Assembly (NCBI GenBank): GCA_028712695.1
Contig: JAQTQZ010000017.1
Span: 1 to 64,000 of the forward strand
Source of the DNA: Methylovulum sp.
Lineage (GTDB): Bacteria; Pseudomonadota; Gammaproteobacteria; Methylococcales; Methylomonadaceae
Reading direction: 5' to 3'
Length of the DNA stretch: 64,000 nucleotides
Shown: one piece after another, positions 1 through 64,000 of the stretch
How the letters are laid out: every line of letters begins with the position of its first letter
Numbering within the stretch: the stretch's first letter is position 1
Notes under the pieces: generated by a model
Told to the model about the DNA's origin: nothing
What the model saw: only the letters and a program-made list of their open reading frames with translations
The model's database searches: none
Position numbers and translations under genes: made by a program

Positions 1-145
1 TTCTGGCACGGTTACGCCGAAAGTCGAAGTGTTACAGCAAGAGCATGGATATGCTGAAGCATTCCGTCATGCTTTTGATGCTCAAATGGAATGGCGAACT
101 GAATGCTATACTTTATTAACAATACCATTATTTACACTCCCTGGC
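1..145 (+). pseudogene. Unidentified coding remnant cut by an insertion sequence
   Basis: An open frame enters from the window edge and reads as ordinary protein (for example QQEHGYAEAFRHAFDAQMEW) for about 45 codons. It then runs into the IS3 transposase DNA, where the same frame becomes nonsense. I do not recognise the family. The simplest reading is a chromosomal gene interrupted by the insertion sequence that follows. It could also be a chance open frame, since only the 3' part is visible. Confidence 0.3.
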
Positions 146-640
146 AAAGCCGAACCACGTATGGACGACGGATATAACCTACGTCTGGACATTGGAAGGC
201 TGGCTTTATGTGTCTGTCGTCGTGGATTTGTTTTCACGGCAAGCCGTGGGTTGGGCAATTGATGACCATATGCGCACATCCTTGTGTGTCCAAGCCCTGC
301 AAACGGCGTTTTGGCGCCGGAAACCCGCTCCGGGATTGCTTCACCATTCGGATAGGGGCAGCCAATACGCCAGTTCCGAATACCGCCAGCATTTAAGCGT
401 CATGAAGATGAAACAGAGCATGAGCCGCAAAGGCGATTGTTGGGATAATAGCCCAACCGAACGGGTATTCCGTAGCCTAAAATACGAACAATTGAATTAC
501 GAAAGGTTCAAGACAAAGGCTGCCACAAACACAGCATTATTGATGTGTTGCTTTTTATAACGGCAGGCGTTCGCATTCGACACTAGGCTATAAAACGCCT
601 TTGGAATTTGAACGGGAATTTTACAGCAAGGTTGCCTAAG
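146..640 (+). pseudogene. IS3-family transposase OrfB, truncated and frameshifted
   Basis: The translation shows the DDE integrase core of IS3 OrfB: WTTDITY (first Asp), HHSDRGSQY (second Asp) and the NSPTERVFRSLKYE stretch (Glu). The C-terminal signature FYNGRR then HSTLGYKTPLEFE is present but in another frame, so at least one frameshift lies around 525-565, after KTKAAT. The N-terminal half of OrfB and all of OrfA are missing, so the copy is dead. The last codons (FYSKVA, stop) end near 640 and are followed by a TGTCCGGTTTTTGTTGACC-like terminus. Confidence 0.85.
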
Positions 641-672
641 AAAGTGTCCGGTTTTTGTTGACCATTACAGTC
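641..672. mobile_element. Probable right terminus of the IS3 element
   Basis: Immediately after the transposase stop lies the short AT/GT-rich string TGTCCGGTTTTTGTTGACCA, the usual arrangement for the right inverted repeat of an IS3-type element. The left end is not visible, so the inverted-repeat match cannot be tested here. Confidence 0.45.
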
Positions 673-903
673 CGCCGCGGCGCGCAACTCCCCTACGGTA
701 CACACTGCGCACCACTGGCTACCCCAAATGACTTGACGCCGTGTCGGGATGCCTTGCATTTTGTCTCCGCCCTCGCTACCGCTCGGACTCCGACAAAACG
801 CCCGGCCTTACAGCTACGCAGGGGGCGTCGTACACCGCTCCACTAACGTTACGCTTCCTGCTCTCCTTCACTGCATCCGGTTAAGCCTGAACATCGGCGC
901 ACC

Positions 904-1229
904 GCTTCACCGATACGGGCAATTTTTCGGCAAGCGTTTGAAGCGGCTGATTTGCCGTATTTTAACCCGCACAGTTTCCGCAAAACGTTGGTGACGCTTG
1001 GGCAACAGCTTTGCCAATCGCCGGAGGAATTAAATCTTGGAGCCAAAACTTAGGCCATGAGGATATTTTGACCACGCTATACAGTTATGGCAAAGTGCAA
1101 CAGCATCGGCAAGGGGAAATTTTGCAGCCGTTAAAAATGTCCCGTGTGTCCAATAGCCAAAATGTGGATGAATTTGCGAGGGCGATTCTTAAGACACTAG
1201 CCAGCCAAAACTTACACAGCGGGGCTTAA
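904..1229 (+). pseudogene. Tyrosine recombinase C-terminal fragment, frameshifted
   Basis: Reading from about 904 gives PIRAIFRQAFEAADLPYFNP followed by HSFRKTLVTLG, the H-x-x-R box of phage-type integrases. After a frameshift near 1025 the sequence continues SWSQNLGHEDILTTLYSYGKV, with the second catalytic His and the Tyr nucleophile, then runs to a stop at 1229. The N-terminal half and the first catalytic Arg are missing. Together with the adjacent IS remnant it marks an old integration site close to tRNA-Pro. Confidence 0.75.
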
Positions 1230-1525
1230 CCATGATTGATTATCTTAAGGGCTTTATTACCCGCCAAGCTCATGTTGCTAGTAGCAGCCTGATCTATGCA
1301 ATCACTCCATCAGCGGCTTTCTGCACTCAAGGTAGTTGGCTCTGTTGTAAGCATTGCGTATTCCGTTTTTGCCAGTATGCGCTAAGGCAACTAACAATAA
1401 ACTTTATGGAAGAGGTGTATAGAAGATAAAAAACTACTTATTTGAGACAACCGTTTAAATGTTATCCCAAAAAGTAATTTTTCTATTTTTACTAAAAATG
1501 GGATTTTGTATCTCATTGATTCAAT
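1230..1525. other. Intergenic stretch without recognisable genes
   Basis: About 300 bases between the recombinase remnant and tRNA-Pro. Only short open frames with no recognisable protein content occur, and the part next to the tRNA is AT-rich. Confidence 0.5.
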
Positions 1526-1602
<77 letters not shown>

Positions 1603-1618
1603 GCATATTGAAACAAAA

Positions 1619-1936
1619 CATTCAGTTTAAAATATTATAAACATAACCCATAAAGAGTCAGTGATTATACTACATAGACGAGCTTAATTTATAAAAAACT
1701 ATCGTGGCAAGGCAAATGTATTTGACTATTTAAAGCGTCATACAATCAAATAGTTACATAAAAACCTGTTTTTTTAGGCTTTTTGTGATTTTATCCAATT
1801 GATTTTAGAGGCTTAATATCATATACGCTGGCCTTGTATCCATAGCTTGCGTGTCCCCCGCCACCTAACTGACTATTTGCTGTTTTCCAACAGCAGCAAT
1901 CAGTATTCTTCCAACATGACAGGGTTTGCTGAGTTA
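1619..1936. other. Intergenic region downstream of ihfA
   Basis: About 320 bases with no convincing gene. On the minus strand, near 1762-1788, there is a weak stem (AAAGCCT with AGGTTTT, including one G-U pair) followed by five T residues; it could be a poor intrinsic terminator for the ihfA operon. Nothing else is recognisable. Confidence 0.35.
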
Positions 1937-2233
1937 TTACTCGACTCCAGTATAAGTTTCCACCCGGGCTTTCAGTTTTTGCCCAGACCGGAATGTCACC
2001 ACACGTCTAGCCGTTATCGGGATTTCTTCGCCTGTTTTAGGATTTCTGCCAGGGCGACTATTTTTATCCCGCAGTTCAAATTTACCAAAGCCAGAAATTT
2101 TTACCTGTCGCCCTTGCTCCAAGGAACTTTTTATTTCTTCAAAAAACAGTTCGACAATTTCTTTGGCTTCACGTTTATTTAAGCCCAGTTCATCAAGCAA
2201 CTCTTCAGCAAAGTCCGCTTTCGTTAATGCCAT
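1937..2233 (-). CDS. ihfA: Integration host factor subunit alpha
   Basis: The 98-residue product is a full-length HU/IHF-family protein. It starts [25 protein letters not shown], has the beta-arm region with [12 protein letters not shown] containing the DNA-intercalating proline, and ends near residue 98 like other IHF alpha chains. IHF alpha pairs with IHF beta to bend DNA at promoters and recombination sites. It is the last gene of the translation operon, three bases after the pheT stop, the order seen in enterobacteria (pheST-ihfA). Confidence 0.97.
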
Positions 2234-2236
2234 GTA

Positions 2237-4612
2237 TTAATCCCTCAGTTTTGCACTAATTTTTTCAATCAAGGTGTTTAACAAGCTGTTGATTACAGTA
2301 TCGATTTCAGCATCTGTTAGTGTTTGGGTATTATTTTGCAGAACTAACCCCAGTGCAATGCTTTTATAGCCTTCGTCAACACCTTTACCTCGATAGATGT
2401 CAAAAATAACAATGTCTTGGAGGCTAGGCTCATTGCAGCTTTTGATGTGGGCGGTTAATTGTTCCGCAGTAACGCCTTCTTTAACAATTAATGCTAAGTC
2501 ACGGCGCACTAAAGGGTATTTCGACAATGGTTTGAATACCGGTATGCTTTTATTAAGCAACAGATTTTGATCCAGTTCAAATAAGAAGACTTGGGTTTCA
2601 AAACCTAGCTGTTTTTCCAGCGTTGGATGCAGCATACCTAACCAACCTATGCTCTCGCCTGTAGCTGATAAAATTTCAGCCGTTTGGCCTGGGTGTAATG
2701 CCGTCTGATTTGCCGACATGAATTGCACATTGCAAGCCGTTAGGCCAAACATCGCTTCCACATCGGCCTTGACATCAAAAAAATCAATTTTGCGGATTTT
2801 TTCGCCCCATTGTTCATTGTAAGCACTACCTAATGCCAAACCGGCAAGCATTTTTTGTTGCTGTATTTGCCCCTCTTTTGTAACAAAACGCAGGCCTGTC
2901 TCAAACAGGCGAACCCGGTTTTGCTGGCGATTGGTATTGTGCAAAGCCACTTTCAAAAGCCCGCACCACAAGGTAGTGCGCATGACCGCCATTTCCGATG
3001 AAATGGGATTTTTTAAGCTAATTACTTCATCTACGGGCGCGACGATTTTTTGGATGTGTTCATCAACAAAGCTGTAAGTGATAGCCTCCTGATAACCTCT
3101 GTCAACCAATAAATCCTTAACCCGCTCTATATCCATTACCGCTTCAGTCGCTGGGCTTAACTCCGAGCGCATTAACAATCGGTTATTAGGCAGCTTGTTA
3201 TAACCATAGATGCGGGCAATTTCTTCGATTAAGTCGGCTTCAATCGCTATGTCAAATCGGAAGCCTGGCGGCGTGACCAACCAACCATCAGATTGTGTTT
3301 GTACGGACATGCCTAGGCGTTGGACAATATCAACGATTTCTTCATCAACAAGTGTAACGCCCAATATTTTTGCGGCACGTTCTTTCCTGAGCAATATGGC
3401 TGTCCGTTCAGGCAGTGCGGAATCCGTTGTTATTTCTGTGATTGCCCCGGCATTTCCGCCGGCAATGTCGATAATTAATTGGCTAGCCCGTTCAATGGCC
3501 CGGTGCTGTAAAGTTGCATCGACACCACGTTCAAAACGGTGTGACGAGTCAGTATGCAAGCCAAACCGGCGCGCTTTACCTGCAATACTTTGCGGTGCAA
3601 AAAACGCGCATTCCAGAAATACATTGCGGGTGTCGCCACTGACAGCGGAATCACTGCCGCCCATGATACCGGCAAGCGCTAATGCCTGTTTGTCGTCGGC
3701 GATAATTAACGCCTCGCTGTCGAGCTTAATGGTTTGGCCATTTAGCAAGGTTAATGCTTCGTCTGTTCGGGCATAACGCACCGTGATTGCGCCATTTAAT
3801 TTATCAGCATCAAACGCATGCAAGGGCTGCCCCAATTCTATCAGCACGTAATTGGTGACATCAACAAGAGGGCCTAGGCTACGCAACCCAGAACGGCGCA
3901 AACGTTCCTGCATCCATAGTGGTGTCTCTGCGTTAGGGTTTACATCTTTAATCAATCGGCCTAAATAGCGTGGACAGGCAGTAGTGGCTTCTACATTGAC
4001 CGTCAATATATCTTGATGCGTGATCGTGACAGCTTCATTTGAGGTAGCTGTCCAAGCCATTTGGTTGAGGACAGCCACCTCACGGGCAATGCCTTCAACG
4101 CTCAAACAATCGGCACGGTTTGGCGTCAAGTCAATTTCAATAAGCGTATCGTTAAGCGCCAAGTATTCACGGATATCGACTCCAACAGGCGCATCTACAG
4201 CCAGTTCCATCAAGCCATTGGCATCGGCGGCCAATCCCAGCTCTTTTTCCGAACACAACATGCCAAACGATTCTACGCCGCGCAGTTTAGATTTTTTGAT
4301 TTTAAAATCACCCGGCAGAACAGCACCACACAGCGCCACAGGGATTTTTAGACCCACACGGACATTACTGGCACCACAAACAATCTGCAATGGCTCGGCC
4401 GCACTGACGGCAACCTGACAAACACGCAGGCGATCGGCATCAGGATGCTGCCCCATGGCTAACACTTCGCCGACCACAACGCCACTGAACACAGCGGCAG
4501 CAGGCTGGACAGAATCCACTTCAAGGCCTGCCATAGTCAATTGTGCAGTTAACTCTTCCGTATTGATAGCTGGATTGACGTATTCCCTTAACCAAGCTTC
4601 ACTAATTTGCAT
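2237..4612 (-). CDS. pheT: Phenylalanyl-tRNA synthetase beta chain
   Basis: The 791-residue protein has the family's full length. It carries the N-terminal tRNA-binding (EMAP/OB) domain at roughly residues 40-150 (GVVVGEVL, HPDADRLRVCQV), the B3/B4 editing domain and B5 in the middle, the catalytic-like core, and a C-terminal anticodon-binding FDX domain (PLSKYPLVRRDLALIV). With PheS it forms an (alpha-beta)2 enzyme that charges tRNA-Phe; the beta chain edits mischarged tyrosine. It lies 17 bases after pheS and directly before ihfA. Confidence 0.97.
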   Translation of the reverse strand: MQISEAWLREYVNPAINTEELTAQLTMAGLEVDSVQPAAAVFSGVVVGEVLAMGQHPDADRLRVCQVAVSAAEPLQIVCGASNVRVGLKIPVALCGAVLPGDFKIKKSKLRGVESFGMLCSEKELGLAADANGLMELAVDAPVGVDIREYLALNDTLIEIDLTPNRADCLSVEGIAREVAVLNQMAWTATSNEAVTITHQDILTVNVEATTACPRYLGRLIKDVNPNAETPLWMQERLRRSGLRSLGPLVDVTNYVLIELGQPLHAFDADKLNGAITVRYARTDEALTLLNGQTIKLDSEALIIADDKQALALAGIMGGSDSAVSGDTRNVFLECAFFAPQSIAGKARRFGLHTDSSHRFERGVDATLQHRAIERASQLIIDIAGGNAGAITEITTDSALPERTAILLRKERAAKILGVTLVDEEIVDIVQRLGMSVQTQSDGWLVTPPGFRFDIAIEADLIEEIARIYGYNKLPNNRLLMRSELSPATEAVMDIERVKDLLVDRGYQEAITYSFVDEHIQKIVAPVDEVISLKNPISSEMAVMRTTLWCGLLKVALHNTNRQQNRVRLFETGLRFVTKEGQIQQQKMLAGLALGSAYNEQWGEKIRKIDFFDVKADVEAMFGLTACNVQFMSANQTALHPGQTAEILSATGESIGWLGMLHPTLEKQLGFETQVFLFELDQNLLLNKSIPVFKPLSKYPLVRRDLALIVKEGVTAEQLTAHIKSCNEPSLQDIVIFDIYRGKGVDEGYKSIALGLVLQNNTQTLTDAEIDTVINSLLNTLIEKISAKLRD

Positions 4613-4629
4613 GATTCAAACGTTCCTGC

Positions 4630-5769
<1,140 letters not shown>

Positions 5770-6135
5770 CTACTGGACTGGACTTTGATTAGCTTTGGCT
5801 ATTTTTGCTATTTCCCCGAAAGCGTCAATATCGCGCACGGCAATATCGGCTAATACTTTTCGGTCAATGGCCACGTTAGCATTGCTCAAGCCATTAATTA
5901 ACCGGCTGTAAGATATTCCATATTGACGCGCAGCCGCGTTAATACGGACTATCCACAATGCGCGGAATTGACGTTTTCTTTGTTTGCGGTCACGATACGC
6001 ATACTGACCCGCCTTAATGACCGCTTGTTTGGCTACGCGATAAACCCGGCTACGGGCACCGTAATAACCTTTGGCTTGTTTTAAAATCTTCTTGTGTCTG
6101 GCTCTGGCAGTTACGCCACGTTTTACTCTAGGCAT
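5770..6135 (-). CDS. rplT: Large ribosomal subunit protein bL20
   Basis: The 121-residue basic protein matches L20 end to end: [34 protein letters not shown], then [18 protein letters not shown] and the C-terminal helical globule. It binds 23S rRNA early in 50S assembly. In enterobacteria it also represses its own operon by binding the rpmI leader. It follows rpmI by 14 bases. Confidence 0.98.
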
Positions 6136-6149
6136 TGCTATTCTCCCTG

Positions 6150-6347
6150 TTAGCTATAAGGCATCATGCGGGCTACCATACGCACATCCGAAGCATGCAC
6201 AGTAGCTGGTTTACGTAACTGTCTTTTTCTTTTGGTGGTTTTTTTGGTCAAAATATGTCGGCGGTGTGACTGACCACATTTGAAACCGCCATTGCCTGTA
6301 CGTCTTAAACGTTTGGCAGCGCCACGGTTTGTTTTAATTTTTGGCAT
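6150..6347 (-). CDS. rpmI: Large ribosomal subunit protein bL35
   Basis: This short protein of 65 residues has the diagnostic [20 protein letters not shown] start and a Lys/Arg-rich body ([20 protein letters not shown]). It sits between infC and rplT in the standard order. The 245-base gap upstream contains a two-tier stem typical of a leader target for L20. Confidence 0.97.
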
Positions 6348-6479
6348 TTGTTTGCTCCAATTAAATAAATAGTAAAAAATCCCTGAGATAAACCCAGCAA
6401 GGCAAAATGCGCTGGCCCTGAAGAATTATCGCATCATAGCGCGATGCTTTAACAAAACATCCAATGTCTTGTAGAAAAC

Positions 6480-6573
6480 AGCTTCAAAATGAAGCTATTA
6501 AGGTTTGCACACCATTTCGCATGGGTATTTGTTTTTTCGACCGAAGAGAAAAAACAGCCCAATAAATGGTGTG
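6480..6573 (-). promoter_or_regulatory. rpmI-rplT leader, two-tier RNA stem
   Basis: On the minus strand CACACCATTT pairs with AAATGGTGTG (ends at 6573 and 6508). Nested inside, TGTTTTTTC pairs perfectly with GAAAAAACA (6556-6548 with 6538-6530). A further hairpin, AGCTTC-ATTTT-GAAGCT followed by GTTTTCT, lies just downstream near 6480-6496. The position in front of rpmI matches the autogenous L20 leader known in enterobacteria and the distinct L20 leader of Firmicutes; L20 binding here is inference. Confidence 0.5.
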
Positions 6574-6592
6574 TTAGTTATAGATGGTAGGA

Positions 6593-7117
6593 TTATTTTT
6601 TCTTTTTAGGCGACATGACCATAACCATTTGGCGGCCTTCCATTTTTGGAAACTGCTCAACAACGGCTATTTCTTCCAGATCTTTTTCGATACGTTTCAG
6701 TTGATCCATACCAATTTCCCGATGCGCCATTTCCCGACCACGGTATCTAACCGTAATTTTAGTTTTATCGCCGTCATTAAGGAATTTAGTTAAACTTTTT
6801 AGTTTAACTTGGTAATCGCCTTCATCCGTTCCTGGTCTGAATTTGATTTCTTTGACCTGAATCTGTTTTTGTTTCTTTTTGGCAATTTGCAGTTTTTTAT
6901 TTTGTTCAAACTGGAATTTGCCATAATTCATTATCCTACAAACGGGAGGATCCGCATTCGGTGATATTTCCACCAAGTCCAAGTCAGCGGCATAAGCAAT
7001 CTGTTTAGCTTCATCCAGTGAGATAATACCCAACGATTCCCCTTCTGCGCCTGTTACTCTTACTCGCCTAGCGGTAATCATATCATTAATGCGCGTTTCA
7101 TCTTTTTTAGCAGCGAT
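6593..7117 (-). CDS. infC: Translation initiation factor IF-3, AUC start
   Basis: IF-3 proofreads initiator tRNA and prevents premature subunit joining. I place the start at 7117, an ATC codon, giving [20 protein letters not shown] and 174 residues. A GGAGG lies eight bases before it, the residues upstream of the first ATG (7081) belong to the conserved IF-3 N-terminus, and the family is known for non-AUG starts (AUU in E. coli) that allow autogenous control. The N domain covers about 1-80 and the C domain 85-174 ([14 protein letters not shown]). The Shine-Dalgarno overlaps the end of thrS. Confidence 0.93.
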
Positions 7118-7134
7118 ACCTTAATCCTCCAAAA

Positions 7135-9045
7135 TTATTGTTTTCTATCGGCAATCTCTTGTCTTAACCGTTCGACAAATGAACTGATTGCCAGACCACC
7201 TAAATCATCACCTTTTTGCGTGCGTACTGTGATTTTTTGTTCTTCTAATTCCTTATCACCAATAATGACAAGATACGGTACACGCTGCATAGAATGCTCG
7301 CGGATTTTAAACCCGATTTTTTCATTTCTCAAGTCTATTTTTACCCTGAAGCCTTGTTTTTCGAGGTCTCGCATAGTCTTAAGCGCATAATCGTTATGGC
7401 GATCTGCAATAGTAAGGACAACTGCCTGCACAGGTGACAACCAAACAGGGAATGTACCGGCATGTTGCTCAATTAAAATACCAATAAACCGTTCTAATGA
7501 ACCCAATATGGCACGATGAAGCATCACAGGAACTTGTTTAGAACCATCTTCCGCTATGTAGCTCGCATCTAGCCGGTTCGGCATGGAAAAATCAACCTGA
7601 ATGGTGCCGCATTGCCAGACTCGACCTATACAGTCTTTTAATGAGAATTCGATTTTAGGCCCATAAAAAGCGCCTTCGCCTGGTTGCAAGTCCCATTTCA
7701 GGCCTTTATTGTTTAAAGCCAGTTCTAACGCTGTTTCAGCCTTATCCCAAACAGCATCGTCACCTACCCTATTTTCCGGGCGGGTCGACAATTTTATAAT
7801 GACCTCTTCAAAACCAAAGTCTTTATAAACTTCAAACAGCATGTCAATAAACGTTGACACTTCAGGTTGGATTTGTGCTTCCGTGCAAAAAATATGCGCA
7901 TCATCCTGAACAAAATTCCTGACCCGCATCAGTCCGTGCAACGTACCTGAGGGCTCATTACGGTGGCAGGAACCAAATTCCGCCAATCGGATAGGCAGGT
8001 CACGATAACTTTTTATGCCTTGGTTATAGATCTGCACATGGCACGGACAATTCATCGGCTTGATCGCATAATCCCGATGTTCAGAATGCGTGGTGAAGAT
8101 CATGCTGCCAAACTTATCCCAATGGCCTGATTTTTCCCATAATGAGCGGTCTACAACTTGGGGGGTCTTAACTTCACCGTAACCATTGACGCGGAGTTTT
8201 TCGCGGATGTACTGTTCAACTTGCTGGTAAATGATCCAGCCTTTTTCATGCCAGAACACCATACCTGGCGCTTCTTCCTGGGTATGAAAAAAATCCAGTG
8301 TTTTTGCCAGCTTACGGTGATCGCGCTTTTCTGCTTCTTCCAAGCGGTGCAGATAAGCTTGCAATTCCTTTTTATCGCCCCACGCTGTGCCATAAATACG
8401 TTGCAGCATTTCATTATTGGAATCGCCTCGCCAGTAAGCGCCGGCAATTTTCATTAATTTAAATGCGCTTAACTTGCCTGTGCTAGGGGCATGGGGACCA
8501 CGGCATAAATCAGTAAATTCACCTTGTGCATATAAAGACAAGTCTTGGTCGGCAGGAATGGATTCGATAATTTCTGCCTTATAGGCTTCGCCTTGCCCCC
8601 TAAAAAACTTTACAGCTTCATCCCTAGACAGCACCGAGCGGGTAATCTTATGGTCTTCCGCAACCAATTGCTGCATTTTTGCTTCAATGGCCACCAAATC
8701 ATCCGGCGTAAAGGCCCTTTGATAGGCAAAGTCATAGTAAAAACCGTTTTCAATGACAGGGCCTATAGTGACTTGCGCATCTGGAAACAATTGTTTAACG
8801 GCTTGAGCCAGCAAATGCGCCGTTGAATGACGGATGACATCTATGCCATCTTCATCTTTTGCAGTGATAATTTGCAGCGTGGCATCTTGTTCAATGAGCG
8901 TACTGGCATCAACAAGCTGACCATTAACCTTGCCTGCCAAAGTAGCTTTGGCAAGCCCGGAACCAATAGACAAAGCGACATCCATTGCTGTAACAGCTTG
9001 GCTATATTCACGCTGAGAACCATCAGGGAGTGTGATTACTGGCAT
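7135..9045 (-). CDS. thrS: Threonyl-tRNA synthetase
   Basis: The 636-residue protein has all ThrRS modules: N-terminal TGS domain (residues 1-62), the editing domain with [11 protein letters not shown] and the CRGPH zinc/editing motif, the class II catalytic core ([30 protein letters not shown]), and the C-terminal anticodon-binding domain from about 535. It charges tRNA-Thr. It is the first gene of the seven-gene translation operon and ends 17 bases before the infC start. A promoter and a terminator-like hairpin lie upstream. Confidence 0.98.
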
Positions 9046-9080
9046 TGTTTTTCGTCAACTCTGTTTTTAAATCCGACAAT

Positions 9081-9107
9081 AAAAAAAGCACTGCCGGGCA
9101 GTGCTTT
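9081..9107 (-). terminator. Attenuator-like intrinsic terminator in the thrS leader
   Basis: On the minus strand AAAGCACTG-CCCGG-CAGTGCTTT is followed by a run of seven T residues. It lies between the thrS promoter and the thrS start, 36 bases before the ATG. The flanking genes diverge, so no other transcript could need termination here. It is therefore probably a conditional terminator in the thrS leader. How readthrough would be controlled is not evident; no threonine-rich leader peptide is visible. Confidence 0.7.
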
Positions 9108-9171
9108 ATAAACTGGGCGAGTACGATGGCAACAAAAGCGATCGTTTCAACACTATTTATATAAACGGAAA

Positions 9172-9200
9172 ATCATACAGAGCTTAGTTGTTAATGTCAA
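9172..9200 (-). promoter_or_regulatory. Sigma70-type promoter for thrS operon
   Basis: On the minus strand TTGACA (9200-9195) and TATGAT (9177-9172) are separated by exactly 17 bases, close to the sigma70 consensus. Transcription would start near 9165 and give a leader of about 120 bases containing the hairpin at 9081-9107. Confidence 0.8.
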
Positions 9201-9319
9201 ATGCTAGTTATCCAATATGGATACCACACCAAATAACGTTCTCCCCCTTGCTTGTAGTTTTTTACTAAACTATAGCTAAAATGCTTCGCCCTACCACACT
9301 TACCTGACACATTATCGCC

Positions 9320-10006
9320 ATGCACATTATCCCATTCGGCTTGCTTTTTTCAGCGGCACTCGTTTTTACGGGGACGGGAAACGCTAATCCGCCACTTATC
9401 CCGCAAGACTTCACCTATGTGGACGAAACTGTCCCCAACATCAAATTGGCAATGAGCTATTGCACAGAGCAAAACTTTATCGGCAAACCCATCGACGGTT
9501 ATCTCAAGCCCCGTGCGATACTGACCCGTGCAGCGACCGATGCGCTGAGTGCCGTACAAAATGAATTGGCAGCTTTTGGCTTGGGCTTGAAAATTTTCGA
9601 TGCGTACCGTCCGCAACGGGCCGTTGACCATTTTGTGCGCTGGGCTGCCGATGCCGACGACACGGTGATGAAAAACACCCACTACCCGCATATCGACAAA
9701 GCCAAGCTTATTGGGGAAGGCTATATTTTATCGCACTCCGGCCACAGCCGAGGTAGCACGGTCGATTTGACGCTGGTGTCGCTAAGCAATGGGGAAGACC
9801 TCGATATGGGCGGCATTTTTGATTTTTTCGGCCCTGAGTCTTGGACAACCGCAGCAACGCCAACGCCGTCCCAACGGGCGCATCGCATGTTGTTGCAAGT
9901 GCTGATGGAACAACACGGATTTGTATATTACCCGAAAGAGTGGTGGCATTTCACGCTGAAAAACGAGCCCTACCCTGACACTTATTTCGACTTTCCCGTC
10001 CAATAG
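9320..10006 (+). CDS. D-Ala-D-Ala dipeptidase, VanX/DdpX family
   Basis: The 228-residue product starts with a signal peptide (residues 1-22), so it acts in the periplasm. It has the M15D zinc-site motifs: SGHSRGSTVDLTL (His and Asp ligands of the S-x-H-x-x-G-x-x-x-D pattern, residues about 145-157) and EWWHF near the C-terminus (catalytic Glu and third ligand). These enzymes split D-alanyl-D-alanine from peptidoglycan turnover; only some of them serve vancomycin resistance, and no van regulators are here. It diverges from thrS. Confidence 0.88.
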   Translation: MHIIPFGLLFSAALVFTGTGNANPPLIPQDFTYVDETVPNIKLAMSYCTEQNFIGKPIDGYLKPRAILTRAATDALSAVQNELAAFGLGLKIFDAYRPQRAVDHFVRWAADADDTVMKNTHYPHIDKAKLIGEGYILSHSGHSRGSTVDLTLVSLSNGEDLDMGGIFDFFGPESWTTAATPTPSQRAHRMLLQVLMEQHGFVYYPKEWWHFTLKNEPYPDTYFDFPVQ

Positions 10007-10082
10007 GCACCAGCGCCGGGAACTCAAAAAAGCCGGATAACAATGCAACATCCAACAAAAAAAACAATATGGGATCAAGCAC

Positions 10083-10592
10083 ATGAAGAAATTGGTCATT
10101 TATAATCATGGCAAAGACAGCATCCCTTGGGGCAAAAAGGCGCTTGCGCTTGCGCTGGCGGCGGTCGCCAAACGCCACGGCTACGAGGTCATCAGCCCGG
10201 ATTATCAACAGAGCAACGATCCTGATTGGCGCGTTGGGCAATTAGTGGCGATGGACTTATCCGCTTATGACGAAGTGGTGTTGGTCGGCTCCAGCATGGG
10301 CGCTTATGTCGCCACAGTCGCCTCGGAAATAATAAAACCACGCGGCTTGTTCCTGATCGCCCCGGCGTTTTATTTGCCAGGCTATCAGCGCACTGAATTC
10401 AAGCCTCACGCCGAGCAAAGCCTAGCAATCCATGGCTGGCAAGACAGCATTGTGCCCCCAGAAAATGCGTGGCGTTTTTGCCAACTGCACCATTTCCCTT
10501 TGTATATGCTGGACGGTGACCACCGCTTATTGAGTATGTTGCCGATTATGGCAGTTGAGTTCGAACGCCTGTTAGCGGCACTTGCTATTTGA
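10083..10592 (+). CDS. Small alpha/beta hydrolase, YqiA/UPF0227-like
   Basis: The 169-residue protein has a compact hydrolase fold without a lid. An N-terminal strand with NHGKDS is followed by the nucleophile elbow VGSSMGAYVA (G-x-S-x-G, Ser near residue 71), then IHGWQDSIVPPENA supplying the acid Asp and GDHRL supplying His. The substrate is unknown; relatives are esterases or thioesterases. There is no signal peptide, so it is cytoplasmic. It lies 76 bases after the dipeptidase and may be co-transcribed. Confidence 0.75.
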   Translation: MKKLVIYNHGKDSIPWGKKALALALAAVAKRHGYEVISPDYQQSNDPDWRVGQLVAMDLSAYDEVVLVGSSMGAYVATVASEIIKPRGLFLIAPAFYLPGYQRTEFKPHAEQSLAIHGWQDSIVPPENAWRFCQLHHFPLYMLDGDHRLLSMLPIMAVEFERLLAALAI

Positions 10593-10615
10593 CAATGGCG
10601 CTACCGGACTGACGG

Positions 10616-10644
10616 GTAGAAGCGCACCTAAGAGGCGCTTCTAC
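10616..10644. repeat. Perfect 10-bp inverted repeat
   Basis: GTAGAAGCGC and GCGCTTCTAC face each other across a nine-base loop in the gap between the convergent hydrolase and oxidoreductase genes. There is no clear T-run, so it resembles a dispersed REP-like palindrome more than an intrinsic terminator, though it may still stop transcription. Confidence 0.55.
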
Positions 10645-10658
10645 GATAACTAAAAATC

Positions 10659-11669
10659 TTAAGGAAATTTGACCAACCGCCCTTCGGCCGCTGATTGCAA
10701 GGCGGCGGTTATGATTTGGCAATTGGCTTTCGCATCCGCCAATGACAACAGGGGCGGCGTTCCGGCCTGCACACAATTGCTGAAATGCTCGATTTCCAAA
10801 CGGAAATGATTGGCGGTCGGCAACCGTTCTTCACATTGCCGCCCTGCTTCTGTCCACCACGAAATGACTGGCACATCGCCGGGGTTTTGCCACACCGTAT
10901 GGCAAGTTATGCCGCCTTGGGTGCCAATGACTTCATACTCGCAACGGCGGGCACGGGCAAAGCTGAAATCGAAATGGGCGAACTTACCATCGCCAAAATC
11001 AAGTACGCCGCTAGTCGTCATATCGGCACCGCTCTCAACATAGTTTGACAACGCCATGACTGACACGGGTGGCTGGTTGAAAAACTGGCGCAACGAATGG
11101 ATGGCATAACAACCGATGTCCCAAAAAGCACCGCCGCCATGTCCGACACTTTCCGCCAAACGGTACATCCGTGCCGACCGCATCATAAAGGAGTAGCTTG
11201 CCCGCACCGAACGGATCTCACCGATAAGGCCTGAATTTATCAAATCCTGCACCCGTGCATGTTGCGGGTGGAAACGGTACATAAAACCTTCCATAACCGT
11301 GACATTATGCTGGCGTGCCGCCGCTTCAATGGCATCAATGTCCGCTACCGTCAATGCCATAGGTTTTTCGCACAGCACATGCTTGCCGCATTCGATGGCG
11401 CGTAAAGTCCATTGCGCGTGATCTTGATTGGCCATTGGCACATACACGGCTTGAATGTCGTCATCATCAAGCAGCGCTTCAAGTGTGTCGTAAATTTTTA
11501 CATTCTGCTGCTGCGCATGCTGGGCGAGCGTCTTTGCAGCCGCACCGGGACGACGGCTGGCGATAGCGGCCAACTCGGCATTTTCCGCATCAACAATGGC
11601 TGGCAGTAAACGTTCGTTGATGCGCGCTGCGCCTAAAATGCCCCAGCGTAGTTTCGATTGGCCATTCAT
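10659..11669 (-). CDS. Gfo/Idh/MocA-family NAD(P)-dependent oxidoreductase
   Basis: The protein has about 336 residues. The N-terminal Rossmann domain contains LRWGILGAARINERLLPAI (dinucleotide loop) and the family hallmark CEKPMAL near residue 100 with the catalytic Lys. The C-terminal substrate domain includes VMEGFMYRFHP and GGGAFWDIGCYAIHSLR. Members oxidise or reduce sugars, inositols or related ring compounds; the substrate cannot be told from sequence. The ATG at 11669 is preferred over an upstream GTG because AAGGTGG precedes it at good spacing. Confidence 0.9.
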   Translation of the reverse strand: MNGQSKLRWGILGAARINERLLPAIVDAENAELAAIASRRPGAAAKTLAQHAQQQNVKIYDTLEALLDDDDIQAVYVPMANQDHAQWTLRAIECGKHVLCEKPMALTVADIDAIEAAARQHNVTVMEGFMYRFHPQHARVQDLINSGLIGEIRSVRASYSFMMRSARMYRLAESVGHGGGAFWDIGCYAIHSLRQFFNQPPVSVMALSNYVESGADMTTSGVLDFGDGKFAHFDFSFARARRCEYEVIGTQGGITCHTVWQNPGDVPVISWWTEAGRQCEERLPTANHFRLEIEHFSNCVQAGTPPLLSLADAKANCQIITAALQSAAEGRLVKFP

Positions 11670-11737
11670 TATGTCCACCTTATTTAGTTAGTTGCCTCAA
11701 AAACCGCTTTAAGCTTGTGATTTAAGCCCGCAGCCAC

Positions 11738-12367
11738 TTAATTAATGATTTTAAACCGGCACACCCCGCCGCCTTTAGCCATACATTCCACCTGCTCAAT
11801 GTCTTTAGCCAATAAAGCGCTGATGAGCGTCCGGTCAAGTTCGCAAATTTCTTCGTGCTTTTGCGCCAAATCATGATAGATGCAATTGCAGGCTTCGATT
11901 GCTTTTTCACCGCTGTCCAAATCTGTCACGGCCTTGGCATTAAAGCCCAGCCCATCCATAATTTTCAGCAATTCTTCAATGCGTTCGCCGGTTTGTTTGC
12001 CTTCAAACTGGGGTAAAAGGCTCGCTGACAAATTACTGCCCAGCTTATGCAAATAGCGCTGGAAAGCCTCGGAACCCATTTCATTTTTCAGATCGCCCAG
12101 TATGAGCTCGGAAAACCACGCATATTGTTTTGGAAAGCTGTTAATGCCTGCTGCGGTCAATACAAAGCTACGCACCGGACGCCCGGCTGTTTTATTAAGC
12201 ACACCGGTCTGTATATAACCGTCCCGTTCCAGCACGGCAAAATGCTGTTGCACGGCGTTACGGGAAATAGCCAATGCAGTAGCAACTTCATCAATACTGA
12301 GCCCTGACTTGCTTTCAAGCAGCAGCTTTAAAATTTGCTGCTGCCGCGACCCGATCTTCTCGACCAT
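11738..12367 (-). CDS. SufR-like iron-sulphur winged-helix regulator
   Basis: The 209-residue protein has an N-terminal winged helix (residues 5-75; IDEVATALAISRNAVQQHFAVLERDGYI, then AGRPVRSFVLT). Its C-terminal part has Cys at 160, 162, 175, 195 and 203. The 162/175/203 spacing (13 and 28 residues) agrees with the cluster-ligating cysteines I recall for cyanobacterial SufR, a [4Fe-4S] repressor. No suf genes are adjacent. Instead it diverges from a truncated haemoglobin and an Fe-S reductase, so it probably senses NO or oxygen for that operon. The family call is good; the signal is inferred. Confidence 0.8.
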   Translation of the reverse strand: MVEKIGSRQQQILKLLLESKSGLSIDEVATALAISRNAVQQHFAVLERDGYIQTGVLNKTAGRPVRSFVLTAAGINSFPKQYAWFSELILGDLKNEMGSEAFQRYLHKLGSNLSASLLPQFEGKQTGERIEELLKIMDGLGFNAKAVTDLDSGEKAIEACNCIYHDLAQKHEEICELDRTLISALLAKDIEQVECMAKGGGVCRFKIIN

Positions 12368-12440
12368 AAAGAGCCTCCCTTACCAATCCATTTCAATGCT
12401 TAAAAGTATAACAAAAACACAGTATTAATAGTATAAAACC

Positions 12441-12462
12441 ATATAACTTATTTATGTTGTAT
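12441..12462. promoter_or_regulatory. Candidate operator between SufR-like gene and haemoglobin
   Basis: ATATAAC-N8-GTTGTAT forms an inverted repeat with one mismatch in the divergent promoter region. Cyanobacterial SufR binds an inverted repeat with AAC/GTT cores, so this is a natural candidate site for the regulator encoded 74 bases away. The repeat is seen; binding is inferred. Confidence 0.5.
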
Positions 12463-12546
12463 AAGATTGATTGGTTTGTTATTATTTTCCAGTGGCCGAT
12501 TCCAGTTGGCCACATTCTTATAATTATAACTTTTGAGGAAACAATA

Positions 12547-12948
12547 ATGTCTGAGTCACAAAGCAATGAGGAAGCAACCACAAGCGCAACACTTTACGAA
12601 AGAATTGGCGGCGAAGCGGCCGTTAATGCCGCAGTTGAGCTTTTCTACCGCAAAGTCCTAAACGATTACCGGATTAACCGCTTTTTCGGCAATTCAGATA
12701 TGGATACCCAAATCGCCAAGCAAAAAGCATTCTTTACGATGGCATTTGGCGGCCCTAACAACTATACCGGCCAAGATATGCGCAACGCCCATGCCCATCT
12801 GGTCAAAATGGGTCTTGACAGCTCCCATTTTGACGCTGTCATGGAACACTTAGGCGCCACGCTGGTTGAATTGAACGTACCGGCTGAGTTGATCGCCGAA
12901 GCCGCCGCCATTGCCGAAAGCACCCGCAATGATGTGTTAGGTAAATAA
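12547..12948 (+). CDS. Group 1 truncated haemoglobin
   Basis: From the ATG at 12547, preceded by GAGGAA, the product is 133 residues. It matches group I truncated globins: TLYERIGGEAAVNAAVELFYRKVL at the A/B helices (B10-region Tyr), FFGNSDMDTQIAKQKAFF, the MAFGGPNNYTG turn, and AHAHLVKMGL carrying the proximal F8 His. Such globins bind O2 and NO and often act as NO dioxygenases when a reductase supplies electrons. A probable reductase gene follows 66 bases downstream. A longer in-frame start at 12454 would add a poorly conserved hydrophobic leader and I reject it. Confidence 0.93.
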   Translation: MSESQSNEEATTSATLYERIGGEAAVNAAVELFYRKVLNDYRINRFFGNSDMDTQIAKQKAFFTMAFGGPNNYTGQDMRNAHAHLVKMGLDSSHFDAVMEHLGATLVELNVPAELIAEAAAIAESTRNDVLGK

Positions 12949-13014
12949 AACGCTTAAGCTGCTTTCCTGATGTTAAAACAGGACATCAGGCGAGCAGATT
13001 TAATAGGAAGTGTC

Positions 13015-13986
13015 ATGACCAAACTGACGATAGAAGGCAAGACTTATTCCTGCCAGCCGAATGAAACTGTGCTTGAAGCATTGTTGCGCGGACAAGTTGC
13101 TATTTCCCATGCCTGTAAAAAAGGCACCTGCCATAGCTGCATGGTCCGCAGCCTCAATGCCGCACCACCAGAAGCCGCCCAGGCCGGATTGAAAAGCACC
13201 CTAAAAACACACCATCATTTTCTTGCTTGCCTGTGTCATCCTGAACAAGACATGGTCATTAAACTACCCGACCAATCGGAATTCTATACCGATGGGACTG
13301 TCGTTGTTAACGACATGCTGAATAGAAACACGCTGTTGTTGATCATCGCATTTAAGGATGCGTTCGAATTTAACGCCGGACAATTTGTCAACCTGCAACG
13401 GGCTGACGGCTTAACGCGCTGCTATTCAATTGCCAACACGCCACAGGAATCCAATACCCTGGAATTTCATATCCGCCGTTTATCGGGCGGCAGGTTTAGC
13501 GAATGGCTGCATGATGGAATCAAGGCGGGGGACACCATCGCCGTATCCGAACCGCGCGGGCATTGTTTTTATCTACCCGAACGTCGCGGGCAAGGTTTGC
13601 TTTTGGTCGGCACAGGCACAGGCTTGGCTCCGCTGGCGGGCATATTGACCGATGCGCTGGCGCACGGGCATTCCGGGCCGATTTACCTGTTCCACGGCAG
13701 CCGTGAAGTTGAAGACCTTTACCGGATTGATGAGCTACGCCAACTGGTTGCACAACATCAAAACTTCCATTACATGCCTTGCTTGTCCGGCCCGCATGTG
13801 CCGGAAGGATTCACCGCCGGACGCGCCAATGAGGTTGCGTTGGCGACGTTCGCCGATTTAAAAGGCTGGCGGATTTTCCTCTGCGGCCATCCTGCGATGG
13901 TCAATCAAATGAAAACAATGGTTTTTCTAAAAGGCGCGTCTTCAGCGGATATTTATGCAGATGCCTTTTTGTCCACGCCTGCTTGA
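13015..13986 (+). CDS. [2Fe-2S] ferredoxin-NAD(P)H reductase
   Basis: The 323-residue protein is a ferredoxin domain fused to a ferredoxin-reductase domain. Cys 34, 39, 42 and 72 (ACKKGTCHSC and FLAC) hold the plant-type [2Fe-2S] cluster. FAD binding is shown by RCYSIANTP, and NAD(P)H binding by LLVGTGTGLAPL and the C-terminal FLCGHPAMV. It resembles reductases of oxygenases and probably reduces the adjacent truncated haemoglobin. I start at 13015 because AGGAAG precedes it; an upstream ATG at 12970 adds 15 unconserved residues. Confidence 0.9.
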   Translation: MTKLTIEGKTYSCQPNETVLEALLRGQVAISHACKKGTCHSCMVRSLNAAPPEAAQAGLKSTLKTHHHFLACLCHPEQDMVIKLPDQSEFYTDGTVVVNDMLNRNTLLLIIAFKDAFEFNAGQFVNLQRADGLTRCYSIANTPQESNTLEFHIRRLSGGRFSEWLHDGIKAGDTIAVSEPRGHCFYLPERRGQGLLLVGTGTGLAPLAGILTDALAHGHSGPIYLFHGSREVEDLYRIDELRQLVAQHQNFHYMPCLSGPHVPEGFTAGRANEVALATFADLKGWRIFLCGHPAMVNQMKTMVFLKGASSADIYADAFLSTPA

Positions 13987-14000
13987 GCGGTATTGCCGTT

Positions 14001-15164
14001 ATGCTGAACGTTAAACAGTGGCTTCGTTTTATAACCGTTGATCCGGTCAACTTAAACCTTAGCGGCAAGCTCCTTGCTGTTATTTTGTGCTTCGGTGTCA
14101 TCTTGCTGATAGCCTGGATAACGCGGCAATTCAGCTTAAATACGGCATACCCGATTATCGTTGCCTCCATGGGCGCGTCTGCAGTGATTGTCTTCATCAT
14201 TCCCAATAGCCCGCTTGCGCAGCCCTGGCCGCTGGTCGGCGGGCAACTGGTGTCAGCCATAACCGGTGTGCTGTGTGCCCAAGTATTTGCCGATACGGTG
14301 GTCGCATCGGCTAGCGCTGTTGGCGGGAGCGTGCTCTTTATGCTGCTGTTAAGATGCCTGCATCCGCCTGGCGCGGCAACCGCCCTGACGCCGGTCATGG
14401 CCGGTGCCCCTATCATGTCGCTCGGCTATGGTTTTGTGCTGATACCGGTAGGTTTAAACGTAACCATCATGCTGATTTTGGCGATTGCCATTAACCGCTG
14501 GCTATTGGGTTACAACTACCCCGTCCTTGCGCAACAAGCGGGCACTAAAAAACCCGCGCAGGGCACGGCTATCGAACCTTTGCAGCGTACCGCCATTTCT
14601 GACCAAGATATGGAACACGCATTAAAAAGCATGGAACGGTTCATCGATGTCACGCCCGACGATCTGGGCAAGTTGCTCACCAATGTACAAAAGCAACGAT
14701 TCATACGCCATAGCGAAAATATCACTTGCGCGGATATTATGGTCAAAAATACATTGGCAGTTGAATATGGCACAGAAGTTGAGGACGCCTGGCAAATTAT
14801 GTACCGCGAAAGGCTTAAAGCCTTGCCGGTTGTTGATAGGGCTAGGCGGGTGATCGGTATTGTCACGTGGCATGATTTTTTCAAATTCGTTAACCTGAAT
14901 GCGTATGCCACTTTTCAGGAAAGATTTTGGGCCTTTATACGCCGCACAGCCAACATTAACGCCGACAAACCCGAAGCAGTCGGGCAGATTATGACGCCTT
15001 CTGTTGCGGTACTGCCGGAAAACACCCACATCGCCGAACTCATTCCGTTGATGTCAGATCAAGGCCACCGGCAGATACCGATAGTCAATAGCGAAAATCG
15101 CCTCGTGGGCATGGTGTACCAAGCCCACTTAATTGCCGCGCTTTATAACAATAAATTGGGCTAA
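14001..15164 (+). CDS. HPP-family membrane protein with two CBS domains
   Basis: The protein has about 387 residues. The N-terminal 170 residues form the HPP four-helix region, including SMGASAVIVF and the signature CLHPPGAATALTPV. A linker leads to two CBS domains (about 235-390; ITCADIMVKNTLAVEYGT and VGQIMTPSVAVLPENTHIAEL), which usually bind adenine nucleotides. Some HPP proteins of plant plastids and cyanobacteria are nitrite transporters. The start ATG at 14001 is 14 bases after the reductase stop; a TTG at 13983 would overlap it by four bases. Transport of nitrite here is inference from context. Confidence 0.88.
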   Translation: MLNVKQWLRFITVDPVNLNLSGKLLAVILCFGVILLIAWITRQFSLNTAYPIIVASMGASAVIVFIIPNSPLAQPWPLVGGQLVSAITGVLCAQVFADTVVASASAVGGSVLFMLLLRCLHPPGAATALTPVMAGAPIMSLGYGFVLIPVGLNVTIMLILAIAINRWLLGYNYPVLAQQAGTKKPAQGTAIEPLQRTAISDQDMEHALKSMERFIDVTPDDLGKLLTNVQKQRFIRHSENITCADIMVKNTLAVEYGTEVEDAWQIMYRERLKALPVVDRARRVIGIVTWHDFFKFVNLNAYATFQERFWAFIRRTANINADKPEAVGQIMTPSVAVLPENTHIAELIPLMSDQGHRQIPIVNSENRLVGMVYQAHLIAALYNNKLG

Positions 15165-15224
15165 TTTAAAGGGTGACCACCCCTCCCTTAGCTGCGCCCA
15201 AACAACAGCCTACCCAAGCTCCCA

Positions 15225-15253
15225 TAAAAAAAGCCAGCTATAGTGCTGGCTTT
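15225..15253 (-). terminator. Intrinsic terminator of ssb, possibly bidirectional
   Basis: On the minus strand AAAGCCAGC-ACTATA-GCTGGCTTT is followed by TTTTT. It lies 30 bases past the ssb stop. The same stem could also slow the HPP-CBS transcript arriving from the other side, though that strand has only three T residues. Confidence 0.8.
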
Positions 15254-15282
15254 AGGCAACTCATTGACAGCGGCAATAGGGT

Positions 15283-15717
15283 TTAAAAAGGAATATCGTC
15301 ATCGTAAGGCGCATCAAAATTGTCATTGCTGCTGTTTTGCTGCGCTGATGGCCGTGCTTGAGCGCCCGCTGGCGCATAGCTTTGCGGCGCCGAACCGGCC
15401 TCATTTCTCTTACCTAGCAGATCAATGATATTGGCGTTTAACTCCAAACTGGTTTTGGTCGTCCCGTCATTTGCCTTGTATTCACTTTGTGTCAGCTCGC
15501 CTGACACAAACACCTGCTGGCCTTTTTTCAGGTAATTTTGCAATTGCCCTTCCGCACGTTTGCCAAACAGCGCGACCCTTATCCATAGCGTTTGCTGTTT
15601 ATCGCCGAAACCAATATTGTTGGCGACAGTCACACTCAATACAGCCAAGCCGCTGGGTGTATATCTAACTTCAGCATCCCTGCCGACAGTGCCGGTAAAA
15701 CTAAATACATTACTCAT
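15283..15717 (-). CDS. ssb: Single-stranded DNA-binding protein
   Basis: The 144-residue protein has the OB fold (residues 1-105) with FTGTVGRDAEVRYTPSG at the start and WIRVALFGKRAE. A Gln/Ala/Pro-rich linker follows, and the acidic tip DDDIPF recruits replication and repair partners. It coats single-stranded DNA as a tetramer. It is shorter than E. coli SSB (178 residues) because of a shorter linker. No uvrA lies beside it. Confidence 0.96.
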   Translation of the reverse strand: MSNVFSFTGTVGRDAEVRYTPSGLAVLSVTVANNIGFGDKQQTLWIRVALFGKRAEGQLQNYLKKGQQVFVSGELTQSEYKANDGTTKTSLELNANIIDLLGKRNEAGSAPQSYAPAGAQARPSAQQNSSNDNFDAPYDDDIPF

Positions 15718-15864
15718 TATTATCTCTGGATTGAATTGATACTATCGCCATTATCGGTTGCTTTTTGCTCAATGCCAACGGTCTTATGCAAAGGATTCAT
15801 TCAGCATTCAGTCTCTTTCGCCTATCCTTTACTCTAAAAATAGCCACTTATTGAGAGGGCATCT

Positions 15865-16257
15865 ATGAACGCTTTCATAAAAAAAATATCACTCGCCATC
15901 ATGCTAAGCCTATTAAGTGCGTGTGTTGCTTATACGCCGCCGTATTACGCAAGCCAACCCGCTTATCGTAGCAGCTATGTCGTTGGCGGCGGCTATTACT
16001 CGCCACCTGTTTACCGTGGCGGATACGTTATCAGGCGGAACTTTTATGGCCCACCTGGTTATGGTTATCGTCCACCCTACTACAACCGCCCACCCTATTA
16101 CCGTCCACCTTACAACCACCCGCCCTATTTCCGTTCACCGCCTTACAACCATCCACCTTACTATCGGCCAGACCGGCCGGGAGAGCACGACGATCATTCA
16201 CGGCCTCGGGGCCCTATGGAACGGGATCAGTATCGTCCGCCTCACTCGCATAGATGA
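15865..16257 (+). CDS. Small lipoprotein with Tyr/Pro-rich repeats
   Basis: The 130-residue product has a type II signal peptide ending in the lipobox LLSAC (Cys near residue 20), preceded by a GAGAGG-like ribosome site. The mature part is low complexity: repeated units of the form PPYYRPPYNHPPYFRSPPYN at about residues 65-105, then an Arg/His/Asp tail. I do not recognise a functional domain. Similar Tyr-Pro-rich lipoproteins are common and mostly uncharacterised. The repeat is visible at DNA level as alternating ccaccctac and ccaccttac units. Confidence 0.7.
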   Translation: MNAFIKKISLAIMLSLLSACVAYTPPYYASQPAYRSSYVVGGGYYSPPVYRGGYVIRRNFYGPPGYGYRPPYYNRPPYYRPPYNHPPYFRSPPYNHPPYYRPDRPGEHDDHSRPRGPMERDQYRPPHSHR

Positions 16258-16328
16258 CAATCTGTTGAAAATATGGGGGGAATGCTTCGCCCCCCATTCC
16301 CACCGCTATCCTTTATGGAATGACAGGC

Positions 16329-17012
16329 TTAAAAAGCTTCAGGCCTGATGTCCGCAAAGCTTTGCACCTGCGGATGTTCTGCCTGGGCATCAATTGGCGC
16401 ATCACGGTTTAGCCACACGGTTTTAAAACCGGTGGTTCTGGCCGCATCCAGCTCTTCTTTAATATCCGATAAAAATAATAGCCGGGCCGCCGGGATGTCC
16501 AATTGTCCGGCAATGCCGGCATACGATCCGGATTCGCGCTTTCCGCCAACATGGGTATCGAAGTAACCAGAAAAAAGCGCAGTCAAGTCCCCGTATTCGG
16601 TATGCGCAAACAACAATTTTTGGGCGTATACCGAGCCAGATGAATAAACATATAAGCCCAGCCCTTGCGCGTGCCATAACTTAAGTTTTTCCACCGCATC
16701 CTGATAGACGTGGCCTTTAAAATCGCCCTGCTGATAACCCGCTTCCCAGATCAATCCTTGCAATGACTTTAATGGCGTGATTTTTTTGTCTTCATCCACC
16801 CATTGGATCAGCTGGGCGATTAATGCGTCATTATCGAGATTCTCACCCGCTTCTTGGCGGGCATCTGCCAATAAGGCTTTAACTGGCGCATCCTCTGCAT
16901 GCCTGCGGACAAAATCAGCAAGGTTTGCCCGCGCATAAGGAAACAACACCTCCTTTACAAACGACAATGAGGAGGTCGTGCCTTCAATATCGGTGACAAC
17001 GGCTTTAATCAT
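16329..17012 (-). CDS. mtnC: Enolase-phosphatase E1 (methionine salvage)
   Basis: The 227-residue HAD hydrolase has motif I VVTDIEGTTSSLSFV (nucleophile Asp, residues 6-9), motif II around YVYSSGSV and motif III/IV around LFLSDIKEELDAA. It enolises and dephosphorylates 2,3-diketo-5-methylthiopentyl-1-phosphate to the acireductone. Its start overlaps the mtnD stop by four bases (ATGA), showing translational coupling in an mtnB-mtnD-mtnC operon. Confidence 0.96.
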   Translation of the reverse strand: MIKAVVTDIEGTTSSLSFVKEVLFPYARANLADFVRRHAEDAPVKALLADARQEAGENLDNDALIAQLIQWVDEDKKITPLKSLQGLIWEAGYQQGDFKGHVYQDAVEKLKLWHAQGLGLYVYSSGSVYAQKLLFAHTEYGDLTALFSGYFDTHVGGKRESGSYAGIAGQLDIPAARLLFLSDIKEELDAARTTGFKTVWLNRDAPIDAQAEHPQVQSFADIRPEAF

Positions 17013-17587
17013 GCCGACTCAGCCAGCGCTTCATCTTCAGCCAACATTTCATCTAAAGTTGGAAAAGCGCCGGCAATCTGGTTGCCGGTAAAGTTAGCCA
17101 CCCAACCGTATTGCGTGGTAAACAAGCGGATGGTTTTAAAATGGGGATTCGCGCCCATATCAAACCAATGCGGCGTGTTGGCAGGCACGCTGATCAAATC
17201 GCCCTGTTCGCACAGCACGACATACACTTTGTCCGCCACATGCAGATAAAACAAGCCACAACCCTCAATAAAAAAGCGCACTTCAAAATCATCATGGACA
17301 TGTTCTGCCAAAAATTTTTGCCGCAGTGTCACTTTGTCAGGATGGTCTGGCGTCACATGGATAACATCAAAAGATTGAAAGCCGTATTGTTCCTTTAAAC
17401 AGTTAATGTCTTCAGCATAAGCCTTTAGCACGGTCTCTTGGTCCACATCATGTCCCAGCGCCTCATGGATAGGCCAGCGGTCAAACTGCACGCCAATGTC
17501 ATGCAGCTGTTCTTTAATAACCTTAATATCGGTGAAGCGCTCACCCTGTTGGGGCTGATGTTCACTATAAACAGTTAATAAACTCAT
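17009..17587 (-). CDS. mtnD: Acireductone dioxygenase
   Basis: The 192-residue cupin carries the metal-binding set EHVHDDFEVRFF (two His and the Glu, about residues 95-103) and NTPHWFDMG (fourth His). With Fe2+ it makes the keto-acid precursor of methionine plus formate; with Ni2+ it makes CO by an off-pathway route. It follows mtnB with an ATGA overlap and precedes mtnC with another. Confidence 0.96.
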   Translation of the reverse strand: MSLLTVYSEHQPQQGERFTDIKVIKEQLHDIGVQFDRWPIHEALGHDVDQETVLKAYAEDINCLKEQYGFQSFDVIHVTPDHPDKVTLRQKFLAEHVHDDFEVRFFIEGCGLFYLHVADKVYVVLCEQGDLISVPANTPHWFDMGANPHFKTIRLFTTQYGWVANFTGNQIAGAFPTLDEMLAEDEALAESA

Positions 17588-18216
17588 TGATTTTTGACTC
17601 CGTATAGTTGTAGTTCACAAGCAAATAAAAAATCCAAGGCTTCAAGATAGCGTAACGTTTCCGGCACCGACCCGCCCCAGGCATAAAGCCCATGTCCGGC
17701 AATAATATAGGCATAGCAATCCACCCCATTGCCCGCTTGCTTGTCCAGGTAAGCCTCGACTTCTGCGGCTAAGCGGGGAATATTTTGGTCGTTGGCAAAA
17801 ATCGGCACAACCAACTGGCTTTCATGCGTGGAGATGCCACTAAACGCTTTTAGCAACTCATAATCTTTCAGCACAATGGCGGTGTTAAACACCCTTGAAA
17901 TTAACGTGGCGTTTAGCGTATGCGGATGCAACACCGACTGGCTATCGGGAAAACGTTGGTACAGCGAGGTATGCAACCGGGTTTCCGCTGACGGTGTTTT
18001 GCCATCTAGGGCATAACCCTCGGCATCAATCAGCATAATATCTCCCAGCTGCAAATGGCCTTTATGCTTCCCAGAAACCGTAATCGCTATCCGGCCATCC
18101 GGCAACCGTGCAGAAAAATTGCCGCTGGTTGCAGGCACCCAACCTTTACTGTCGATAAAGCGCCCAGCATCAATTAACTGGTCTGCCAAGTTGAAAAATT
18201 CTTTATTATAAGTCAT
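17584..18216 (-). CDS. mtnB: Methylthioribulose-1-phosphate dehydratase
   Basis: The product, about 210 residues, is a class II aldolase-fold enzyme with SGNFSARLPDGRIAIT, the zinc-site HPHTLNATL and a further C-terminal metal His (IIAGHGLYAWG). It dehydrates methylthioribulose-1-phosphate, the step before MtnC. ATG 18216 (MTYNKEFFNLAD) is chosen over a TTG seven codons upstream. The isomerase (mtnA) and nucleosidase genes of the pathway are not in this window. Confidence 0.94.
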   Translation of the reverse strand: MTYNKEFFNLADQLIDAGRFIDSKGWVPATSGNFSARLPDGRIAITVSGKHKGHLQLGDIMLIDAEGYALDGKTPSAETRLHTSLYQRFPDSQSVLHPHTLNATLISRVFNTAIVLKDYELLKAFSGISTHESQLVVPIFANDQNIPRLAAEVEAYLDKQAGNGVDCYAYIIAGHGLYAWGGSVPETLRYLEALDFLFACELQLYGVKNQ

Positions 18217-18420
18217 GTCAATCAGTCGGTAATGCAAAATGGCTACTTTAGCAGATTATGTTTCCGCTGTGTTTTTGTCATTATTTTGTCATTTTGTATC
18301 GCCGCTTAGCATAGCACTGCCCTTCAGTTAAGCCAAAACGGCAAGCCACTATTGATTTTAATGCCAATATACTTATAGTTACCCGCTGTCATCACACTTA
18401 AATTCTAAGGAACTTTATAC

Positions 18421-19452
18421 ATGCAGCATTTCCGTCTTTCTATTATCGTCACAATCGCTTGCTTGATCGGAGCCTTTTATTGGGGCAGCATAACAGGTGG
18501 CATAAAAGGTGGAATAATGGGTGCGTTTATCGCCATTATTCTGGGGGTTCTTGAAGTCAGCCTATCTTTTGATAACGCCGTGGTAAACGCATCCATCCTG
18601 AAACGCATGGACGAACGTTGGCAACAATATTTTTTAACCTGGGGGATTTTGATTGCCGTGTTCGGCATGCGCTTGCTATTCCCTATCGCCATTGTTGCCG
18701 CCGCAACCGGTATCGGCTTTGCCGGTGTCGCCGATATGGCGCTACACGACCCCGATACTTATTCCAAACATCTGGACGCATCGCACGTCCAAATTGCAGC
18801 ATTTGGCGGCATGTTTTTGCTGATGGTGTTTTTTTCGTTCATTTTCGATGAAGGCAAGGAATTGCATTGGCTGGGGAAAATAGAAGAAAAAATCGCCAGC
18901 TTCGGCAAACTTGAATCCATCGAAATTATTATCGCGTTAAGCTTACTGTTAATCACCCAAAACTGGCTACCCCAGGAAATACGTCTGGACGCTTTGGTCG
19001 CGGGCGTTTCCGGAGTCATTTTATTTGTTGTTGTCGATAGCTTATCTGCCCTGTTTGAGGACGAAGAAGAAGGTGAAGAACTAGCCTCCGTGCTTAAAAA
19101 AGGCAGCATCATGAGCTTTTTATATTTGGAAGTGCTGGATGCTTCCTTTTCATTTGATGGCGTTATCGGCGCGTTCGCAATCACCCAAGATGTCGTCATC
19201 ATCATGCTTGGCTTGGCAATCGGCGCGATGTTTGTCAGAAGCCTAACCGTCTTTCTAGTCCGCCAAGGCACCTTGGATGAATACGTGTTTCTGGAACACG
19301 GCGCCCATTACGCCATCGGCACGCTTGCCGGCATCATGCTCCTCAGTATGACCCATGAAATCCCCGAAGTGGTGACCGGTTTGGTCGGTGCTGTCTTAAT
19401 CGGCTTATCGGTCTTTTCCTCTATCCGTTACAAAGAAGCGCACGCCGGATAA
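18421..19452 (+). CDS. DUF475/TerC-like integral membrane protein
   Basis: The 343-residue protein has about nine membrane helices and two homologous halves, each with an acidic motif inside a helix: LEVSLSFDNAV near residue 41 and LEVLDASFSFDGV near residue 240. A charged cytoplasmic loop (DEEEGEELASV) separates them. TerC/YkoY relatives export Mn2+ or assist metal loading; DUF475 members are not well characterised, so a metal role is inference. I looked for a yybP-ykoY riboswitch upstream and saw none. Its 3' end overlaps the convergent amidase gene by 25 bases. Confidence 0.82.
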   Translation: MQHFRLSIIVTIACLIGAFYWGSITGGIKGGIMGAFIAIILGVLEVSLSFDNAVVNASILKRMDERWQQYFLTWGILIAVFGMRLLFPIAIVAAATGIGFAGVADMALHDPDTYSKHLDASHVQIAAFGGMFLLMVFFSFIFDEGKELHWLGKIEEKIASFGKLESIEIIIALSLLLITQNWLPQEIRLDALVAGVSGVILFVVVDSLSALFEDEEEGEELASVLKKGSIMSFLYLEVLDASFSFDGVIGAFAITQDVVIIMLGLAIGAMFVRSLTVFLVRQGTLDEYVFLEHGAHYAIGTLAGIMLLSMTHEIPEVVTGLVGAVLIGLSVFSSIRYKEAHAG

Positions 19453-20285
19453 GCCCGTGCCGCTGTTGGCCCACGCAGCGGGCTAGCCGCAAAATATTCG
19501 GCCAATGCCGCTTTGATAATTTGGGCAAACTGCTGTTGAAACCCGGATGTGCTGATGACCGCCTCGTCATCCGGGTCAACAATATTGCCCACTTCAATCA
19601 ATACTGCAGGCATCGCCGCTTCCCTCAACACCGCCAGGTCTTCATGCCAAATCCCCAGTTGGCTGTCAATGCTGCGGCACGACTTGCAATCATCCAAATG
19701 ATAGTCTGAAGCAACCCGCCCTATTGCAAGCAAACGTTTAGCAATCAATTGCGCTATTTTTAGCGACCGGCTACGGCAAGGCTCCACTTTGTTGGCGTTG
19801 ATAAAAATATTAAAACCTATCCGGTATTGTTGCTTAAACGCCGCCGCCAACTTTTTTCCGCCATTTCCCTTACATAAGTCCGGGTCATTTACCTGCCAAC
19901 GCGCGGCAGTCGAATCGTGATGGATGGAGATAAACACGTCCGCATTATTTTTGTTGGCGAGCGCGGCACGGGCAAACAACGTTTTGCGTTGCGGCCATTT
20001 CAGTTGCGCCTCTGGGCTGAGGTAAGCCGACAAACTGTTAATATCTGCCGTCACATCTGTGTGGGCATTATGCGTCAAAAGCACCCGATAGCCGTCCAAT
20101 GCCCCTGCCAATGCAGTCACTACAGCCTCGTTATAATCCGCCTCCGGTTTCCCGCAAGTTGCAATGGCACCGGGATGGGACGGCTCATGCCCCGCATCCA
20201 AAACAACCAGCGGGCTACAGGCCGCAACCAATAACAGCAAGGGAACCAAGGCAACGCGGGAAAATTGGGCGGGGGAAATTGTCAT
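19428..20285 (-). CDS. N-acetylmuramoyl-L-alanine amidase, Amidase_3 family lipoprotein
   Basis: The 285-residue product begins MTISPAQFSRVALVPLLLLV followed by a lipobox AAC, so it is a predicted lipoprotein. The zinc amidase core has VLDAGHE (His, Glu), FISIHHDS (second His) and the catalytic Glu in VLIEVGNI. It cleaves the amide between muramic acid and the stem peptide. An insertion with Cys pairs (about 150-215: DLCKGNGG, PCRSRS, DDCKSCRS) is unusual for AmiC-type enzymes. A GTG ten codons upstream is the alternative start. Confidence 0.85.
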   Translation of the reverse strand: MTISPAQFSRVALVPLLLLVAACSPLVVLDAGHEPSHPGAIATCGKPEADYNEAVVTALAGALDGYRVLLTHNAHTDVTADINSLSAYLSPEAQLKWPQRKTLFARAALANKNNADVFISIHHDSTAARWQVNDPDLCKGNGGKKLAAAFKQQYRIGFNIFINANKVEPCRSRSLKIAQLIAKRLLAIGRVASDYHLDDCKSCRSIDSQLGIWHEDLAVLREAAMPAVLIEVGNIVDPDDEAVISTSGFQQQFAQIIKAALAEYFAASPLRGPTAARAYPACASL

Positions 20286-20360
20286 TTTGCAGGCATTTGA
20301 TACGGGTTCACACAATTATAATGCCACGGGCCAATTTGCTGCCGCTAACGAATCGGCAGG

Positions 20361-20391
20361 CAAAAATAAGGGCGGAATAACCGCCCTTATT
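20361..20391 (-). terminator. Intrinsic terminator of smbP
   Basis: AATAAGGGCGG-AATAA-CCGCCCTTATT is a perfect 11-bp stem. On the minus strand it ends in TTATTTTTG, placing it just after the smbP stop and in front of the amidase gene. Confidence 0.75.
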
Positions 20392-20414
20392 AACATCAAA
20401 AAACCTTAGTTTGT

Positions 20415-20750
20415 TTATTTATTGCCGACCTTAATGTGCCCTACCGCCTCTTCTGCGGATTTAGTGGCCATACCCGTATGCCCTAAACCGCCGTGATCAA
20501 TGGCGTCTTGCAATGACTTAGCCGCCGCGTCCAAATGATTTTTAGCCTGGCCTTTCGCCACCAAAGAACCCGCCAACGTGTGATCCAAAGCGGCTTTTGC
20601 ATGTTCGACCAAAATAGGGGCATGGCCTGCTTTGCCATGCTCCACCGCTGCGTTAGCGTGTTCCAATGCCGCGCTGGCGTGTTCTTCGGCAAAAACAGTA
20701 GTGCTTAAAATCAATAATAAACCTGCACAAAGGGATACTAATTTTTTCAT
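20415..20750 (-). CDS. smbP: SmbP-like periplasmic small metal-binding protein
   Basis: Starting at ATG 20750 (AAAGGATA before it), the product is about 111 residues: a cleavable signal peptide (MKKLVSLCAGLLLILSTTVFA), then a His-rich helical protein with recurring EHA/H-x-x-x-AxxH units (HASAALEHANAAVEHGKAGH; VEHAKAALDH). This matches SmbP of Nitrosomonas europaea, a four-helix protein binding Cu2+ and other metals. It probably buffers metals in the periplasm, which fits a copper-dependent methanotroph. Confidence 0.85.
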   Translation of the reverse strand: MKKLVSLCAGLLLILSTTVFAEEHASAALEHANAAVEHGKAGHAPILVEHAKAALDHTLAGSLVAKGQAKNHLDAAAKSLQDAIDHGGLGHTGMATKSAEEAVGHIKVGNK

Positions 20751-20792
20751 TATCCTTTCCTCGTAAATTAAGTTATTAATACAACTAATCAA

Positions 20793-21224
20793 TTGTTTTA
20801 TATGCCGAAACCCAAGTCATTGCGGCCCGACATCACCATTTTAAATTCCAGGAAATTTATTTTCAATACACTCCCTCACTAATTTACAACTTAGGATTTA
20901 TGTTAACAACTTTGGTTTTTAATGACTGATTGCATGCCCTACACCGCCTGGAATTGGCATACCTTACGATTCAGTAAACCCCTTCCCGCTGGTGTATGAT
21001 CCCGTACAAAATAAATCACTACTAGGCTTTATATGACCGAGCCCACTATTCACTACGCCACCAAAACATGAAGCACGGCACAATCGCAAATCGAGCGGGT
21101 AATGAACGCCACCGCCTATGTATGGCGATTTACAGGAAATTGAGGGCTTGGAGATGAAGGTTTTGATGCTTGATGAGGCGTTGTAGGGTGGGCAGGTGGT
21201 TTGGTTTGGTTTGGCTTGGCTTGC
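20793..21224. other. Intergenic region, probably degraded DNA
   Basis: About 430 bases without a gene I can support. Short frames around 21090-21185 (for example YGDLQEIEGLEMKVLM) read like protein but have no recognisable family. It leads directly into the brnT remnant, so it is probably decayed accessory DNA. Confidence 0.4.
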
Positions 21225-21308
21225 CAATATGGCGAAGAAACAATACGCATTATCTCGGCACGAAAAGCCGATAAAACCGAACGGAGAATTTATGAACAAG
21301 GCCAATAA
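21225..21308 (+). pseudogene. brnT: BrnT toxin C-terminal remnant
   Basis: A frame outside the main open reading frame translates to EETIRIISARKADKTERRIYEQGQ and a stop, the conserved end of BrnT, a RelE-fold ribonuclease toxin. The first two thirds of the toxin are missing: the DNA before it is a low-complexity ggtttggtttggcttgg run. The stop overlaps the brnA start by 17 bases, the usual arrangement for this toxin-antitoxin pair. Confidence 0.8.
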
Positions 21309-21580
21309 CCAGCCGCTAACCCCACAAGAACAGATAGAGCTAACAAACCTTACAGCGATGCCGTACGAACAAATTGACTATTCAGACATACCCGCCACCT
21401 CACCGGAACAATGGCGCGAAGCCGAACAAGGAAGGTTTTACCGCCCTGTCAAGCAACAACTCACCCTACGCATAGATACTGATGTCATTGCTTGGTACAA
21501 AAGCCAAGGCAAGGGTTTATCAAACGCGCATTAATGAATTGCTGCGGCAAGCCATGCAGAAAGAAATTAAAGCGGGTTAG
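21292..21580 (+). pseudogene. brnA: BrnA antitoxin, single-base frameshift
   Basis: From ATG 21292 (GGAGAATTT before it) the product reads to WYKSQGKG, then hits a stop in frame. Removing one T from the TTT near 21512 restores YQTRINELLRQAM and a natural stop at 21580. The N-terminal part (PEQWREAEQGRFYRPVK) and the ribbon-helix-helix part (LTLRIDTDVIAWYK) are those of BrnA. With the toxin also truncated, the whole module is inactive. Confidence 0.85.
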
Positions 21581-21617
21581 GCATCTGTAGCTTAGACTGG
21601 AACGGTTTTTTCGCTAG

Positions 21618-21720
21618 TTCCCAAGCTCCGGCTTGGGAACTCAAGTCCGAGAAGCTCTAGCTTCGAGAATACGGGAAGCTAGAGCTTCCGAAACTGCATT
21701 CCCAAGCCGGAGCTTGGGAA
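21618..21720. repeat. Nested palindromes forming a 103-bp cruciform
   Basis: Outer arms TTCCCAAGCTCCGGCTTGGGAA (21618-21639) and its exact reverse complement (21699-21720), each itself nearly palindromic, enclose a second exact pair GAAGCTCTAGCTTC (21651-21664) and GAAGCTAGAGCTTC (21675-21688). The spacers are 11, 10 and 10 bases. It looks like a dispersed palindromic repeat family (a third single copy lies at 21900-21921). Confidence 0.9.
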
Positions 21721-21759
21721 CGAGAAAAAGGTTTTGGGGTTTGATGAGCAGTTGTAGCA

Positions 21760-21839
21760 CGTAGGTTGGGGTGAGCGTGCGAACCCCAACACATCGGAGC
21801 TGCCAAATGTTGGGTTTCCTTGCGTCAACCCAACCTACG
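21760..21839. repeat. REP-type repeat unit upstream of a RAYT gene
   Basis: CGTAGGTTGGG (21760-21770) and CCCAACCTACG (21829-21839) form the ends. Inside are two further hairpins, GTTGGGGT/AACCCCAAC and GTTGGGTT/AACCCAAC, each with a GCGTGCG- or TTGCGTC-type loop. Such paired hairpins near a RAYT transposase gene are typical of REP/BIME units mobilised by that enzyme. Confidence 0.8.
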
Positions 21840-21899
21840 CCACATGTGATTGTCGGTTTGGCTCTATATGGTTTTTGGGGTCTTCTGCTTGTCTACTTG

Positions 21900-21921
21900 T
21901 TCCCAAGCTCCAGCTTGGGAA
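21900..21921. repeat. Single copy of the TTCCCAAGCT palindrome
   Basis: TTCCCAAGCTCCAGCTTGGGAA is a 22-bp palindrome differing by one base from the outer arms of the cruciform at 21618-21720. Confidence 0.85.
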
Positions 21922-22001
21922 TGCAGTTTTTGATTACGCCTAATAAAATCAAACTTCGTTCAGCAGGTTATCGGCTTGTTTACCCAGATTGGGGGGCGTG
22001 G

Positions 22002-22150
22002 TCACGCCGTCTTATACAACAAAGCCGCCCGTACACAACGCAACACCCCGTAGCTGTAAACCCCTTCGAATTGCTCAAAAACTGGCTTGAGCGCATTTTT
22101 TTGCTCTTCGGGCAAATTAAGGATCGCCCCTGCCTCCCAAAACCATAAAC
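22002..22150 (-). pseudogene. Unidentified coding remnant
   Basis: On the minus strand a frame without stops reads GLSGLWFWEAGAILNLPEEQ, then KNALKPVFEQFEGVYSYGVL and a stop at 22002. The composition is that of a real protein end, while the opposite strand reads poorly. The upstream part is replaced by the RAYT gene. I do not recognise the family and it may be chance. Confidence 0.3.
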
Positions 22151-22160
22151 CGCTTAAACC

Positions 22161-22600
22161 ATGCCAAACTACCGTCGCGCCAACACCAAAGGCGCGTGTT
22201 ATTTTTTACGGTTGTATCTTTCCGCCGCCAACCGACTTTGTGTGATGAAGCCGTGCGGATGGCTTTACGGAAAGCGATCAGCACTGTCCGCGAACAAAAG
22301 CCGTTCACCATTGCTGCGTGGGTGTTGCCGCCCGACCACTTGCATTGCCTTTGGACCTTGCCCGAAGGCGATGCCGATTTTTCCAGCCGTTGGAGTCTGA
22401 TTAAACGCCAAGTCAGCATCCAATGTAGGGAACATTACCGCCGCGACGATTGGCTGAACGCTTCCAAGCGCAAGCATCGGGAATCCACGCTATGGCAACG
22501 CCGCTTTTGGGAACATCAAATCCGTGACCAATCCGACTTTAACCGTCACGCCGATTATCTGCATTACAACCCCGTCAAACACGGTTATTGCAAGCAGCCC
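22161..22600 (+). pseudogene. REP-associated tyrosine transposase (RAYT), broken
   Basis: The start MPNYRRANTKGACYF and the continuation FTVVSFRRQPTLCDEAVRMAL lie in different frames; one T lost from the T-run near 22200-22207 separates them. The HUH motif HLHCLWTLPEGD and the Tyr motif LHYNPVKHGY of IS200-like RAYTs are intact. The protein then lacks the usual C-terminal tail (the WPYSSF region) and drifts into unrelated sequence. RAYTs mobilise REP palindromes, and such units lie just upstream. This copy is non-functional unless frameshifting rescues it. Confidence 0.88.
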
Positions 22601-22685
22601 CAAAAGGTGTACCCAAAGGGCATAAAGGCAAAAAAGCATCGCCTAAAGCGCCTACTTTTAGTGCCCACCCTGTCTTCTACTATCC

Positions 22686-23432
22686 TCAAACCTTCAACCA
22701 CTTCCACCAAAACCAATGGCGCACATGCAGATAACCGCGTATCGGCGTTTTCAGCAATAACAGCAGTAAGCCGATGGAATATAAGCACCAGACTGCGGCC
22801 CATTCGTTGGGGTTATTGGTGCTTAAGTACGCCAAAAACGGCCCGGTGACCAGATGATAAACCGTCATTTTCCATGAGCCGTACAGCACAGGCATGATAA
22901 ACGCGGCGACGATGTACATATTGAACAGCACCAGATTGGCTATTGCCGGAATTTCCCAGGCGATATGCCATTGCCCCGATACAGAACAAATGCGTTTGCC
23001 GCAAAATGGCACGTTAAAGGAATCAAAGTAATCACTAAACAGCACGACCTTGGTTTTTACGTCGTAACACATCGGCGCCCATTCAAAGGGGTACAATCGG
23101 ACCAACAGGCACACGGTGGCGACAAAACAAATAAAATAGACCGTGGGGGATATTTTTTGGCGTATTGCTGCGGGTATGAAATACAAGGAAACCGCATTGA
23201 CAAAAAACGGTTGGAAAGCGATATGGATATAACCCAGCAAGGTGGCAACCTGGTTTCCCGGATTGGCGCAATCGTCTATCACCGTGTAGGTATAGGCCTG
23301 CAAGGCTTCCATTAAGGAAAAAAAGCCCAGTGCCGCGCACAACGCCAATGGTTCTTTTTTATAGTAAAAATAAACCGTACTGCTTAAACCGACCGCCGCT
23401 AAAACGGTGGACGCTTCGCCACTCCAACACAT
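22686..23432 (-). CDS. DUF5765-like integral membrane protein
   Basis: The 248-residue product has about seven hydrophobic helices and begins MCWSGEASTVLAAVGLSSTV, an N-terminus I associate with the DUF5765 family of uncharacterised membrane proteins. Paired Cys residues occur near the start and in the 140-160 loop (FCGKRICSVSGQWH). No function is known. It converges on the broken RAYT gene. Confidence 0.65.
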   Translation of the reverse strand: MCWSGEASTVLAAVGLSSTVYFYYKKEPLALCAALGFFSLMEALQAYTYTVIDDCANPGNQVATLLGYIHIAFQPFFVNAVSLYFIPAAIRQKISPTVYFICFVATVCLLVRLYPFEWAPMCYDVKTKVVLFSDYFDSFNVPFCGKRICSVSGQWHIAWEIPAIANLVLFNMYIVAAFIMPVLYGSWKMTVYHLVTGPFLAYLSTNNPNEWAAVWCLYSIGLLLLLLKTPIRGYLHVRHWFWWKWLKV

Positions 23433-23791
23433 ACCCGTCCCCTGCTCTTCTTGCTATTATTGTTTATCCCTGACGGCTGGCTGTGGGTGCAAAAAGTGGG
23501 TGCTAAATCCAACTCAGCGCTTGGTCATTTACCTCAAGGGGTGGGATAGTAGGGATATGTCGGGCATTTGGCAATGGTTATCAATAATTACTGTCCTTTG
23601 CTGATGATTTTCACCGGTTGGCAACCAATGCCCAGCGGTTACTGTCTATTTCATCCCCACTGGACTCCATCAATAACGCACAGCAAGAGGGTTTCGCCTC
23701 CCTTCCCGCCCGACGTTATGGCAGGGAACCAGAACCCGGCGAGCGCAGGGGGAATACATCACACCCTAGAAATACCAATGGAAAATCCAAA
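23433..23791. other. Intergenic region upstream of the deacetylase
   Basis: About 360 bases between divergently oriented genes. The deacetylase frame stays open upstream to a TTG at 23618 but with protein-unlike sequence. A five-codon frame (ATG at 23779, MENPN) ends exactly across the proposed TTG start. No promoter is obvious. Confidence 0.4.
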
Positions 23792-24595
23792 TTGAAAAAC
23801 ACGTTAACAATCAAAGCAACTTTTAAGCATTCCCTTTGGTTTATCATCCTTATTGCGGGTCTTTTGTCAGGATGCGTCACCAAACCTGATATAGCCCCTC
23901 CCCTTGGAGAAAGCACAACAAAAAAAGCCGAGTTTATGCTCAGTTTTGACGATGGCCCCCTGCCCGATACAACAGGGCGCGTGCTGGATGCTTTGGCAAC
24001 ACTCAAGGCCATTGACGGCAAACCGGTAAAGGCCGGTTTTTTCCTTTTAGCCGATGCGCCGGATAAATTTTGGCAACAGCGGCTTTATTACGCCCCATAC
24101 GAGCTCTGGACGGACAAGGGCAGCATCGCAAAATACCCAAAAGTTGCCCAACGGATCAAGCAGGCCGGGCATTTTATTGGCAATCATACGACCCATCATG
24201 CTTGGTTCCATTGGCCTTGGCTGGATGCACCGGAGGCTGTGTTGGCTGAATTCACTGAGTGGGAAGCCATTTCTAAACGGGTTTTAGGCGCACCAAACAC
24301 ACGCCTGTTCCGTCCCCCCTATTTTATTCTCACCCAAAACGGGCGTGAAACCGCTAACCGCTTAGGCTATCAAATAGTCATGGGGAAATCAGTAGGTGAC
24401 GCAATACCGGACATAACGGTGGATGAAATTAAGGAAAAAACCCAATCTATTTTGGCGGCATGGCATAAACCTTACCCTTGCGTGTTGACATTTCACGACA
24501 ATCGCCCAGCCACCTACGGGCATCTCAGCGAAATTGTCAGCTATCTGCAGCAACAGGGGTTTCGCCTTGTTCATTTTGACCCTGAACGGTTATGA
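23792..24595 (+). CDS. Polysaccharide deacetylase (NodB domain), lipoprotein
   Basis: The protein has about 267 residues. The signal sequence LWFIILIAGLLSGC with lipobox Cys places it in the envelope. The carbohydrate esterase 4 motifs are intact: FDDGP (metal/catalytic Asp pair), GNHTTHHAW (two metal His), RPPYF, and a C-terminal TFHDN. It removes N- or O-acetyl groups from a glycan; the substrate is unknown. The start is uncertain: I use TTG at 23792, the only initiator close before the signal peptide. Confidence 0.82.
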   Translation: MKNTLTIKATFKHSLWFIILIAGLLSGCVTKPDIAPPLGESTTKKAEFMLSFDDGPLPDTTGRVLDALATLKAIDGKPVKAGFFLLADAPDKFWQQRLYYAPYELWTDKGSIAKYPKVAQRIKQAGHFIGNHTTHHAWFHWPWLDAPEAVLAEFTEWEAISKRVLGAPNTRLFRPPYFILTQNGRETANRLGYQIVMGKSVGDAIPDITVDEIKEKTQSILAAWHKPYPCVLTFHDNRPATYGHLSEIVSYLQQQGFRLVHFDPERL

Positions 24596-24747
24596 AATAA
24601 CCGGCAATGCCTTCGCTTATAGCCTTGGGATGAAGTTTATCAAAGGAATTAAGCAGTGTTTTTTAAGTTAAATTCAGATTTACGGCTTTTGGCGTATAAT
24701 GCGCTTCTTTGTTGCCCTTTATGTAAGTAAAAAAAACCATTATCTCC

Positions 24748-25167
24748 ATGCGTTCAACTTTCCGCCTACCGCTTGTCGCTTTTCTGGTGCTGCTACAGTT
24801 AGTTGCGCCGTTAGTACATGCGCATACAGGAAAAATGGCTTTTACTTTACCAGCAACCAACGCTGGCAAACTGCATGTTCCAGGCTTGGAAATGCTGGTT
24901 ATAGCAGCAACGGATAATAGCCAATACATCCTCTCCGCCCTTGATACGCCTTCAGAAGGTGCTATCTTCGGTGTCGATACCGGCATTAAACAACATCAGG
25001 CCAATAACCTGAACGATGCCGACAACAGCTTTTATTTACATCAGAAAACGCTTGTTTTTAACGCGCCTATCTCGCCGTTCGACACTAATTTCTCGCCGCA
25101 AACAACGGTTTTTATTAGCCGACCACCTGTTTCTTCCCATACCCCACGCGCACCACCCGCCCGATAA
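24748..25167 (+). CDS. Exported hypothetical protein upstream of the metal efflux genes
   Basis: The 139-residue product has a signal peptide (MRSTFRLPLVAFLVLLQLVA ending near PLVHAHTG). The mature part has no cysteines, and His, Pro and Ser gather at the end (SRPPVSSHTPRAPPAR). I do not recognise a family. Its position 200 bases before an RND efflux operon, with the same orientation, suggests a periplasmic accessory, but no metal motif is clear. Confidence 0.6.
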   Translation: MRSTFRLPLVAFLVLLQLVAPLVHAHTGKMAFTLPATNAGKLHVPGLEMLVIAATDNSQYILSALDTPSEGAIFGVDTGIKQHQANNLNDADNSFYLHQKTLVFNAPISPFDTNFSPQTTVFISRPPVSSHTPRAPPAR

Positions 25168-25369
25168 CCCTCGTTTTTTTATTGCGGAACAAGCCGTCTA
25201 ACGGCCCATTTCGCCGCCGTTCACTATCCACCACAACCAAAAATTGCGCAGGCCAAGACCTGTGACTTTTGGTTTATCGCCCAAATTTTAAGTTGGGCGG
25301 GCGTGATATTGAACCGTAGACTTTTCATGCACTTTTATAAAGCGGTTTCTACCGCATTGAGCTTATCTT

Positions 25370-26683
25370 ATGATTCCTTTACCTCCCCGCTTCCTGCGCA
25401 GGCCTGGAAACCAAAGCCTGCAGATGATTATGCTGGCGCATCTGTTGGGAGTTGCGTCTTTTCCTTGCGCGGCGTTAAACCATTCAGAGGCAACCGTTAT
25501 AAAACCGACTATTGTCGCCCATCACGACCTCGTTGAAGTTGACCCGTCCTTAGGTTTGTCCAAGCTTATTGACCTGACCTTAGAAAAATACCCTGACGCC
25601 ACTTGGCTTGACTCATTGGAAGAAGAGGCCGCCGCGTTGCGCAAACGCGGGGAAAGCTGGACTTCGGGCGCCTCGCAAGCCGGTTTGCGTTATCAGGAAG
25701 CCACCAGTGGGACGCTACATTATATTGATGCCACCGTACAAGTCCCGCTATGGAACTTAGGGCAGCGTGATGCCCAACAAAAAGTGGGCGAGCAAGCACA
25801 AGCCAGCAGCCAATCCCAAGCACAAGCCACTAAGCTGCGCGTGGCCGGTTTGGTCAGGATCGCTTTATGGGACATGGCCCTGCAAAGGATCCGTTACGAA
25901 CAGGCGCAAGTTGAAGCCGCAACTTTTGAACAATTATTGGCCAAAGTTAAACGCCGCGTTGAATTAGGCGACTTGCCCCGTGCCGATGAACTGCTGGCGC
26001 ATTCTGAACTGTTGCAAAAACGCTCGGTGCTGACCTTGGCGGAAGCTGAACTGATGCACGCCCGCAAACGTTATGCCAGCATCACCCAAACCACTAAAAT
26101 CCCTGCCAACTTCCAAGAAAACCTGGTGCCATTAAAAGAAATCCAGCAAAACCATCCGGCCCTTGCCGCGATAAACAGCCAGATCGACCGTAAGCGCGCC
26201 GAGCTTGACGCGCTTAAATTGGTGGGTTCCGGGCAAACCAATGTGGTGGTCGGCATCAATAGCGACAGCATGACCAGCGACCCGCGCAGTAACAAAACCG
26301 AAAGTTTTAATATCGGCGTCAACGTACCTTTTGGCGGTAGTGCGCATAGCCAACCCCAAATTGCCGCCATGAATGTTGAATTAAATAAGCTAGTTGCCCA
26401 ACGCGAACAGCTCTTCAGGGATTTGGAACAAATGCACCATGAGGCCGAGCATAACCTGAAAGTCAATCAGGTCGAACTGGACATTGCCAATGAATTACAA
26501 CAAGTTGCGGAAGAGCATTTAAATATGACTGAACTGAGTTTTTCGGTCGGTGAAATTAATTTGATGGACTTGTTAAAAATCCAGTCCCGGACCCATCTCG
26601 CTATCCTTAATGCTAAAGAACGTGCCGTTATGCTGCAACGTGACCAGGCGATCTATAACCAGGCAGTAGGAGTTATGCCATGA
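25370..26683 (+). CDS. czcC: CzcC/CusC-family outer-membrane efflux protein
   Basis: The 437-residue protein is a TolC-like trimeric channel subunit. Two long alpha-helical repeats (about residues 70-245 and 260-435) contain the heptad-rich stretches typical of the periplasmic tunnel. The sequence VEVDPSLGLSKLIDLTLEKYP opens the first repeat. It carries out the last step of metal export across the outer membrane. The stop overlaps the next gene by four bases (ATGA). The symbol is by family, not proof of Co/Zn/Cd substrate. Confidence 0.85.
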   Translation: MIPLPPRFLRRPGNQSLQMIMLAHLLGVASFPCAALNHSEATVIKPTIVAHHDLVEVDPSLGLSKLIDLTLEKYPDATWLDSLEEEAAALRKRGESWTSGASQAGLRYQEATSGTLHYIDATVQVPLWNLGQRDAQQKVGEQAQASSQSQAQATKLRVAGLVRIALWDMALQRIRYEQAQVEAATFEQLLAKVKRRVELGDLPRADELLAHSELLQKRSVLTLAEAELMHARKRYASITQTTKIPANFQENLVPLKEIQQNHPALAAINSQIDRKRAELDALKLVGSGQTNVVVGINSDSMTSDPRSNKTESFNIGVNVPFGGSAHSQPQIAAMNVELNKLVAQREQLFRDLEQMHHEAEHNLKVNQVELDIANELQQVAEEHLNMTELSFSVGEINLMDLLKIQSRTHLAILNAKERAVMLQRDQAIYNQAVGVMP

Positions 26684-27783
26684 AACTAATTAAATCTGTA
26701 TTATTGCTGGCCTCATTGACAGCACTTGTTTGCCCTATCGCACAAGCTGAAGATACCGTGCAAATGTCCGCTGAACATATCAATAACTTAGGCGTGATAC
26801 TGGGAAAACTTAGCCCCGCCTCACAAATCCCGGTGTTGTATGCACCCGCTAAAGTGGTCATCCCGCCTACCCAAGAATATATCGTCAGTGCATCGCAAGC
26901 GGGGTTGGTGACCAAACTGACGGCGGCGATAGGCGATAACGTAAAAAAAGGCGCTGTGCTGGCACAAATTAACAGCCCTGCGTTACTGACCTTGCAAGGG
27001 CAATACCTTAAAGCAGATAGCGTGCTGCACTTGGCCTCCGCCACTTACAACCGCGATAAAATGCTATTGAAAGATGGCGTCATCTCCGACCGTCGTAAAC
27101 AGGAAACCCTAAGCCAATACAACGCCGCCTTATTAGACGTTAATGAAGCCAAACAACTGCTGCAAATTGCCGGCATGTCGGCGGGCGACATTAACCGTCT
27201 GGGCAGTTCACAACGGTTAAACAGCGAGCTTAACGTCCTATCCCCCTTATCGGGCGTCGTTATCGACCGGATGGCCGTTGCCGGTACACGCGTTGACAGC
27301 CAAGCGCCGCTTTATCGCATTGCCAATCTTGATGAGCTGTGGCTGGAAATCAATATTCCGCAAGAGCGCATCGGCGATATTAAAATCGGCGACAAAGTTT
27401 TAATTGAAAATACCCCAATCAGCGCCAAAATCAGTTTGTTGGGGCAGAGCGTCAATCCGGCAAACCAAACCCTGCTGGCGCGTGCCGTCATCAAAGGCGA
27501 CCAATCGACCGTGCGTGCCGGGCAAAAAATCAACATCCAAGTGATCCAGCCTAGCGAAAAAGCCCTTTTCAGCATCCCTAATGCCGCTATTGCACAAAAT
27601 GAAGGCAAATCCTTCATTTTTATCCGCACCCCCTCTGGTTTTTCAGTGAAACCAATAGACATTATCGGCAAACAGGCTGAAGAATCAATCATTAGCGGCG
27701 ACCTCGACGGTAACGAAGAGATTGCGGTTAAGGGTGCGGTGGCGCTAAAAGCCAATTGGTTAGGCTTGGGGAGTGGCGAATAA
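26680..27783 (+). CDS. czcB: Periplasmic adaptor (membrane fusion protein) of RND pump
   Basis: The 367-residue protein has a signal peptide (residues 1-23), a lipoyl/barrel-sandwich split around an alpha hairpin (ASQAGLVTKLTAAIGDNVKKG and LSPLSGVVIDRMAVAGTRVD) and beta-barrel and membrane-proximal domains. It bridges the inner-membrane pump and the outer-membrane channel. It lacks the Met-rich N-terminal metal-binding extension of CusB. It overlaps the genes on both sides. Confidence 0.87.
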   Translation: MKLIKSVLLLASLTALVCPIAQAEDTVQMSAEHINNLGVILGKLSPASQIPVLYAPAKVVIPPTQEYIVSASQAGLVTKLTAAIGDNVKKGAVLAQINSPALLTLQGQYLKADSVLHLASATYNRDKMLLKDGVISDRRKQETLSQYNAALLDVNEAKQLLQIAGMSAGDINRLGSSQRLNSELNVLSPLSGVVIDRMAVAGTRVDSQAPLYRIANLDELWLEINIPQERIGDIKIGDKVLIENTPISAKISLLGQSVNPANQTLLARAVIKGDQSTVRAGQKINIQVIQPSEKALFSIPNAAIAQNEGKSFIFIRTPSGFSVKPIDIIGKQAEESIISGDLDGNEEIAVKGAVALKANWLGLGSGE

Positions 27784-30700
27784 TGGCTACCCTGATCCGC
27801 TTTGCGCTAAGCCAGCGGCTGTTGATGATGATTGTGGTCTTGCTGTTGGCAGGTGGCGGCTATCACGCCTTTCAAAACATCCCCATCGACGCCTTTCCTG
27901 AAGTGTCGCCCACGCAAGTCAAAATTATCGTCAAAGCGCCGGGAATGACGCCGGAAGAAGTTGAAGCGCGGATCACCGCGCCCATCGAAGTGGAGCTGTT
28001 GGGCATTCCGCACCAGACCATGCTGCGCTCCATCGCCAAATACGCGCTGACCGACATCACCGTCGATTTCACCGAAGGCACCGACATTTATTGGGCACGC
28101 CAGCAAATTGCCGAACGCCTGAACACGCTGTGGGGCAATTTGCCTAAAGGCGTTGAAGGCGGCATTGCGCCGATGACCACGCCGTTAGGTGAGATGTTTA
28201 TGTTCACCATTGAAGGCGGTGATTTAAGCCTGATGGAACGCCGCAGCTTGTTGGACTGGGTGATACGCCCTGCCCTGCGGACGGTGTCCGGCGTTGCCGA
28301 TGTCAATTCGCTCGGCGGCCTGGTCAGAAGTTTTGAGGTCATCCCCGACAATATCCGGCTTGCTGCGCGGGGCATCAGCATGGATAGCCTCATGAACGCA
28401 TTGCAGCACAATAACAGCAACGATGGCGCAGGCCGCCTGACAGACGGCGAAGAAGCGCTGATCGTCCGTGCCGAAGGGCGGATCAAGACCTTGGACGATG
28501 TCCGCAGCATTGTCGTTGATAACAAAAACGGCATTCCGGTCACGGTGGGCGATATTGCCGACATTAAAATCGGCGCATTGACCCGTTACGGGGCAGTCAG
28601 CAAAAACGGCGAGGGTGAAGCCGTCACCGGCCTGGTGCTAAGCTTGCGCGGTGCCAACGCCCGCCAAACGATTGTCGGCATCGAGAAAAAACTGGAGGAC
28701 ATCAGCAAGGGCTTTCCTGAAGGCGTCAGCGCGAAAGTGTTTTACAATCGCGGCAATTTGGTCGATAAAGCCGTAGACACCGTCACCCATGCGTTGTTAG
28801 AAGCGATAGCCTTAGTGGTGGTGTTGCTGCTGTTGTTCTTGGGCAATCTGCGGGCGGCATTGGTGGTGGCATTGGCCTTACCCTTAGCGGCACTGTTCAC
28901 GTTTATTTTAATGAACAGCATGGGCATGTCGGCAAACTTGATGAGCCTTGGCGGCTTGGCGATTGCCATCGGGATGCTGGTCGATGCGGCCGTGGTGGTG
29001 GTGGAGAACCTCATCACCCATTTGGCGCACACCGAAAAAGCCCAGCGCCTGCCCCGCCTGCACGTCATTTACCGCGCAACCGCCGAGGTTGCCGCCTCCG
29101 TGACCGCCGGCATCTTAATCATCATCATCGTATTTTTGCCGTTGCTGACCTTGCAGGGCTTGGAAGGCAAATTATTTACGCCCGTTGCATTGACGATAGT
29201 GTTCGCGCTTAGCGGTTCGCTGATCCTGTCATTGACGATCATTCCGGTGATTGCCTCCTACTTGCTCAAAGAAGTCTCCCACGAAGAGCCTTGGTTGCCC
29301 CGGCAATTGCAAAAGCTGTATCAACCCACCTTGGCGTGGTGCATTGACAACAACAAAATTGTTTTTGCCGGTGCGGGTGGTTTATTGGTCGTGACCGTCC
29401 TAGTCTTCACCCAAATAGGCAGCACCTTCATGCCGACGATGGATGAAGGCGACATTATTTTACAGCTGGAAAAACTGCCCTCCATCACGCTCAAAGATTC
29501 GGTTGCGCTGGATGGTCAAGTGCAAAAAAGCTTGCTGAAAAATATCCCGGAAATTGCTTCAGTTGTCTCGCGGGTCGGCTCTGACGAATTGGGGCTAGAC
29601 CCGATGGGCTTGAACGAAACCGACACGTTTTTAATACTCAAACCCAAAGACCAATGGCGTATGCACAGCAAAGAGGAATTGATCGAGGAAATCCGTAAAG
29701 TGATGGCGCAAACGCCGGGCATTGCGTTCGGTTTCACGCAACCGATTGAAATGCGCGTTTCGGAAATGCTCACCGGCACACGCGGCGACGTGGCGGTGAA
29801 ATTATTTGGCTCAGACCTTGCCGTGCTGAATGAAAAAGCCAATGAAATTGCCGAAATTTTAAAACATATCACCGGCTCCAGTGACGTGTTCGCCAAACAA
29901 AATGACGGTATGCAGTTTTTACAACTGACCATTGACCGGTCGGCCGCCGGACGCTTGGGACTGGATAGCGACAGCATAGAAACCCTGCTACGCGCCCAGA
30001 TCGAAGGCCTAAATTTGGGCATTGTGCAGGAAGGCATCAAACGCACGCCATTGCTGTTGCGCGGCAACAGCAACACCGCCAGCTTTGACAACTTGCAAAT
30101 CACCCTGCCCAACGGCGGGCATGTGCCAGTCACTGCCATTGCCAAACTGGCTAAAGTGGAAGGCGTAGTGTCGATAGGCCGTGAACGCGGCCAACGTTTT
30201 GTGGTGGTGCGCAGCAACGTGCAAGACCGTGACTTGGTCGGTTTTGTTGACGAAGCCCGCAAAGCGGTTGCCGATAAAGTAAAATTGCCGACCGGCTATT
30301 TTGTCGAATTCGGCGGCCAGTTTGAGAACCAGCAACGCGCCGCCGCAACCTTGTCATTGGTCGTGCCCATTTCTTTGGGCTTAATTTTTCTCTTATTGTT
30401 TTCAACGTTCGGTTCTGTCAGGCAAGCCACGCTGGTATTGTCCAATATCCCGCTGGCTATGGTCGGTGGCGTGTTTGCACTATGGTTGTCCGGTGAATAT
30501 TTATCGGTGCCAGCCTCGGTGGGCTTTATCGCCTTGCTGGGGATTGCGGTGCTGAATGGTGTCGTGATGGTGAGTTATTTTAACCAGCTCTTGGCTACCG
30601 GCATGGACATGGCCAGAGTTGTCATTATTGGCTCGTCACGCCGGTTACGGCCCGTGCTGATGACCGCCAGTATCGCGGCCTTCGGTTTGATACCGCTGCT

Positions 30701-30854
30701 GTTTGCCACCGGCCCAGGATCTGAAATCCAGCGTCCGTTGGCGATAGTGGTTATCGGCGGGCTGGTTTCATCAACCTTCTTAACCCTATTTTTGTTGCCG
30801 ATTTTGTTTAAATTGTTCGGGCAAGCAAAAATCTCACAAGAGGCCAACGCATGA
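27783..30854 (+). CDS. czcA: Heavy-metal RND efflux pump, CzcA/CusA family
   Basis: The 1023-residue inner-membrane transporter has 12 helices in two halves with large periplasmic loops. The helix 4 signature GLAIAIGMLVDAAVVVVEN has the AIGxxVDAA form of the CusA-like branch rather than the DFGxxVDGA of CzcA. The loop motif LDPMGLNETDTFLILKP is common to the family. The export substrate is a metal ion driven by protons; which metal cannot be decided. ATG 27783 overlaps the adaptor stop (TAATG); a longer start at 27756 would add nine residues. Confidence 0.9.
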   Translation: MATLIRFALSQRLLMMIVVLLLAGGGYHAFQNIPIDAFPEVSPTQVKIIVKAPGMTPEEVEARITAPIEVELLGIPHQTMLRSIAKYALTDITVDFTEGTDIYWARQQIAERLNTLWGNLPKGVEGGIAPMTTPLGEMFMFTIEGGDLSLMERRSLLDWVIRPALRTVSGVADVNSLGGLVRSFEVIPDNIRLAARGISMDSLMNALQHNNSNDGAGRLTDGEEALIVRAEGRIKTLDDVRSIVVDNKNGIPVTVGDIADIKIGALTRYGAVSKNGEGEAVTGLVLSLRGANARQTIVGIEKKLEDISKGFPEGVSAKVFYNRGNLVDKAVDTVTHALLEAIALVVVLLLLFLGNLRAALVVALALPLAALFTFILMNSMGMSANLMSLGGLAIAIGMLVDAAVVVVENLITHLAHTEKAQRLPRLHVIYRATAEVAASVTAGILIIIIVFLPLLTLQGLEGKLFTPVALTIVFALSGSLILSLTIIPVIASYLLKEVSHEEPWLPRQLQKLYQPTLAWCIDNNKIVFAGAGGLLVVTVLVFTQIGSTFMPTMDEGDIILQLEKLPSITLKDSVALDGQVQKSLLKNIPEIASVVSRVGSDELGLDPMGLNETDTFLILKPKDQWRMHSKEELIEEIRKVMAQTPGIAFGFTQPIEMRVSEMLTGTRGDVAVKLFGSDLAVLNEKANEIAEILKHITGSSDVFAKQNDGMQFLQLTIDRSAAGRLGLDSDSIETLLRAQIEGLNLGIVQEGIKRTPLLLRGNSNTASFDNLQITLPNGGHVPVTAIAKLAKVEGVVSIGRERGQRFVVVRSNVQDRDLVGFVDEARKAVADKVKLPTGYFVEFGGQFENQQRAAATLSLVVPISLGLIFLLLFSTFGSVRQATLVLSNIPLAMVGGVFALWLSGEYLSVPASVGFIALLGIAVLNGVVMVSYFNQLLATGMDMARVVIIGSSRRLRPVLMTASIAAFGLIPLLFATGPGSEIQRPLAIVVIGGLVSSTFLTLFLLPILFKLFGQAKISQEANA

Positions 30855-31156
30855 TGCACCAAGAATATTTAGTCACCCTGAATGTACCGCCCAGCCTTGA
30901 CGAGTCCATCGTGGACTGCCTGCTCATGCTGGAAGCCGAACACGGCTTTAGCAGCTTCACCGTCAACGCCCATCATCATGAAAACAAAGGCTTGTCGCTT
31001 GCCGAACAGGTCAGCGGCCGACAAAAAAGACTCCGTTTTCAGATGTATGTCAATGCCGAAGGTTTGGCGACATTGTTGACCCAATTGCAGGAGGAGTTTT
31101 CAGGCTCCGGCATTCAATATTGGGTGTTGCCGGTAATTGAGAAAGGTGTTATTTAA
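30851..31156 (+). CDS. DUF3240 family protein
   Basis: The 101-residue protein resembles DUF3240, a small ferredoxin-like-fold family often encoded after heavy-metal RND genes and suspected to sense or modulate them (PII-like size and secondary structure). It has a His-rich segment AHHHENKG near residue 40. Its start overlaps the pump stop by four bases, so it is translationally coupled. The function is unproven. Its last 35 bases recur at 33332-33367. Confidence 0.78.
   Translation: MMHQEYLVTLNVPPSLDESIVDCLLMLEAEHGFSSFTVNAHHHENKGLSLAEQVSGRQKRLRFQMYVNAEGLATLLTQLQEEFSGSGIQYWVLPVIEKGVI
31118..31152 (+). repeat. Direct repeat, copy 1 (3' end of DUF3240 gene)
   Basis: TATTGGGTGTTGCC, a short variable part, then TTGAGAAAGGTGTTAT. 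The second copy lies 2.2 kb downstream at 33332-33367, in the same orientation, with two mismatches and one inserted base. Confidence 0.8.
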
Positions 31157-31490
31157 CCATAAGGAGGGGTATTGTTGAGTGCTTACCCGGTAAAATAAGA
31201 CGCTACAGGCGGGTGTTTTTACCGCTCGAAAAACGTGTCAGAAACCACATGGGCTTCGTCCGTTTCGCCCCGCCGTTCCTTTAGCTACACTGAAATGTCT
31301 ACAGAGGCCCGCATAAATAATGCATAATTATCCGGCGGGTCAGCAGGCCAGTGATTAGCAAAGTATAGATATCAAGCCGCGTCCCATTTCCACCATTTTT
31401 TTCATTTCGGAGAGATTATGAAAGACACCATAATTTGCATAGGGTCAACGACAGCATCCCCGCCCAGCAAATCTAAAATAGGAGAAGACT
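31157..31490. other. Intergenic region before the large secreted protein
   Basis: About 330 bases with no gene. I see no clear terminator for the efflux operon and no recognisable promoter. The ribosome site AGGAGA precedes the next start. Confidence 0.4.
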
Positions 31491-33179
31491 ATGCGTAAAC
31501 TTATTATATTTTGTGCGTTGGGCTCATCCGCAGCAATAGCTGGGGTTTCAGGGCCAATAGCCACCCAACCGGCAGTATCTGCCCTTTCTGATCCAATCTA
31601 TGACATTGCCCTAACCGGACAGAAGAGCGCACTTTCAGCCACAGCGCCAAAATTCAAAGTGCATCCGCTGCTTATGCCGCCCAAACCCACAAAAAACTCA
31701 AACCGTTTTGCACCAGGGGCAAAACCCCCAACGGTAACGGTGCCTGCGGATACGCCATACACACAAACGTCAACCTACCGGCCTGTGGGCATGACGAGTG
31801 TTGCTAACTTCGAGGGGCTGGGTCTTGGAACGCCGGGATTCTCCATTGCCGGTGCGCCACCCGACCCGACCTTGGCGGTGGGCAGCACACAAATCGTGCA
31901 ATGGGTGAACACCCAGTTGGCTGTTTATGACAAAACCGGAAATCCGCTACTACCTGCCCCTGGCTTCATCAACGGCAATGTGATCTGGGCAGGGCTTCCT
32001 GCTGGCGGCCTCTGCCATGATTTCAACAGGGGTGATCCAATGGTGCAGTATGACCAGATAGCAAATCGCTGGATCCTGACCCAATTCGCGTTCAACGCAA
32101 CCAGGACACTGAATGCCCAATGTATTGCCGTCTCAACGACACCCGATGCGACTGGCGCATATAATTTGTACCAATACGATTTTGGGACGGCACTTCCGGA
32201 CTACGCCAAACTAGGTGTCTGGACGGATGCCTACTATATAACGTACAACATGTTCGACGGGGCAACGGATGCTTTCATCGAGGGTAGGGCTTGCGCTTAT
32301 GATCGGGCGGCAATGATTGCCGGCAACCCTTCAGCCACGCAGATTTGCTTCGGCAACTCGTCCCGGTTTAGCTTTCTGCCCGCCGATCTTGACGGCACTA
32401 TTCCACCGCCGGTGGGAGCCCCAAATTACCATATTTCATGGGATTGGGGGTTTTTAGCCGGCCCCCCGTACACAATGCAGCTCACCAAGTTTGTGCCCGA
32501 TTTTACAACGCCTGCCAATTCCACGTTCAATGATGGCTTCGGCGGTGCGCCGTTCAGTTTCGTCGGTTTTGATTTAGGGTCAAACACACTGGGCACCTGT
32601 AATGATAACGGTAATGCCTGTGTTCCACAATTAGGCACTGCCAATCTTCTGGACACACTTGGAGATCGGCACATGTACCGCTTGGTTTACCGGAATTTTG
32701 GCAAGCACGACGCGTTATTGTTTACCCAGTCCGTTGACAATGCGGCAACCACCACGGCGGATTTGCGCTGGTGGGAAATCCGTAATCCTGGGGCAAACCC
32801 GCCGGTGGTCTATCAAAACAGCACCTTCCGCCCCAGCGATGATGCCCGATGGATGGGTTCGGCGGCTTTCGACAAGCTCGGCAATATCGCCATTGGCTAC
32901 TCGGCATCCTCGGCTACGATAAATCCTGGGATCCGGATAGCCGGACGCCGCCGGGCCGATCCGCAGAACGAGCTCCGTACCGAAGCGGTCGTGATGCAAG
33001 GCGCGGGTAGCCAAACAGGCACACTGCATCGGTGGGGCGACTATACAGCTATGCAGATCGACCCGACCGACGATTGTACATTCTGGTACACCAATGAGTA
33101 TCTTGCTGCCAACGGAACCTTTAACTGGCATACCCGCATTGCTGCATTCAAGTTTGGAAACTGCAAATTAGGAAAATAG
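31491..33179 (+). CDS. Large secreted protein of unknown function
   Basis: The 562-residue protein has a signal peptide (MRKLIIFCALGSSAAIAGVS) and is exported. Its sequence is rich in Gly, Pro, Trp and aromatic residues with repeating blade-like segments (PDPTLAVGSTQIVQWVN; NRWILTQFAFN; DARWMGSAAFDKLGNIAIGYS), suggesting a beta-propeller-like fold. There are several Cys that could form disulphides. I recognise no catalytic motif. Direct repeats flank the gene, which suggests it arrived or was duplicated as a unit. Confidence 0.72.
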   Translation: MRKLIIFCALGSSAAIAGVSGPIATQPAVSALSDPIYDIALTGQKSALSATAPKFKVHPLLMPPKPTKNSNRFAPGAKPPTVTVPADTPYTQTSTYRPVGMTSVANFEGLGLGTPGFSIAGAPPDPTLAVGSTQIVQWVNTQLAVYDKTGNPLLPAPGFINGNVIWAGLPAGGLCHDFNRGDPMVQYDQIANRWILTQFAFNATRTLNAQCIAVSTTPDATGAYNLYQYDFGTALPDYAKLGVWTDAYYITYNMFDGATDAFIEGRACAYDRAAMIAGNPSATQICFGNSSRFSFLPADLDGTIPPPVGAPNYHISWDWGFLAGPPYTMQLTKFVPDFTTPANSTFNDGFGGAPFSFVGFDLGSNTLGTCNDNGNACVPQLGTANLLDTLGDRHMYRLVYRNFGKHDALLFTQSVDNAATTTADLRWWEIRNPGANPPVVYQNSTFRPSDDARWMGSAAFDKLGNIAIGYSASSATINPGIRIAGRRRADPQNELRTEAVVMQGAGSQTGTLHRWGDYTAMQIDPTDDCTFWYTNEYLAANGTFNWHTRIAAFKFGNCKLGK

Positions 33180-33574
33180 TTGTGTGTCGGGTAACGATAA
33201 AACCGTTGCCCGACCTTTTTGCATTCAGTGCCTTTGCTGAGCTTGCCGGAAAATTGAATGGGGTGTTAGAAAGCTGAACCGGCACCTTTTAAGCTTCAAC
33301 TACAGAGTTACAGCATAGCGCAGATACCCACTATTGGGTGTTGCCAGCAATTTGAGAAAGGTGTTATACCCCCAGTACGGCAGCCTATACGGATGCTGAA
33401 AATCTAGTGGGGTATGCACTTACTACTTGAGTTCACGTCCTTAAAATAGCCGGGTTATTTAAACTCCGTCTTAACCTATAATTGGCAAATCCCTTAAAAA
33501 ACCCTTAAAATGTCATCCTAGCGCTTTTATATTTAAAGTTTTTAAAACTTTTTCAACTACTTAACTAACGTATC
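33180..33574. other. Intergenic region with the second direct-repeat copy
   Basis: About 395 bases without a gene. It contains a copy of the DUF3240 gene end (33332-33367) and an AT-rich stretch before the M23 gene with repeated CCTTAAAA-type strings (about 33480-33560). A terminator for the secreted-protein gene is not clear. Confidence 0.45.
33332..33367 (+). repeat. Direct repeat, copy 2 (fragment of DUF3240 gene end)
   Basis: It matches 31118-31152 except for two substitutions and one extra T. No DUF3240 coding sequence precedes it, so it is a leftover of a duplication or insertion event. Confidence 0.8.
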
Positions 33575-34900
33575 GTGAAAAATAAATTTTATAAATCCTT
33601 AGCCATAGGAATAAGTTTAGCTATTGCATCGACGTCTAGTTATGCAAGACCGGCTCATACAACCTCTAAAAAACACCCGACCCTTTCGGCCAAACACTCT
33701 AAAAAACACCCAGTCGTTTCAGTTAAAACTTCTAAAAAACAAATCATTAGCAAGATCAAACACAGTAAATCGACGGCTCACAGCAATATTATTTCCCACG
33801 TAAGAAATTCCGGCAAAAAACAACACCCTCTCTCTCTCGCCTCCAAACACCACACCCTCAGCAAAAAGAAAACCATCAAACATAACCATCAATATCTGGC
33901 AAAAGCATTGCCCACCGAGTCATTTTCAAACGAAACCATTGGGGATGCGAATGAACACCAGAGAGTTAATTTAGCACCGCCTATCAAAATTAATGCCCGT
34001 ATCCACTCATTCATAGTCACTGGCGGAAAAGACACCCCTGTCCGTATTGAACAGCCACATAGGGTTGAAATACCGCACCGTTACATAAGCACACACGGAA
34101 TCATCAACACGTCGCTATCCGCCGCAGGCCAGAAAGCCGGGTTGTCCGATGAATTGATTATGCAACTAACTAATATTTTCGCGTGGGATATTGATTTTGC
34201 CACCAAACTTCGTCGTGGCGACCAGTTCACTGTGGTCTATGAAAATAATAGCCGCACTGGCGAACACATTATCGCCGCTGAATTTGTCAATCAAGGAAAA
34301 ATCCTGACTGCTGTCAAATATCAAGATAACGATGGCAATACCAATTATTACACGCCAGAAGGCAAGGTCATGCGCAAGGCGTTTTTAAGCACGCCAGTTG
34401 ACTTTGCGCGTATCAGCTCGCATTTTGACACCAACCGCAAGCACCCGATACTCAACAGAATCCGCGCCCATAAAGGTGTCGATTATGCGGCTCGGACAGG
34501 TACTCCGGTAAAAGCGGCGGGGGATGGCGAAATTTCATTTTTAGGGCGTAAAGGTGGCTATGGACAGGTGCTCATAATCAAACATGGCGAGCGCTATGAA
34601 ACGCTTTACGCACATCTTTCCAAATTTAAAAATGGCCTACATGATGGTGATGCCATTAAACAAGGGGAAGTCATCGGTTATGTCGGCCAAACAGGCCTTG
34701 CCACCGGCCCCCATCTGCACTATGAATTCCATGTTGATGGTGTCCACCGTAATCCGGAAACGGTGGACACCAGGCAAGCATCAACTTTAAAAAACGATTA
34801 TCTGGCAGATTTCAAAGCCCAAGCGCAACCGGTGCTTTCCGAGCTTTACCACGCCAAAGCACAAACGTTATTTGCCAAAAACCAACTGCGCCCCGATTAA
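33575..34900 (+). CDS. M23-family cell-wall metallopeptidase, MepM-like
   Basis: The 441-residue exported protein starts at a GTG (signal peptide 1-24, SSYARPA). A very Lys/Ser/His-rich linker follows (residues 25-110, many SKKHP units), then an OapA/LysM-like region (GLSDELIMQLTNIFAWDIDFATKLRRGDQFTVV) and the LytM domain with HKGVDYAARTGTPV (His and Asp zinc ligands) and GPHLHYEF (HxH). It cuts D,D-crosslinks in peptidoglycan. It is followed two bases later by anmK, a common pairing. Confidence 0.92.
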   Translation: MKNKFYKSLAIGISLAIASTSSYARPAHTTSKKHPTLSAKHSKKHPVVSVKTSKKQIISKIKHSKSTAHSNIISHVRNSGKKQHPLSLASKHHTLSKKKTIKHNHQYLAKALPTESFSNETIGDANEHQRVNLAPPIKINARIHSFIVTGGKDTPVRIEQPHRVEIPHRYISTHGIINTSLSAAGQKAGLSDELIMQLTNIFAWDIDFATKLRRGDQFTVVYENNSRTGEHIIAAEFVNQGKILTAVKYQDNDGNTNYYTPEGKVMRKAFLSTPVDFARISSHFDTNRKHPILNRIRAHKGVDYAARTGTPVKAAGDGEISFLGRKGGYGQVLIIKHGERYETLYAHLSKFKNGLHDGDAIKQGEVIGYVGQTGLATGPHLHYEFHVDGVHRNPETVDTRQASTLKNDYLADFKAQAQPVLSELYHAKAQTLFAKNQLRPD

Positions 34901-34902
34901 AC

Positions 34903-36006
34903 ATGCCTGAATTTTACATAGGCCTAATGTCAGGCACCAGTGTCGATGGTATCGACGCTAGCCTTGTTGATTTCAGCGATGGTAAAGTTCGGCTTGTTGA
35001 TTTTTTCTACCAGCCTTTTACTGCCGACCTTAAAGCCGCCATTGAACATGCAAGCAAACCCGACACATTAATTGCCTTACAAAACTACGGCACCCTTGAT
35101 GCCCAGCTAGGACAACAATTTGCTGACGCCGCTAACGCCCTACTGACCAAAGCCAAAATTCCCGCGTCATCGATTACCGCCATTGGCAGCCACGGGCAAA
35201 CTATCTATCATTCGCCTGATAACAAATTTCCTTTTTCACTGCAAATAGGCGACCCTAACCTTATCGCAGAGAAAACCGGCATCACTACCGTCGCCGATTT
35301 CCGGCGACGGGACATGGCCGCCAACGGGCAAGGTGCACCACTGGTCCCGGCTTTTCATCAAGCCGTATTCAGTCATCCAGATGAAGACCGTTGCGTCGTC
35401 AATATCGGCGGCATCGCTAACATTACCGTATTACCGGCCAACCAAAGCGCAGCCACCACAGGTTTTGACACCGGCCCCGGCAATACCTTGATGGATCAAT
35501 GGATACACAAACATCAAGGTGTCAATTATGACTCAAATGGGATATGGGCAAAAACAGGCCAGATTAACGACAAATTGGTCGCCTTATTAAAACACGATAC
35601 TTATTTTCATACTGCGCCACCTAAAAGCACCGGTAAAGAATATTTTTCCATTCCTTGGCTTGAGCAAAAAGCTAGCTTGTCTGAGTATTACCCTGAGGAT
35701 ATTCAGGCCAGCTTGTGCCATCTAACAGCGACAACAATCTGTGATGCCATTAAGAAATATGCACCGGCAACCGAGCGGACATTGATTTGTGGCGGCGGTA
35801 TCCATAATGATTTCTTATTACAGCTTATTAAGCAGAACCTGCAACACCCTGTTGCCTCAACTGAAACACAAGGCATCCATCCTGACCATGTTGAAGCAAT
35901 GGCTTTTGCATGGCTGGCATGGCAAAGGATCAATAACTTACCGGGCAACCTTAAAGAGGTGACAGGGGCGAGCCGACCTGTAATACTGGGGGGGATTTAC
36001 AGCTAG
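34903..36006 (+). CDS. anmK: Anhydro-N-acetylmuramic acid kinase
   Basis: The 367-residue protein has the ASKHA-fold signature: GLMSGTSVDGIDASLVDF at the start, DFRRRDMAANGQGAPLVP, and CGGGIHNDFLLQLI near residue 300 binding ATP. It hydrolyses and phosphorylates 1,6-anhydroMurNAc to MurNAc-6-phosphate in peptidoglycan recycling. It is co-directional with the M23 peptidase two bases upstream, so both serve wall turnover. Confidence 0.96.
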   Translation: MPEFYIGLMSGTSVDGIDASLVDFSDGKVRLVDFFYQPFTADLKAAIEHASKPDTLIALQNYGTLDAQLGQQFADAANALLTKAKIPASSITAIGSHGQTIYHSPDNKFPFSLQIGDPNLIAEKTGITTVADFRRRDMAANGQGAPLVPAFHQAVFSHPDEDRCVVNIGGIANITVLPANQSAATTGFDTGPGNTLMDQWIHKHQGVNYDSNGIWAKTGQINDKLVALLKHDTYFHTAPPKSTGKEYFSIPWLEQKASLSEYYPEDIQASLCHLTATTICDAIKKYAPATERTLICGGGIHNDFLLQLIKQNLQHPVASTETQGIHPDHVEAMAFAWLAWQRINNLPGNLKEVTGASRPVILGGIYS

Positions 36007-36072
36007 AGGAATTATCAAGTTCACGTCAGGGCAAATTTCTAGCCCTGACCCACATACAGCGAAAAAGGCCGC

Positions 36073-36405
36073 TTACGCAGAAAACGAAGAACCGCAACCA
36101 CAGGTTGTCGTTGCATTCGGGTTACGAATAACAAACTGCGCACCCGACAGGTCTTCTTTATAATCGATCTCAGCGCCTGCCAAATATTGGATACTCATGA
36201 CATCGATCAGAACCGTAACACCGCCATTTTCAACACGGGTGTCATCCTCATTGACCTCTTCATCGAAAGTAAACCCGTATTGAAACCCTGAGCAACCACC
36301 ACCAGAAACGTACACGCGTAGCTTCATGTTGTCATTACCCTCTTCGGCGATCAACTCGCTCACCTTAGATGCGGCACTGTCAGTAAAAATAATTGGATTA
36401 GCCAT
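36073..36405 (-). CDS. erpA: Iron-sulphur cluster insertion protein ErpA
   Basis: From ATG 36405 the product has 110 residues of the A-type carrier family, with the three cluster cysteines in [11 protein letters not shown] and the C-terminal CGCGSSF. It delivers [4Fe-4S] or [2Fe-2S] clusters to client enzymes. An upstream start at 36423 would add MSMFLV and is not supported by a ribosome site. It is a single gene converging on anmK. Confidence 0.94.
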
Positions 36406-36523
36406 AACTAAAAACATACTCATAAATAAAAAAACTAAGTTCGATTATGACCATACCCAGCTTTTTAGTCAACATTTAAGCACACACTTTTTATCCGCAG
36501 ACTAGCTTTAAAACTCTAGGCAT

Positions 36524-36548
36524 AAAAAAAGGTCTTACGACCTTTTTT
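36524..36548 (-). terminator. Intrinsic terminator of the pnp transcript
   Basis: AAAAAAAGGTC-TTAC-GACCTTTTTT: on the minus strand the stem AAAGGTC/GACCTTT is followed by a further T-run. It lies about 85 bases past the pnp stop and ends the long nusA-pnp region. Confidence 0.85.
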
Positions 36549-36633
36549 CAACAACCTAATGGCTTGGTCAAAACCGGCGGAATGATCAGTTATCTGTTCA
36601 TCCCGCGTTAGTTTTTATCCGAAATTACGAGTT

Positions 36634-38718
36634 TTAGCTTTCTTTTTCAACTTCTTTAATACTAAGCCTAACTCTACCTTGCCGGTCAATTTCCAGCACT
36701 TTTACCTTGACCACGTCGCCTTCGTTCAGTTTGTCGCTAACTTTATCAACATGCTCATCGGAAATTTGCGAAATATGCACCAAACCATCTTTGCCCGGCA
36801 AAATAGTGACAAAAGCACCAAAGTCCATCAGTCTGGCAACTTTACCTTCATAAACTTTACCGACCTCGACATCTTCAGTGATTTCCTCAATCAAGCGGCG
36901 CGCTTCTTCGCCTGCCGCTTTATCAACAGATGCAATTTTTACAATACCATCGTCCGTTAAATCAACACTGGCTCCAGTGATTTCAGTAATGCCGCGAATG
37001 GTGGCCCCACCTTTACCGATGACTTCGCGGATTTTGCTAGGGTCAATTTTGAAGGTGATGATACGCGGTGCAAAATCGGACATTTCTTCACGCGTAGAAG
37101 AAAGCGCCTTGTTCATTTCCCCTAGAATATGCAAACGGCCTTGCTTTGCCTGCTCTAAAGCCGTCCTCATTATCTCGGCGGTGATGCCATCTATCTTGAT
37201 GTCCATTTGCAAGGCGGTGATGCCCATTTCTGAACCGGCAACCTTAAAATCCATATCGCCCAAATGATCTTCATCACCCATAATGTCGGACAACACGGCA
37301 AAGCGGTCTCCTTCTTTAATCAAACCCATCGCAATACCGGCGACAGGTGCAATGATAGGTACGCCTGCATCCATTAATGCCAGCGAGCTACCACACACTG
37401 AGGCCATTGAGCTGGAGCCATTGGATTCGGTGATTTCAGAAACCACGCGGATGGTGTAAGGAAATTCTTCCATATTAGGCAATACCGCAGCAACACCGCG
37501 CTTAGCCAGCCGACCGTGACCGATTTCACGACGTTTAGGCGATCCGACTTGTCCGGTCTCACCAACGCTGTACGGAGGGAAATTATAGTGCAGCATAAAC
37601 GGCTCTTTATATTCACCCGCCAGTGCGTCAATAATTTGGGCATCGCGTTGAGTGCCGAGCGTAGCAACAACCAAAGCCTGCGTTTCACCACGTGTGAATA
37701 ATGCTGAACCGTGGGTTCTAGGCAATACGCCAGTCCTGACACTAATAGGCCTAATGGAATCAAGGGCACGGCCATCAATACGCTTGCCTTCATCAAGAAT
37801 AGCATTACGGACAATCCGGGCTTCCAGATGCTCGATGATTAGGCGAATATCCTTTTCAGCATAATCACTATCGGTCGCCGCCAATTTTTCAACCACCGCA
37901 TTTCTGATACCTTTTAACTGTTCTTGTCTAACCAGTTTTTCAGCGATCTGATAAGCCTCTTTAATACCTGCTTCAACTTCTGAAGTGACTAGATGCACCA
38001 ATTCAGCATTGGCTTCGGGTGCCTTCCATTCAACCACACCCGCGCCTGCCGCATTGGCAAATTCATTGATAGCGTTAATTGCGGTCTGCATGTGTTCATG
38101 ACCGAACAACACCGCTCCTAGCATAACCTCTTCCGACAAGCCTATCGCTTCCGATTCGACCATAAGCACCGCATGCGCAGTCCCTGCCACAACCAAGGTC
38201 AATTGCGAATCTTTTAATGTGCTCGGGGTAGGATTTAATAAATAATCACCATCCTTATAACCAACACAAGCCGCACCTATCGGGCCATTAAAAGGCAAGC
38301 CTGAAACTGCCAATGCGGCGGATGCGCCTAATAGAGCCGGAATTTCCGGATCGACATCAGGATTTAACGAAACGACGGTGGCAACAATCTGAACTTCGTT
38401 AGTATAACCTTCAGGGAAGAGTGGGCGTATAGGCCTGTCAATCAACCGGGATGTTAACGTTTCCTTCTCACTTGGCCTGCCTTCTCTCTTAAAAAAACCG
38501 CCCGGTATTTTGCCTGCGGCGTATGCTTTTTCTTGATAATTCACAGTTAACGGAAAAAAATCACCACCATTGGCTTCTTTTTTGCCGACAACCGTAACCA
38601 GTAATGTTGTACCATCAACATCAATAATAACAGCACCGTCTGCTTGTCGAGCTATTTCGCCTGTTTCTAGCGTGACTTTTTGAGTGCCGTACTGAAATTC
38701 TTTCCTGACAGGATTCAC
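36634..38718 (-). CDS. pnp: Polyribonucleotide nucleotidyltransferase
   Basis: The 694-residue phosphorolytic 3'-5' exoribonuclease has two RNase PH domains ([37 protein letters not shown]), the linking helical domain, a KH domain ([21 protein letters not shown]) and a C-terminal S1 domain ([21 protein letters not shown]). I use the GTG at 38718, which follows AAAGGA, as in other pnp genes; a TTG 14 codons upstream is less likely. It follows rpsO as in E. coli, where RNase III and PNPase regulate it. Confidence 0.95.
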
Positions 38719-38793
38719 TATAGGGGTTCCTTTGTGTAGAGGTTCGTGTAAAGACGCCAATAGCGCGTCTTTACTGAGGTTGTACTTTTTCTA

Positions 38794-39063
38794 TTACTTA
38801 CGTAAACCAAGGCGTTCTATCAATGAACGATAACGGTCACCGTCTTTGTTTTTCAGATAATCCAACAATTTGCGGCGCTGGTTAACCATACGCAACAAGC
38901 CACGACGTGAATGGTTGTCTTTTTTATGCTCAGCAAAATGCGGTGTTAAATGAAGAATATGTGCGGTCAATAAGGCAACTTGTACTTCAGGCGAACCCGT
39001 GTCGGTTTCTGACAAACGATATTCTTCAACGACCGCTTTTTTTTGTGCTGCAGTAAATGGCAT
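38794..39063 (-). CDS. rpsO: Small ribosomal subunit protein uS15
   Basis: The 89-residue protein matches S15 end to end: [33 protein letters not shown] and [21 protein letters not shown]. It binds the central domain of 16S rRNA. It lies between truB and pnp, the normal order. Confidence 0.98.
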
Positions 39064-39159
39064 TTGATAATCCCTATTAAGATTAAATACTAAAAATAAA
39101 GCCGTCAGATGACGACTTGTGATGTCGCTGTTTCCACGATAGGGTGTAGAAACAGCAGG

Positions 39160-40095
39160 TTATGCCGCACTGGTTTGTTGTTCACCGGTGCTGTTCATGT
39201 TCATATTGAACAATTTTTTCGGGGCTATTTTATCATCCAATAGCATTTCCCCCAAACCCAAAAAAAACGCACCGTGGTATAACCGTACCATACCTAACGG
39301 GTGTCTTTCAGCGCTGATGGATTGCCCATATTTTATACTTATTGCCTCAGCATCAGATAACTGCACTGCAGGTATCGCCGCCAAAGGTGTGTCGACCGCA
39401 ATCAGGCAATCCAATAGACTTTGCCCATCCATTGCCGACAATTGCCCGATAGTTTTTGCTTCACTGAGATTAAACTGCCCAGCCTGTAGCCGCCGTAACA
39501 CCGTGACCGTACCGCAGCACCCTAGCGCGTGACCTATATCTTCGGCTAATGACCTGATATAAGTGCCTTTAGAGCAAAAAACGTCCAGCGCCAAGCGGTC
39601 GCCGATAAAACTCAGCATCTTCAATTCAAAAATAGTAATACGTCGGGCTTTGCGCTCAATGACTTTGCCTTCTCTCGCTAGCTCGTAAAGCTTCTTGCCT
39701 TCATGCTTTAGCGCAGAATACATCGGTGGCACCTGTTCAATATTACCGGTAAATAGCCTTAAACAGGCTTCTATCTCAACTAAAGTCAAATTTGGGACAG
39801 GGCAAGTTTTAATCACAAGGCCTTCCGCGTCACCGGTATCAGTCATGACGCCTAATTGCACCTCAACCTGATAACGTTTATCGTCATCCAGCATCAACGC
39901 GGACACCTTAGTCGCCTCGCCAAAACACAGCGGCAACAAACCGGTGGCTAAAGGATCGAGACTACCGGTATGGCCTGCTTTATTGGCATTAAACAAGCGC
40001 CTAACTTCTTGCAAAGCACGATTGGAAGAAACACCCAAGCGCTTGTCGAGCAGCACAATACCATGCACATCGTTTCCGGATTTGCGTTTGCCCAT
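39160..40095 (-). CDS. truB: tRNA pseudouridine-55 synthase
   Basis: The 311-residue protein has GIVLLDKRLGVSSNRALQEV, the catalytic GHTGSLDPLATGLLPLCFGEATK (Asp near residue 47) and CSKGTYIRSLAEDIG. It isomerises U55 in the T-loop of tRNAs. A C-terminal extension after about residue 250 resembles the degenerate PUA-like domain of E. coli TruB. It lies between rbfA and rpsO. Confidence 0.96.
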   Translation of the reverse strand: MGKRKSGNDVHGIVLLDKRLGVSSNRALQEVRRLFNANKAGHTGSLDPLATGLLPLCFGEATKVSALMLDDDKRYQVEVQLGVMTDTGDAEGLVIKTCPVPNLTLVEIEACLRLFTGNIEQVPPMYSALKHEGKKLYELAREGKVIERKARRITIFELKMLSFIGDRLALDVFCSKGTYIRSLAEDIGHALGCCGTVTVLRRLQAGQFNLSEAKTIGQLSAMDGQSLLDCLIAVDTPLAAIPAVQLSDAEAISIKYGQSISAERHPLGMVRLYHGAFFLGLGEMLLDDKIAPKKLFNMNMNSTGEQQTSAA

Positions 40096-40107
40096 ACAGA
40101 ATAAACC

Positions 40108-40464
40108 TTAGCTACGCTTGTCAGGTTCGCTTAATAGCTCGGCCACACGCATACCAGTATCAAAAGAATTATCATAGTAAAAACGTAACTCCGAGATATG
40201 CCGCAAACGCATCCGCTTGGCCAATTCATGCCGTATGACAGGGGCTAGTTCATTAAGGCATTTCACATTGGCTTTCTTGCCAGCATCATCGGTATTTAAT
40301 ACCGTGACATAAATTTTTGCCACGGCAAGGTCTTTGCTTACTTCAACTTCATTAATAGTAACAAACCCCAACCGGGCATCATCAATGTCGCGCTGTAAAA
40401 TCAGCGACAACTCTTTTTGCATTTGCGATGAAACACGGGCGTTACGGCCGAATTCTTTTGCCAT
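40108..40464 (-). CDS. rbfA: Ribosome-binding factor A
   Basis: The 118-residue KH-fold protein starts MAKEFGRNARVSSQMQKELS and carries RLGFVTINEVEVSKDLAVAK and the late RMRLRHISELRFYYDNSFD. It helps mature the 5' end of 16S rRNA and acts in cold adaptation. I start at ATG 40464, four bases after infB, rejecting a longer frame that overlaps infB. Confidence 0.95.
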   Translation of the reverse strand: MAKEFGRNARVSSQMQKELSLILQRDIDDARLGFVTINEVEVSKDLAVAKIYVTVLNTDDAGKKANVKCLNELAPVIRHELAKRMRLRHISELRFYYDNSFDTGMRVAELLSEPDKRS

Positions 40465-40468
40465 AAAA

Positions 40469-43084
40469 CTACAATACCCGTCTGACTTCAGTGCGCTCAA
40501 ACACTTCGATTTGATCCCCTGGCTGCACATCGTTGTAATTTTTTACGCCGATACCGCATTCCATACCCATTTTCACTTCAGCCGCATCATCTTTAAAGCG
40601 GCGCAACGACTCGAGCTGCCCTTCATAGATAACTACGTTCTCACGCAAGACGCGGATCGGCAAATTGCGTTTGACATAACCGTCAATAACCATACAGCCG
40701 GCAATCGCGCCAAACTTTGGTGACCGGAAAACATCCCGCACTTCAGCGAGCCCGACAATATGTTCCCTGATTTCAGGTGCAAGCATACCGCTGATAGATT
40801 TCTTGACTTCATCAATGGCATCGTAAATGACGCTGTAATAATGTAAGTCAACCCCTTTTTCTTCAATCAGTTTTCTGGCAGTGGCATCGGCCCTGACATT
40901 GAACCCCATCAGAATAGCACCTGAAGCCAACGCCAAGTTGACATCGCCCTCGTTGATCCCACCTACGCCACCAAACACCACCTTAACTTCAACTTCTTCA
41001 TTGGATAATGCCATTAAGGAACCACGTAACGCTTCCAAACTACCTTGCACGTCGGTTTTAAGCACTAAATTGACGCTGGCGAGTTCGCCGGTGACCATTT
41101 TAGAGAACACCTCGTCGAGCTTAGATGCCTGCTGTGCCGCGTGCCGCGTGGATCGTTTACGATCTTCACGATGCTTGGCAAGTTCTTTGGCAACACGATC
41201 GTTTTGCACCACCAAAAACTCATCACCCGCATTCGGCGTCCCAGACAAACCAAGAATTTCAACCGGCACACACGGCCCCGCCTCTTTAATTGCCTTGCCG
41301 TTCTCATTAAACATAGCGCGGACTCGCCCGTATTCGTGACCGCATAAGACCATTTGCCCGCTTTCCAAAGTGCCTTTTTGAACCAGCACAGTGGCAACGG
41401 CGCCGCGGCCTTTATCCAACCTTGATTCAATGACAATACCTGAAGCCGCACCTTCAACAGGGGCTTTCAATTCGAGAATTTCGGTCTGCACAATAAGCGC
41501 TTCGATTAACTCATCAATACCTTCACCGGTTTTGGCAGAAATCTTCAGGAATTGGACATCACCACCCCATTCTTCCGCTAACACGTTGATAGCTGACAGT
41601 TCCTGCATCACTTTGTCAGGATTCGCATCGGGCTTGTCGATTTTATTGATCGCGACAATAATTGGTACGTTAGCCGCTTTAGCATGTTCGACCGCTTCTT
41701 TTGTTTGTGGCATCACACCGTCATCGGCGGCAACGACCACAATAACCACGTCAGTCACATCCGCCCCGCGTGCACGCATGGCAGTAAATGCCGCGTGACC
41801 CGGCGTGTCTAAAAAGGTGACGGCGCCATGGTCGGTTTTAACTTGGTAAGCACCGATATGCTGGGTAATCCCACCAGCCTCCCCAGCCGCTACCCGAGTT
41901 TTGCGGATATAATCCAATAGCGAGGTTTTACCATGATCGACATGTCCCATAATGGTGACGATCGGTGCACGCGGCAACGGAATACGATGGTCATCTGCGA
42001 CAACCTCTGCCAGCATTTCCTGTTCAAGATCATCTTCGCTCTGCATAATGGCTTTGTGCCCCATTTCCTCAACCACAATAGCCGCCGTTTCTTGGTCTAT
42101 GCTTTGGTTGATGGTCGCCATAATACCTAGCTTCATCAAATTCTTAATGACTAGCGCTGCTTTAACGCTCATTTTTTGTGCCAGATCAGAAACAATAATC
42201 ATTTCTGGTATAGCAACATCTTTGATAATTGGCGCAACGGGCACTTCAAACTGATGCTTTGCATCTGACTGCACAGCCCCCCGCGGCGTATGTTTGCCTT
42301 TTTTCTTGCCTTTCTTTGCCTCTTTACCCGCTACACGTTGGGCACCATCTTCTTCCTGCTTTTTCTTGTACAGCACTTCCTGCTTAGCTGCCGCTTGCTG
42401 CCTTACTTTATCCGCATTTTTCTTGATAGATTCTTCAAGACGGCGTTCTTTTTCCAGCTGTTTTTTTCTCGCCTCATCCGCTTCTTTGGCTTTTATCGGT
42501 TTATCCTGCTTTATTTTTTTGTCATCCTTGACCTTGACTTCACCAAAAGCACTTTCGATTTCAACTTCCAATTCAGGTTCAAGAGCCACTTCGTCGGCGA
42601 CCGACGCCTCGACAGCAACTTCCACTGGAGGCTGTTCAGCCTGTATATCAGCCGCCGCAGGCTCTTCTGGATGTGGAACTTGCGTTTCTGCCACGATAAC
42701 CGGTGGAACGGGTTGGCTTGGAAATTCAGGAACAATTGCTGCCGGCTCAGCCGTTTTCAGTTCTTCCGTTTCGCGCTTTATATAAGTCTTCTTTTTGCGC
42801 ACTTCAACGCTGATTGTTTTCGTGGAACTGCCAGGCACACTTGCCTGCTTTATTTCCATGACTTTTCTGCGCTCCAGCGTAACCCGCTTAGGAGAGCTGC
42901 CCGCTTCACCCTCGACTTTTCCGTGGCGCTTACGCAGACTGCTAAGCAACTGCATTTTTTCGTCTTCAGTAATAACATCATCAGGGGTACGGGCAGACAA
43001 TCCTGCTTCTTTCAGCTGCTCCAATAATCGTTCCAGAGGAATTTTAACCACCTCTGCCAATTGTCGTACTGTTTTATCGCTCAT
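40469..43084 (-). CDS. infB: Translation initiation factor IF-2
   Basis: The 871-residue GTPase has an N-terminal IF2N domain ([19 protein letters not shown]), a long charged Lys/Glu/Ala-rich linker (about 90-270), a second IF2N domain, the G domain ([27 protein letters not shown]), and domains II, III and IV, the last binding fMet-tRNA ([18 protein letters not shown]). The biased linker produces long empty frames on the opposite strand. It lies between nusA and rbfA. Confidence 0.98.
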
Positions 43085-43161
43085 ATTTCACCTCAGCTGT
43101 CTTGTGACTATCCTGTACGCGGCATACTGCTTTATCATTCATATCCTAAACCCCTTTTACC

Positions 43162-44664
43162 TTACTCAGCAAACCAAGGCTCACGCGCCTTCATAATAAG
43201 TTTCGCTGCCTTTTCTTCATTCATTCCAGCAAACTCCAGCAAATCATCAACTGATTGCTCAGCCAAATCATCCATCGTAATGATACCCTGGCTGGCCAGA
43301 TCATAAGCCAGCTCATTATCCATCCCTTCCATTTCCAGTAAATCCTGCGCAGGATGGGCGGTTTCTATTTTTTCTTCAGCAGCAATCGCACTAATCAACA
43401 AGGCATCTTTAGCACGACTTCTGAGCTCATTGACAAGCTCTTCATCAAAGCCTTCTATTTCCAGCATTTCACTCACTGGCACATAAGCGATCTCTTCAAT
43501 TGTATTAAAGCCCACTTCAACGAGAATAGATGCTATATCATCATCAATATCCAGTTGATCGACAAATAACTGTTTTATTTTCAGCGCCTCAACTTCGCTA
43601 TTCAATTCGGCTTTAGAGGCATCAATCACATTCAATTCCCAACCCGTCAGTTGAGACGCCAAACGCACGTTTTGCCCGCCCCGCCCAATCGCCTGCGATA
43701 AATTCTCTGAACTGACGGCCAAATCCATACTGTGCTTGTCTTCATCGACGATGATAGACTGGATCTCTGCAGGCGACATTGCATTAATCACAAATTGCGC
43801 CTCACTGGGATTCCACAGGATAATATCGACCCGCTCACCTGCCAACTCATTAGTGACCGACTGGACCCTAGCACCGCGCATGCCCACACAAGAACCGACC
43901 GGATCCAATCTTGGATCATTGCTTTTCACCGCCAGCTTGGCTCTGGAACCGGGATCCCGTGCCGCGCCCATAATGGAAATCATGCCTTCACCAACTTCCG
44001 GCACTTCGAGACGAAACAAGGCAATCAGTAATTCGGGAGCCGTGCGACTGACAAACAGTTGCGGGCCACGGGCTTCCAAACGGACATCTTTCAGATAACC
44101 CCTAATCCTATCACCAATCCGGATCGCTTCGCGTGGAATCATATCTTCGCGGGCAATATAGGCTTCCACATGCCCACCCAAATCCAGATAAACACTGCCT
44201 TTTTCAATGCGCTTAACAATGCCGGTGACTAATTCACCAATACGTAACTTATACGCATCAACAATTTTTTTGCGCTCCGCTTCCCTTACTTTTTGAATGA
44301 TCGCTTGTTTAGCATGTTGCGCGGCAATCCGTCCGAATTCTACCGATTCAATTTCCTCTTCCACTAAATCGCCAACCTGGACATCCCCGTCATCAAGCTG
44401 GGCGACCTCCAATAATATTTGCGTGGTTGGAAACTCCACATCACCAGCACACAAAGGATTGGGGGCAACCACTTCCCATTGCCTGTAGGTGGCATAATCG
44501 CCTGTCTTCCTATCAATGGCAACACGCGCCTTAATATGGTTGACATAACGCTTTACGGTAGCGGCTTCTAATGCAGACTCTATTGCCTGAAAAACAACCT
44601 CCTTGTCGATTTCCTTTTCATTAGAAAAAACCTCCACTACCAACAAAATTTCTTTATTCGCCAT
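43162..44664 (-). CDS. nusA: Transcription termination/antitermination protein NusA
   Basis: The 500-residue protein has the RNA-polymerase-binding N-terminal domain (residues 1-130), S1 ([20 protein letters not shown]), two KH domains ([39 protein letters not shown]) and two C-terminal acidic repeats (from about 360: [39 protein letters not shown]), as in E. coli. Its start overlaps the rimP stop by 11 bases. Confidence 0.98.
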
Positions 44665-45154
44665 TTCGAGCTCCTTTTTCGATGCTTTGATTAAATAAAC
44701 TGAGATCAGGCACTAGCCGCGCTTTGCTCATCGCGCTAAATGGCACTTCATAAACCTGTCCATCTTCTTGAAGGAAGACATTGTCACCATCAACTTTTTC
44801 AATCGCTCCTTTAATTTTTCTACGTCCTGCTATTGGCTTAAACAAAGTCACCAAGACAGTGCTACCAATAAAGCGCTCAAACTGACTTATTTTAAAAAAT
44901 GGCCTATCCTCACCTGGTGAAGAAATTTCCAGCTGATAGTTACCGGGAATAGGGTCTTCCACATCAAGAACACCACTCACTTGATGACTGACTTTCGTAC
45001 AATCTTCCAGCAAAATACCCCGATCGCTATCAATATAAATCCTTAACAGACCATGCTTAGGGTGCGGATTATAATCAACGCCAACACACTCATAACCTAA
45101 ACCTTCAACAATTGGTTCGATCAAATTGACCAAATGATCAGGAGCCTGCTTCAT
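44654..45154 (-). CDS. rimP: Ribosome maturation factor RimP
   Basis: The 166-residue protein has [47 protein letters not shown] and [25 protein letters not shown], all typical of RimP, which helps assemble 30S subunits. It heads the rimP-nusA-infB operon. The gene begins 23 bases after an intrinsic terminator-like hairpin. Confidence 0.95.
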
Positions 45155-45177
45155 TTTTTCCTCACTTATTTGCGCCC

Positions 45178-45203
45178 AAAAAAAAAGAGCCCAAAGGCTC
45201 CCT
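45178..45203 (-). terminator. Terminator-like hairpin just before rimP
   Basis: On the minus strand GAGCC-TTTG-GGCTC is followed by a run of nine T residues. It sits 23 bases before the rimP start, so transcripts from tRNA-fMet must read through it, or rimP has its own start. In E. coli, terminators between metY and rimP/nusA are partly bypassed with NusA feedback; that parallel is inference. Confidence 0.7.
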
Positions 45204-45259
45204 GTAAAATCCAGTATTAACCATTACCCTAGGCTTTTGAAGACCCAGGCCCATAAAGT

Positions 45260-45281
45260 AAAAAACCCCAAAATGGGGTTT
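45260..45281 (-). terminator. Intrinsic terminator after tRNA-fMet
   Basis: AAACCCCA-TTT-TGGGGTTT with six T residues on the minus strand, nine bases past the tRNA 3' end. It is the first of two tandem terminators before rimP. Confidence 0.75.
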
Positions 45282-45289
45282 CTTTTTTC

Positions 45290-45366
<77 letters not shown>

Positions 45367-45379
45367 ATTGATTTAAGGT

Positions 45380-45407
45380 ATTATAATGACTTTCTAATAT
45401 TTTTCAA
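45380..45407 (-). promoter_or_regulatory. Promoter for tRNA-fMet
   Basis: On the minus strand TTGAAA (45407-45402), 16 bases, then TATAAT (45385-45380). The predicted start lies about eight bases before the tRNA 5' end. Confidence 0.7.
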
Positions 45408-45456
45408 TCTATTTCTATACTTAACTGGCATTTAGATGTGAAATAAATCAAAAAAG

Positions 45457-46251
45457 CTATTTGGCCGTAAATGTTTGTTCATTTAATACATGGCCTTTTT
45501 CATCCATCAGCCTCACCAACCAATGGCCTCGGGACTTGCCTGCCAATACCCTATGGCTGTAGGTACGCCATCTATCGGCCAATACCGGCAACTCATATTT
45601 AGCAACCGTCTTGCCGTTTTGCAACCATTGATGATAAACCTTTTTACCGCCCATCGCTTTTAGCTCAGTAAAATAATAAACGGGAACGGGATTTGCTTTA
45701 CTGACCTTAATTACTCCTGCCATTGCGTGCGCCGGCTCCTTCCCATTAACACCCCGCACCAATAAAGCGCGGCTGACATTTTTATTAGGCGCGGAAGGGA
45801 CAATTTTATTTGCAACAATGGCTTGCTTATCTACAGCGCGTTTATCTTTACTGCTATTAATTTGATTTTTTTCATTAATGTCCACCCCACTCATAACGGG
45901 CACATTATTAATCCTAGCCACAATTTTCGACCCATTAGGTGGCAGGGTGATTTCTGGCTCTTTAGTCTCAGTAAGAGTTTCTTCCAGATTATCGTCACCA
46001 TTAACAATCATCTCGGAGCCAGTTATTTTTTCAGATAACGCACCCAGTTTGACAGATGGCACATCGACTTGCTGTTGATCATCACCTGTAAAAAGATAAA
46101 CCACCCCGACCAAAATGACTATAAGCACAACGCCTGCAAACATAATCCGCTTAACATTCCAGAGGGTTATGGTTTTGCTCGCCAGACTCTCTTCAGGGCT
46201 TCCTGCCACAGGATAACTCACCTTAATTACAATATTTTTTTTGTCGGCCAT
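45457..46251 (-). CDS. DUF2914 domain protein with membrane anchor
   Basis: The 264-residue protein starts at ATG 46251 (AAAGGAATAACG before it). A short cytoplasmic N-terminus is followed by one membrane helix (about residues 33-57, IMFAGVVLIVILVGVVYLF), a variable linker, and a C-terminal DUF2914 domain (VYYFTELKAMGGKKVYHQWL, RWRTYSHRVL, GHWLVRLMDEKGHVL). The function of DUF2914 is unknown; the topology places it outside the inner membrane. It is not obviously part of the trp operon 72 bases upstream. Confidence 0.8.
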   Translation of the reverse strand: MADKKNIVIKVSYPVAGSPEESLASKTITLWNVKRIMFAGVVLIVILVGVVYLFTGDDQQQVDVPSVKLGALSEKITGSEMIVNGDDNLEETLTETKEPEITLPPNGSKIVARINNVPVMSGVDINEKNQINSSKDKRAVDKQAIVANKIVPSAPNKNVSRALLVRGVNGKEPAHAMAGVIKVSKANPVPVYYFTELKAMGGKKVYHQWLQNGKTVAKYELPVLADRWRTYSHRVLAGKSRGHWLVRLMDEKGHVLNEQTFTAK

Positions 46252-46323
46252 CGTTATTCCTTTATCCATATACCACAAACCCGCCTACTACCCAAAAAAT
46301 CGGGCACAACCAACCACCACCGG

Positions 46324-47124
46324 CTACAAAGCAAATAATTCACGCATTTTTTGGCCAGGATGTTCTGCACGCATAAAGGCTTCACCCACCAAAAAAGTGT
46401 AAATTGCATTATCCAACATCAGTTGCACATCTTCATGGGTATGGATACCACTTTCGGTAATGACCATACGGTCTGCCGGAACCTGTAATTTTAAATCCAG
46501 CGTGGTCTGCAACGATGTTTCAAATGTCCGTAAATTGCGATTGTTGATACCGATTAATTTTGTATCCAGCATTAATGCACGTTCCATTTCAGCCGCGTCA
46601 TGGACTTCCACCAACACATCCATACCCAGTTTTTCGGCTGCATCAGCCAACTCGTGCATGACACTATCTTCCAGAGCAGCAACAATCAGCAAAATACAGT
46701 CTGCTCCCAAAGCGCGCGCCTCATAAACTTGATAAGGATCAATCATGAAATCCTTTCTCAATACCGGCACTGGGCAGCGCTCCCTAACCATCTGCAGATA
46801 AGCCTCCGAACCCTGAAAAAACTCTTTATCAGTTAATACTGACAAACAGGTCGCCCCGTTCATAGCGTAATCTTGGCCTATCGCCACAGGCTGAAAATCT
46901 TCTCTGATGACGCCTTTACTTGGTGATGCTTTTTTAATTTCGGCGATAATCGCTGGTTTTTTTAGCAAAACCCTGCCCTGTAAAGACTTGTAAAACCCAC
47001 GTGGCTTTTCCACACCATCGGCAATGTCTTCCAGACCAGAAATTGACATTCCCTGCTTACGTCTGGCGACTTCTTCCACTTTTTTATCAAGGATTTTTTT
47101 TAAAATATCAGGCGTGTCTTTCAT
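46324..47124 (-). CDS. trpC: Indole-3-glycerol phosphate synthase
   Basis: The 266-residue TIM barrel has [17 protein letters not shown] (catalytic Lys and substrate loop), [26 protein letters not shown], and [13 protein letters not shown] with the downstream [10 protein letters not shown]. It closes the ring to form indole-glycerol phosphate in tryptophan synthesis. It is monofunctional, without a trpF domain, and follows trpD by nine bases. Confidence 0.97.
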
Positions 47125-47133
47125 GTTCTTTAA

Positions 47134-48153
47134 TTAATATGGATTTTTTGAATAGGCAACCAACGCATCAAACTTGGCCCGCGCCGCGCCACTAGTTAGC
47201 ACTTGTGCAGCCTGTTCGACGCCTGCCGCCAATGTATCAGTCAGGTTGGCAGCATAAATCGCCGCCCCCGCATTTAAAACGACAATATCCCTCGCCGCTC
47301 CAAGATGATTATCCAGCACAGATTTCACCATCTTTAGACTGGATTTTGCATCGGCAACCGCCAATTCTGCAAGTTTGCCACGCTGTAGGCCAAACTGTTC
47401 GGGGGTCACCATATAGGTGGAGACAATACCGTCTTTAAGCTCGGCAATATTGGACGCCGATGCAATACTGATTTCATCAAGACCATCTTCCGCACTGACT
47501 ACCAGCACATGCCCGCTACCCAGTTTTTTGGCGACTTCCGCCAAAGGCTTGACCCAGTCTTTGGAAAACACACCAATTAATTGGTTAGGTGCAGCAGCAG
47601 GATTGGATAAAGGCCCCAATAGGTTAAAAAGCGTCCTCACCCCCATTTCCTTTCGCGGGCCAACCGCATGCTTCATCGCACCATGATGTTTGGGTGCAAA
47701 TAAAAAACCGACGCCAATATCCTTGACGCAACGCGCAACCTGTTCTGCTGACAAATCAAGGTTAACACCTGCCGCTTCCAGCACGTCCGCGCTGCCGCAA
47801 CTACTGGACACCGACCGGTTGCCATGTTTGGCGACTTGCCCCCCCGCTGCAGCAACAACAAAGGCACACGTCGTGGAAATGTTAAACGTGTTTGCACCGT
47901 CACCTCCAGTACCACAGGTATCGACAATGTGCCCGCCTGTCACCGCAACCTTACCAGCCAACTCGCGCATCACTTCAGCCGCAGCGGCAATTTCGTCTAT
48001 CGTCTCGCCCTTGCAGCGCAAAGCAATTAAAAATCCGCCAATTTGGGCATCGGTTGCACCACCACTCATGATGAGACGCATAATATCGCGCATTTTATCG
48101 GCAGAAAGATCTTGTTTATTGAGCAATGCTTGCAGTGCTTGTTGAATTTGCAT
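47134..48153 (-). CDS. trpD: Anthranilate phosphoribosyltransferase
   Basis: The 339-residue enzyme has the PRPP-binding [71 protein letters not shown] and [13 protein letters not shown]. It joins anthranilate to PRPP. It lacks a fused glutamine amidotransferase, so trpG is encoded elsewhere. Confidence 0.97.
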
Positions 48154-48537
48154 CAGTGTATTTTGTTACTTGTACAAAGAAAAAAAGTGATGATGGGAAT
48201 TTGATTTGTGTTTATTTTAAGTAGTCGTCCAAGTTTATTAACGCAGCAGGGGCTCGTTCCTACGATAATTAGGTTAAAAATAATAGAGAACCTACTTGCC
48301 TCACGACTTATAGAGCTTAAATGATTTGGCATTAATTTTCACGGCAAACTTAACACGGCCCAAGAACAAAAAAGGCTTAGAGATAAATCCAAGCCTTTTT
48401 AATTGCCCATTAGCCAAAGCAAATCAATTAATGCTTTGGGTAAAGGTTGAATTGAAATTGACCCTACAATTTTGTCGCCTGTTGCCATGTGGAGTGCAGG
48501 GCTTGCTTTGCACTCCACGCCCTTTATCTTACAAGGC
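48154..48537. other. Intergenic region between trpD and sdhE
   Basis: About 385 bases. It contains the sdh terminator at 48369-48400 and, presumably, the trpDC promoter. A short GGGGCTCGTTCCTACGATAA string near 48248 resembles the edge of the 10616-10644 palindrome (CTACGATAAC). No gene is supported. Confidence 0.5.
48369..48400 (-). terminator. Intrinsic terminator after sdhE
   Basis: AAAAAGGCTT-N12-AAGCCTTTTT, ten perfect pairs, with a further T-run on the minus strand. It ends the sdhCDAB-sdhE transcript 138 bases after its last stop. Confidence 0.75.
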
Positions 48538-48765
48538 CTAACCCGCTATTTTTTTGACCAAAACAGCCAAAGCACCTTCGCAATGCGCTGGGGTTAAAAA
48601 TAACCTGGCCAACTCATCGTCTTCCCTTTGCAACAGCGCAGTAAACTGTTTTTTCTCAGCCTCATCGGCCTGTAGATAGCCCGTCGCCAAATAGTTTTGC
48701 AGCAATAAGTCCAATTCTTTAGAGCCACGGCGGCATTGCCATTTCAAGCGATCAATGCCTGACAT
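48538..48765 (-). CDS. sdhE: FAD assembly factor SdhE
   Basis: The 75-residue protein starts [23 protein letters not shown], the RGxxE motif that flavinylates SdhA. The gene directly follows sdhB, the expected place. It helps attach FAD covalently to succinate dehydrogenase. Confidence 0.92.
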   Translation of the reverse strand: MSGIDRLKWQCRRGSKELDLLLQNYLATGYLQADEAEKKQFTALLQREDDELARLFLTPAHCEGALAVLVKKIAG

Positions 48766-49550
48766 TAACCTTGCTGCCTTGTCACTAGCAGTTTTTTAAT
48801 TTCAGCAATTGCCTTGGCGGGATTTAAGCCTTTAGGGCAGGTATCGGTACAGTTCATGATAGTGTGGCAACGGTACACCTTAAACGGGTCTTCCAAATCA
48901 TCTAGCCGCTCACCCGTCGTTTCGTCGCGGCTGTCCACCAGCCATCGATATGCTTGCAACAAAACCGCCGGCCCCAAATAGCGCTCACTGTTCCACCAGT
49001 AGCTAGGGCAACTAGTCGAGCAACAGGCGCACAGTACACAGTCATACAAACCATCTAGTTTGGCGCGGTCTTCATGGCTTTGCAGGCGCTCAGAATCAGC
49101 TGGCGCAGGCGTTTGCGTCTCTATCCAAGGCTTGATCGAGGCATATTGTGCATAAAAATGCGTCATATCTGGCACCAAATCTTTAACCACTTGCAAATGC
49201 GGCAGTGGAAAAATCTTGATGGTACTGGGATAACTGTCGATGGCCTTGGTACACGCCAGCGTGTTTTTACCATTAATGTTCATCGCGCATGAGCCGCACA
49301 CGCCTTCGCGACATGAACGCCTAAAGGTTAGCGTGCTGTCAATTTCATTTTTGATTTTTAAAATCGCATCTAGCACCATCGGCCCGCAACTGTCCATATC
49401 CAGCTCATAAACATCAACACGCGGGTTTTCACCGGAATCAGGATCCCAGCGGTAGACTTCAAATCGACGGATACGGGTCGCACCTTTCGGGGCGCTAAAA
49501 GTTTTGCCCTGGGTTAACACCGAATTTTTGGGGAGGGTAAATTCAGCCAT
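48765..49550 (-). CDS. sdhB: Succinate dehydrogenase iron-sulphur subunit
   Basis: The 261-residue protein has a [2Fe-2S] site ([20 protein letters not shown] plus a following Cys), a [4Fe-4S] site ([16 protein letters not shown]) and a [3Fe-4S] site ([17 protein letters not shown]). It carries electrons from SdhA to the quinone site. It is a little longer at the N-terminus than E. coli SdhB. The stop overlaps the sdhE start. Confidence 0.97.
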
Positions 49551-51334
49551 TAGTAAACTCTCTCTTTAGGGGGAATAGCGTCAACTTCATCCGTTAAAGT
49601 GTACAAATGCACGGGACGATAATCAATTTTAACCTGCCCATCTTGCAACCACGTCAAAGTATGTTTCAGCCAATTGGCATCGTCACGGTTCGGATAATCT
49701 TCGCGGGCATGGCCACCACGGCTTTCTTGGCGATTGGCGGCAGCATTAATCGTTACCGTTGCCTGACTTAGCAGGTTATCCAGCTCTAACGTTTCCACCA
49801 AATCGGTGTTCCAAATCAGCGACTGGTCGTTGATACCAACTTCGGCAAACGCGCGGCTAATATCGTTCATTGCCTGCACACCTTCATCCAATGTGGCTTG
49901 CGTTCTAAAAACCGCCGCTTTGGTTTGCATAGTGCGCTGCATCTCCAGACGGATTTCTGACGGTGTCCGGCTACCTCGCGCATGACGGATCTTATCAAAA
50001 CGCGCAAGCGCCTGATCGCAGGCTGTTTCTGCCAGTGGCTTGTGCGCTGTGCGTGGCTTGATGAGTTCAGCACAACGGATCGCCGCTGAACGGCCAAACA
50101 CCACCAAATCCAACAGGGAATTTGAGCCTAACCGATTGGCGCCATGCACTGAGACACAAGCCGCCTCGCCAATCGCCATCAGCCCTGGCACAACTTTATC
50201 GGGATTGTCGCCATCCAGCGTGACGACTTCGGCTTTGTAATTGGTGGGAATGCCGCCCATGTTGTAATGCACAGTGGGCAAGATAGGGATGGGTTGTTGC
50301 GTGACATCAACACCGGCAAAAATCCGCGAGGTTTCGGCAATGCCAGGCAAGCGCTCATGGATAACGGCAGGGTCAAGATGCTCAATATGCAAATAAACAT
50401 GGTCTTTCAGCGGGCCGACACCGCGCCCCTCATTGATTTCTATGGTGATCGCCCGGCTAACCACATCACGTGACGCCAAATCTTTAGCCGACGGCGCGTA
50501 ACGTTCCATAAAGCGCTCGCCTTCAGAGTTCGTCAGGTAACCGCCCTCTCCCCTCACCCCTTCAGTGATTAAACAGCCTGCGCCATAGATGCCGGTCGGA
50601 TGAAATTGGACAAACTCCATGTCCTGCAACGGCAATCCTGCCCGCAAGACCATCGCGTTGCCATCACCCGTCACGGTATGCGCCGATGTGCAGGAAAAAT
50701 AACTGCGCCCATAACCGCCCGTTGCCAGCACGGTGCTATGCGCCTTGAACAAATGCAGCGAACCATCATCCAGGCACCATGCCAACACCCCGCGACATTC
50801 ACCGTCCTGCATAATCAAATCCAGCGCGATATATTCGACGAAGAATTCGGCCTGGTGCTTTAACGATTGCTGGTACAAAGTATGCAGAATCGCATGGCCA
50901 GTCTTATCCGCCGCCGCGCAAGTGCGTTGCGCCTGGCCTTTGCCGTAATGCGTGGTCATCCCACCAAACGCCCGTTGATAAATTTTTCCTTCGGGTGTTC
51001 TGGAAAACGGCACGCCATAATGCTCCAGTTCGATAATCGCAGGAATGGCTTCGCGGCACATATATTCAATGGCATCCTGGTCACCTAGCCAGTCCGAACC
51101 TTTCACCGTGTCGTACATGTGAAATCGCCAATCATCCTCGCCCATATTGCCTAACGCCGCACTAATGCCACCTTGCGCTGCAACTGTATGGCTGCGGGTT
51201 GGGAACACTTTGGTCAAACAGGCAGTTTTTAGGTTCCTTTCCGCCATACCTAGCGTTGCGCGTAACCCTGCACCGCCAGCACCCACCACCACCACATCAT
51301 AGGTGTGTTCAATAATCTTATATGCTGTCGTCAT
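49550..51334 (-). CDS. sdhA: Succinate dehydrogenase flavoprotein subunit
   Basis: The 594-residue protein has the FAD-binding [18 protein letters not shown], the His that binds FAD covalently in [11 protein letters not shown], substrate residues in [10 protein letters not shown] and RGEGGYLTN, and [16 protein letters not shown]. It oxidises succinate to fumarate at the inner-membrane face. It ends where sdhB begins. Confidence 0.98.
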
Positions 51335-51337
51335 TAT

Positions 51338-51718
51338 TTAGCCTGTTACCATAATACGCAACACCGCAACTAGCGCGGTGATTGCCAAAAATGAAAAAAT
51401 CAGATTGACCGCCCAGATGGATATGATTTTTATACCCTCCCTCGCCACATAATCTTCAATAACTACCTGCAACCCGAGCGCGGCATGATAAAAAGCCGCA
51501 AGCGTCCAAACAATAATACACACGCCATTAAAAGGTGAGCTTAGCCACTCTATCGTTTGCTGATAGGGTGCACTCCTAGTTAAATCAAGAAACACCAACA
51601 ACTGCCAAGACAACGGCACCAACACCACCGCCGTAACCCGTTGCATCCACCAGTGACCTGTGCCGGTGTGTGCAGAACCCAAGCCGCGAACCTTCGCTAA
51701 AGGGGATTGAAAAGCCAT
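51338..51718 (-). CDS. sdhD: Succinate dehydrogenase membrane anchor SdhD
   Basis: The 126-residue protein has three membrane helices. The AFYHAALGLQVVIEDYVAREG segment carries the quinone-site and haem-side residues typical of SdhD. It follows sdhC by 12 bases and precedes sdhA by three. Confidence 0.92.
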   Translation of the reverse strand: MAFQSPLAKVRGLGSAHTGTGHWWMQRVTAVVLVPLSWQLLVFLDLTRSAPYQQTIEWLSSPFNGVCIIVWTLAAFYHAALGLQVVIEDYVAREGIKIISIWAVNLIFSFLAITALVAVLRIMVTG

Positions 51719-51730
51719 AACGTACCCCTC

Positions 51731-52108
51731 TTAAATAAAAATAAACGCAATCAGCGTTAATGCCAACGACGACGCCAATTCAATCCGCGCGTAGCGATCA
51801 AGCGTTTCGAGTGAAAAACTTTGCCCAGTATCCCAAATTAAATGCCTCACACCATGACACAAATGGAAAAATAGCGCATAAACAAATCCCCAATACACTA
51901 ATTTTATCAGCCAAACACCCAACACCGATTGCATTGCCAAATATTCGGCTTCGCCACCGGCTAACGTGGAAGCAACATAAGTAAACAACAGCAACCCGAA
52001 CGTCAACATCACACCCGTCATGCGATGAGAGATGGAAATAATGCCAGTCAAGGGCAGTTTATAGACTTGTAAATGGGGAGAAATCGGTCTGTTATTGGGT
52101 GTTGCCAT
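51731..52108 (-). CDS. sdhC: Succinate dehydrogenase cytochrome b556 subunit SdhC
   Basis: The 125-residue three-helix subunit has RPISPHLQVYKLPLTGIISI and SHRMTGVML, and the haem-ligating HLCHGVRHLIWDTG. It anchors SdhAB and forms the ubiquinone site with SdhD. It is the first gene of the sdhCDAB-sdhE operon. A perfect inverted repeat lies 55 bases upstream. Confidence 0.94.
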   Translation of the reverse strand: MATPNNRPISPHLQVYKLPLTGIISISHRMTGVMLTFGLLLFTYVASTLAGGEAEYLAMQSVLGVWLIKLVYWGFVYALFFHLCHGVRHLIWDTGQSFSLETLDRYARIELASSLALTLIAFIFI

Positions 52109-52163
52109 AAAATTACCCTACATGGTTAATAGATTAAAAAACTACCGCTACATCTATCATACC

Positions 52164-52184
52164 TTTAGTTGAGTAGCAACTAAA
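52164..52184. promoter_or_regulatory. Perfect inverted repeat upstream of sdhC
   Basis: TTTAGTTG-AGTAG-CAACTAAA (8-5-8) sits 55 bases before the sdhC start in the divergent gap to tRNA-Lys. Size and symmetry fit an operator for a dimeric regulator of the sdh operon; no T-run follows, so it is not a terminator. Confidence 0.45.
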
Positions 52185-52319
52185 CGTATTCAGCAACAAA
52201 TAATCCGCTTTATTTATGGTAACGATTATCAGCTAATTAGCAAAGACAGCGTGCTTAAATCAAACATTGGCTATACAAAATATATATTCTCAATTACAAT
52301 CATCGGCTTGATTTTAAAA

Positions 52320-52395
52320 GGGGTGTTAGCTCAGTTGGTAGAGCAGTGGACTCTTAATCCATAGGTCTAGGGTTCGAATCCCTAACACCCCACCA
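52320..52395 (+). tRNA. tRNA-Lys(CTT), intact copy and attL
   Basis: The 76-mer has acceptor GGGGTGT/ACACCCC, D arm AGCTCAGTTGGTAGAGC, anticodon loop CTCTTAA (CTT, Lys) and T arm TAGGGTTCGAATCCCTA, with CCA encoded. Its 3' 44 bases are repeated at 59414-59457, marking it as the integration target of the element that follows. Confidence 0.95.
52352..52395 (+). repeat. attL direct repeat
   Basis: The 44 bases begin TCTTAATCCATAGGTCTA and end in the tRNA CCA. They run from the anticodon loop to the 3' end, the usual core for tRNA-targeting tyrosine integrases. Confidence 0.93.
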
Positions 52396-52450
52396 TAAAA
52401 ATCAAAGGCTTAGCGTGTTTCAATATTTTTTATGTTCGGGATTTTGTAAA

Positions 52451-52469
52451 ATGTAACCAGTTTGTAACC
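52451..52469 (+). promoter_or_regulatory. Left integrase arm-type sites
   Basis: Two TGTAACC units (52452-52458 and 52463-52469) are spaced 11 bases apart, one helical turn. The same pair with the same spacing occurs inside the right end (59263-59281), next to the integrase start. Such repeats near both att sites are typical of integrase N-domain binding sites. Confidence 0.6.
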
Positions 52470-52550
52470 GCATTTACTCAATGCCTAGTGTAAATCATTA
52501 ATGTTCGGACAATACAAACCACCCGCAACACCTGCCGATATTTCAGGCAT

Positions 52551-52573
52551 AAAAAACCGCCAATGAAGGCGGT
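52551..52573 (-). terminator. Terminator of the element's leftward operon
   Basis: On the minus strand ACCGCC-TTCATT-GGCGGT then TTTTT. It lies 149 bases past the last gene of the element and before tRNA-Lys. Confidence 0.85.
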
Positions 52574-52721
52574 CAAAGATTTTAGCTGTGACTGTGGCTG
52601 TGGTTATCAATCGAACCTTTTCACTGTCTGGCATTGCCGCCGCGCCCATACTAGCCGCTGTATTGTGTGTCCGGCTTGCATGGTACATCCCACAATTACC
52701 GTGCGAACTAAAAACATTCAA

Positions 52722-53114
52722 TCAATCGAATATCGCATCGAATGCGGCGTTTTTTATCCGCGCCTTTTTCAACTTGTCGGCTGAATCACTGCCAATGGTT
52801 GATGCTTTCTTTAAGCCTGCCATCATTAGAATCTCTTTAGCGGCTGCCAAGCGCACTTCGTCTTTTGCCGAATCAGTCATCAGTGCAGTGATTGTGCTTA
52901 TCGCCAATGCCGCCGCCGTTTGGATGGCTGCCCGCCCTGAGTCGATAATTTCATGCTTCAGTCCGTTTAAGTGTGCGATAAAAGCATCGTCGGTTTTTAA
53001 CCATTGGTGCAGGGTTTGGCGCGTTGTAGCGGTTTTTTCTGCTGTTTCTGTTATGGTTACGCCAGAAGCAAGTAATGCCGCCGCCTGTAGTTGTTTGGGG
53101 GTTAATGCCGCCAT
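52722..53114 (-). CDS. HTH protein resembling phage terminase small subunits
   Basis: The 130-residue product opens LTPKQLQAAALLASGVTITETAEKTATTRQTLHQWLK, a helix-turn-helix of the phBC6A51/terminase-small type. A helical segment (AIQTAAALAISTITALMTDS) and a C-terminal part DEVRLAAAKEILMMAGLKK follow, a pattern common in phage packaging and plasmid proteins. No large terminase is present in the element, so packaging of its own DNA by a helper, or a purely regulatory role, are both possible. It is the last gene of the element's operon. Confidence 0.6.
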   Translation of the reverse strand: MAALTPKQLQAAALLASGVTITETAEKTATTRQTLHQWLKTDDAFIAHLNGLKHEIIDSGRAAIQTAAALAISTITALMTDSAKDEVRLAAAKEILMMAGLKKASTIGSDSADKLKKARIKNAAFDAIFD

Positions 53115-53120
53115 TTTGTG

Positions 53121-53300
53121 TTACTCCGAAAAATTATCAGGTTTCGTAAGCTTTCGTAATGCCGCCGCCTTTTTTTTCTTGGCGGCTTCGCGGGCAACTG
53201 CAATTCTGTAAGCATCTTCAACTTGCCGTTGTAGGTTTTCGTACCAAGCAATAATTTCTTCGCGCGTTGCTGATGCGTCGATTTCTGGTATTTCAATCAT
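53121..53300 (-). CDS. Small hypothetical protein
   Basis: The 59-residue protein, from ATG 53300, reads MIEIPEIDASATREEIIAWY then a helical, basic tail (AREAAKKKKAAALRKLTK). It is likely a single amphipathic helix pair. It lies between two element genes with short spacing (six bases to the next). I do not recognise a family. Confidence 0.55.
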   Translation of the reverse strand: MIEIPEIDASATREEIIAWYENLQRQVEDAYRIAVAREAAKKKKAAALRKLTKPDNFSE

Positions 53301-53316
53301 TTTTGTTAAATCGCCT

Positions 53317-53805
53317 TTAAACAAATGATTCAATGATAATCCGCTTAACCTGTCGGGTTAGTGGTGCGTCACTATCGAACCTTGCGCCATCAGCTTTAAT
53401 GGCCTTCTCAATCCATACCCTGATTGCTGCGTTATCGGTTAAGCCGTGCTTACGTTGCAATGCCCCTACCAGATAACCTTCTAACATAATGGTGGTGCGT
53501 TTTGATGCAACCGTTAAGGCAAAGTGTGTCTGTTTAAAATCATAAACAGCATTATCCTGTTTAATATCTTGAACAGTGCCGTCCGGTTCAGCCTGTTTAA
53601 CATTTTGAACAGGGTCAAATCGTTCGACGTGCCAGCGATAAATTGCCAGCCTCACGGTATCGGGCAATTTTTTGGCTTTACTGGTAATGCCCAAGCTTTC
53701 TTTGGCTTCCCCTACCAGTTCGGCAATTTTGTTATGGCTTCGCGGTGAACAGCCGTATAAAGCTGCTATTGCATCACCCAGTTTGCCGCTACCATCGTAT
53801 TGCAT
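53317..53805 (-). CDS. Putative ribbon-helix-helix protein carrying intragenic operators
   Basis: In this 162-residue protein, residues 95-140 (VASKRTTIMLEGYLVGALQR, then KHGLTDNAAIRVWIEKAIK) resemble a ribbon-helix-helix DNA-binding unit. The middle has three related peptides, VQNVKQ, VQDIKQ and VYDFKQ, which are the translation of three copies of the palindrome CTGTTTA-N6-TAAACAG. Copies of that palindrome also lie upstream of this gene. I infer a self-regulating DNA-binding or replication-control protein. I do not recognise a named family, and its 3' end overlaps an upstream start of the next gene. Confidence 0.6.
   Translation of the reverse strand: MQYDGSGKLGDAIAALYGCSPRSHNKIAELVGEAKESLGITSKAKKLPDTVRLAIYRWHVERFDPVQNVKQAEPDGTVQDIKQDNAVYDFKQTHFALTVASKRTTIMLEGYLVGALQRKHGLTDNAAIRVWIEKAIKADGARFDSDAPLTRQVKRIIIESFV
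53530..53612. repeat. Three palindromic motifs inside a coding sequence
   Basis: CTGTTTA-AAATCA-TAAACAG (53530-53549, perfect), CTGTTTA-ATATCT-TGAACAG (53557-53576) and CTGTTTA-ACATTT-TGAACAG (53593-53612). The starts are 27 and 36 bases apart, whole numbers of codons, so the peptide repeats stay in frame. They match motifs in the adjacent intergenic DNA. Confidence 0.9.
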
Positions 53806-53812
53806 GATTCAC

Positions 53813-53891
53813 CTGTTTAAAATGTCAAATTATATGATAGTGTAGTTTATTTAAAATGTTAAACAATGGTCTTGTTTAAAATAATAAACAG
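53813..53891. repeat. Intergenic copies of the CTGTTTA palindrome
   Basis: CTGTTTA-AAATGT (left half only, from 53813), TTATTTA-AAATGT-TAAACAA (53847-53866) and TTGTTTA-AAATAA-TAAACAG (53872-53891). They lie directly upstream of the ribbon-helix-helix gene, where operators or replication iterons would be expected. Confidence 0.85.
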
Positions 53892-53997
53892 ACTCACTAA
53901 GCCGACACGGCTTGCACAGGCATTGCGCGAACGCATTGCTGGAATCTGATTAATAACGTGGCATAAAAAAACAGGTGGGTATGGTTATAGTAGGTGT

Positions 53998-54142
53998 GTA
54001 TCAAAATGAGTCACGCAAGGGCTTTGTAAGTCATTGATTTTTTCCTGTTGCGTGTCGCTTTTTAAGACACAAAACCAATTTGGTATTTTTTGTGTCTCAA
54101 AATGAAGCACACAAAATCAATTTGCGTGTCTCATTTTGATAC
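53998..54142. repeat. Nested inverted repeats, 145-bp structured region
   Basis: Outer arms of 21 bases, starting GTATCAAAATGAG (53998-54018) and ending CTCATTTTGATAC (54122-54142), pair with one mismatch. Inside, GACACAAAACCAA (54066-) pairs with TTTGGT...TTTTGTGTC (to 54096), and GTGTCTCAAAATGA (from 54092) repeats the arm motif. No gene is present. It may be an origin, an operator cluster or the end of a transcript. Confidence 0.85.
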
Positions 54143-54149
54143 GGTTGTT

Positions 54150-54533
54150 TTAATTTTCAGGCCGCCATTTTTCCCAGTTGTGCGTAGGCTTTCTGTCTAA
54201 GAATGGCATCCACGTCAACCGCCATTCACGCGCCTTGCTGCCTGTTTTGCTGTTGAAGAAAGACTCAGCATCACAAACAATAAAGCCGCGCTCTTGCAGG
54301 GTTTTGAATGCCTTGCTTGCGGTAGCCGTGGTACAGTGAATCTTGTCAGCGGCTTCACGCACGCCAAAGCCTACGGCTCTATCGTTGCGCCATTGCATTT
54401 GCAACAAATCCATCAATACTTTGGTAGTGGCTGGCATGGTTTCATAAACGCAGGACTCGCGCATTGCCTTTGAGAAGGCTATAACGCCGCCTCTCTGGTC
54501 GAAGCCCAGCTTTGGCTTTTTGTTCTTTGCCAT
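54150..54533 (-). CDS. Winged-helix protein of the mobile-element type
   Basis: From ATG 54533 the product has 127 residues: RGGVIAFSKAMRESCVYETM, then LLQMQWRNDRAVGFGVREAADKIHCTTATASKAFKTLQERGFIV (winged helix) and a Trp-rich tail. Proteins of this pattern are frequent in phages and islands of proteobacteria. A copy of the CTGTTTA motif lies 11-30 bases before the start (54544-54563), so the gene may be under the same control. A longer start at 54572 would read through that motif. Confidence 0.7.
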   Translation of the reverse strand: MAKNKKPKLGFDQRGGVIAFSKAMRESCVYETMPATTKVLMDLLQMQWRNDRAVGFGVREAADKIHCTTATASKAFKTLQERGFIVCDAESFFNSKTGSKAREWRLTWMPFLDRKPTHNWEKWRPEN

Positions 54534-54543
54534 GACTGGTAAC

Positions 54544-54563
54544 CTGTTTAAAATGGCAACAAT
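54544..54563. promoter_or_regulatory. CTGTTTA half-site before the winged-helix gene
   Basis: CTGTTTA-AAATGG-CAACAAT retains the left half and the AAAT core of the element-wide palindrome but not the right half. Its position in the 5' leader suits an operator. Confidence 0.5.
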
Positions 54564-54693
54564 GACAGCCAATCGGACAGGCGTATTAATCCGACTGGCA
54601 CGCGCTGGATTAATTGGATAAAATGGTTTTGCAGTTTTTGATTAACAGCCTGCCCAGTGTTGGCGCACCGGATAGGTTTATTTACGTTTTCCA

Positions 54694-55104
54694 TTATTCG
54701 CCCTTCCTGTGCTTGGCTTCAAAAGCATCGACTGCTTTGCAAAATTCTTTTATCCGCTCCGCCAATTCCGGCGTAAATTCTGCAAACAATTCGTAGCGTG
54801 TGAATTTTGCCTTACGCGGCACAATATCAGTTGTTAAGCCAACCTCATCATGATTGACTATCGTCCAGCCTTTTTCGCGCAAACGGTCAATGAATGCACC
54901 CAATCGGTAATAACTCGATACAAAATCAAATTCACGATGTGACAACATCACGCCAGCGGGTAAAAATCGGCGGAATGAACGGGCTTGCAGGGTGTTTGTT
55001 TTGGGAAAGTTGACATTTTCCGAACCTAACAGCGGTTTGGTGTCTTGGTAATCGGCTATTGTAATGTGGCGGCGGTTTTTCCTGATAACTTTAGTAATAA
55101 TCAT
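54694..55104 (-). CDS. HTH-like accessory protein
   Basis: The 136-residue protein, from ATG 55104, shares an ATGA overlap with the excisionase-like gene before it. The central segment AGVMLSHREFDFVSSYYRLGAFIDRLREKGWTI has the form of a winged helix found in phage and island proteins (xYRLxxxIxxLRxxGWxI). Basic residues dominate the N-terminus (VIRKNRRHITI). The function is unknown; the operon context suggests gene control or replication. Confidence 0.6.
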   Translation of the reverse strand: MIITKVIRKNRRHITIADYQDTKPLLGSENVNFPKTNTLQARSFRRFLPAGVMLSHREFDFVSSYYRLGAFIDRLREKGWTIVNHDEVGLTTDIVPRKAKFTRYELFAEFTPELAERIKEFCKAVDAFEAKHRKGE

Positions 55105-55316
55105 TTTGCACCCCCGCACACAAGGGCTTTAATAGCTGGCACACTCCAAGCCAGTCGCCCGTTAATCCGAATTGGTCGAAGTGCGCCATTTTCTAAGCAA
55201 GCCCAAGAACGCAAGGTTTGCGGCCTGCGATTTAGGTAGTGAGCTGCGGCGTTAGTGGCTACGGTCGGGCTTGTGACTTGTTCTAGCGGGGGGAATTGAT
55301 TTATATTTGTTTTCAT
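55101..55316 (-). CDS. AlpA/excisionase-like HTH protein
   Basis: The 71-residue product contains ATNAAAHYLNRRPQTLRSWACLENGALRPIRINGRLAWSV, the MerR-like HTH typical of excisionases and AlpA regulators. Such proteins direct integrase toward excision or activate the integrase gene. It sits in the same operon direction as int but 2.6 kb away. Confidence 0.75.
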   Translation of the reverse strand: MKTNINQFPPLEQVTSPTVATNAAAHYLNRRPQTLRSWACLENGALRPIRINGRLAWSVPAIKALVCGGAK

Positions 55317-55476
55317 TTTGAAACACTCTTTGCCTTTCGGCTTTGTTTATTGAGTGTTCAGCAAAACATATTGATTTATAAGGTAAAAATATGGCGGAAT
55401 ATCGGCGGAATTAGGGCGATAATTCGGCGAAAACTTGAGGTATTATTTTAAAAGTGCGGCGGAAATATGGCGATTA

Positions 55477-57135
55477 TTATAAATCGCCCTTTAATAGGTC
55501 GGCATCGGATTCATAAATGGAACGAGGGGGGAGATTCTTTCCAAGCACTCGGTATATGTGGGCAACGTCCCAACCTTTCGCCCCTTTATCAACAAGCCAC
55601 ATGCCCGCTTTGTATGGATTGAACTTTGCGCGTTCTACGCGGGCGGCATTTAATCCGTTTCGGCTTGCGCGTCCACTCCACTTTTGCCATTGGTCTAAAC
55701 TGGCATGCTTATCGACCGGAAACATCTGTGCAAGTGTTTCTACTGGTACGGGGTCAAACAAGGCGGCTAGTCTTTCGGCTGGGTCGTGGACAAGCCAAGG
55801 CTTTGGTTCTTCGGTTTGCGTAAGTGATGGTGTTTCATCTGTTACGGGTTCTTTAAAACAAACCGCTGTGGCATTACCCGCGCCAATATCAAGCAAGGCT
55901 TGGGCTTGGGCTTGGTCTGATTTAGGCCAATTAGCACGTAAATAATTATCTGCCCGTATTGCAGATTCAAACCATTTATTCAGCAAACAATCATCGGGAA
56001 GGGGGTAATCCCCGTTTTTAATTAACCATTGTTTGAACGGTTCGGCATCAATAAAGCATCGCCCGCCCTCGGCATAATCACACCGCAAATGGTTAAAAGC
56101 ATCATGCCCCCAATTGTTGGCATTGAACCGTCTAAGCCTTGATAGCGGGTCATTGTATTTATACGCTGGCTTGGGTTGCCCGTCGCCCAGCCATTCGCTT
56201 TCCAAGCAGCAGCCTGAATTAATATCGCTGTATTCTGGTGAACCAGGCCATGGGCTTGTTTCATAATCAAGCGGTAAACCCAGCATTGCACCTTGTTCTG
56301 GATTGTCGCATATAAAACGCCAGTCAAGGCTTAATACGTCGTGAATAAAATCCAATTCACCTTTTAAGCAGGCTTCGGCAATCTCAAAGGCGTATGGCTT
56401 GATTAAGTCCTTATCATTCGCGTAACGCAATGATGCAATATCTATAATGCTTAACCGGCTATCCAATTTTTTCAGCTTTGCTTTTTGCTCAAGTGTCAGT
56501 TTTGGTGGTAATACGCTAATAGCCATCACATCCCCCCGAATATCTTGGCGTTCTTGGGGTTTTCCATCGTTAGAATCATAAGCCTGATTTTTTGAAGTTG
56601 TTATTTTATCGCCTTGGTTACCCGCGCCAGCATCAGGCAGGGCTTCGGCTTGTGGCGGTGTTGTTGCTCTAGTCGTCAAATACGGCGATTGCCAGTTAGA
56701 CAAGTTTTTTTTGTGGGCTTCAATAATTTCTGGAACGGCCACGGGGGAAATATCCGGCCTGTTTTCGTAATCCTGTAGGATAAATTCAAGCGTTTTAATG
56801 TGGTGTTCTGGGTTTAAGTGGCTTGTGTCGTAGCCCTTGCTTTGTGCCCACTTTATCCAATTTGCGGGGGTGTCAAGTGCCTTTACTTTCCCAACGGGAA
56901 GCGCCCGCTCTGCAAGCTTTATAAATTTATCAACTTTAAACAATACTGAGCTGGAATACTCATTAAAAGCATGGCCCCGTGGGAACGTCAAACCATGCTC
57001 TATATTAAAACTGACATCATCAGAATACCCTAGCACAATCATGTATGCCGCAAGCATCATGTCCCATGAATCCATTAATAACGCGTTATCGCTGGGATTT
57101 ATGGATGTCACCAATTGGAATTTTTCATCAGCCAT
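55477..57135 (-). CDS. 552-residue element protein, probable fusion of two related genes
   Basis: From ATG 57135 the product is 552 residues and of no family I recognise. Its start overlaps the stop of a relic integrase (TGATG). At residues 194-205 the DNA (56521-56553) repeats, with four mismatches in 33, the integrase 3' end plus start found at 57131-57163, but read in a shifted frame. The second part begins there as MAISVLPPKLTLEQKAKLKK. Both halves carry a W-x-x-W/GY element (ANWIKWAQSKGY; FKQWLIKNGDYPLP) and an ALxDxGAGN motif occurs twice. I infer two tandem paralogues joined by recombination. Confidence 0.7.
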   Translation of the reverse strand: MADEKFQLVTSINPSDNALLMDSWDMMLAAYMIVLGYSDDVSFNIEHGLTFPRGHAFNEYSSSVLFKVDKFIKLAERALPVGKVKALDTPANWIKWAQSKGYDTSHLNPEHHIKTLEFILQDYENRPDISPVAVPEIIEAHKKNLSNWQSPYLTTRATTPPQAEALPDAGAGNQGDKITTSKNQAYDSNDGKPQERQDIRGDVMAISVLPPKLTLEQKAKLKKLDSRLSIIDIASLRYANDKDLIKPYAFEIAEACLKGELDFIHDVLSLDWRFICDNPEQGAMLGLPLDYETSPWPGSPEYSDINSGCCLESEWLGDGQPKPAYKYNDPLSRLRRFNANNWGHDAFNHLRCDYAEGGRCFIDAEPFKQWLIKNGDYPLPDDCLLNKWFESAIRADNYLRANWPKSDQAQAQALLDIGAGNATAVCFKEPVTDETPSLTQTEEPKPWLVHDPAERLAALFDPVPVETLAQMFPVDKHASLDQWQKWSGRASRNGLNAARVERAKFNPYKAGMWLVDKGAKGWDVAHIYRVLGKNLPPRSIYESDADLLKGDL

Positions 57136-57292
57136 CACACGCCCCCGAAAATCTTAGCGTTCATACTGGCAACCACGTTGCTTACATGCCCGTCCGATAG
57201 GTGGCTGTACCTTTTGACCATACTTAAGGTTTTATGCCCTAGGATTTCGGCTATTTCGGCAAGGCTTGCCCCGTTCATGGCAAGATAGATTG
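57135..57292 (-). pseudogene. Tyrosine recombinase C-terminal remnant
   Basis: A frame on the minus strand reads YLAMNGASLAEIAEILGHKT, LSMVKRYSHLSDGHVSNVV and ASMNAKIFGGV then stop. It contains the LGHKT His motif and the catalytic Tyr of a phage integrase. The rest is missing, replaced by higA, whose stop abuts it. It is a different protein from the P4-type integrase at the element end, so the element carries traces of an older integrase. Confidence 0.85.
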
Positions 57293-57586
57293 TTATGCCG
57301 CGTGTCTATCAAGCGGCTTGATAGTCGGGCGTGGTTTTTGTCTGGCTTGCCAGAGGTCGTATTCTGCCTGCATACGCACCCAACTTTCGGCGGTGGGGCC
57401 GTTCATCCATACCTCAAGCCGAATTGCCATATCCGCACTGATAGCCGCGCGGCCATTGATAACGCGAGACAAGGCAACACGCGACACGCCAAGTTGTGCG
57501 GCGGCTTCAGTCACGCCGATACCCAACTCTGGTAAAACATCTTCCTTCAAAATACTGCCCGGATGGGGCGGGTTAAACATAGTCAT
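57293..57586 (-). CDS. higA: HigA-family antitoxin
   Basis: The 97-residue protein has [20 protein letters not shown] and a Cro/C1 [23 protein letters not shown], then [16 protein letters not shown]. It neutralises HigB and represses the operon. I use ATG 57586, behind AGGTG; a GTG at 57595 is an alternative. It lies four to thirteen bases after higB, the reverse (toxin-first) order normal for higBA. Confidence 0.93.
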
Positions 57587-57598
57587 ATCGAACACCTG

Positions 57599-57877
57599 TT
57601 AGTGATAGTCTTGATAATCGACCAAGATTGCATCTTCGCCTTCAAACCTGAAAGTAAGCCGCCAATTGCCGTTTACTTTTACTGCCCAATGTTCGGCTAG
57701 TTCGCCTTTCAGTTGATGCAGTTTCCAGCCTGCAACATCCATTTCAAGCGGGCTTTTGACGGCATTAAGCAGCGTCAATTGCCTAGCCAGCTTAGCCCCG
57801 TGTTCTGCCGCAATACCTGCTTTCGAACCGGTTTCAAAAAATTGCTGAATGCCTTTGTGCCGGAAACTCTTAATCAT
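57599..57877 (-). CDS. higB: HigB-family toxin (RelE-fold RNase)
   Basis: The 92-residue basic protein starts MIKSFRHKGIQQFFETGSKAGI and ends WAVKVNGNWRLTFRFEGEDAILVDYQDYH, the conserved active region (Arg, Tyr and His) of RelE-like HigB. It cleaves ribosome-bound mRNA. With HigA it forms an addiction module that can stabilise the island. Confidence 0.93.
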   Translation of the reverse strand: MIKSFRHKGIQQFFETGSKAGIAAEHGAKLARQLTLLNAVKSPLEMDVAGWKLHQLKGELAEHWAVKVNGNWRLTFRFEGEDAILVDYQDYH

Positions 57878-57916
57878 AATAAAGTGTATCTCGACGCTTT
57901 ACGGTTTACAAATATT

Positions 57917-59245
57917 TTATTTAACGACACGCAAACCCTGTACACCCTGAGACTGGTTAAACTCGATTCCGGCTTGCTCTAACATCCAGGCTTCTATCTT
58001 GATATGCCACATCCGCAACAGGTCGAGGGGGCGGCGGATATAATTTTGTTCCCGCACACCTTGCGGCTTGTGTCCCTGTATTTGGGCGGCGATTCCGGCG
58101 GGGGTTTCTGTCCATTCGCTTAATGTTGCAAAACTTCGGCGTAAACCGTGCAAGGTCATATCCAGCCCGGCAATAGCACACGCCTCATTATGTGCAATGC
58201 GTGGCTCAGTCAGATGACCAGATGCGGCGGTAGGGCTTGAGAATACCCACACATTACGGCGCGGCAATGCAGCCAGCAAGTGCGCCACATAAGGCGTTAG
58301 TGGAATGATGCGGAAGTCCTCAACCTTGTCATGTATGGTTAATTTATTCCACTGAAAATCTACATCCACCCAGCGAAGGGCGGCCAATTCTTCACGGCGG
58401 GAACCGGTCAGTAATAAGCATTGCAGGTATGCGCTGATAACAGGGTTGCCGATTTGCTTAACGGCGGCGAACCATGCGGGCAATTGTTCACGCTGTAACA
58501 CGTCATCTTTAACCTTGGCTTTACCCAGGCTTTCGCGGGCGTCTTTGCTTTTCGCGGCGTTGGTCGTCACGATTGCTTTATAAGCGGGATGTCTAGCGCA
58601 CCAAAAAAGGAACGCTTTCAATAATCGTAGCGAAAGGCGGGCGCGTGTCGGCCTCGTCTCAGCTTCCAGTTTTGCCCACTCTTCCACCCGCTCCGGTGTC
58701 AGGTCTATAAGCCGAACTGTTGCCAGTGATGCGAGCGTACCCGGTTTGGTAAGCTCCGTACTACGGCTTCGCACTGCGCCGCCGGGGTGCATATCTTTTT
58801 CGTGGTCATGGTAATGACTCTCTGACCATTTCGGTTTTCGTGCGGCGATATATTCAGCCCATGCCATCGCAACAGTGACCGATTCACGGGCTTCCTGCAT
58901 CGCAAGCGCGGCGGCTTCCGCTTCCTTAGCTAGTTTCGCGGCTTCCTTGGCTGCCTGTTTATCTGATTTCACTTCGCGCGGGTCGTCGCCATTGTCTATC
59001 ATGATTTGTAAGCGGCGGGCTTCGGTTTGGGCTTCTTGAATGCTCCACACGCTAAGCTTACCGATTGTAATCCGCATAGTTTTACCTTTAACTTTTGACT
59101 GATAAATGTAAACTTTTGCGGTTGAATTTGGTGTTGCCCGAATACCTAGCCCCGGCACTTCTGAACACCATAAAAAATCCTGAGTCTTGGATTCATCACA
59201 CTTAAAGCCTGCAATCCTTCCGGCTGTTAGCTTAACTTTTGCCAT
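57917..59245 (-). CDS. int: P4-type site-specific integrase of the element
   Basis: The 442-residue protein starts at ATG 59245 (MAKVKLTAGRIAGFKCDESK). It has an N-terminal DUF4102 arm-binding domain, a core-binding domain (about 130-225) and a catalytic domain with LTGSRREELAALRW (Arg), HGLRRSFATL (His-x-x-Arg), GHKPQG (His) and QNYIRR (Tyr). The gene sits 169 bases inside attR and the adjacent TTGTAACC sites precede it. It probably integrates at the tRNA-Lys 3' end. Confidence 0.95.
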   Translation of the reverse strand: MAKVKLTAGRIAGFKCDESKTQDFLWCSEVPGLGIRATPNSTAKVYIYQSKVKGKTMRITIGKLSVWSIQEAQTEARRLQIMIDNGDDPREVKSDKQAAKEAAKLAKEAEAAALAMQEARESVTVAMAWAEYIAARKPKWSESHYHDHEKDMHPGGAVRSRSTELTKPGTLASLATVRLIDLTPERVEEWAKLEAETRPTRARLSLRLLKAFLFWCARHPAYKAIVTTNAAKSKDARESLGKAKVKDDVLQREQLPAWFAAVKQIGNPVISAYLQCLLLTGSRREELAALRWVDVDFQWNKLTIHDKVEDFRIIPLTPYVAHLLAALPRRNVWVFSSPTAASGHLTEPRIAHNEACAIAGLDMTLHGLRRSFATLSEWTETPAGIAAQIQGHKPQGVREQNYIRRPLDLLRMWHIKIEAWMLEQAGIEFNQSQGVQGLRVVK

Positions 59246-59262
59246 GAAATACCCCCTAAAAT

Positions 59263-59281
59263 TTGTAACCGATTTGTAACC
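59263..59281 (-). promoter_or_regulatory. Right integrase arm-type sites
   Basis: Two TTGTAACC units 11 bases apart (59263-59270 and 59274-59281), matching the pair near attL. They overlap the region just before the int start, so they may also couple integrase binding to its own expression. Confidence 0.6.
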
Positions 59282-59413
59282 AGAATTACAGTATATAGGT
59301 GAATATAAATCAACACAACAAACAAAGGGTTTATTAACAACATATTGATTTTTATTAAAATAGTTGTTTTTATGAATGGCAATCAACACCAATAAACGCC
59401 TACTTGTTAGGAT

Positions 59414-59457
59414 TCTTAATCCATAGGTCTATGGTTCGAATCCCTAACACCCCACCA
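59414..59457 (+). repeat. attR direct repeat (partial tRNA-Lys)
   Basis: This repeats the last 44 bases of tRNA-Lys, including the CCA, with one substitution (CTATGG for CTAGGG). It is the other side of the element; upstream bases do not form a tRNA. Confidence 0.93.
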
Positions 59458-59670
59458 ATACTTTCAATGCCTTACAAGATTTTCTCTCAGGTCTTTTTCT
59501 TAGCCTACAGCAAATCTGTCACTGCATTCTTTGCTCTTTGTTTTCCCTGCACGTGATATGCCTGATATTAAGGCATGGGCACTGTAAAACAGCAGCCAAT
59601 ATTTCCCATAGAATCAAAGTTGTGGCAAACCAATAACCCTAGAAATCAACTGAAAATCATTTGGCATTAT

Positions 59671-60879
59671 CTATGGCGCATTTTCAAGGTTATTTGACAC
59701 TTTAGAAGCCGACAACACCCTGTTGGAGCCGATATTGCCGTTGAATTTGTTGACCACATCCACGATTTCCTGACTTTGGAACGACATTTTTTGCGTTATT
59801 GCCGACATTACCCTCAAAGAATTTGGCTCGTCGATTTTAGACAACCAATCTTCTAAATTTCTGGCCCCCTCCGCCGGCGCTTTTTGTGCCCAATCCACTA
59901 TCTTTTGGGTTGCCTCGGGCGAACCTATTTCTGCCAAGGCATTGCCGCTGACTTCAAATGCCGGTGTCCCCGGCGGCTCTTGCACAAACCAAGTGTCCAA
60001 AACTCCAACGGCATTGGGATTACGTATCTGCGGAATAGCATTGAAAGCAACCTCCTGCTTGATACGGCGGGTTGCTTCCGTATCGTTATTTTTATTGTTC
60101 CCTGACAGGGTGAGTAATAATTGCTTGACGCCTTCCGGCGCGCCTACTTGTGCGATGGCTATGCCGACCGCCGTCAAAAAAGCTTGGTCGCTGTTTCCAA
60201 GGTTTGTCCAAGCGGCTTCCAAGACAGGGGAAAGCTCCTCATGAAATGTCCCATCCCATTGATTATCCCCAATATGGGAGATTGCTTGTAAAACTAAAAT
60301 ACGCATCGGGGAGGCCGTTTCCTGCCCAGCCAAATCAACCAACTGGTTAAGTGATTCAGGGGTGGCGATGTCCGCCAACAGATCAAGCAAAAGGGCTTTA
60401 TTTTGGAGCGGCAAGTCAGGCTTCGACAGCAAGCTGTAAATGCTTCGATAAATTTCGGGATGGGGGTATTTACGCAGGCCTTCTGCAAGCAGCATCCCGA
60501 TAATGGGGATTTGCTGAAATTCAGAACGGCTCAACAGCAATTTCCAACTTTGCCATAATTGTGCAGTTGTTTGGTGCTGAAAATCTATGCCGATAAGCCC
60601 ATTATTTTTACTGGATTTTGCAGCTGAAACGCCACTATTTAACGGAAATTTCCTCTCTGCCGCATAAAAATCCGCATTAAGCGCATCCGAGCTATTTTTT
60701 ACGATAGCGTTAACCCTTCCTTTCGTAGCAGGAGCGTTTTCCCATTGCCCCCTTCCGGCACCTTCGTGCTGGCTTATGGGCAAATAGTCAGCACGCCAGC
60801 ACTGTACACCCAGAATCAGGGCAAACAATAGGCAAACCATAGCAAGGACAAACCGGGGGCTCACCTTTCTGTCCACCAC
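59671..60879 (-). CDS. Anchored HEAT-like repeat protein
   Basis: The 402-residue product has one N-terminal membrane segment (about residues 9-28, VLAMVCLLFALILGVQCW). A disordered linker precedes repeated helical pairs from about residue 110 onward: NKALLLDLLADIATPESLNQLVDLAGQET; DQAFLTAVGIAIAQVGAPEGVKQLL; EVSGNALAEIGSPEATQKIV. This is a HEAT/armadillo-type scaffold for protein binding. The function is unknown. The gene starts 19 bases before the stop of the preceding gene, so the two are coupled. Confidence 0.65.
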   Translation of the reverse strand: MVDRKVSPRFVLAMVCLLFALILGVQCWRADYLPISQHEGAGRGQWENAPATKGRVNAIVKNSSDALNADFYAAERKFPLNSGVSAAKSSKNNGLIGIDFQHQTTAQLWQSWKLLLSRSEFQQIPIIGMLLAEGLRKYPHPEIYRSIYSLLSKPDLPLQNKALLLDLLADIATPESLNQLVDLAGQETASPMRILVLQAISHIGDNQWDGTFHEELSPVLEAAWTNLGNSDQAFLTAVGIAIAQVGAPEGVKQLLLTLSGNNKNNDTEATRRIKQEVAFNAIPQIRNPNAVGVLDTWFVQEPPGTPAFEVSGNALAEIGSPEATQKIVDWAQKAPAEGARNLEDWLSKIDEPNSLRVMSAITQKMSFQSQEIVDVVNKFNGNIGSNRVLSASKVSNNLENAP

Positions 60880-61802
60880 ATTTGGGTCAATTGGGCAAGA
60901 CCTGCACTGATTTTACCAACTTGCTCCGGATTTGCCTGTAGCGTCACCAATCCGGCTGTGCCAATCGGCAACACTCCCTGCTGCAAGGGTTCAAGACCTG
61001 TATTATCGCCATCATAGAGCGCCAACAATCCGACTGCATCACTGTGCTCGGCGGCGTCAGTCCCTAACCAGCCCAGCGCTGCTAATGACGCGCTGGACTG
61101 GCTCACCACGGTCAAGCTGATATTGGGATGACGGCTTAACACCCCCAATACCGCCGCCCTAACTTCATGCGCCAAATTTCCGGCGGCAATATCGTCCAGT
61201 GTATTCCCACCAGTTTCGGTAACTTGCAACCCCCTAGCCTCAGCACCCTGGACAAGCATGTCGTAATAACCGAAAGCAACACGATAGCAATAGACTTTAT
61301 TGTCGGGATCAAAAGAATCCTTGCCCAACACCACGCCGCCATACACAACCGGACAAAGGTTGTTAAAGTGCTGTTTGGCGAATTCGTTCCATACTGTGTG
61401 CCGAAACCCTTTGCCGTGCAGTAGCAGCAAGACCTTGGCCGGTGCGGCGCGCGCTTTAGCTTTGGCAAAATGTGCCACCACACTGGCATTTTCTTCGGCT
61501 GTAAGTGTGCAAAGCGGGCCGATGGTGTTTTTACAAGCCCCTTCCCAACCCTTAAAACGGTAAGCTTTATCAGCTAACGCGAACAAACTGACAACGGTTT
61601 GCGGGAAGGCCTGAATCACGCAATGCGGCATACAGTCCATATCACCCGGCACACTGGCAACACGCCCACCCTCACCGTCAGCCACCCGGACATCCAAGGT
61701 AACAGCCATACTCTGGTGCGGGTACGCCGCAACAACTGGCGCAAACAACAATAGCCTACCCAACCCCTTAAAAAAGCGAAGAAAATAGCGGTATTTTTTC
61801 AT
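60861..61802 (-). CDS. Exported protein with InlB-B-like repeat and hydrolase-like core
   Basis: The 313-residue product has a signal peptide. Residues 40-105 form a beta-grasp repeat of the divergent InlB B type (GRVASVPGDMDC, FKGWEGACKN, CTLTAEENASVVAHFA). The second part resembles an alpha/beta hydrolase, with KVLLLLHGKGFRH near residue 120 and the elbow VVSQSSASLAALG, which lacks the usual G-x-S-x-G and may be a changed nucleophile. There are no close functional clues. The overlap with the HEAT-like gene suggests a shared role. Confidence 0.6.
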   Translation of the reverse strand: MKKYRYFLRFFKGLGRLLLFAPVVAAYPHQSMAVTLDVRVADGEGGRVASVPGDMDCMPHCVIQAFPQTVVSLFALADKAYRFKGWEGACKNTIGPLCTLTAEENASVVAHFAKAKARAAPAKVLLLLHGKGFRHTVWNEFAKQHFNNLCPVVYGGVVLGKDSFDPDNKVYCYRVAFGYYDMLVQGAEARGLQVTETGGNTLDDIAAGNLAHEVRAAVLGVLSRHPNISLTVVSQSSASLAALGWLGTDAAEHSDAVGLLALYDGDNTGLEPLQQGVLPIGTAGLVTLQANPEQVGKISAGLAQLTQMWWTER

Positions 61803-62144
61803 AATTTAACTCTTCTGATGCCCTCATTAATTGCATAATACCGGACAAAACGTTGTTCAGCGAGCAAGTTTTCCCGTTAACATTTCATTAACCAGTGCTG
61901 ATGTATCCTATCGCTGCTTAAGCGGTTTCAAGGTGTTGAAACCCATCTTTTGCTGTTGGCCACCATTGGACTTAGACAATGGTCTGCGAGGAATTGGCTA
62001 CAAAGACACTCCCAATAAAAAGGCGTGGCACCTTACTTAAGAGGCATTGATGAAATTACACAACCACCCAAAATGGCTGAAAGCCGCCTTGTGTTAATCG
62101 AACCTTTAATCTAACAACACTTTAATACCAAACAGGAAAACAAC
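61803..62144. other. Intergenic region between divergent genes
   Basis: About 340 bases. It holds the promoters for both neighbours. A frame of 69 codons from 61831 has no recognisable content. No clear palindromes are seen. Confidence 0.4.
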
Positions 62145-62597
62145 ATGAGCAACACCAAAACAAATCTGCGCCTTATTTTTTCACTACTGATGCTATTAAC
62201 AACATCAGCAATGGCCCAGAACCATGCGGTCGAAATCAATATAGGCGGCAAAGGGCCTGCTGTCGATGGATTCGCTTTTGACACTGTCCGGCAAGTTATT
62301 GGACACGCGGTGGCGAACGGCGTTGTTGATAAATTTATTGTCAACAATTATGGTGTCGAAGGCGGTTTTTCGGCCTGCGCGCAAACGTCGGCAAGAACGA
62401 AGGGATTTGTTGCTTTTGTACAGCAGTTGCATACTATTGTCCCTAATCCTAACACTACTTTTTATTCGGTGCGCCTGGCTACGGCCTGCACCGAAAATGT
62501 GACCTTTTGTGCGCAAGATGTATATCAATGTCCCGATGGCTCCTATGTTAGCCGCGTCCCCCCAACTTGCAATTTTACCCCTTGTCCGAGCAAATAA
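62145..62597 (+). CDS. Small exported protein with Cys-rich tail
   Basis: The 150-residue protein has a signal peptide (MSNTKTNLRLIFSLLMLLTT ending AMAQNH). The N-terminal part has a charged/hydrophobic domain (DTVRQVIGHAVANGVVDKFIV). The C-terminal 35 residues have a compact six-Cys pattern: FCAQDVYQCPDGSYVSR, TCNFTPCP, similar to short disulphide knots in bacterial secreted proteins. The function is unknown. ACAGGAAAACAAC precedes the start. It is 320 bases before the two-component genes. Confidence 0.65.
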   Translation: MSNTKTNLRLIFSLLMLLTTSAMAQNHAVEINIGGKGPAVDGFAFDTVRQVIGHAVANGVVDKFIVNNYGVEGGFSACAQTSARTKGFVAFVQQLHTIVPNPNTTFYSVRLATACTENVTFCAQDVYQCPDGSYVSRVPPTCNFTPCPSK

Positions 62598-62737
62598 TTT
62601 TCTGATCAGAAAGGTTTTTCAGCTTGCCCTAAGCCAAGTTGCTGGCGCAGACCGATAAGGCACATGGATGCGCCTCAAAATGGAATCAACGCTTGAAACG
62701 GCAAGCACATGCTGTCAAGTGGCTCTTTCTTCAAGTC

Positions 62738-62758
62738 GGACGGGGTTAATCCCCGTCC
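62738..62758. repeat. Perfect hairpin GGACGGGG-TTAAT-CCCCGTCC
   Basis: The 8-bp stem with a five-base loop lies between the Cys-rich protein gene and the response regulator. There is no T-run, so it is not a typical intrinsic terminator. It might be a small repeat. Confidence 0.5.
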
Positions 62759-62920
62759 ATGACGATTGCTAGACAGCTTCTCTCCTTATAGTAATCAAAC
62801 CAAAATGGCATAGGTGCCAAATGTACCGGTTTAAGGTAATAATACCGCCTAACCTGTGCAGGAGCGTTGTACCTAGCCCCCAGCATCTTTTTTTGATTGC
62901 AGCCCTTTTATATTCCCACT

Positions 62921-63586
62921 ATGCGTATTTTGATTATCGAAGACGAAGCAGGTATCCGCGCCCCAATCCGTAGGCAACTCGAAAAAGAAGGCTACCAAGT
63001 CGATGAAACCGGGGATGGTCAAGAAGGTTTTTATTTTGCCACCGAATACCCGGTGGATGCCGCTATTATCGACTTGGGCCTACCCGGCCTTCCCGGCCTT
63101 GAAATCATCAAGCGGTTGCGCCAACAGGGCAGTAACCTGCCCATCCTTGTACTCACCGCACGCGGACGTTGGCAAGAACGGGTTGAGGGGCTCGAAGCCG
63201 GGGCGGATGACTATCTGGCGAAACCCTTCCAAATGGAAGAGCTCTCCGCACGCCTCAAGGCATTAATGCGTAGGGTCATCGGCGCCCCACAATCCCTACT
63301 CAACTGTGGTTACCTGGCAATCAATCTGGAAACGCAACGCGCAACGGTTGACGGCGTTGCTATAGAACTCACCAACTTTGAATATCGGATGCTGGAATAT
63401 CTGGCTAAACAGCAAGGCAAAATCATTTCCAAAGATGAGCTCAGCAGCTACCTTTACCCTCATGACACCGACCCGGAAAGTAATGTGCTGACGGTCTTAA
63501 TGGGACGTTTACGGCGTAAACTTGATCCTAAAGGTAACCGCCAACCCATTGAAACCTTACATGGCCGGGGTTACCGGCTGTTATAA
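62921..63586 (+). CDS. OmpR/PhoP-family response regulator
   Basis: The 221-residue protein has a receiver domain with IIEDEAG (acidic pocket), phosphorylation site DLGLPGLPG (Asp near residue 52), LTARGRWQER and AKPFQ (Lys). A C-terminal winged helix binds DNA (ELTNFEYRMLEYLAKQQGKI, NVLTVLMGRLRRKL). Start ATG 62921 gives MRILIIEDEAG. The partner kinase begins directly after it. The signal is unknown. Confidence 0.93.
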   Translation: MRILIIEDEAGIRAPIRRQLEKEGYQVDETGDGQEGFYFATEYPVDAAIIDLGLPGLPGLEIIKRLRQQGSNLPILVLTARGRWQERVEGLEAGADDYLAKPFQMEELSARLKALMRRVIGAPQSLLNCGYLAINLETQRATVDGVAIELTNFEYRMLEYLAKQQGKIISKDELSSYLYPHDTDPESNVLTVLMGRLRRKLDPKGNRQPIETLHGRGYRLL

Positions 63587-64000
63587 ATGGTCAACTCGCT
63601 GTATCTCAGGCTCAACCTTAGCGCCATCCTGATCCTGCTCATTTTCCTGGCCGCCACGGGTGCCGTTCTGGATAATGCCTTTGTGGAAAGCGCCCGTTCA
63701 TCCTTGCGGGAACGCATGTTAGGTCAAATTTACCAACTGTTAACCGTATCCGTGATAGAGGAAACCGGGCAGCTCATCATGCCACTGCCGACCCATCTGC
63801 CCTATTCACAACTCGCCCTGCCGGATTCCGGCCTTTACGCATTCATCGGCAACAACAGTACCGATAACTTGTTATGGCGGTCACCATCTTTAAATAACCA
63901 ACAGCCACCGCAACCGCCAGCACTGCAAGTGGGCGAAAAACATTGGGCAGATGTGCGAATGAAGGATGGTAAGGCGTATTACCTACTTGGCTTCGGCTTC
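63587..64000 (+). CDS. Histidine kinase, N-terminal part, cut by window end
   Basis: ATG 63587 follows the regulator stop immediately. The visible 138 residues have a first membrane helix (SLYLRLNLSAILILLIFLAA) and a periplasmic sensor portion (SARSSLRERMLGQIYQLLTV, MPLPTHLPYSQLALPDSGLY), then a continuing domain with PhoQ-like features. HAMP, dimerisation and ATPase domains would lie beyond the window. It is the likely partner of the OmpR-type regulator. Confidence 0.82.
   Translation, partial: MVNSLYLRLNLSAILILLIFLAATGAVLDNAFVESARSSLRERMLGQIYQLLTVSVIEETGQLIMPLPTHLPYSQLALPDSGLYAFIGNNSTDNLLWRSPSLNNQQPPQPPALQVGEKHWADVRMKDGKAYYLLGFGF

Follow-up and report, generated by a model that had tools for sequence, protein, structure and literature searches.

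Gene content of the locus

The window analysed here, a stretch of 64,000 nucleotides of Methylovulum sp. DNA, contains an element delimited by two imperfect copies of a 65-nt repeat, in which both an integrase and a specific att site were found (Table 1). Within it lies the gene for a 162-residue protein, whose coding sequence and leader carry a series of palindromes. The element also encodes a HigB-like toxin and its HTH_3 partner (57293-57877), and contains a 553-codon gene without a Pfam match, and small genes with weak HTH matches. Pfam and PHROG scans of the element recovered no recognised replication gene, primase or initiator, and a partition ATPase was not among the ten element genes scanned with Pfam. 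A cluster of TGTGTGCTTCATTTTGAGACACA-like inverted repeats at 53998-54142, between the winged-helix-like gene and the leader of the 162-residue protein gene, has similar counterparts in two relatives (L044 and L061) and could serve the winged-helix protein as an array of sites of its own.

Replication-module genes do occur in relatives (L008, L049, L007 and L077). Representatives of the genes upstream in relatives matched the D5-type, DUF3987 and DUF927 families, with one SSB, and the integrase cluster was present in 23 of the 41 loci compared. The window element resembles a phage satellite, and with those of its relatives it seems to make up a family of satellite-type elements. The window element resembles the phage-inducible chromosomal islands of Gram-negative bacteria in its integrase, tRNA att repeat, single direction of transcription and small-terminase-like gene, and its relatives resemble them in their helicase/primase genes. 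It differs from those islands in that it is 7.06 kb long without a recognised replication gene, and in that a weak HTH_17 match alone stands in the place of alpA.

Table 1. Coordinates of the 162-residue protein gene, its sites and the surrounding element in the window
Feature	Position	Strand	Basis or remark
162-residue protein gene	53317..53805	-	start codon ATG 53803-53805; stop codon 53317-53319
N-terminal domain, residues 1-64, common to all classes	53614..53805	-	alignment A3 and search with the N-terminal domain
Linker, residues 65-93, with three palindromes	53527..53613	-	sequence and alignment
C-terminal domain, residues 94-162, class A, proposed DNA-binding part	53320..53526	-	alignment and profile comparison; binding putative
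Coding palindrome 1 (VQNVKQ)	53593..53612	-	motif scan, frame, family
Coding palindrome 2 (VQDIKQ)	53557..53576	-	motif scan, frame, family
Coding palindrome 3 (VYDFKQ)	53530..53549	-	motif scan, frame, family
Leader site 1, -86 from the start codon	53872..53891	-	motif scan, family
Leader site 2, -61, overlapping a -35-like TTAACA	53847..53866	-	motif scan, family, promoter scan
Leader site 3, -27, degenerate, adjoining the ribosome-binding region	53813..53832	-	position kept in relatives
-10-like hexamer TACACT between leader sites 2 and 3, at the position conserved in relatives	53839..53844	-	consensus only
70-codon open frame between the 162-residue protein gene and the terminase-like gene, overlapping the end of the former	53121..53333	-	open reading frame list; Pfam and PHROG scans
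Small-terminase-like gene, downstream of the 162-residue protein gene	52722..53114	-	phrog_2538, E 2.4e-11
Winged-helix-like gene (ATG start), upstream; cluster 3 in relatives	54150..54530	-	MarR, E 0.023, below the cut-off
Tyrosine-type integrase gene	57917..59392	-	PF13356 and PF00589
Left att repeat, containing the 3' end of tRNA-Lys (52320-52395)	52348..52412	+	repeat comparison
Right att repeat, 86% identical to the left	59410..59474	+	7062 bases from the left copy

Palindromes in the window and in the genome

The palindrome CTGTTTA-N6-TAAACAG had been described as element-wide in the initial annotation, but its copies in the window group together in the gene of the 162-residue protein and that gene's leader. 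The three coding copies reported there (53530, 53557 and 53593) match with 0, 1 and 1 mismatches, respectively, and all three are read in one frame to give the hexapeptides proposed for them. The three leader copies fared unevenly: that at 53872 stands with 1 mismatch, that at 53847 is degenerate (3 mismatches), and that at 53813 is also degenerate, yet stands where relatives keep their third leader site, at -27. At no more than 1 mismatch, a plus-strand scan of the window gave 4 matches versus 0 in 60 first-order Markov sequences of equal length, and at no more than 3 mismatches the window gave 12 matches versus 3.1 in shuffles (largest shuffle, 8). The palindromes are thus genuine, in numbers far beyond those expected by chance.

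Across the whole genome, matches without mismatch to the degenerate motif TGTTNAANATNNTNAACA fell in only four places, all in the same gene and leader, while at 1 mismatch further matches were scattered and the backwards control motif matched as well (7 + 3). On the whole-genome motif scan and a scan with the family matrix, we rejected a genome-wide or element-wide regulon. A half-site reported at 54544, before the winged-helix gene, did not reach 9 bits when scored with the family matrix, and of the four class A relatives that carry this gene (L044, L061, L009 and L060) none has a site of at least 9 bits before it; on these grounds we rejected the half-site as a member of the system.

Distribution and domain plan of the family

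Of the 311 genomes of the order, 25, representing 7 of 50 genera, contained relatives of the 162-residue protein; with the N-terminal domain alone as query the number was 32. A scan of genome contigs gave 6 loci, the named relatives being Methylobacter, Methyloglobulus and other Methylococcales assemblies. No relative was detected by tblastn in 50,697 phage records, nor in plasmid records; viral contigs yielded a single locus, L013, which repeats sequence also present in L010/L056, and no match to the A2 profile. PHROG gave no match for the window protein or for that of L008, and solved structures gave none for alignment A1 and one, at E 0.26, for A2. A class-wide match in genome G448 was rejected as chance, its longest frames being unrelated to the family, and the A2 profile therefore found no convincing member outside the order in 369 class genomes, a sample that includes the window's own genome.

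In alignment A1 the 16 class A proteins all share one N-terminal and one C-terminal domain, joined by a linker whose length varies, and class B proteins are built alike except that their C-terminal domain is a different one. The C-terminal domains of the two classes are homologous (hhalign probability 98, E 2.7e-14) and differ at the RTTVMLEG / RQVIALDG stretch. The set of 43 open frames gave 19 class A, 18 class B and 4 class C rows, with the fragments L055 and L057 left out. The C-terminal domains of the four classes gave no ribbon-helix-helix match in Pfam, and comparison by hhalign with six ribbon-helix-helix proteins of PF01402 gave 19% for class A, 2% for class B, 40% for class C and 36% for class D, the values for A and B being weak; we use the ribbon-helix-helix label for this putative fold with reserve.

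A tree built from 62 columns of the N-terminal domain in 39 rows required 11 class changes, versus a minimum of 2 and a shuffled mean of 15.7, but its well-supported branches force no more than one class change each, so that exchange of C-terminal domains is suggested at most. The N-terminal domain was also found at the C-terminal end of other proteins (L104 and L112), and it thus seems to be a movable domain. The window's own genome holds a second family member, L053, which belongs to class C and lies on a different contig, flanked on either side by a gene of the integrase cluster.

Codon use in the linker

Linker hexapeptides were chosen by peptide pattern alone, with no DNA criterion, and their codons were compared with those found elsewhere. 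This revealed that in the 41 hexapeptides of 18 class A genes Val was encoded by GTT in 41 of 41 cases (versus 99/228 elsewhere in the same genes) and Lys by AAA in 41 of 41 (versus 151/268), and that the third base at positions 3 (Asp, Asn or Tyr) and 4 (Val, Ile or Phe) was T in all 41. The 79 hexapeptides of 17 class B genes had Val as GTA in 62 of 79 cases (versus 60/193 elsewhere) and Ser as TCA in 75 of 75 (versus 45/188), and position 4 took ten residue types with T as the third base in 78 of 79. Fixed third bases combined with free residues are the reverse of what is expected under selection on the peptide.

The coding sites all lie in one frame (47/47 in class A, 81/81 in class B). 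The second codon of the class A coding copies is CAA in 28 of 47 and TAT in 16 of 47; class A leader copies commonly have TTTAA at this position, which would be a stop in the coding frame. A site lies across the gene's own stop codon in 13 of the 19 class A rows, the window gene not being among them. Class B sites are 36 bp apart in 49 of 65 spacings, and a single gene may contain up to nine coding sites (L046). These results bear out the claim of the initial annotation that the protein repeats and the DNA sites are the same object, with the DNA being what relatives keep, as third bases are fixed and residues vary. The initial annotation had set out beforehand that relatives keeping the peptide and losing the DNA would refute its interpretation; the result was the opposite.

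In another explanation, what spreads would be the peptide repeats or a mobile palindromic repeat, and the DNA symmetry would be incidental. The differing copy number between genes could be taken in this sense, as could an array of class B palindromes outside any recognised gene in L118 (10773-10920, spaced 36, 36 and 55 bp). This explanation is already disfavoured and appears very improbable in the face of third bases that are fixed while residues vary, two classes that share one layout with different sequences, and leader positions that are likewise fixed.

Leader geometry

Class A leaders carry sites at about -86, -61 and -27, all three being present in 12 of 19 rows, and class B leaders at about -90, -65 and -30, in 9 of 18 rows (one of the nine has six sites); neighbouring sites are about 25 and then 34-35 bp apart in either class. 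The remaining class A and B rows have fewer leader sites, with none in L063, one L056 fragment, L047 and L048. Two extra class A sites, 24 bp apart, lie at about -485 and -461 upstream of the gene in L064, beside small open frames. Among the 30 of 37 class A and B leaders with at least two sites, the other 7 being left out, a TAnnnT hexamer was found between the last two sites in 29, versus 0.33 expected from shuffled gaps. A simple promoter scan of the window gave 2 promoter-like sites versus 2.4 in shuffles, which is no excess. The conservation of leader sites around a -10-like hexamer argues for the autoregulation that had been proposed for the protein, and the arrangement can be read as one of autorepression.

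Correspondence of site class and domain class

None of the 37 class A and B rows carried the site of the other class, and none of the four class C rows carried a class A or class B site. That two diverged C-terminal domains go with two palindromes, with no row crossed, supports the earlier proposal that the protein binds the sites. Class A sites numbered 105 in 13,873 bp of gene plus leader versus 6 in the other 222,036 bp of these loci, and class B sites 123 in 13,332 bp versus 2 in 201,085 bp; the site matrices used here, as in the class counts and leader tests, were derived from these same genes, and the density result is partly circular. Sites outside the gene and leader account for 10 of 91 class A rows (11 genomes), and sites away from the gene for 19 of 82 class B rows (12 genomes), in G099, G100 and G241. 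Apart from the L118 array, off-gene class B palindromes occur as pairs about 25 bp apart in L119-L121, as a single copy near a HigB-like gene in L122 and as a single copy in L123. Incompatibility by class is not favoured, as G105, G149, G225, G232 and G228 hold at least two class A genes and G092 and G099 two class B genes each.

Two helicase families (clusters 8 and 13) were found with both class A and class B sites, and the sites therefore follow the family of the 162-residue protein and not the replication protein. This bears on a serious, if unlikely, rival explanation, in which the leader and linker sites would be the element's replication origin and the protein an initiator whose own gene contains its iterons, on the model of phage lambda O. 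We retain this analogy because of the lambda O layout and because, according to PMC6092414, the origin of Gram-negative phage-inducible islands lies just 3' of the replication gene, with two iteron sets. PMC7466680 describes the lambda sites as lying midway within the gene whose product binds them, and reports two additional iterons in Stx phages that lengthen O by 13 residues, so that extra sites lengthen the protein. In this family class-specific sites are repeated inside the gene, as expected of a lambda O type, and a helicase/primase-type gene lies directly upstream in L008, L011, L048 and L063. However, site class does not follow helicase family, the window element lacks a recognised replication gene, an origin would not need leader sites that bracket a promoter-like hexamer, and classes C and D have no coding array. 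The 162-residue protein further differs from lambda O in having no relative in the phage records and no Pfam match, in that its sites also occupy the leader around that hexamer, and in the pairing of two site classes with two domain classes; the lambda sites are the ori-lambda iterons, and here an origin role is a candidate one.

Proposed mechanism

The explanation that we favour, with moderate confidence and from sequence comparison, is that the C-terminal domain binds the sites and represses its own promoter, with the linker-encoded array extending the complex into the gene. The domain would bind the palindrome as a dimer, and since leader sites 1-3 lie over and around the putative promoter, the protein would repress its own transcription. 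Since the flexible linker is encoded by further copies of the same site, the bound complex would continue into the gene, where it could also block transcription from the upstream genes, which have the same orientation, so that less of it would enter the downstream gene resembling a small terminase. On this view the linker peptide would be mostly a by-product of holding DNA sites in an open frame. Autorepression alone hardly needs as many coding sites as the nine of L046, and the weak ribbon-helix-helix match, the lack of promoter excess, the rows without leader sites and the off-gene sites also count against this mechanism.

A segregation or packaging site, centromere- or pac-like, on which the protein would build a large complex and, for example, hand the element to terminase, seems to us rather improbable. 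The large local cluster and the regular 36-bp class B spacing agree with such a role, as does the small-terminase-like or DUF5681 gene (clusters 4 and 20) that lies downstream in 12 of 41 loci and in the window. The terminase label, however, comes from one cluster 20 member and the window, the matches of cluster 4 are to DUF5681 and to a PHROG without assigned function, downstream genes vary, with several loci having neither cluster, and a partition ATPase is missing from the ten window element genes scanned.

Relation to known systems and other site classes

Autorepression by the C-terminal domain would place the family beside autoregulated ribbon-helix-helix proteins such as RelB and MobC of RA3, which are described as having palindromic operators in their own leaders and share the strand-then-helices pattern of the family's C-terminal domain. 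The family differs from these in that its array continues into the coding sequence and its fold is putative. A literature search in a collection that lacks many subscription papers returned no report of this family, of its binding, or of such a coding array outside lambda O.

More tentatively, and with some doubt, we propose that a DNA-binding domain and its own site array are here written in one coding stretch, the linker being an operator or origin array held in an open frame. As domain and sites lie in the same coding stretch, they would be exchangeable together by one recombination, and classes A and B would represent two independent site languages, joined in classes C and D by others confined to the leader. 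The stretch is of interest as part of a gene selected as DNA rather than as protein, in two parallel versions that serve as mutual controls. How a DNA-binding domain changes in step with its sites can be put to the test here, and the protein is a new candidate, either as a regulator or as an origin-binding protein, in the satellite-like elements of methane-oxidising bacteria.

The leaders of the class C genes (L050, L053, L066 and L067) carry the repeat GTTACAT..ATTCA with a 24-bp period, in five copies in L050. Class D genes (L111, L113, L115 and L117) have GTTAC-NN-GTAAC in the leader, and in four of them a single TGTTAC-NN-GTAACA lies within the C-terminal part of the coding sequence. The leader of another class D gene, L116, holds several GTTACCAGTAAC-like copies.
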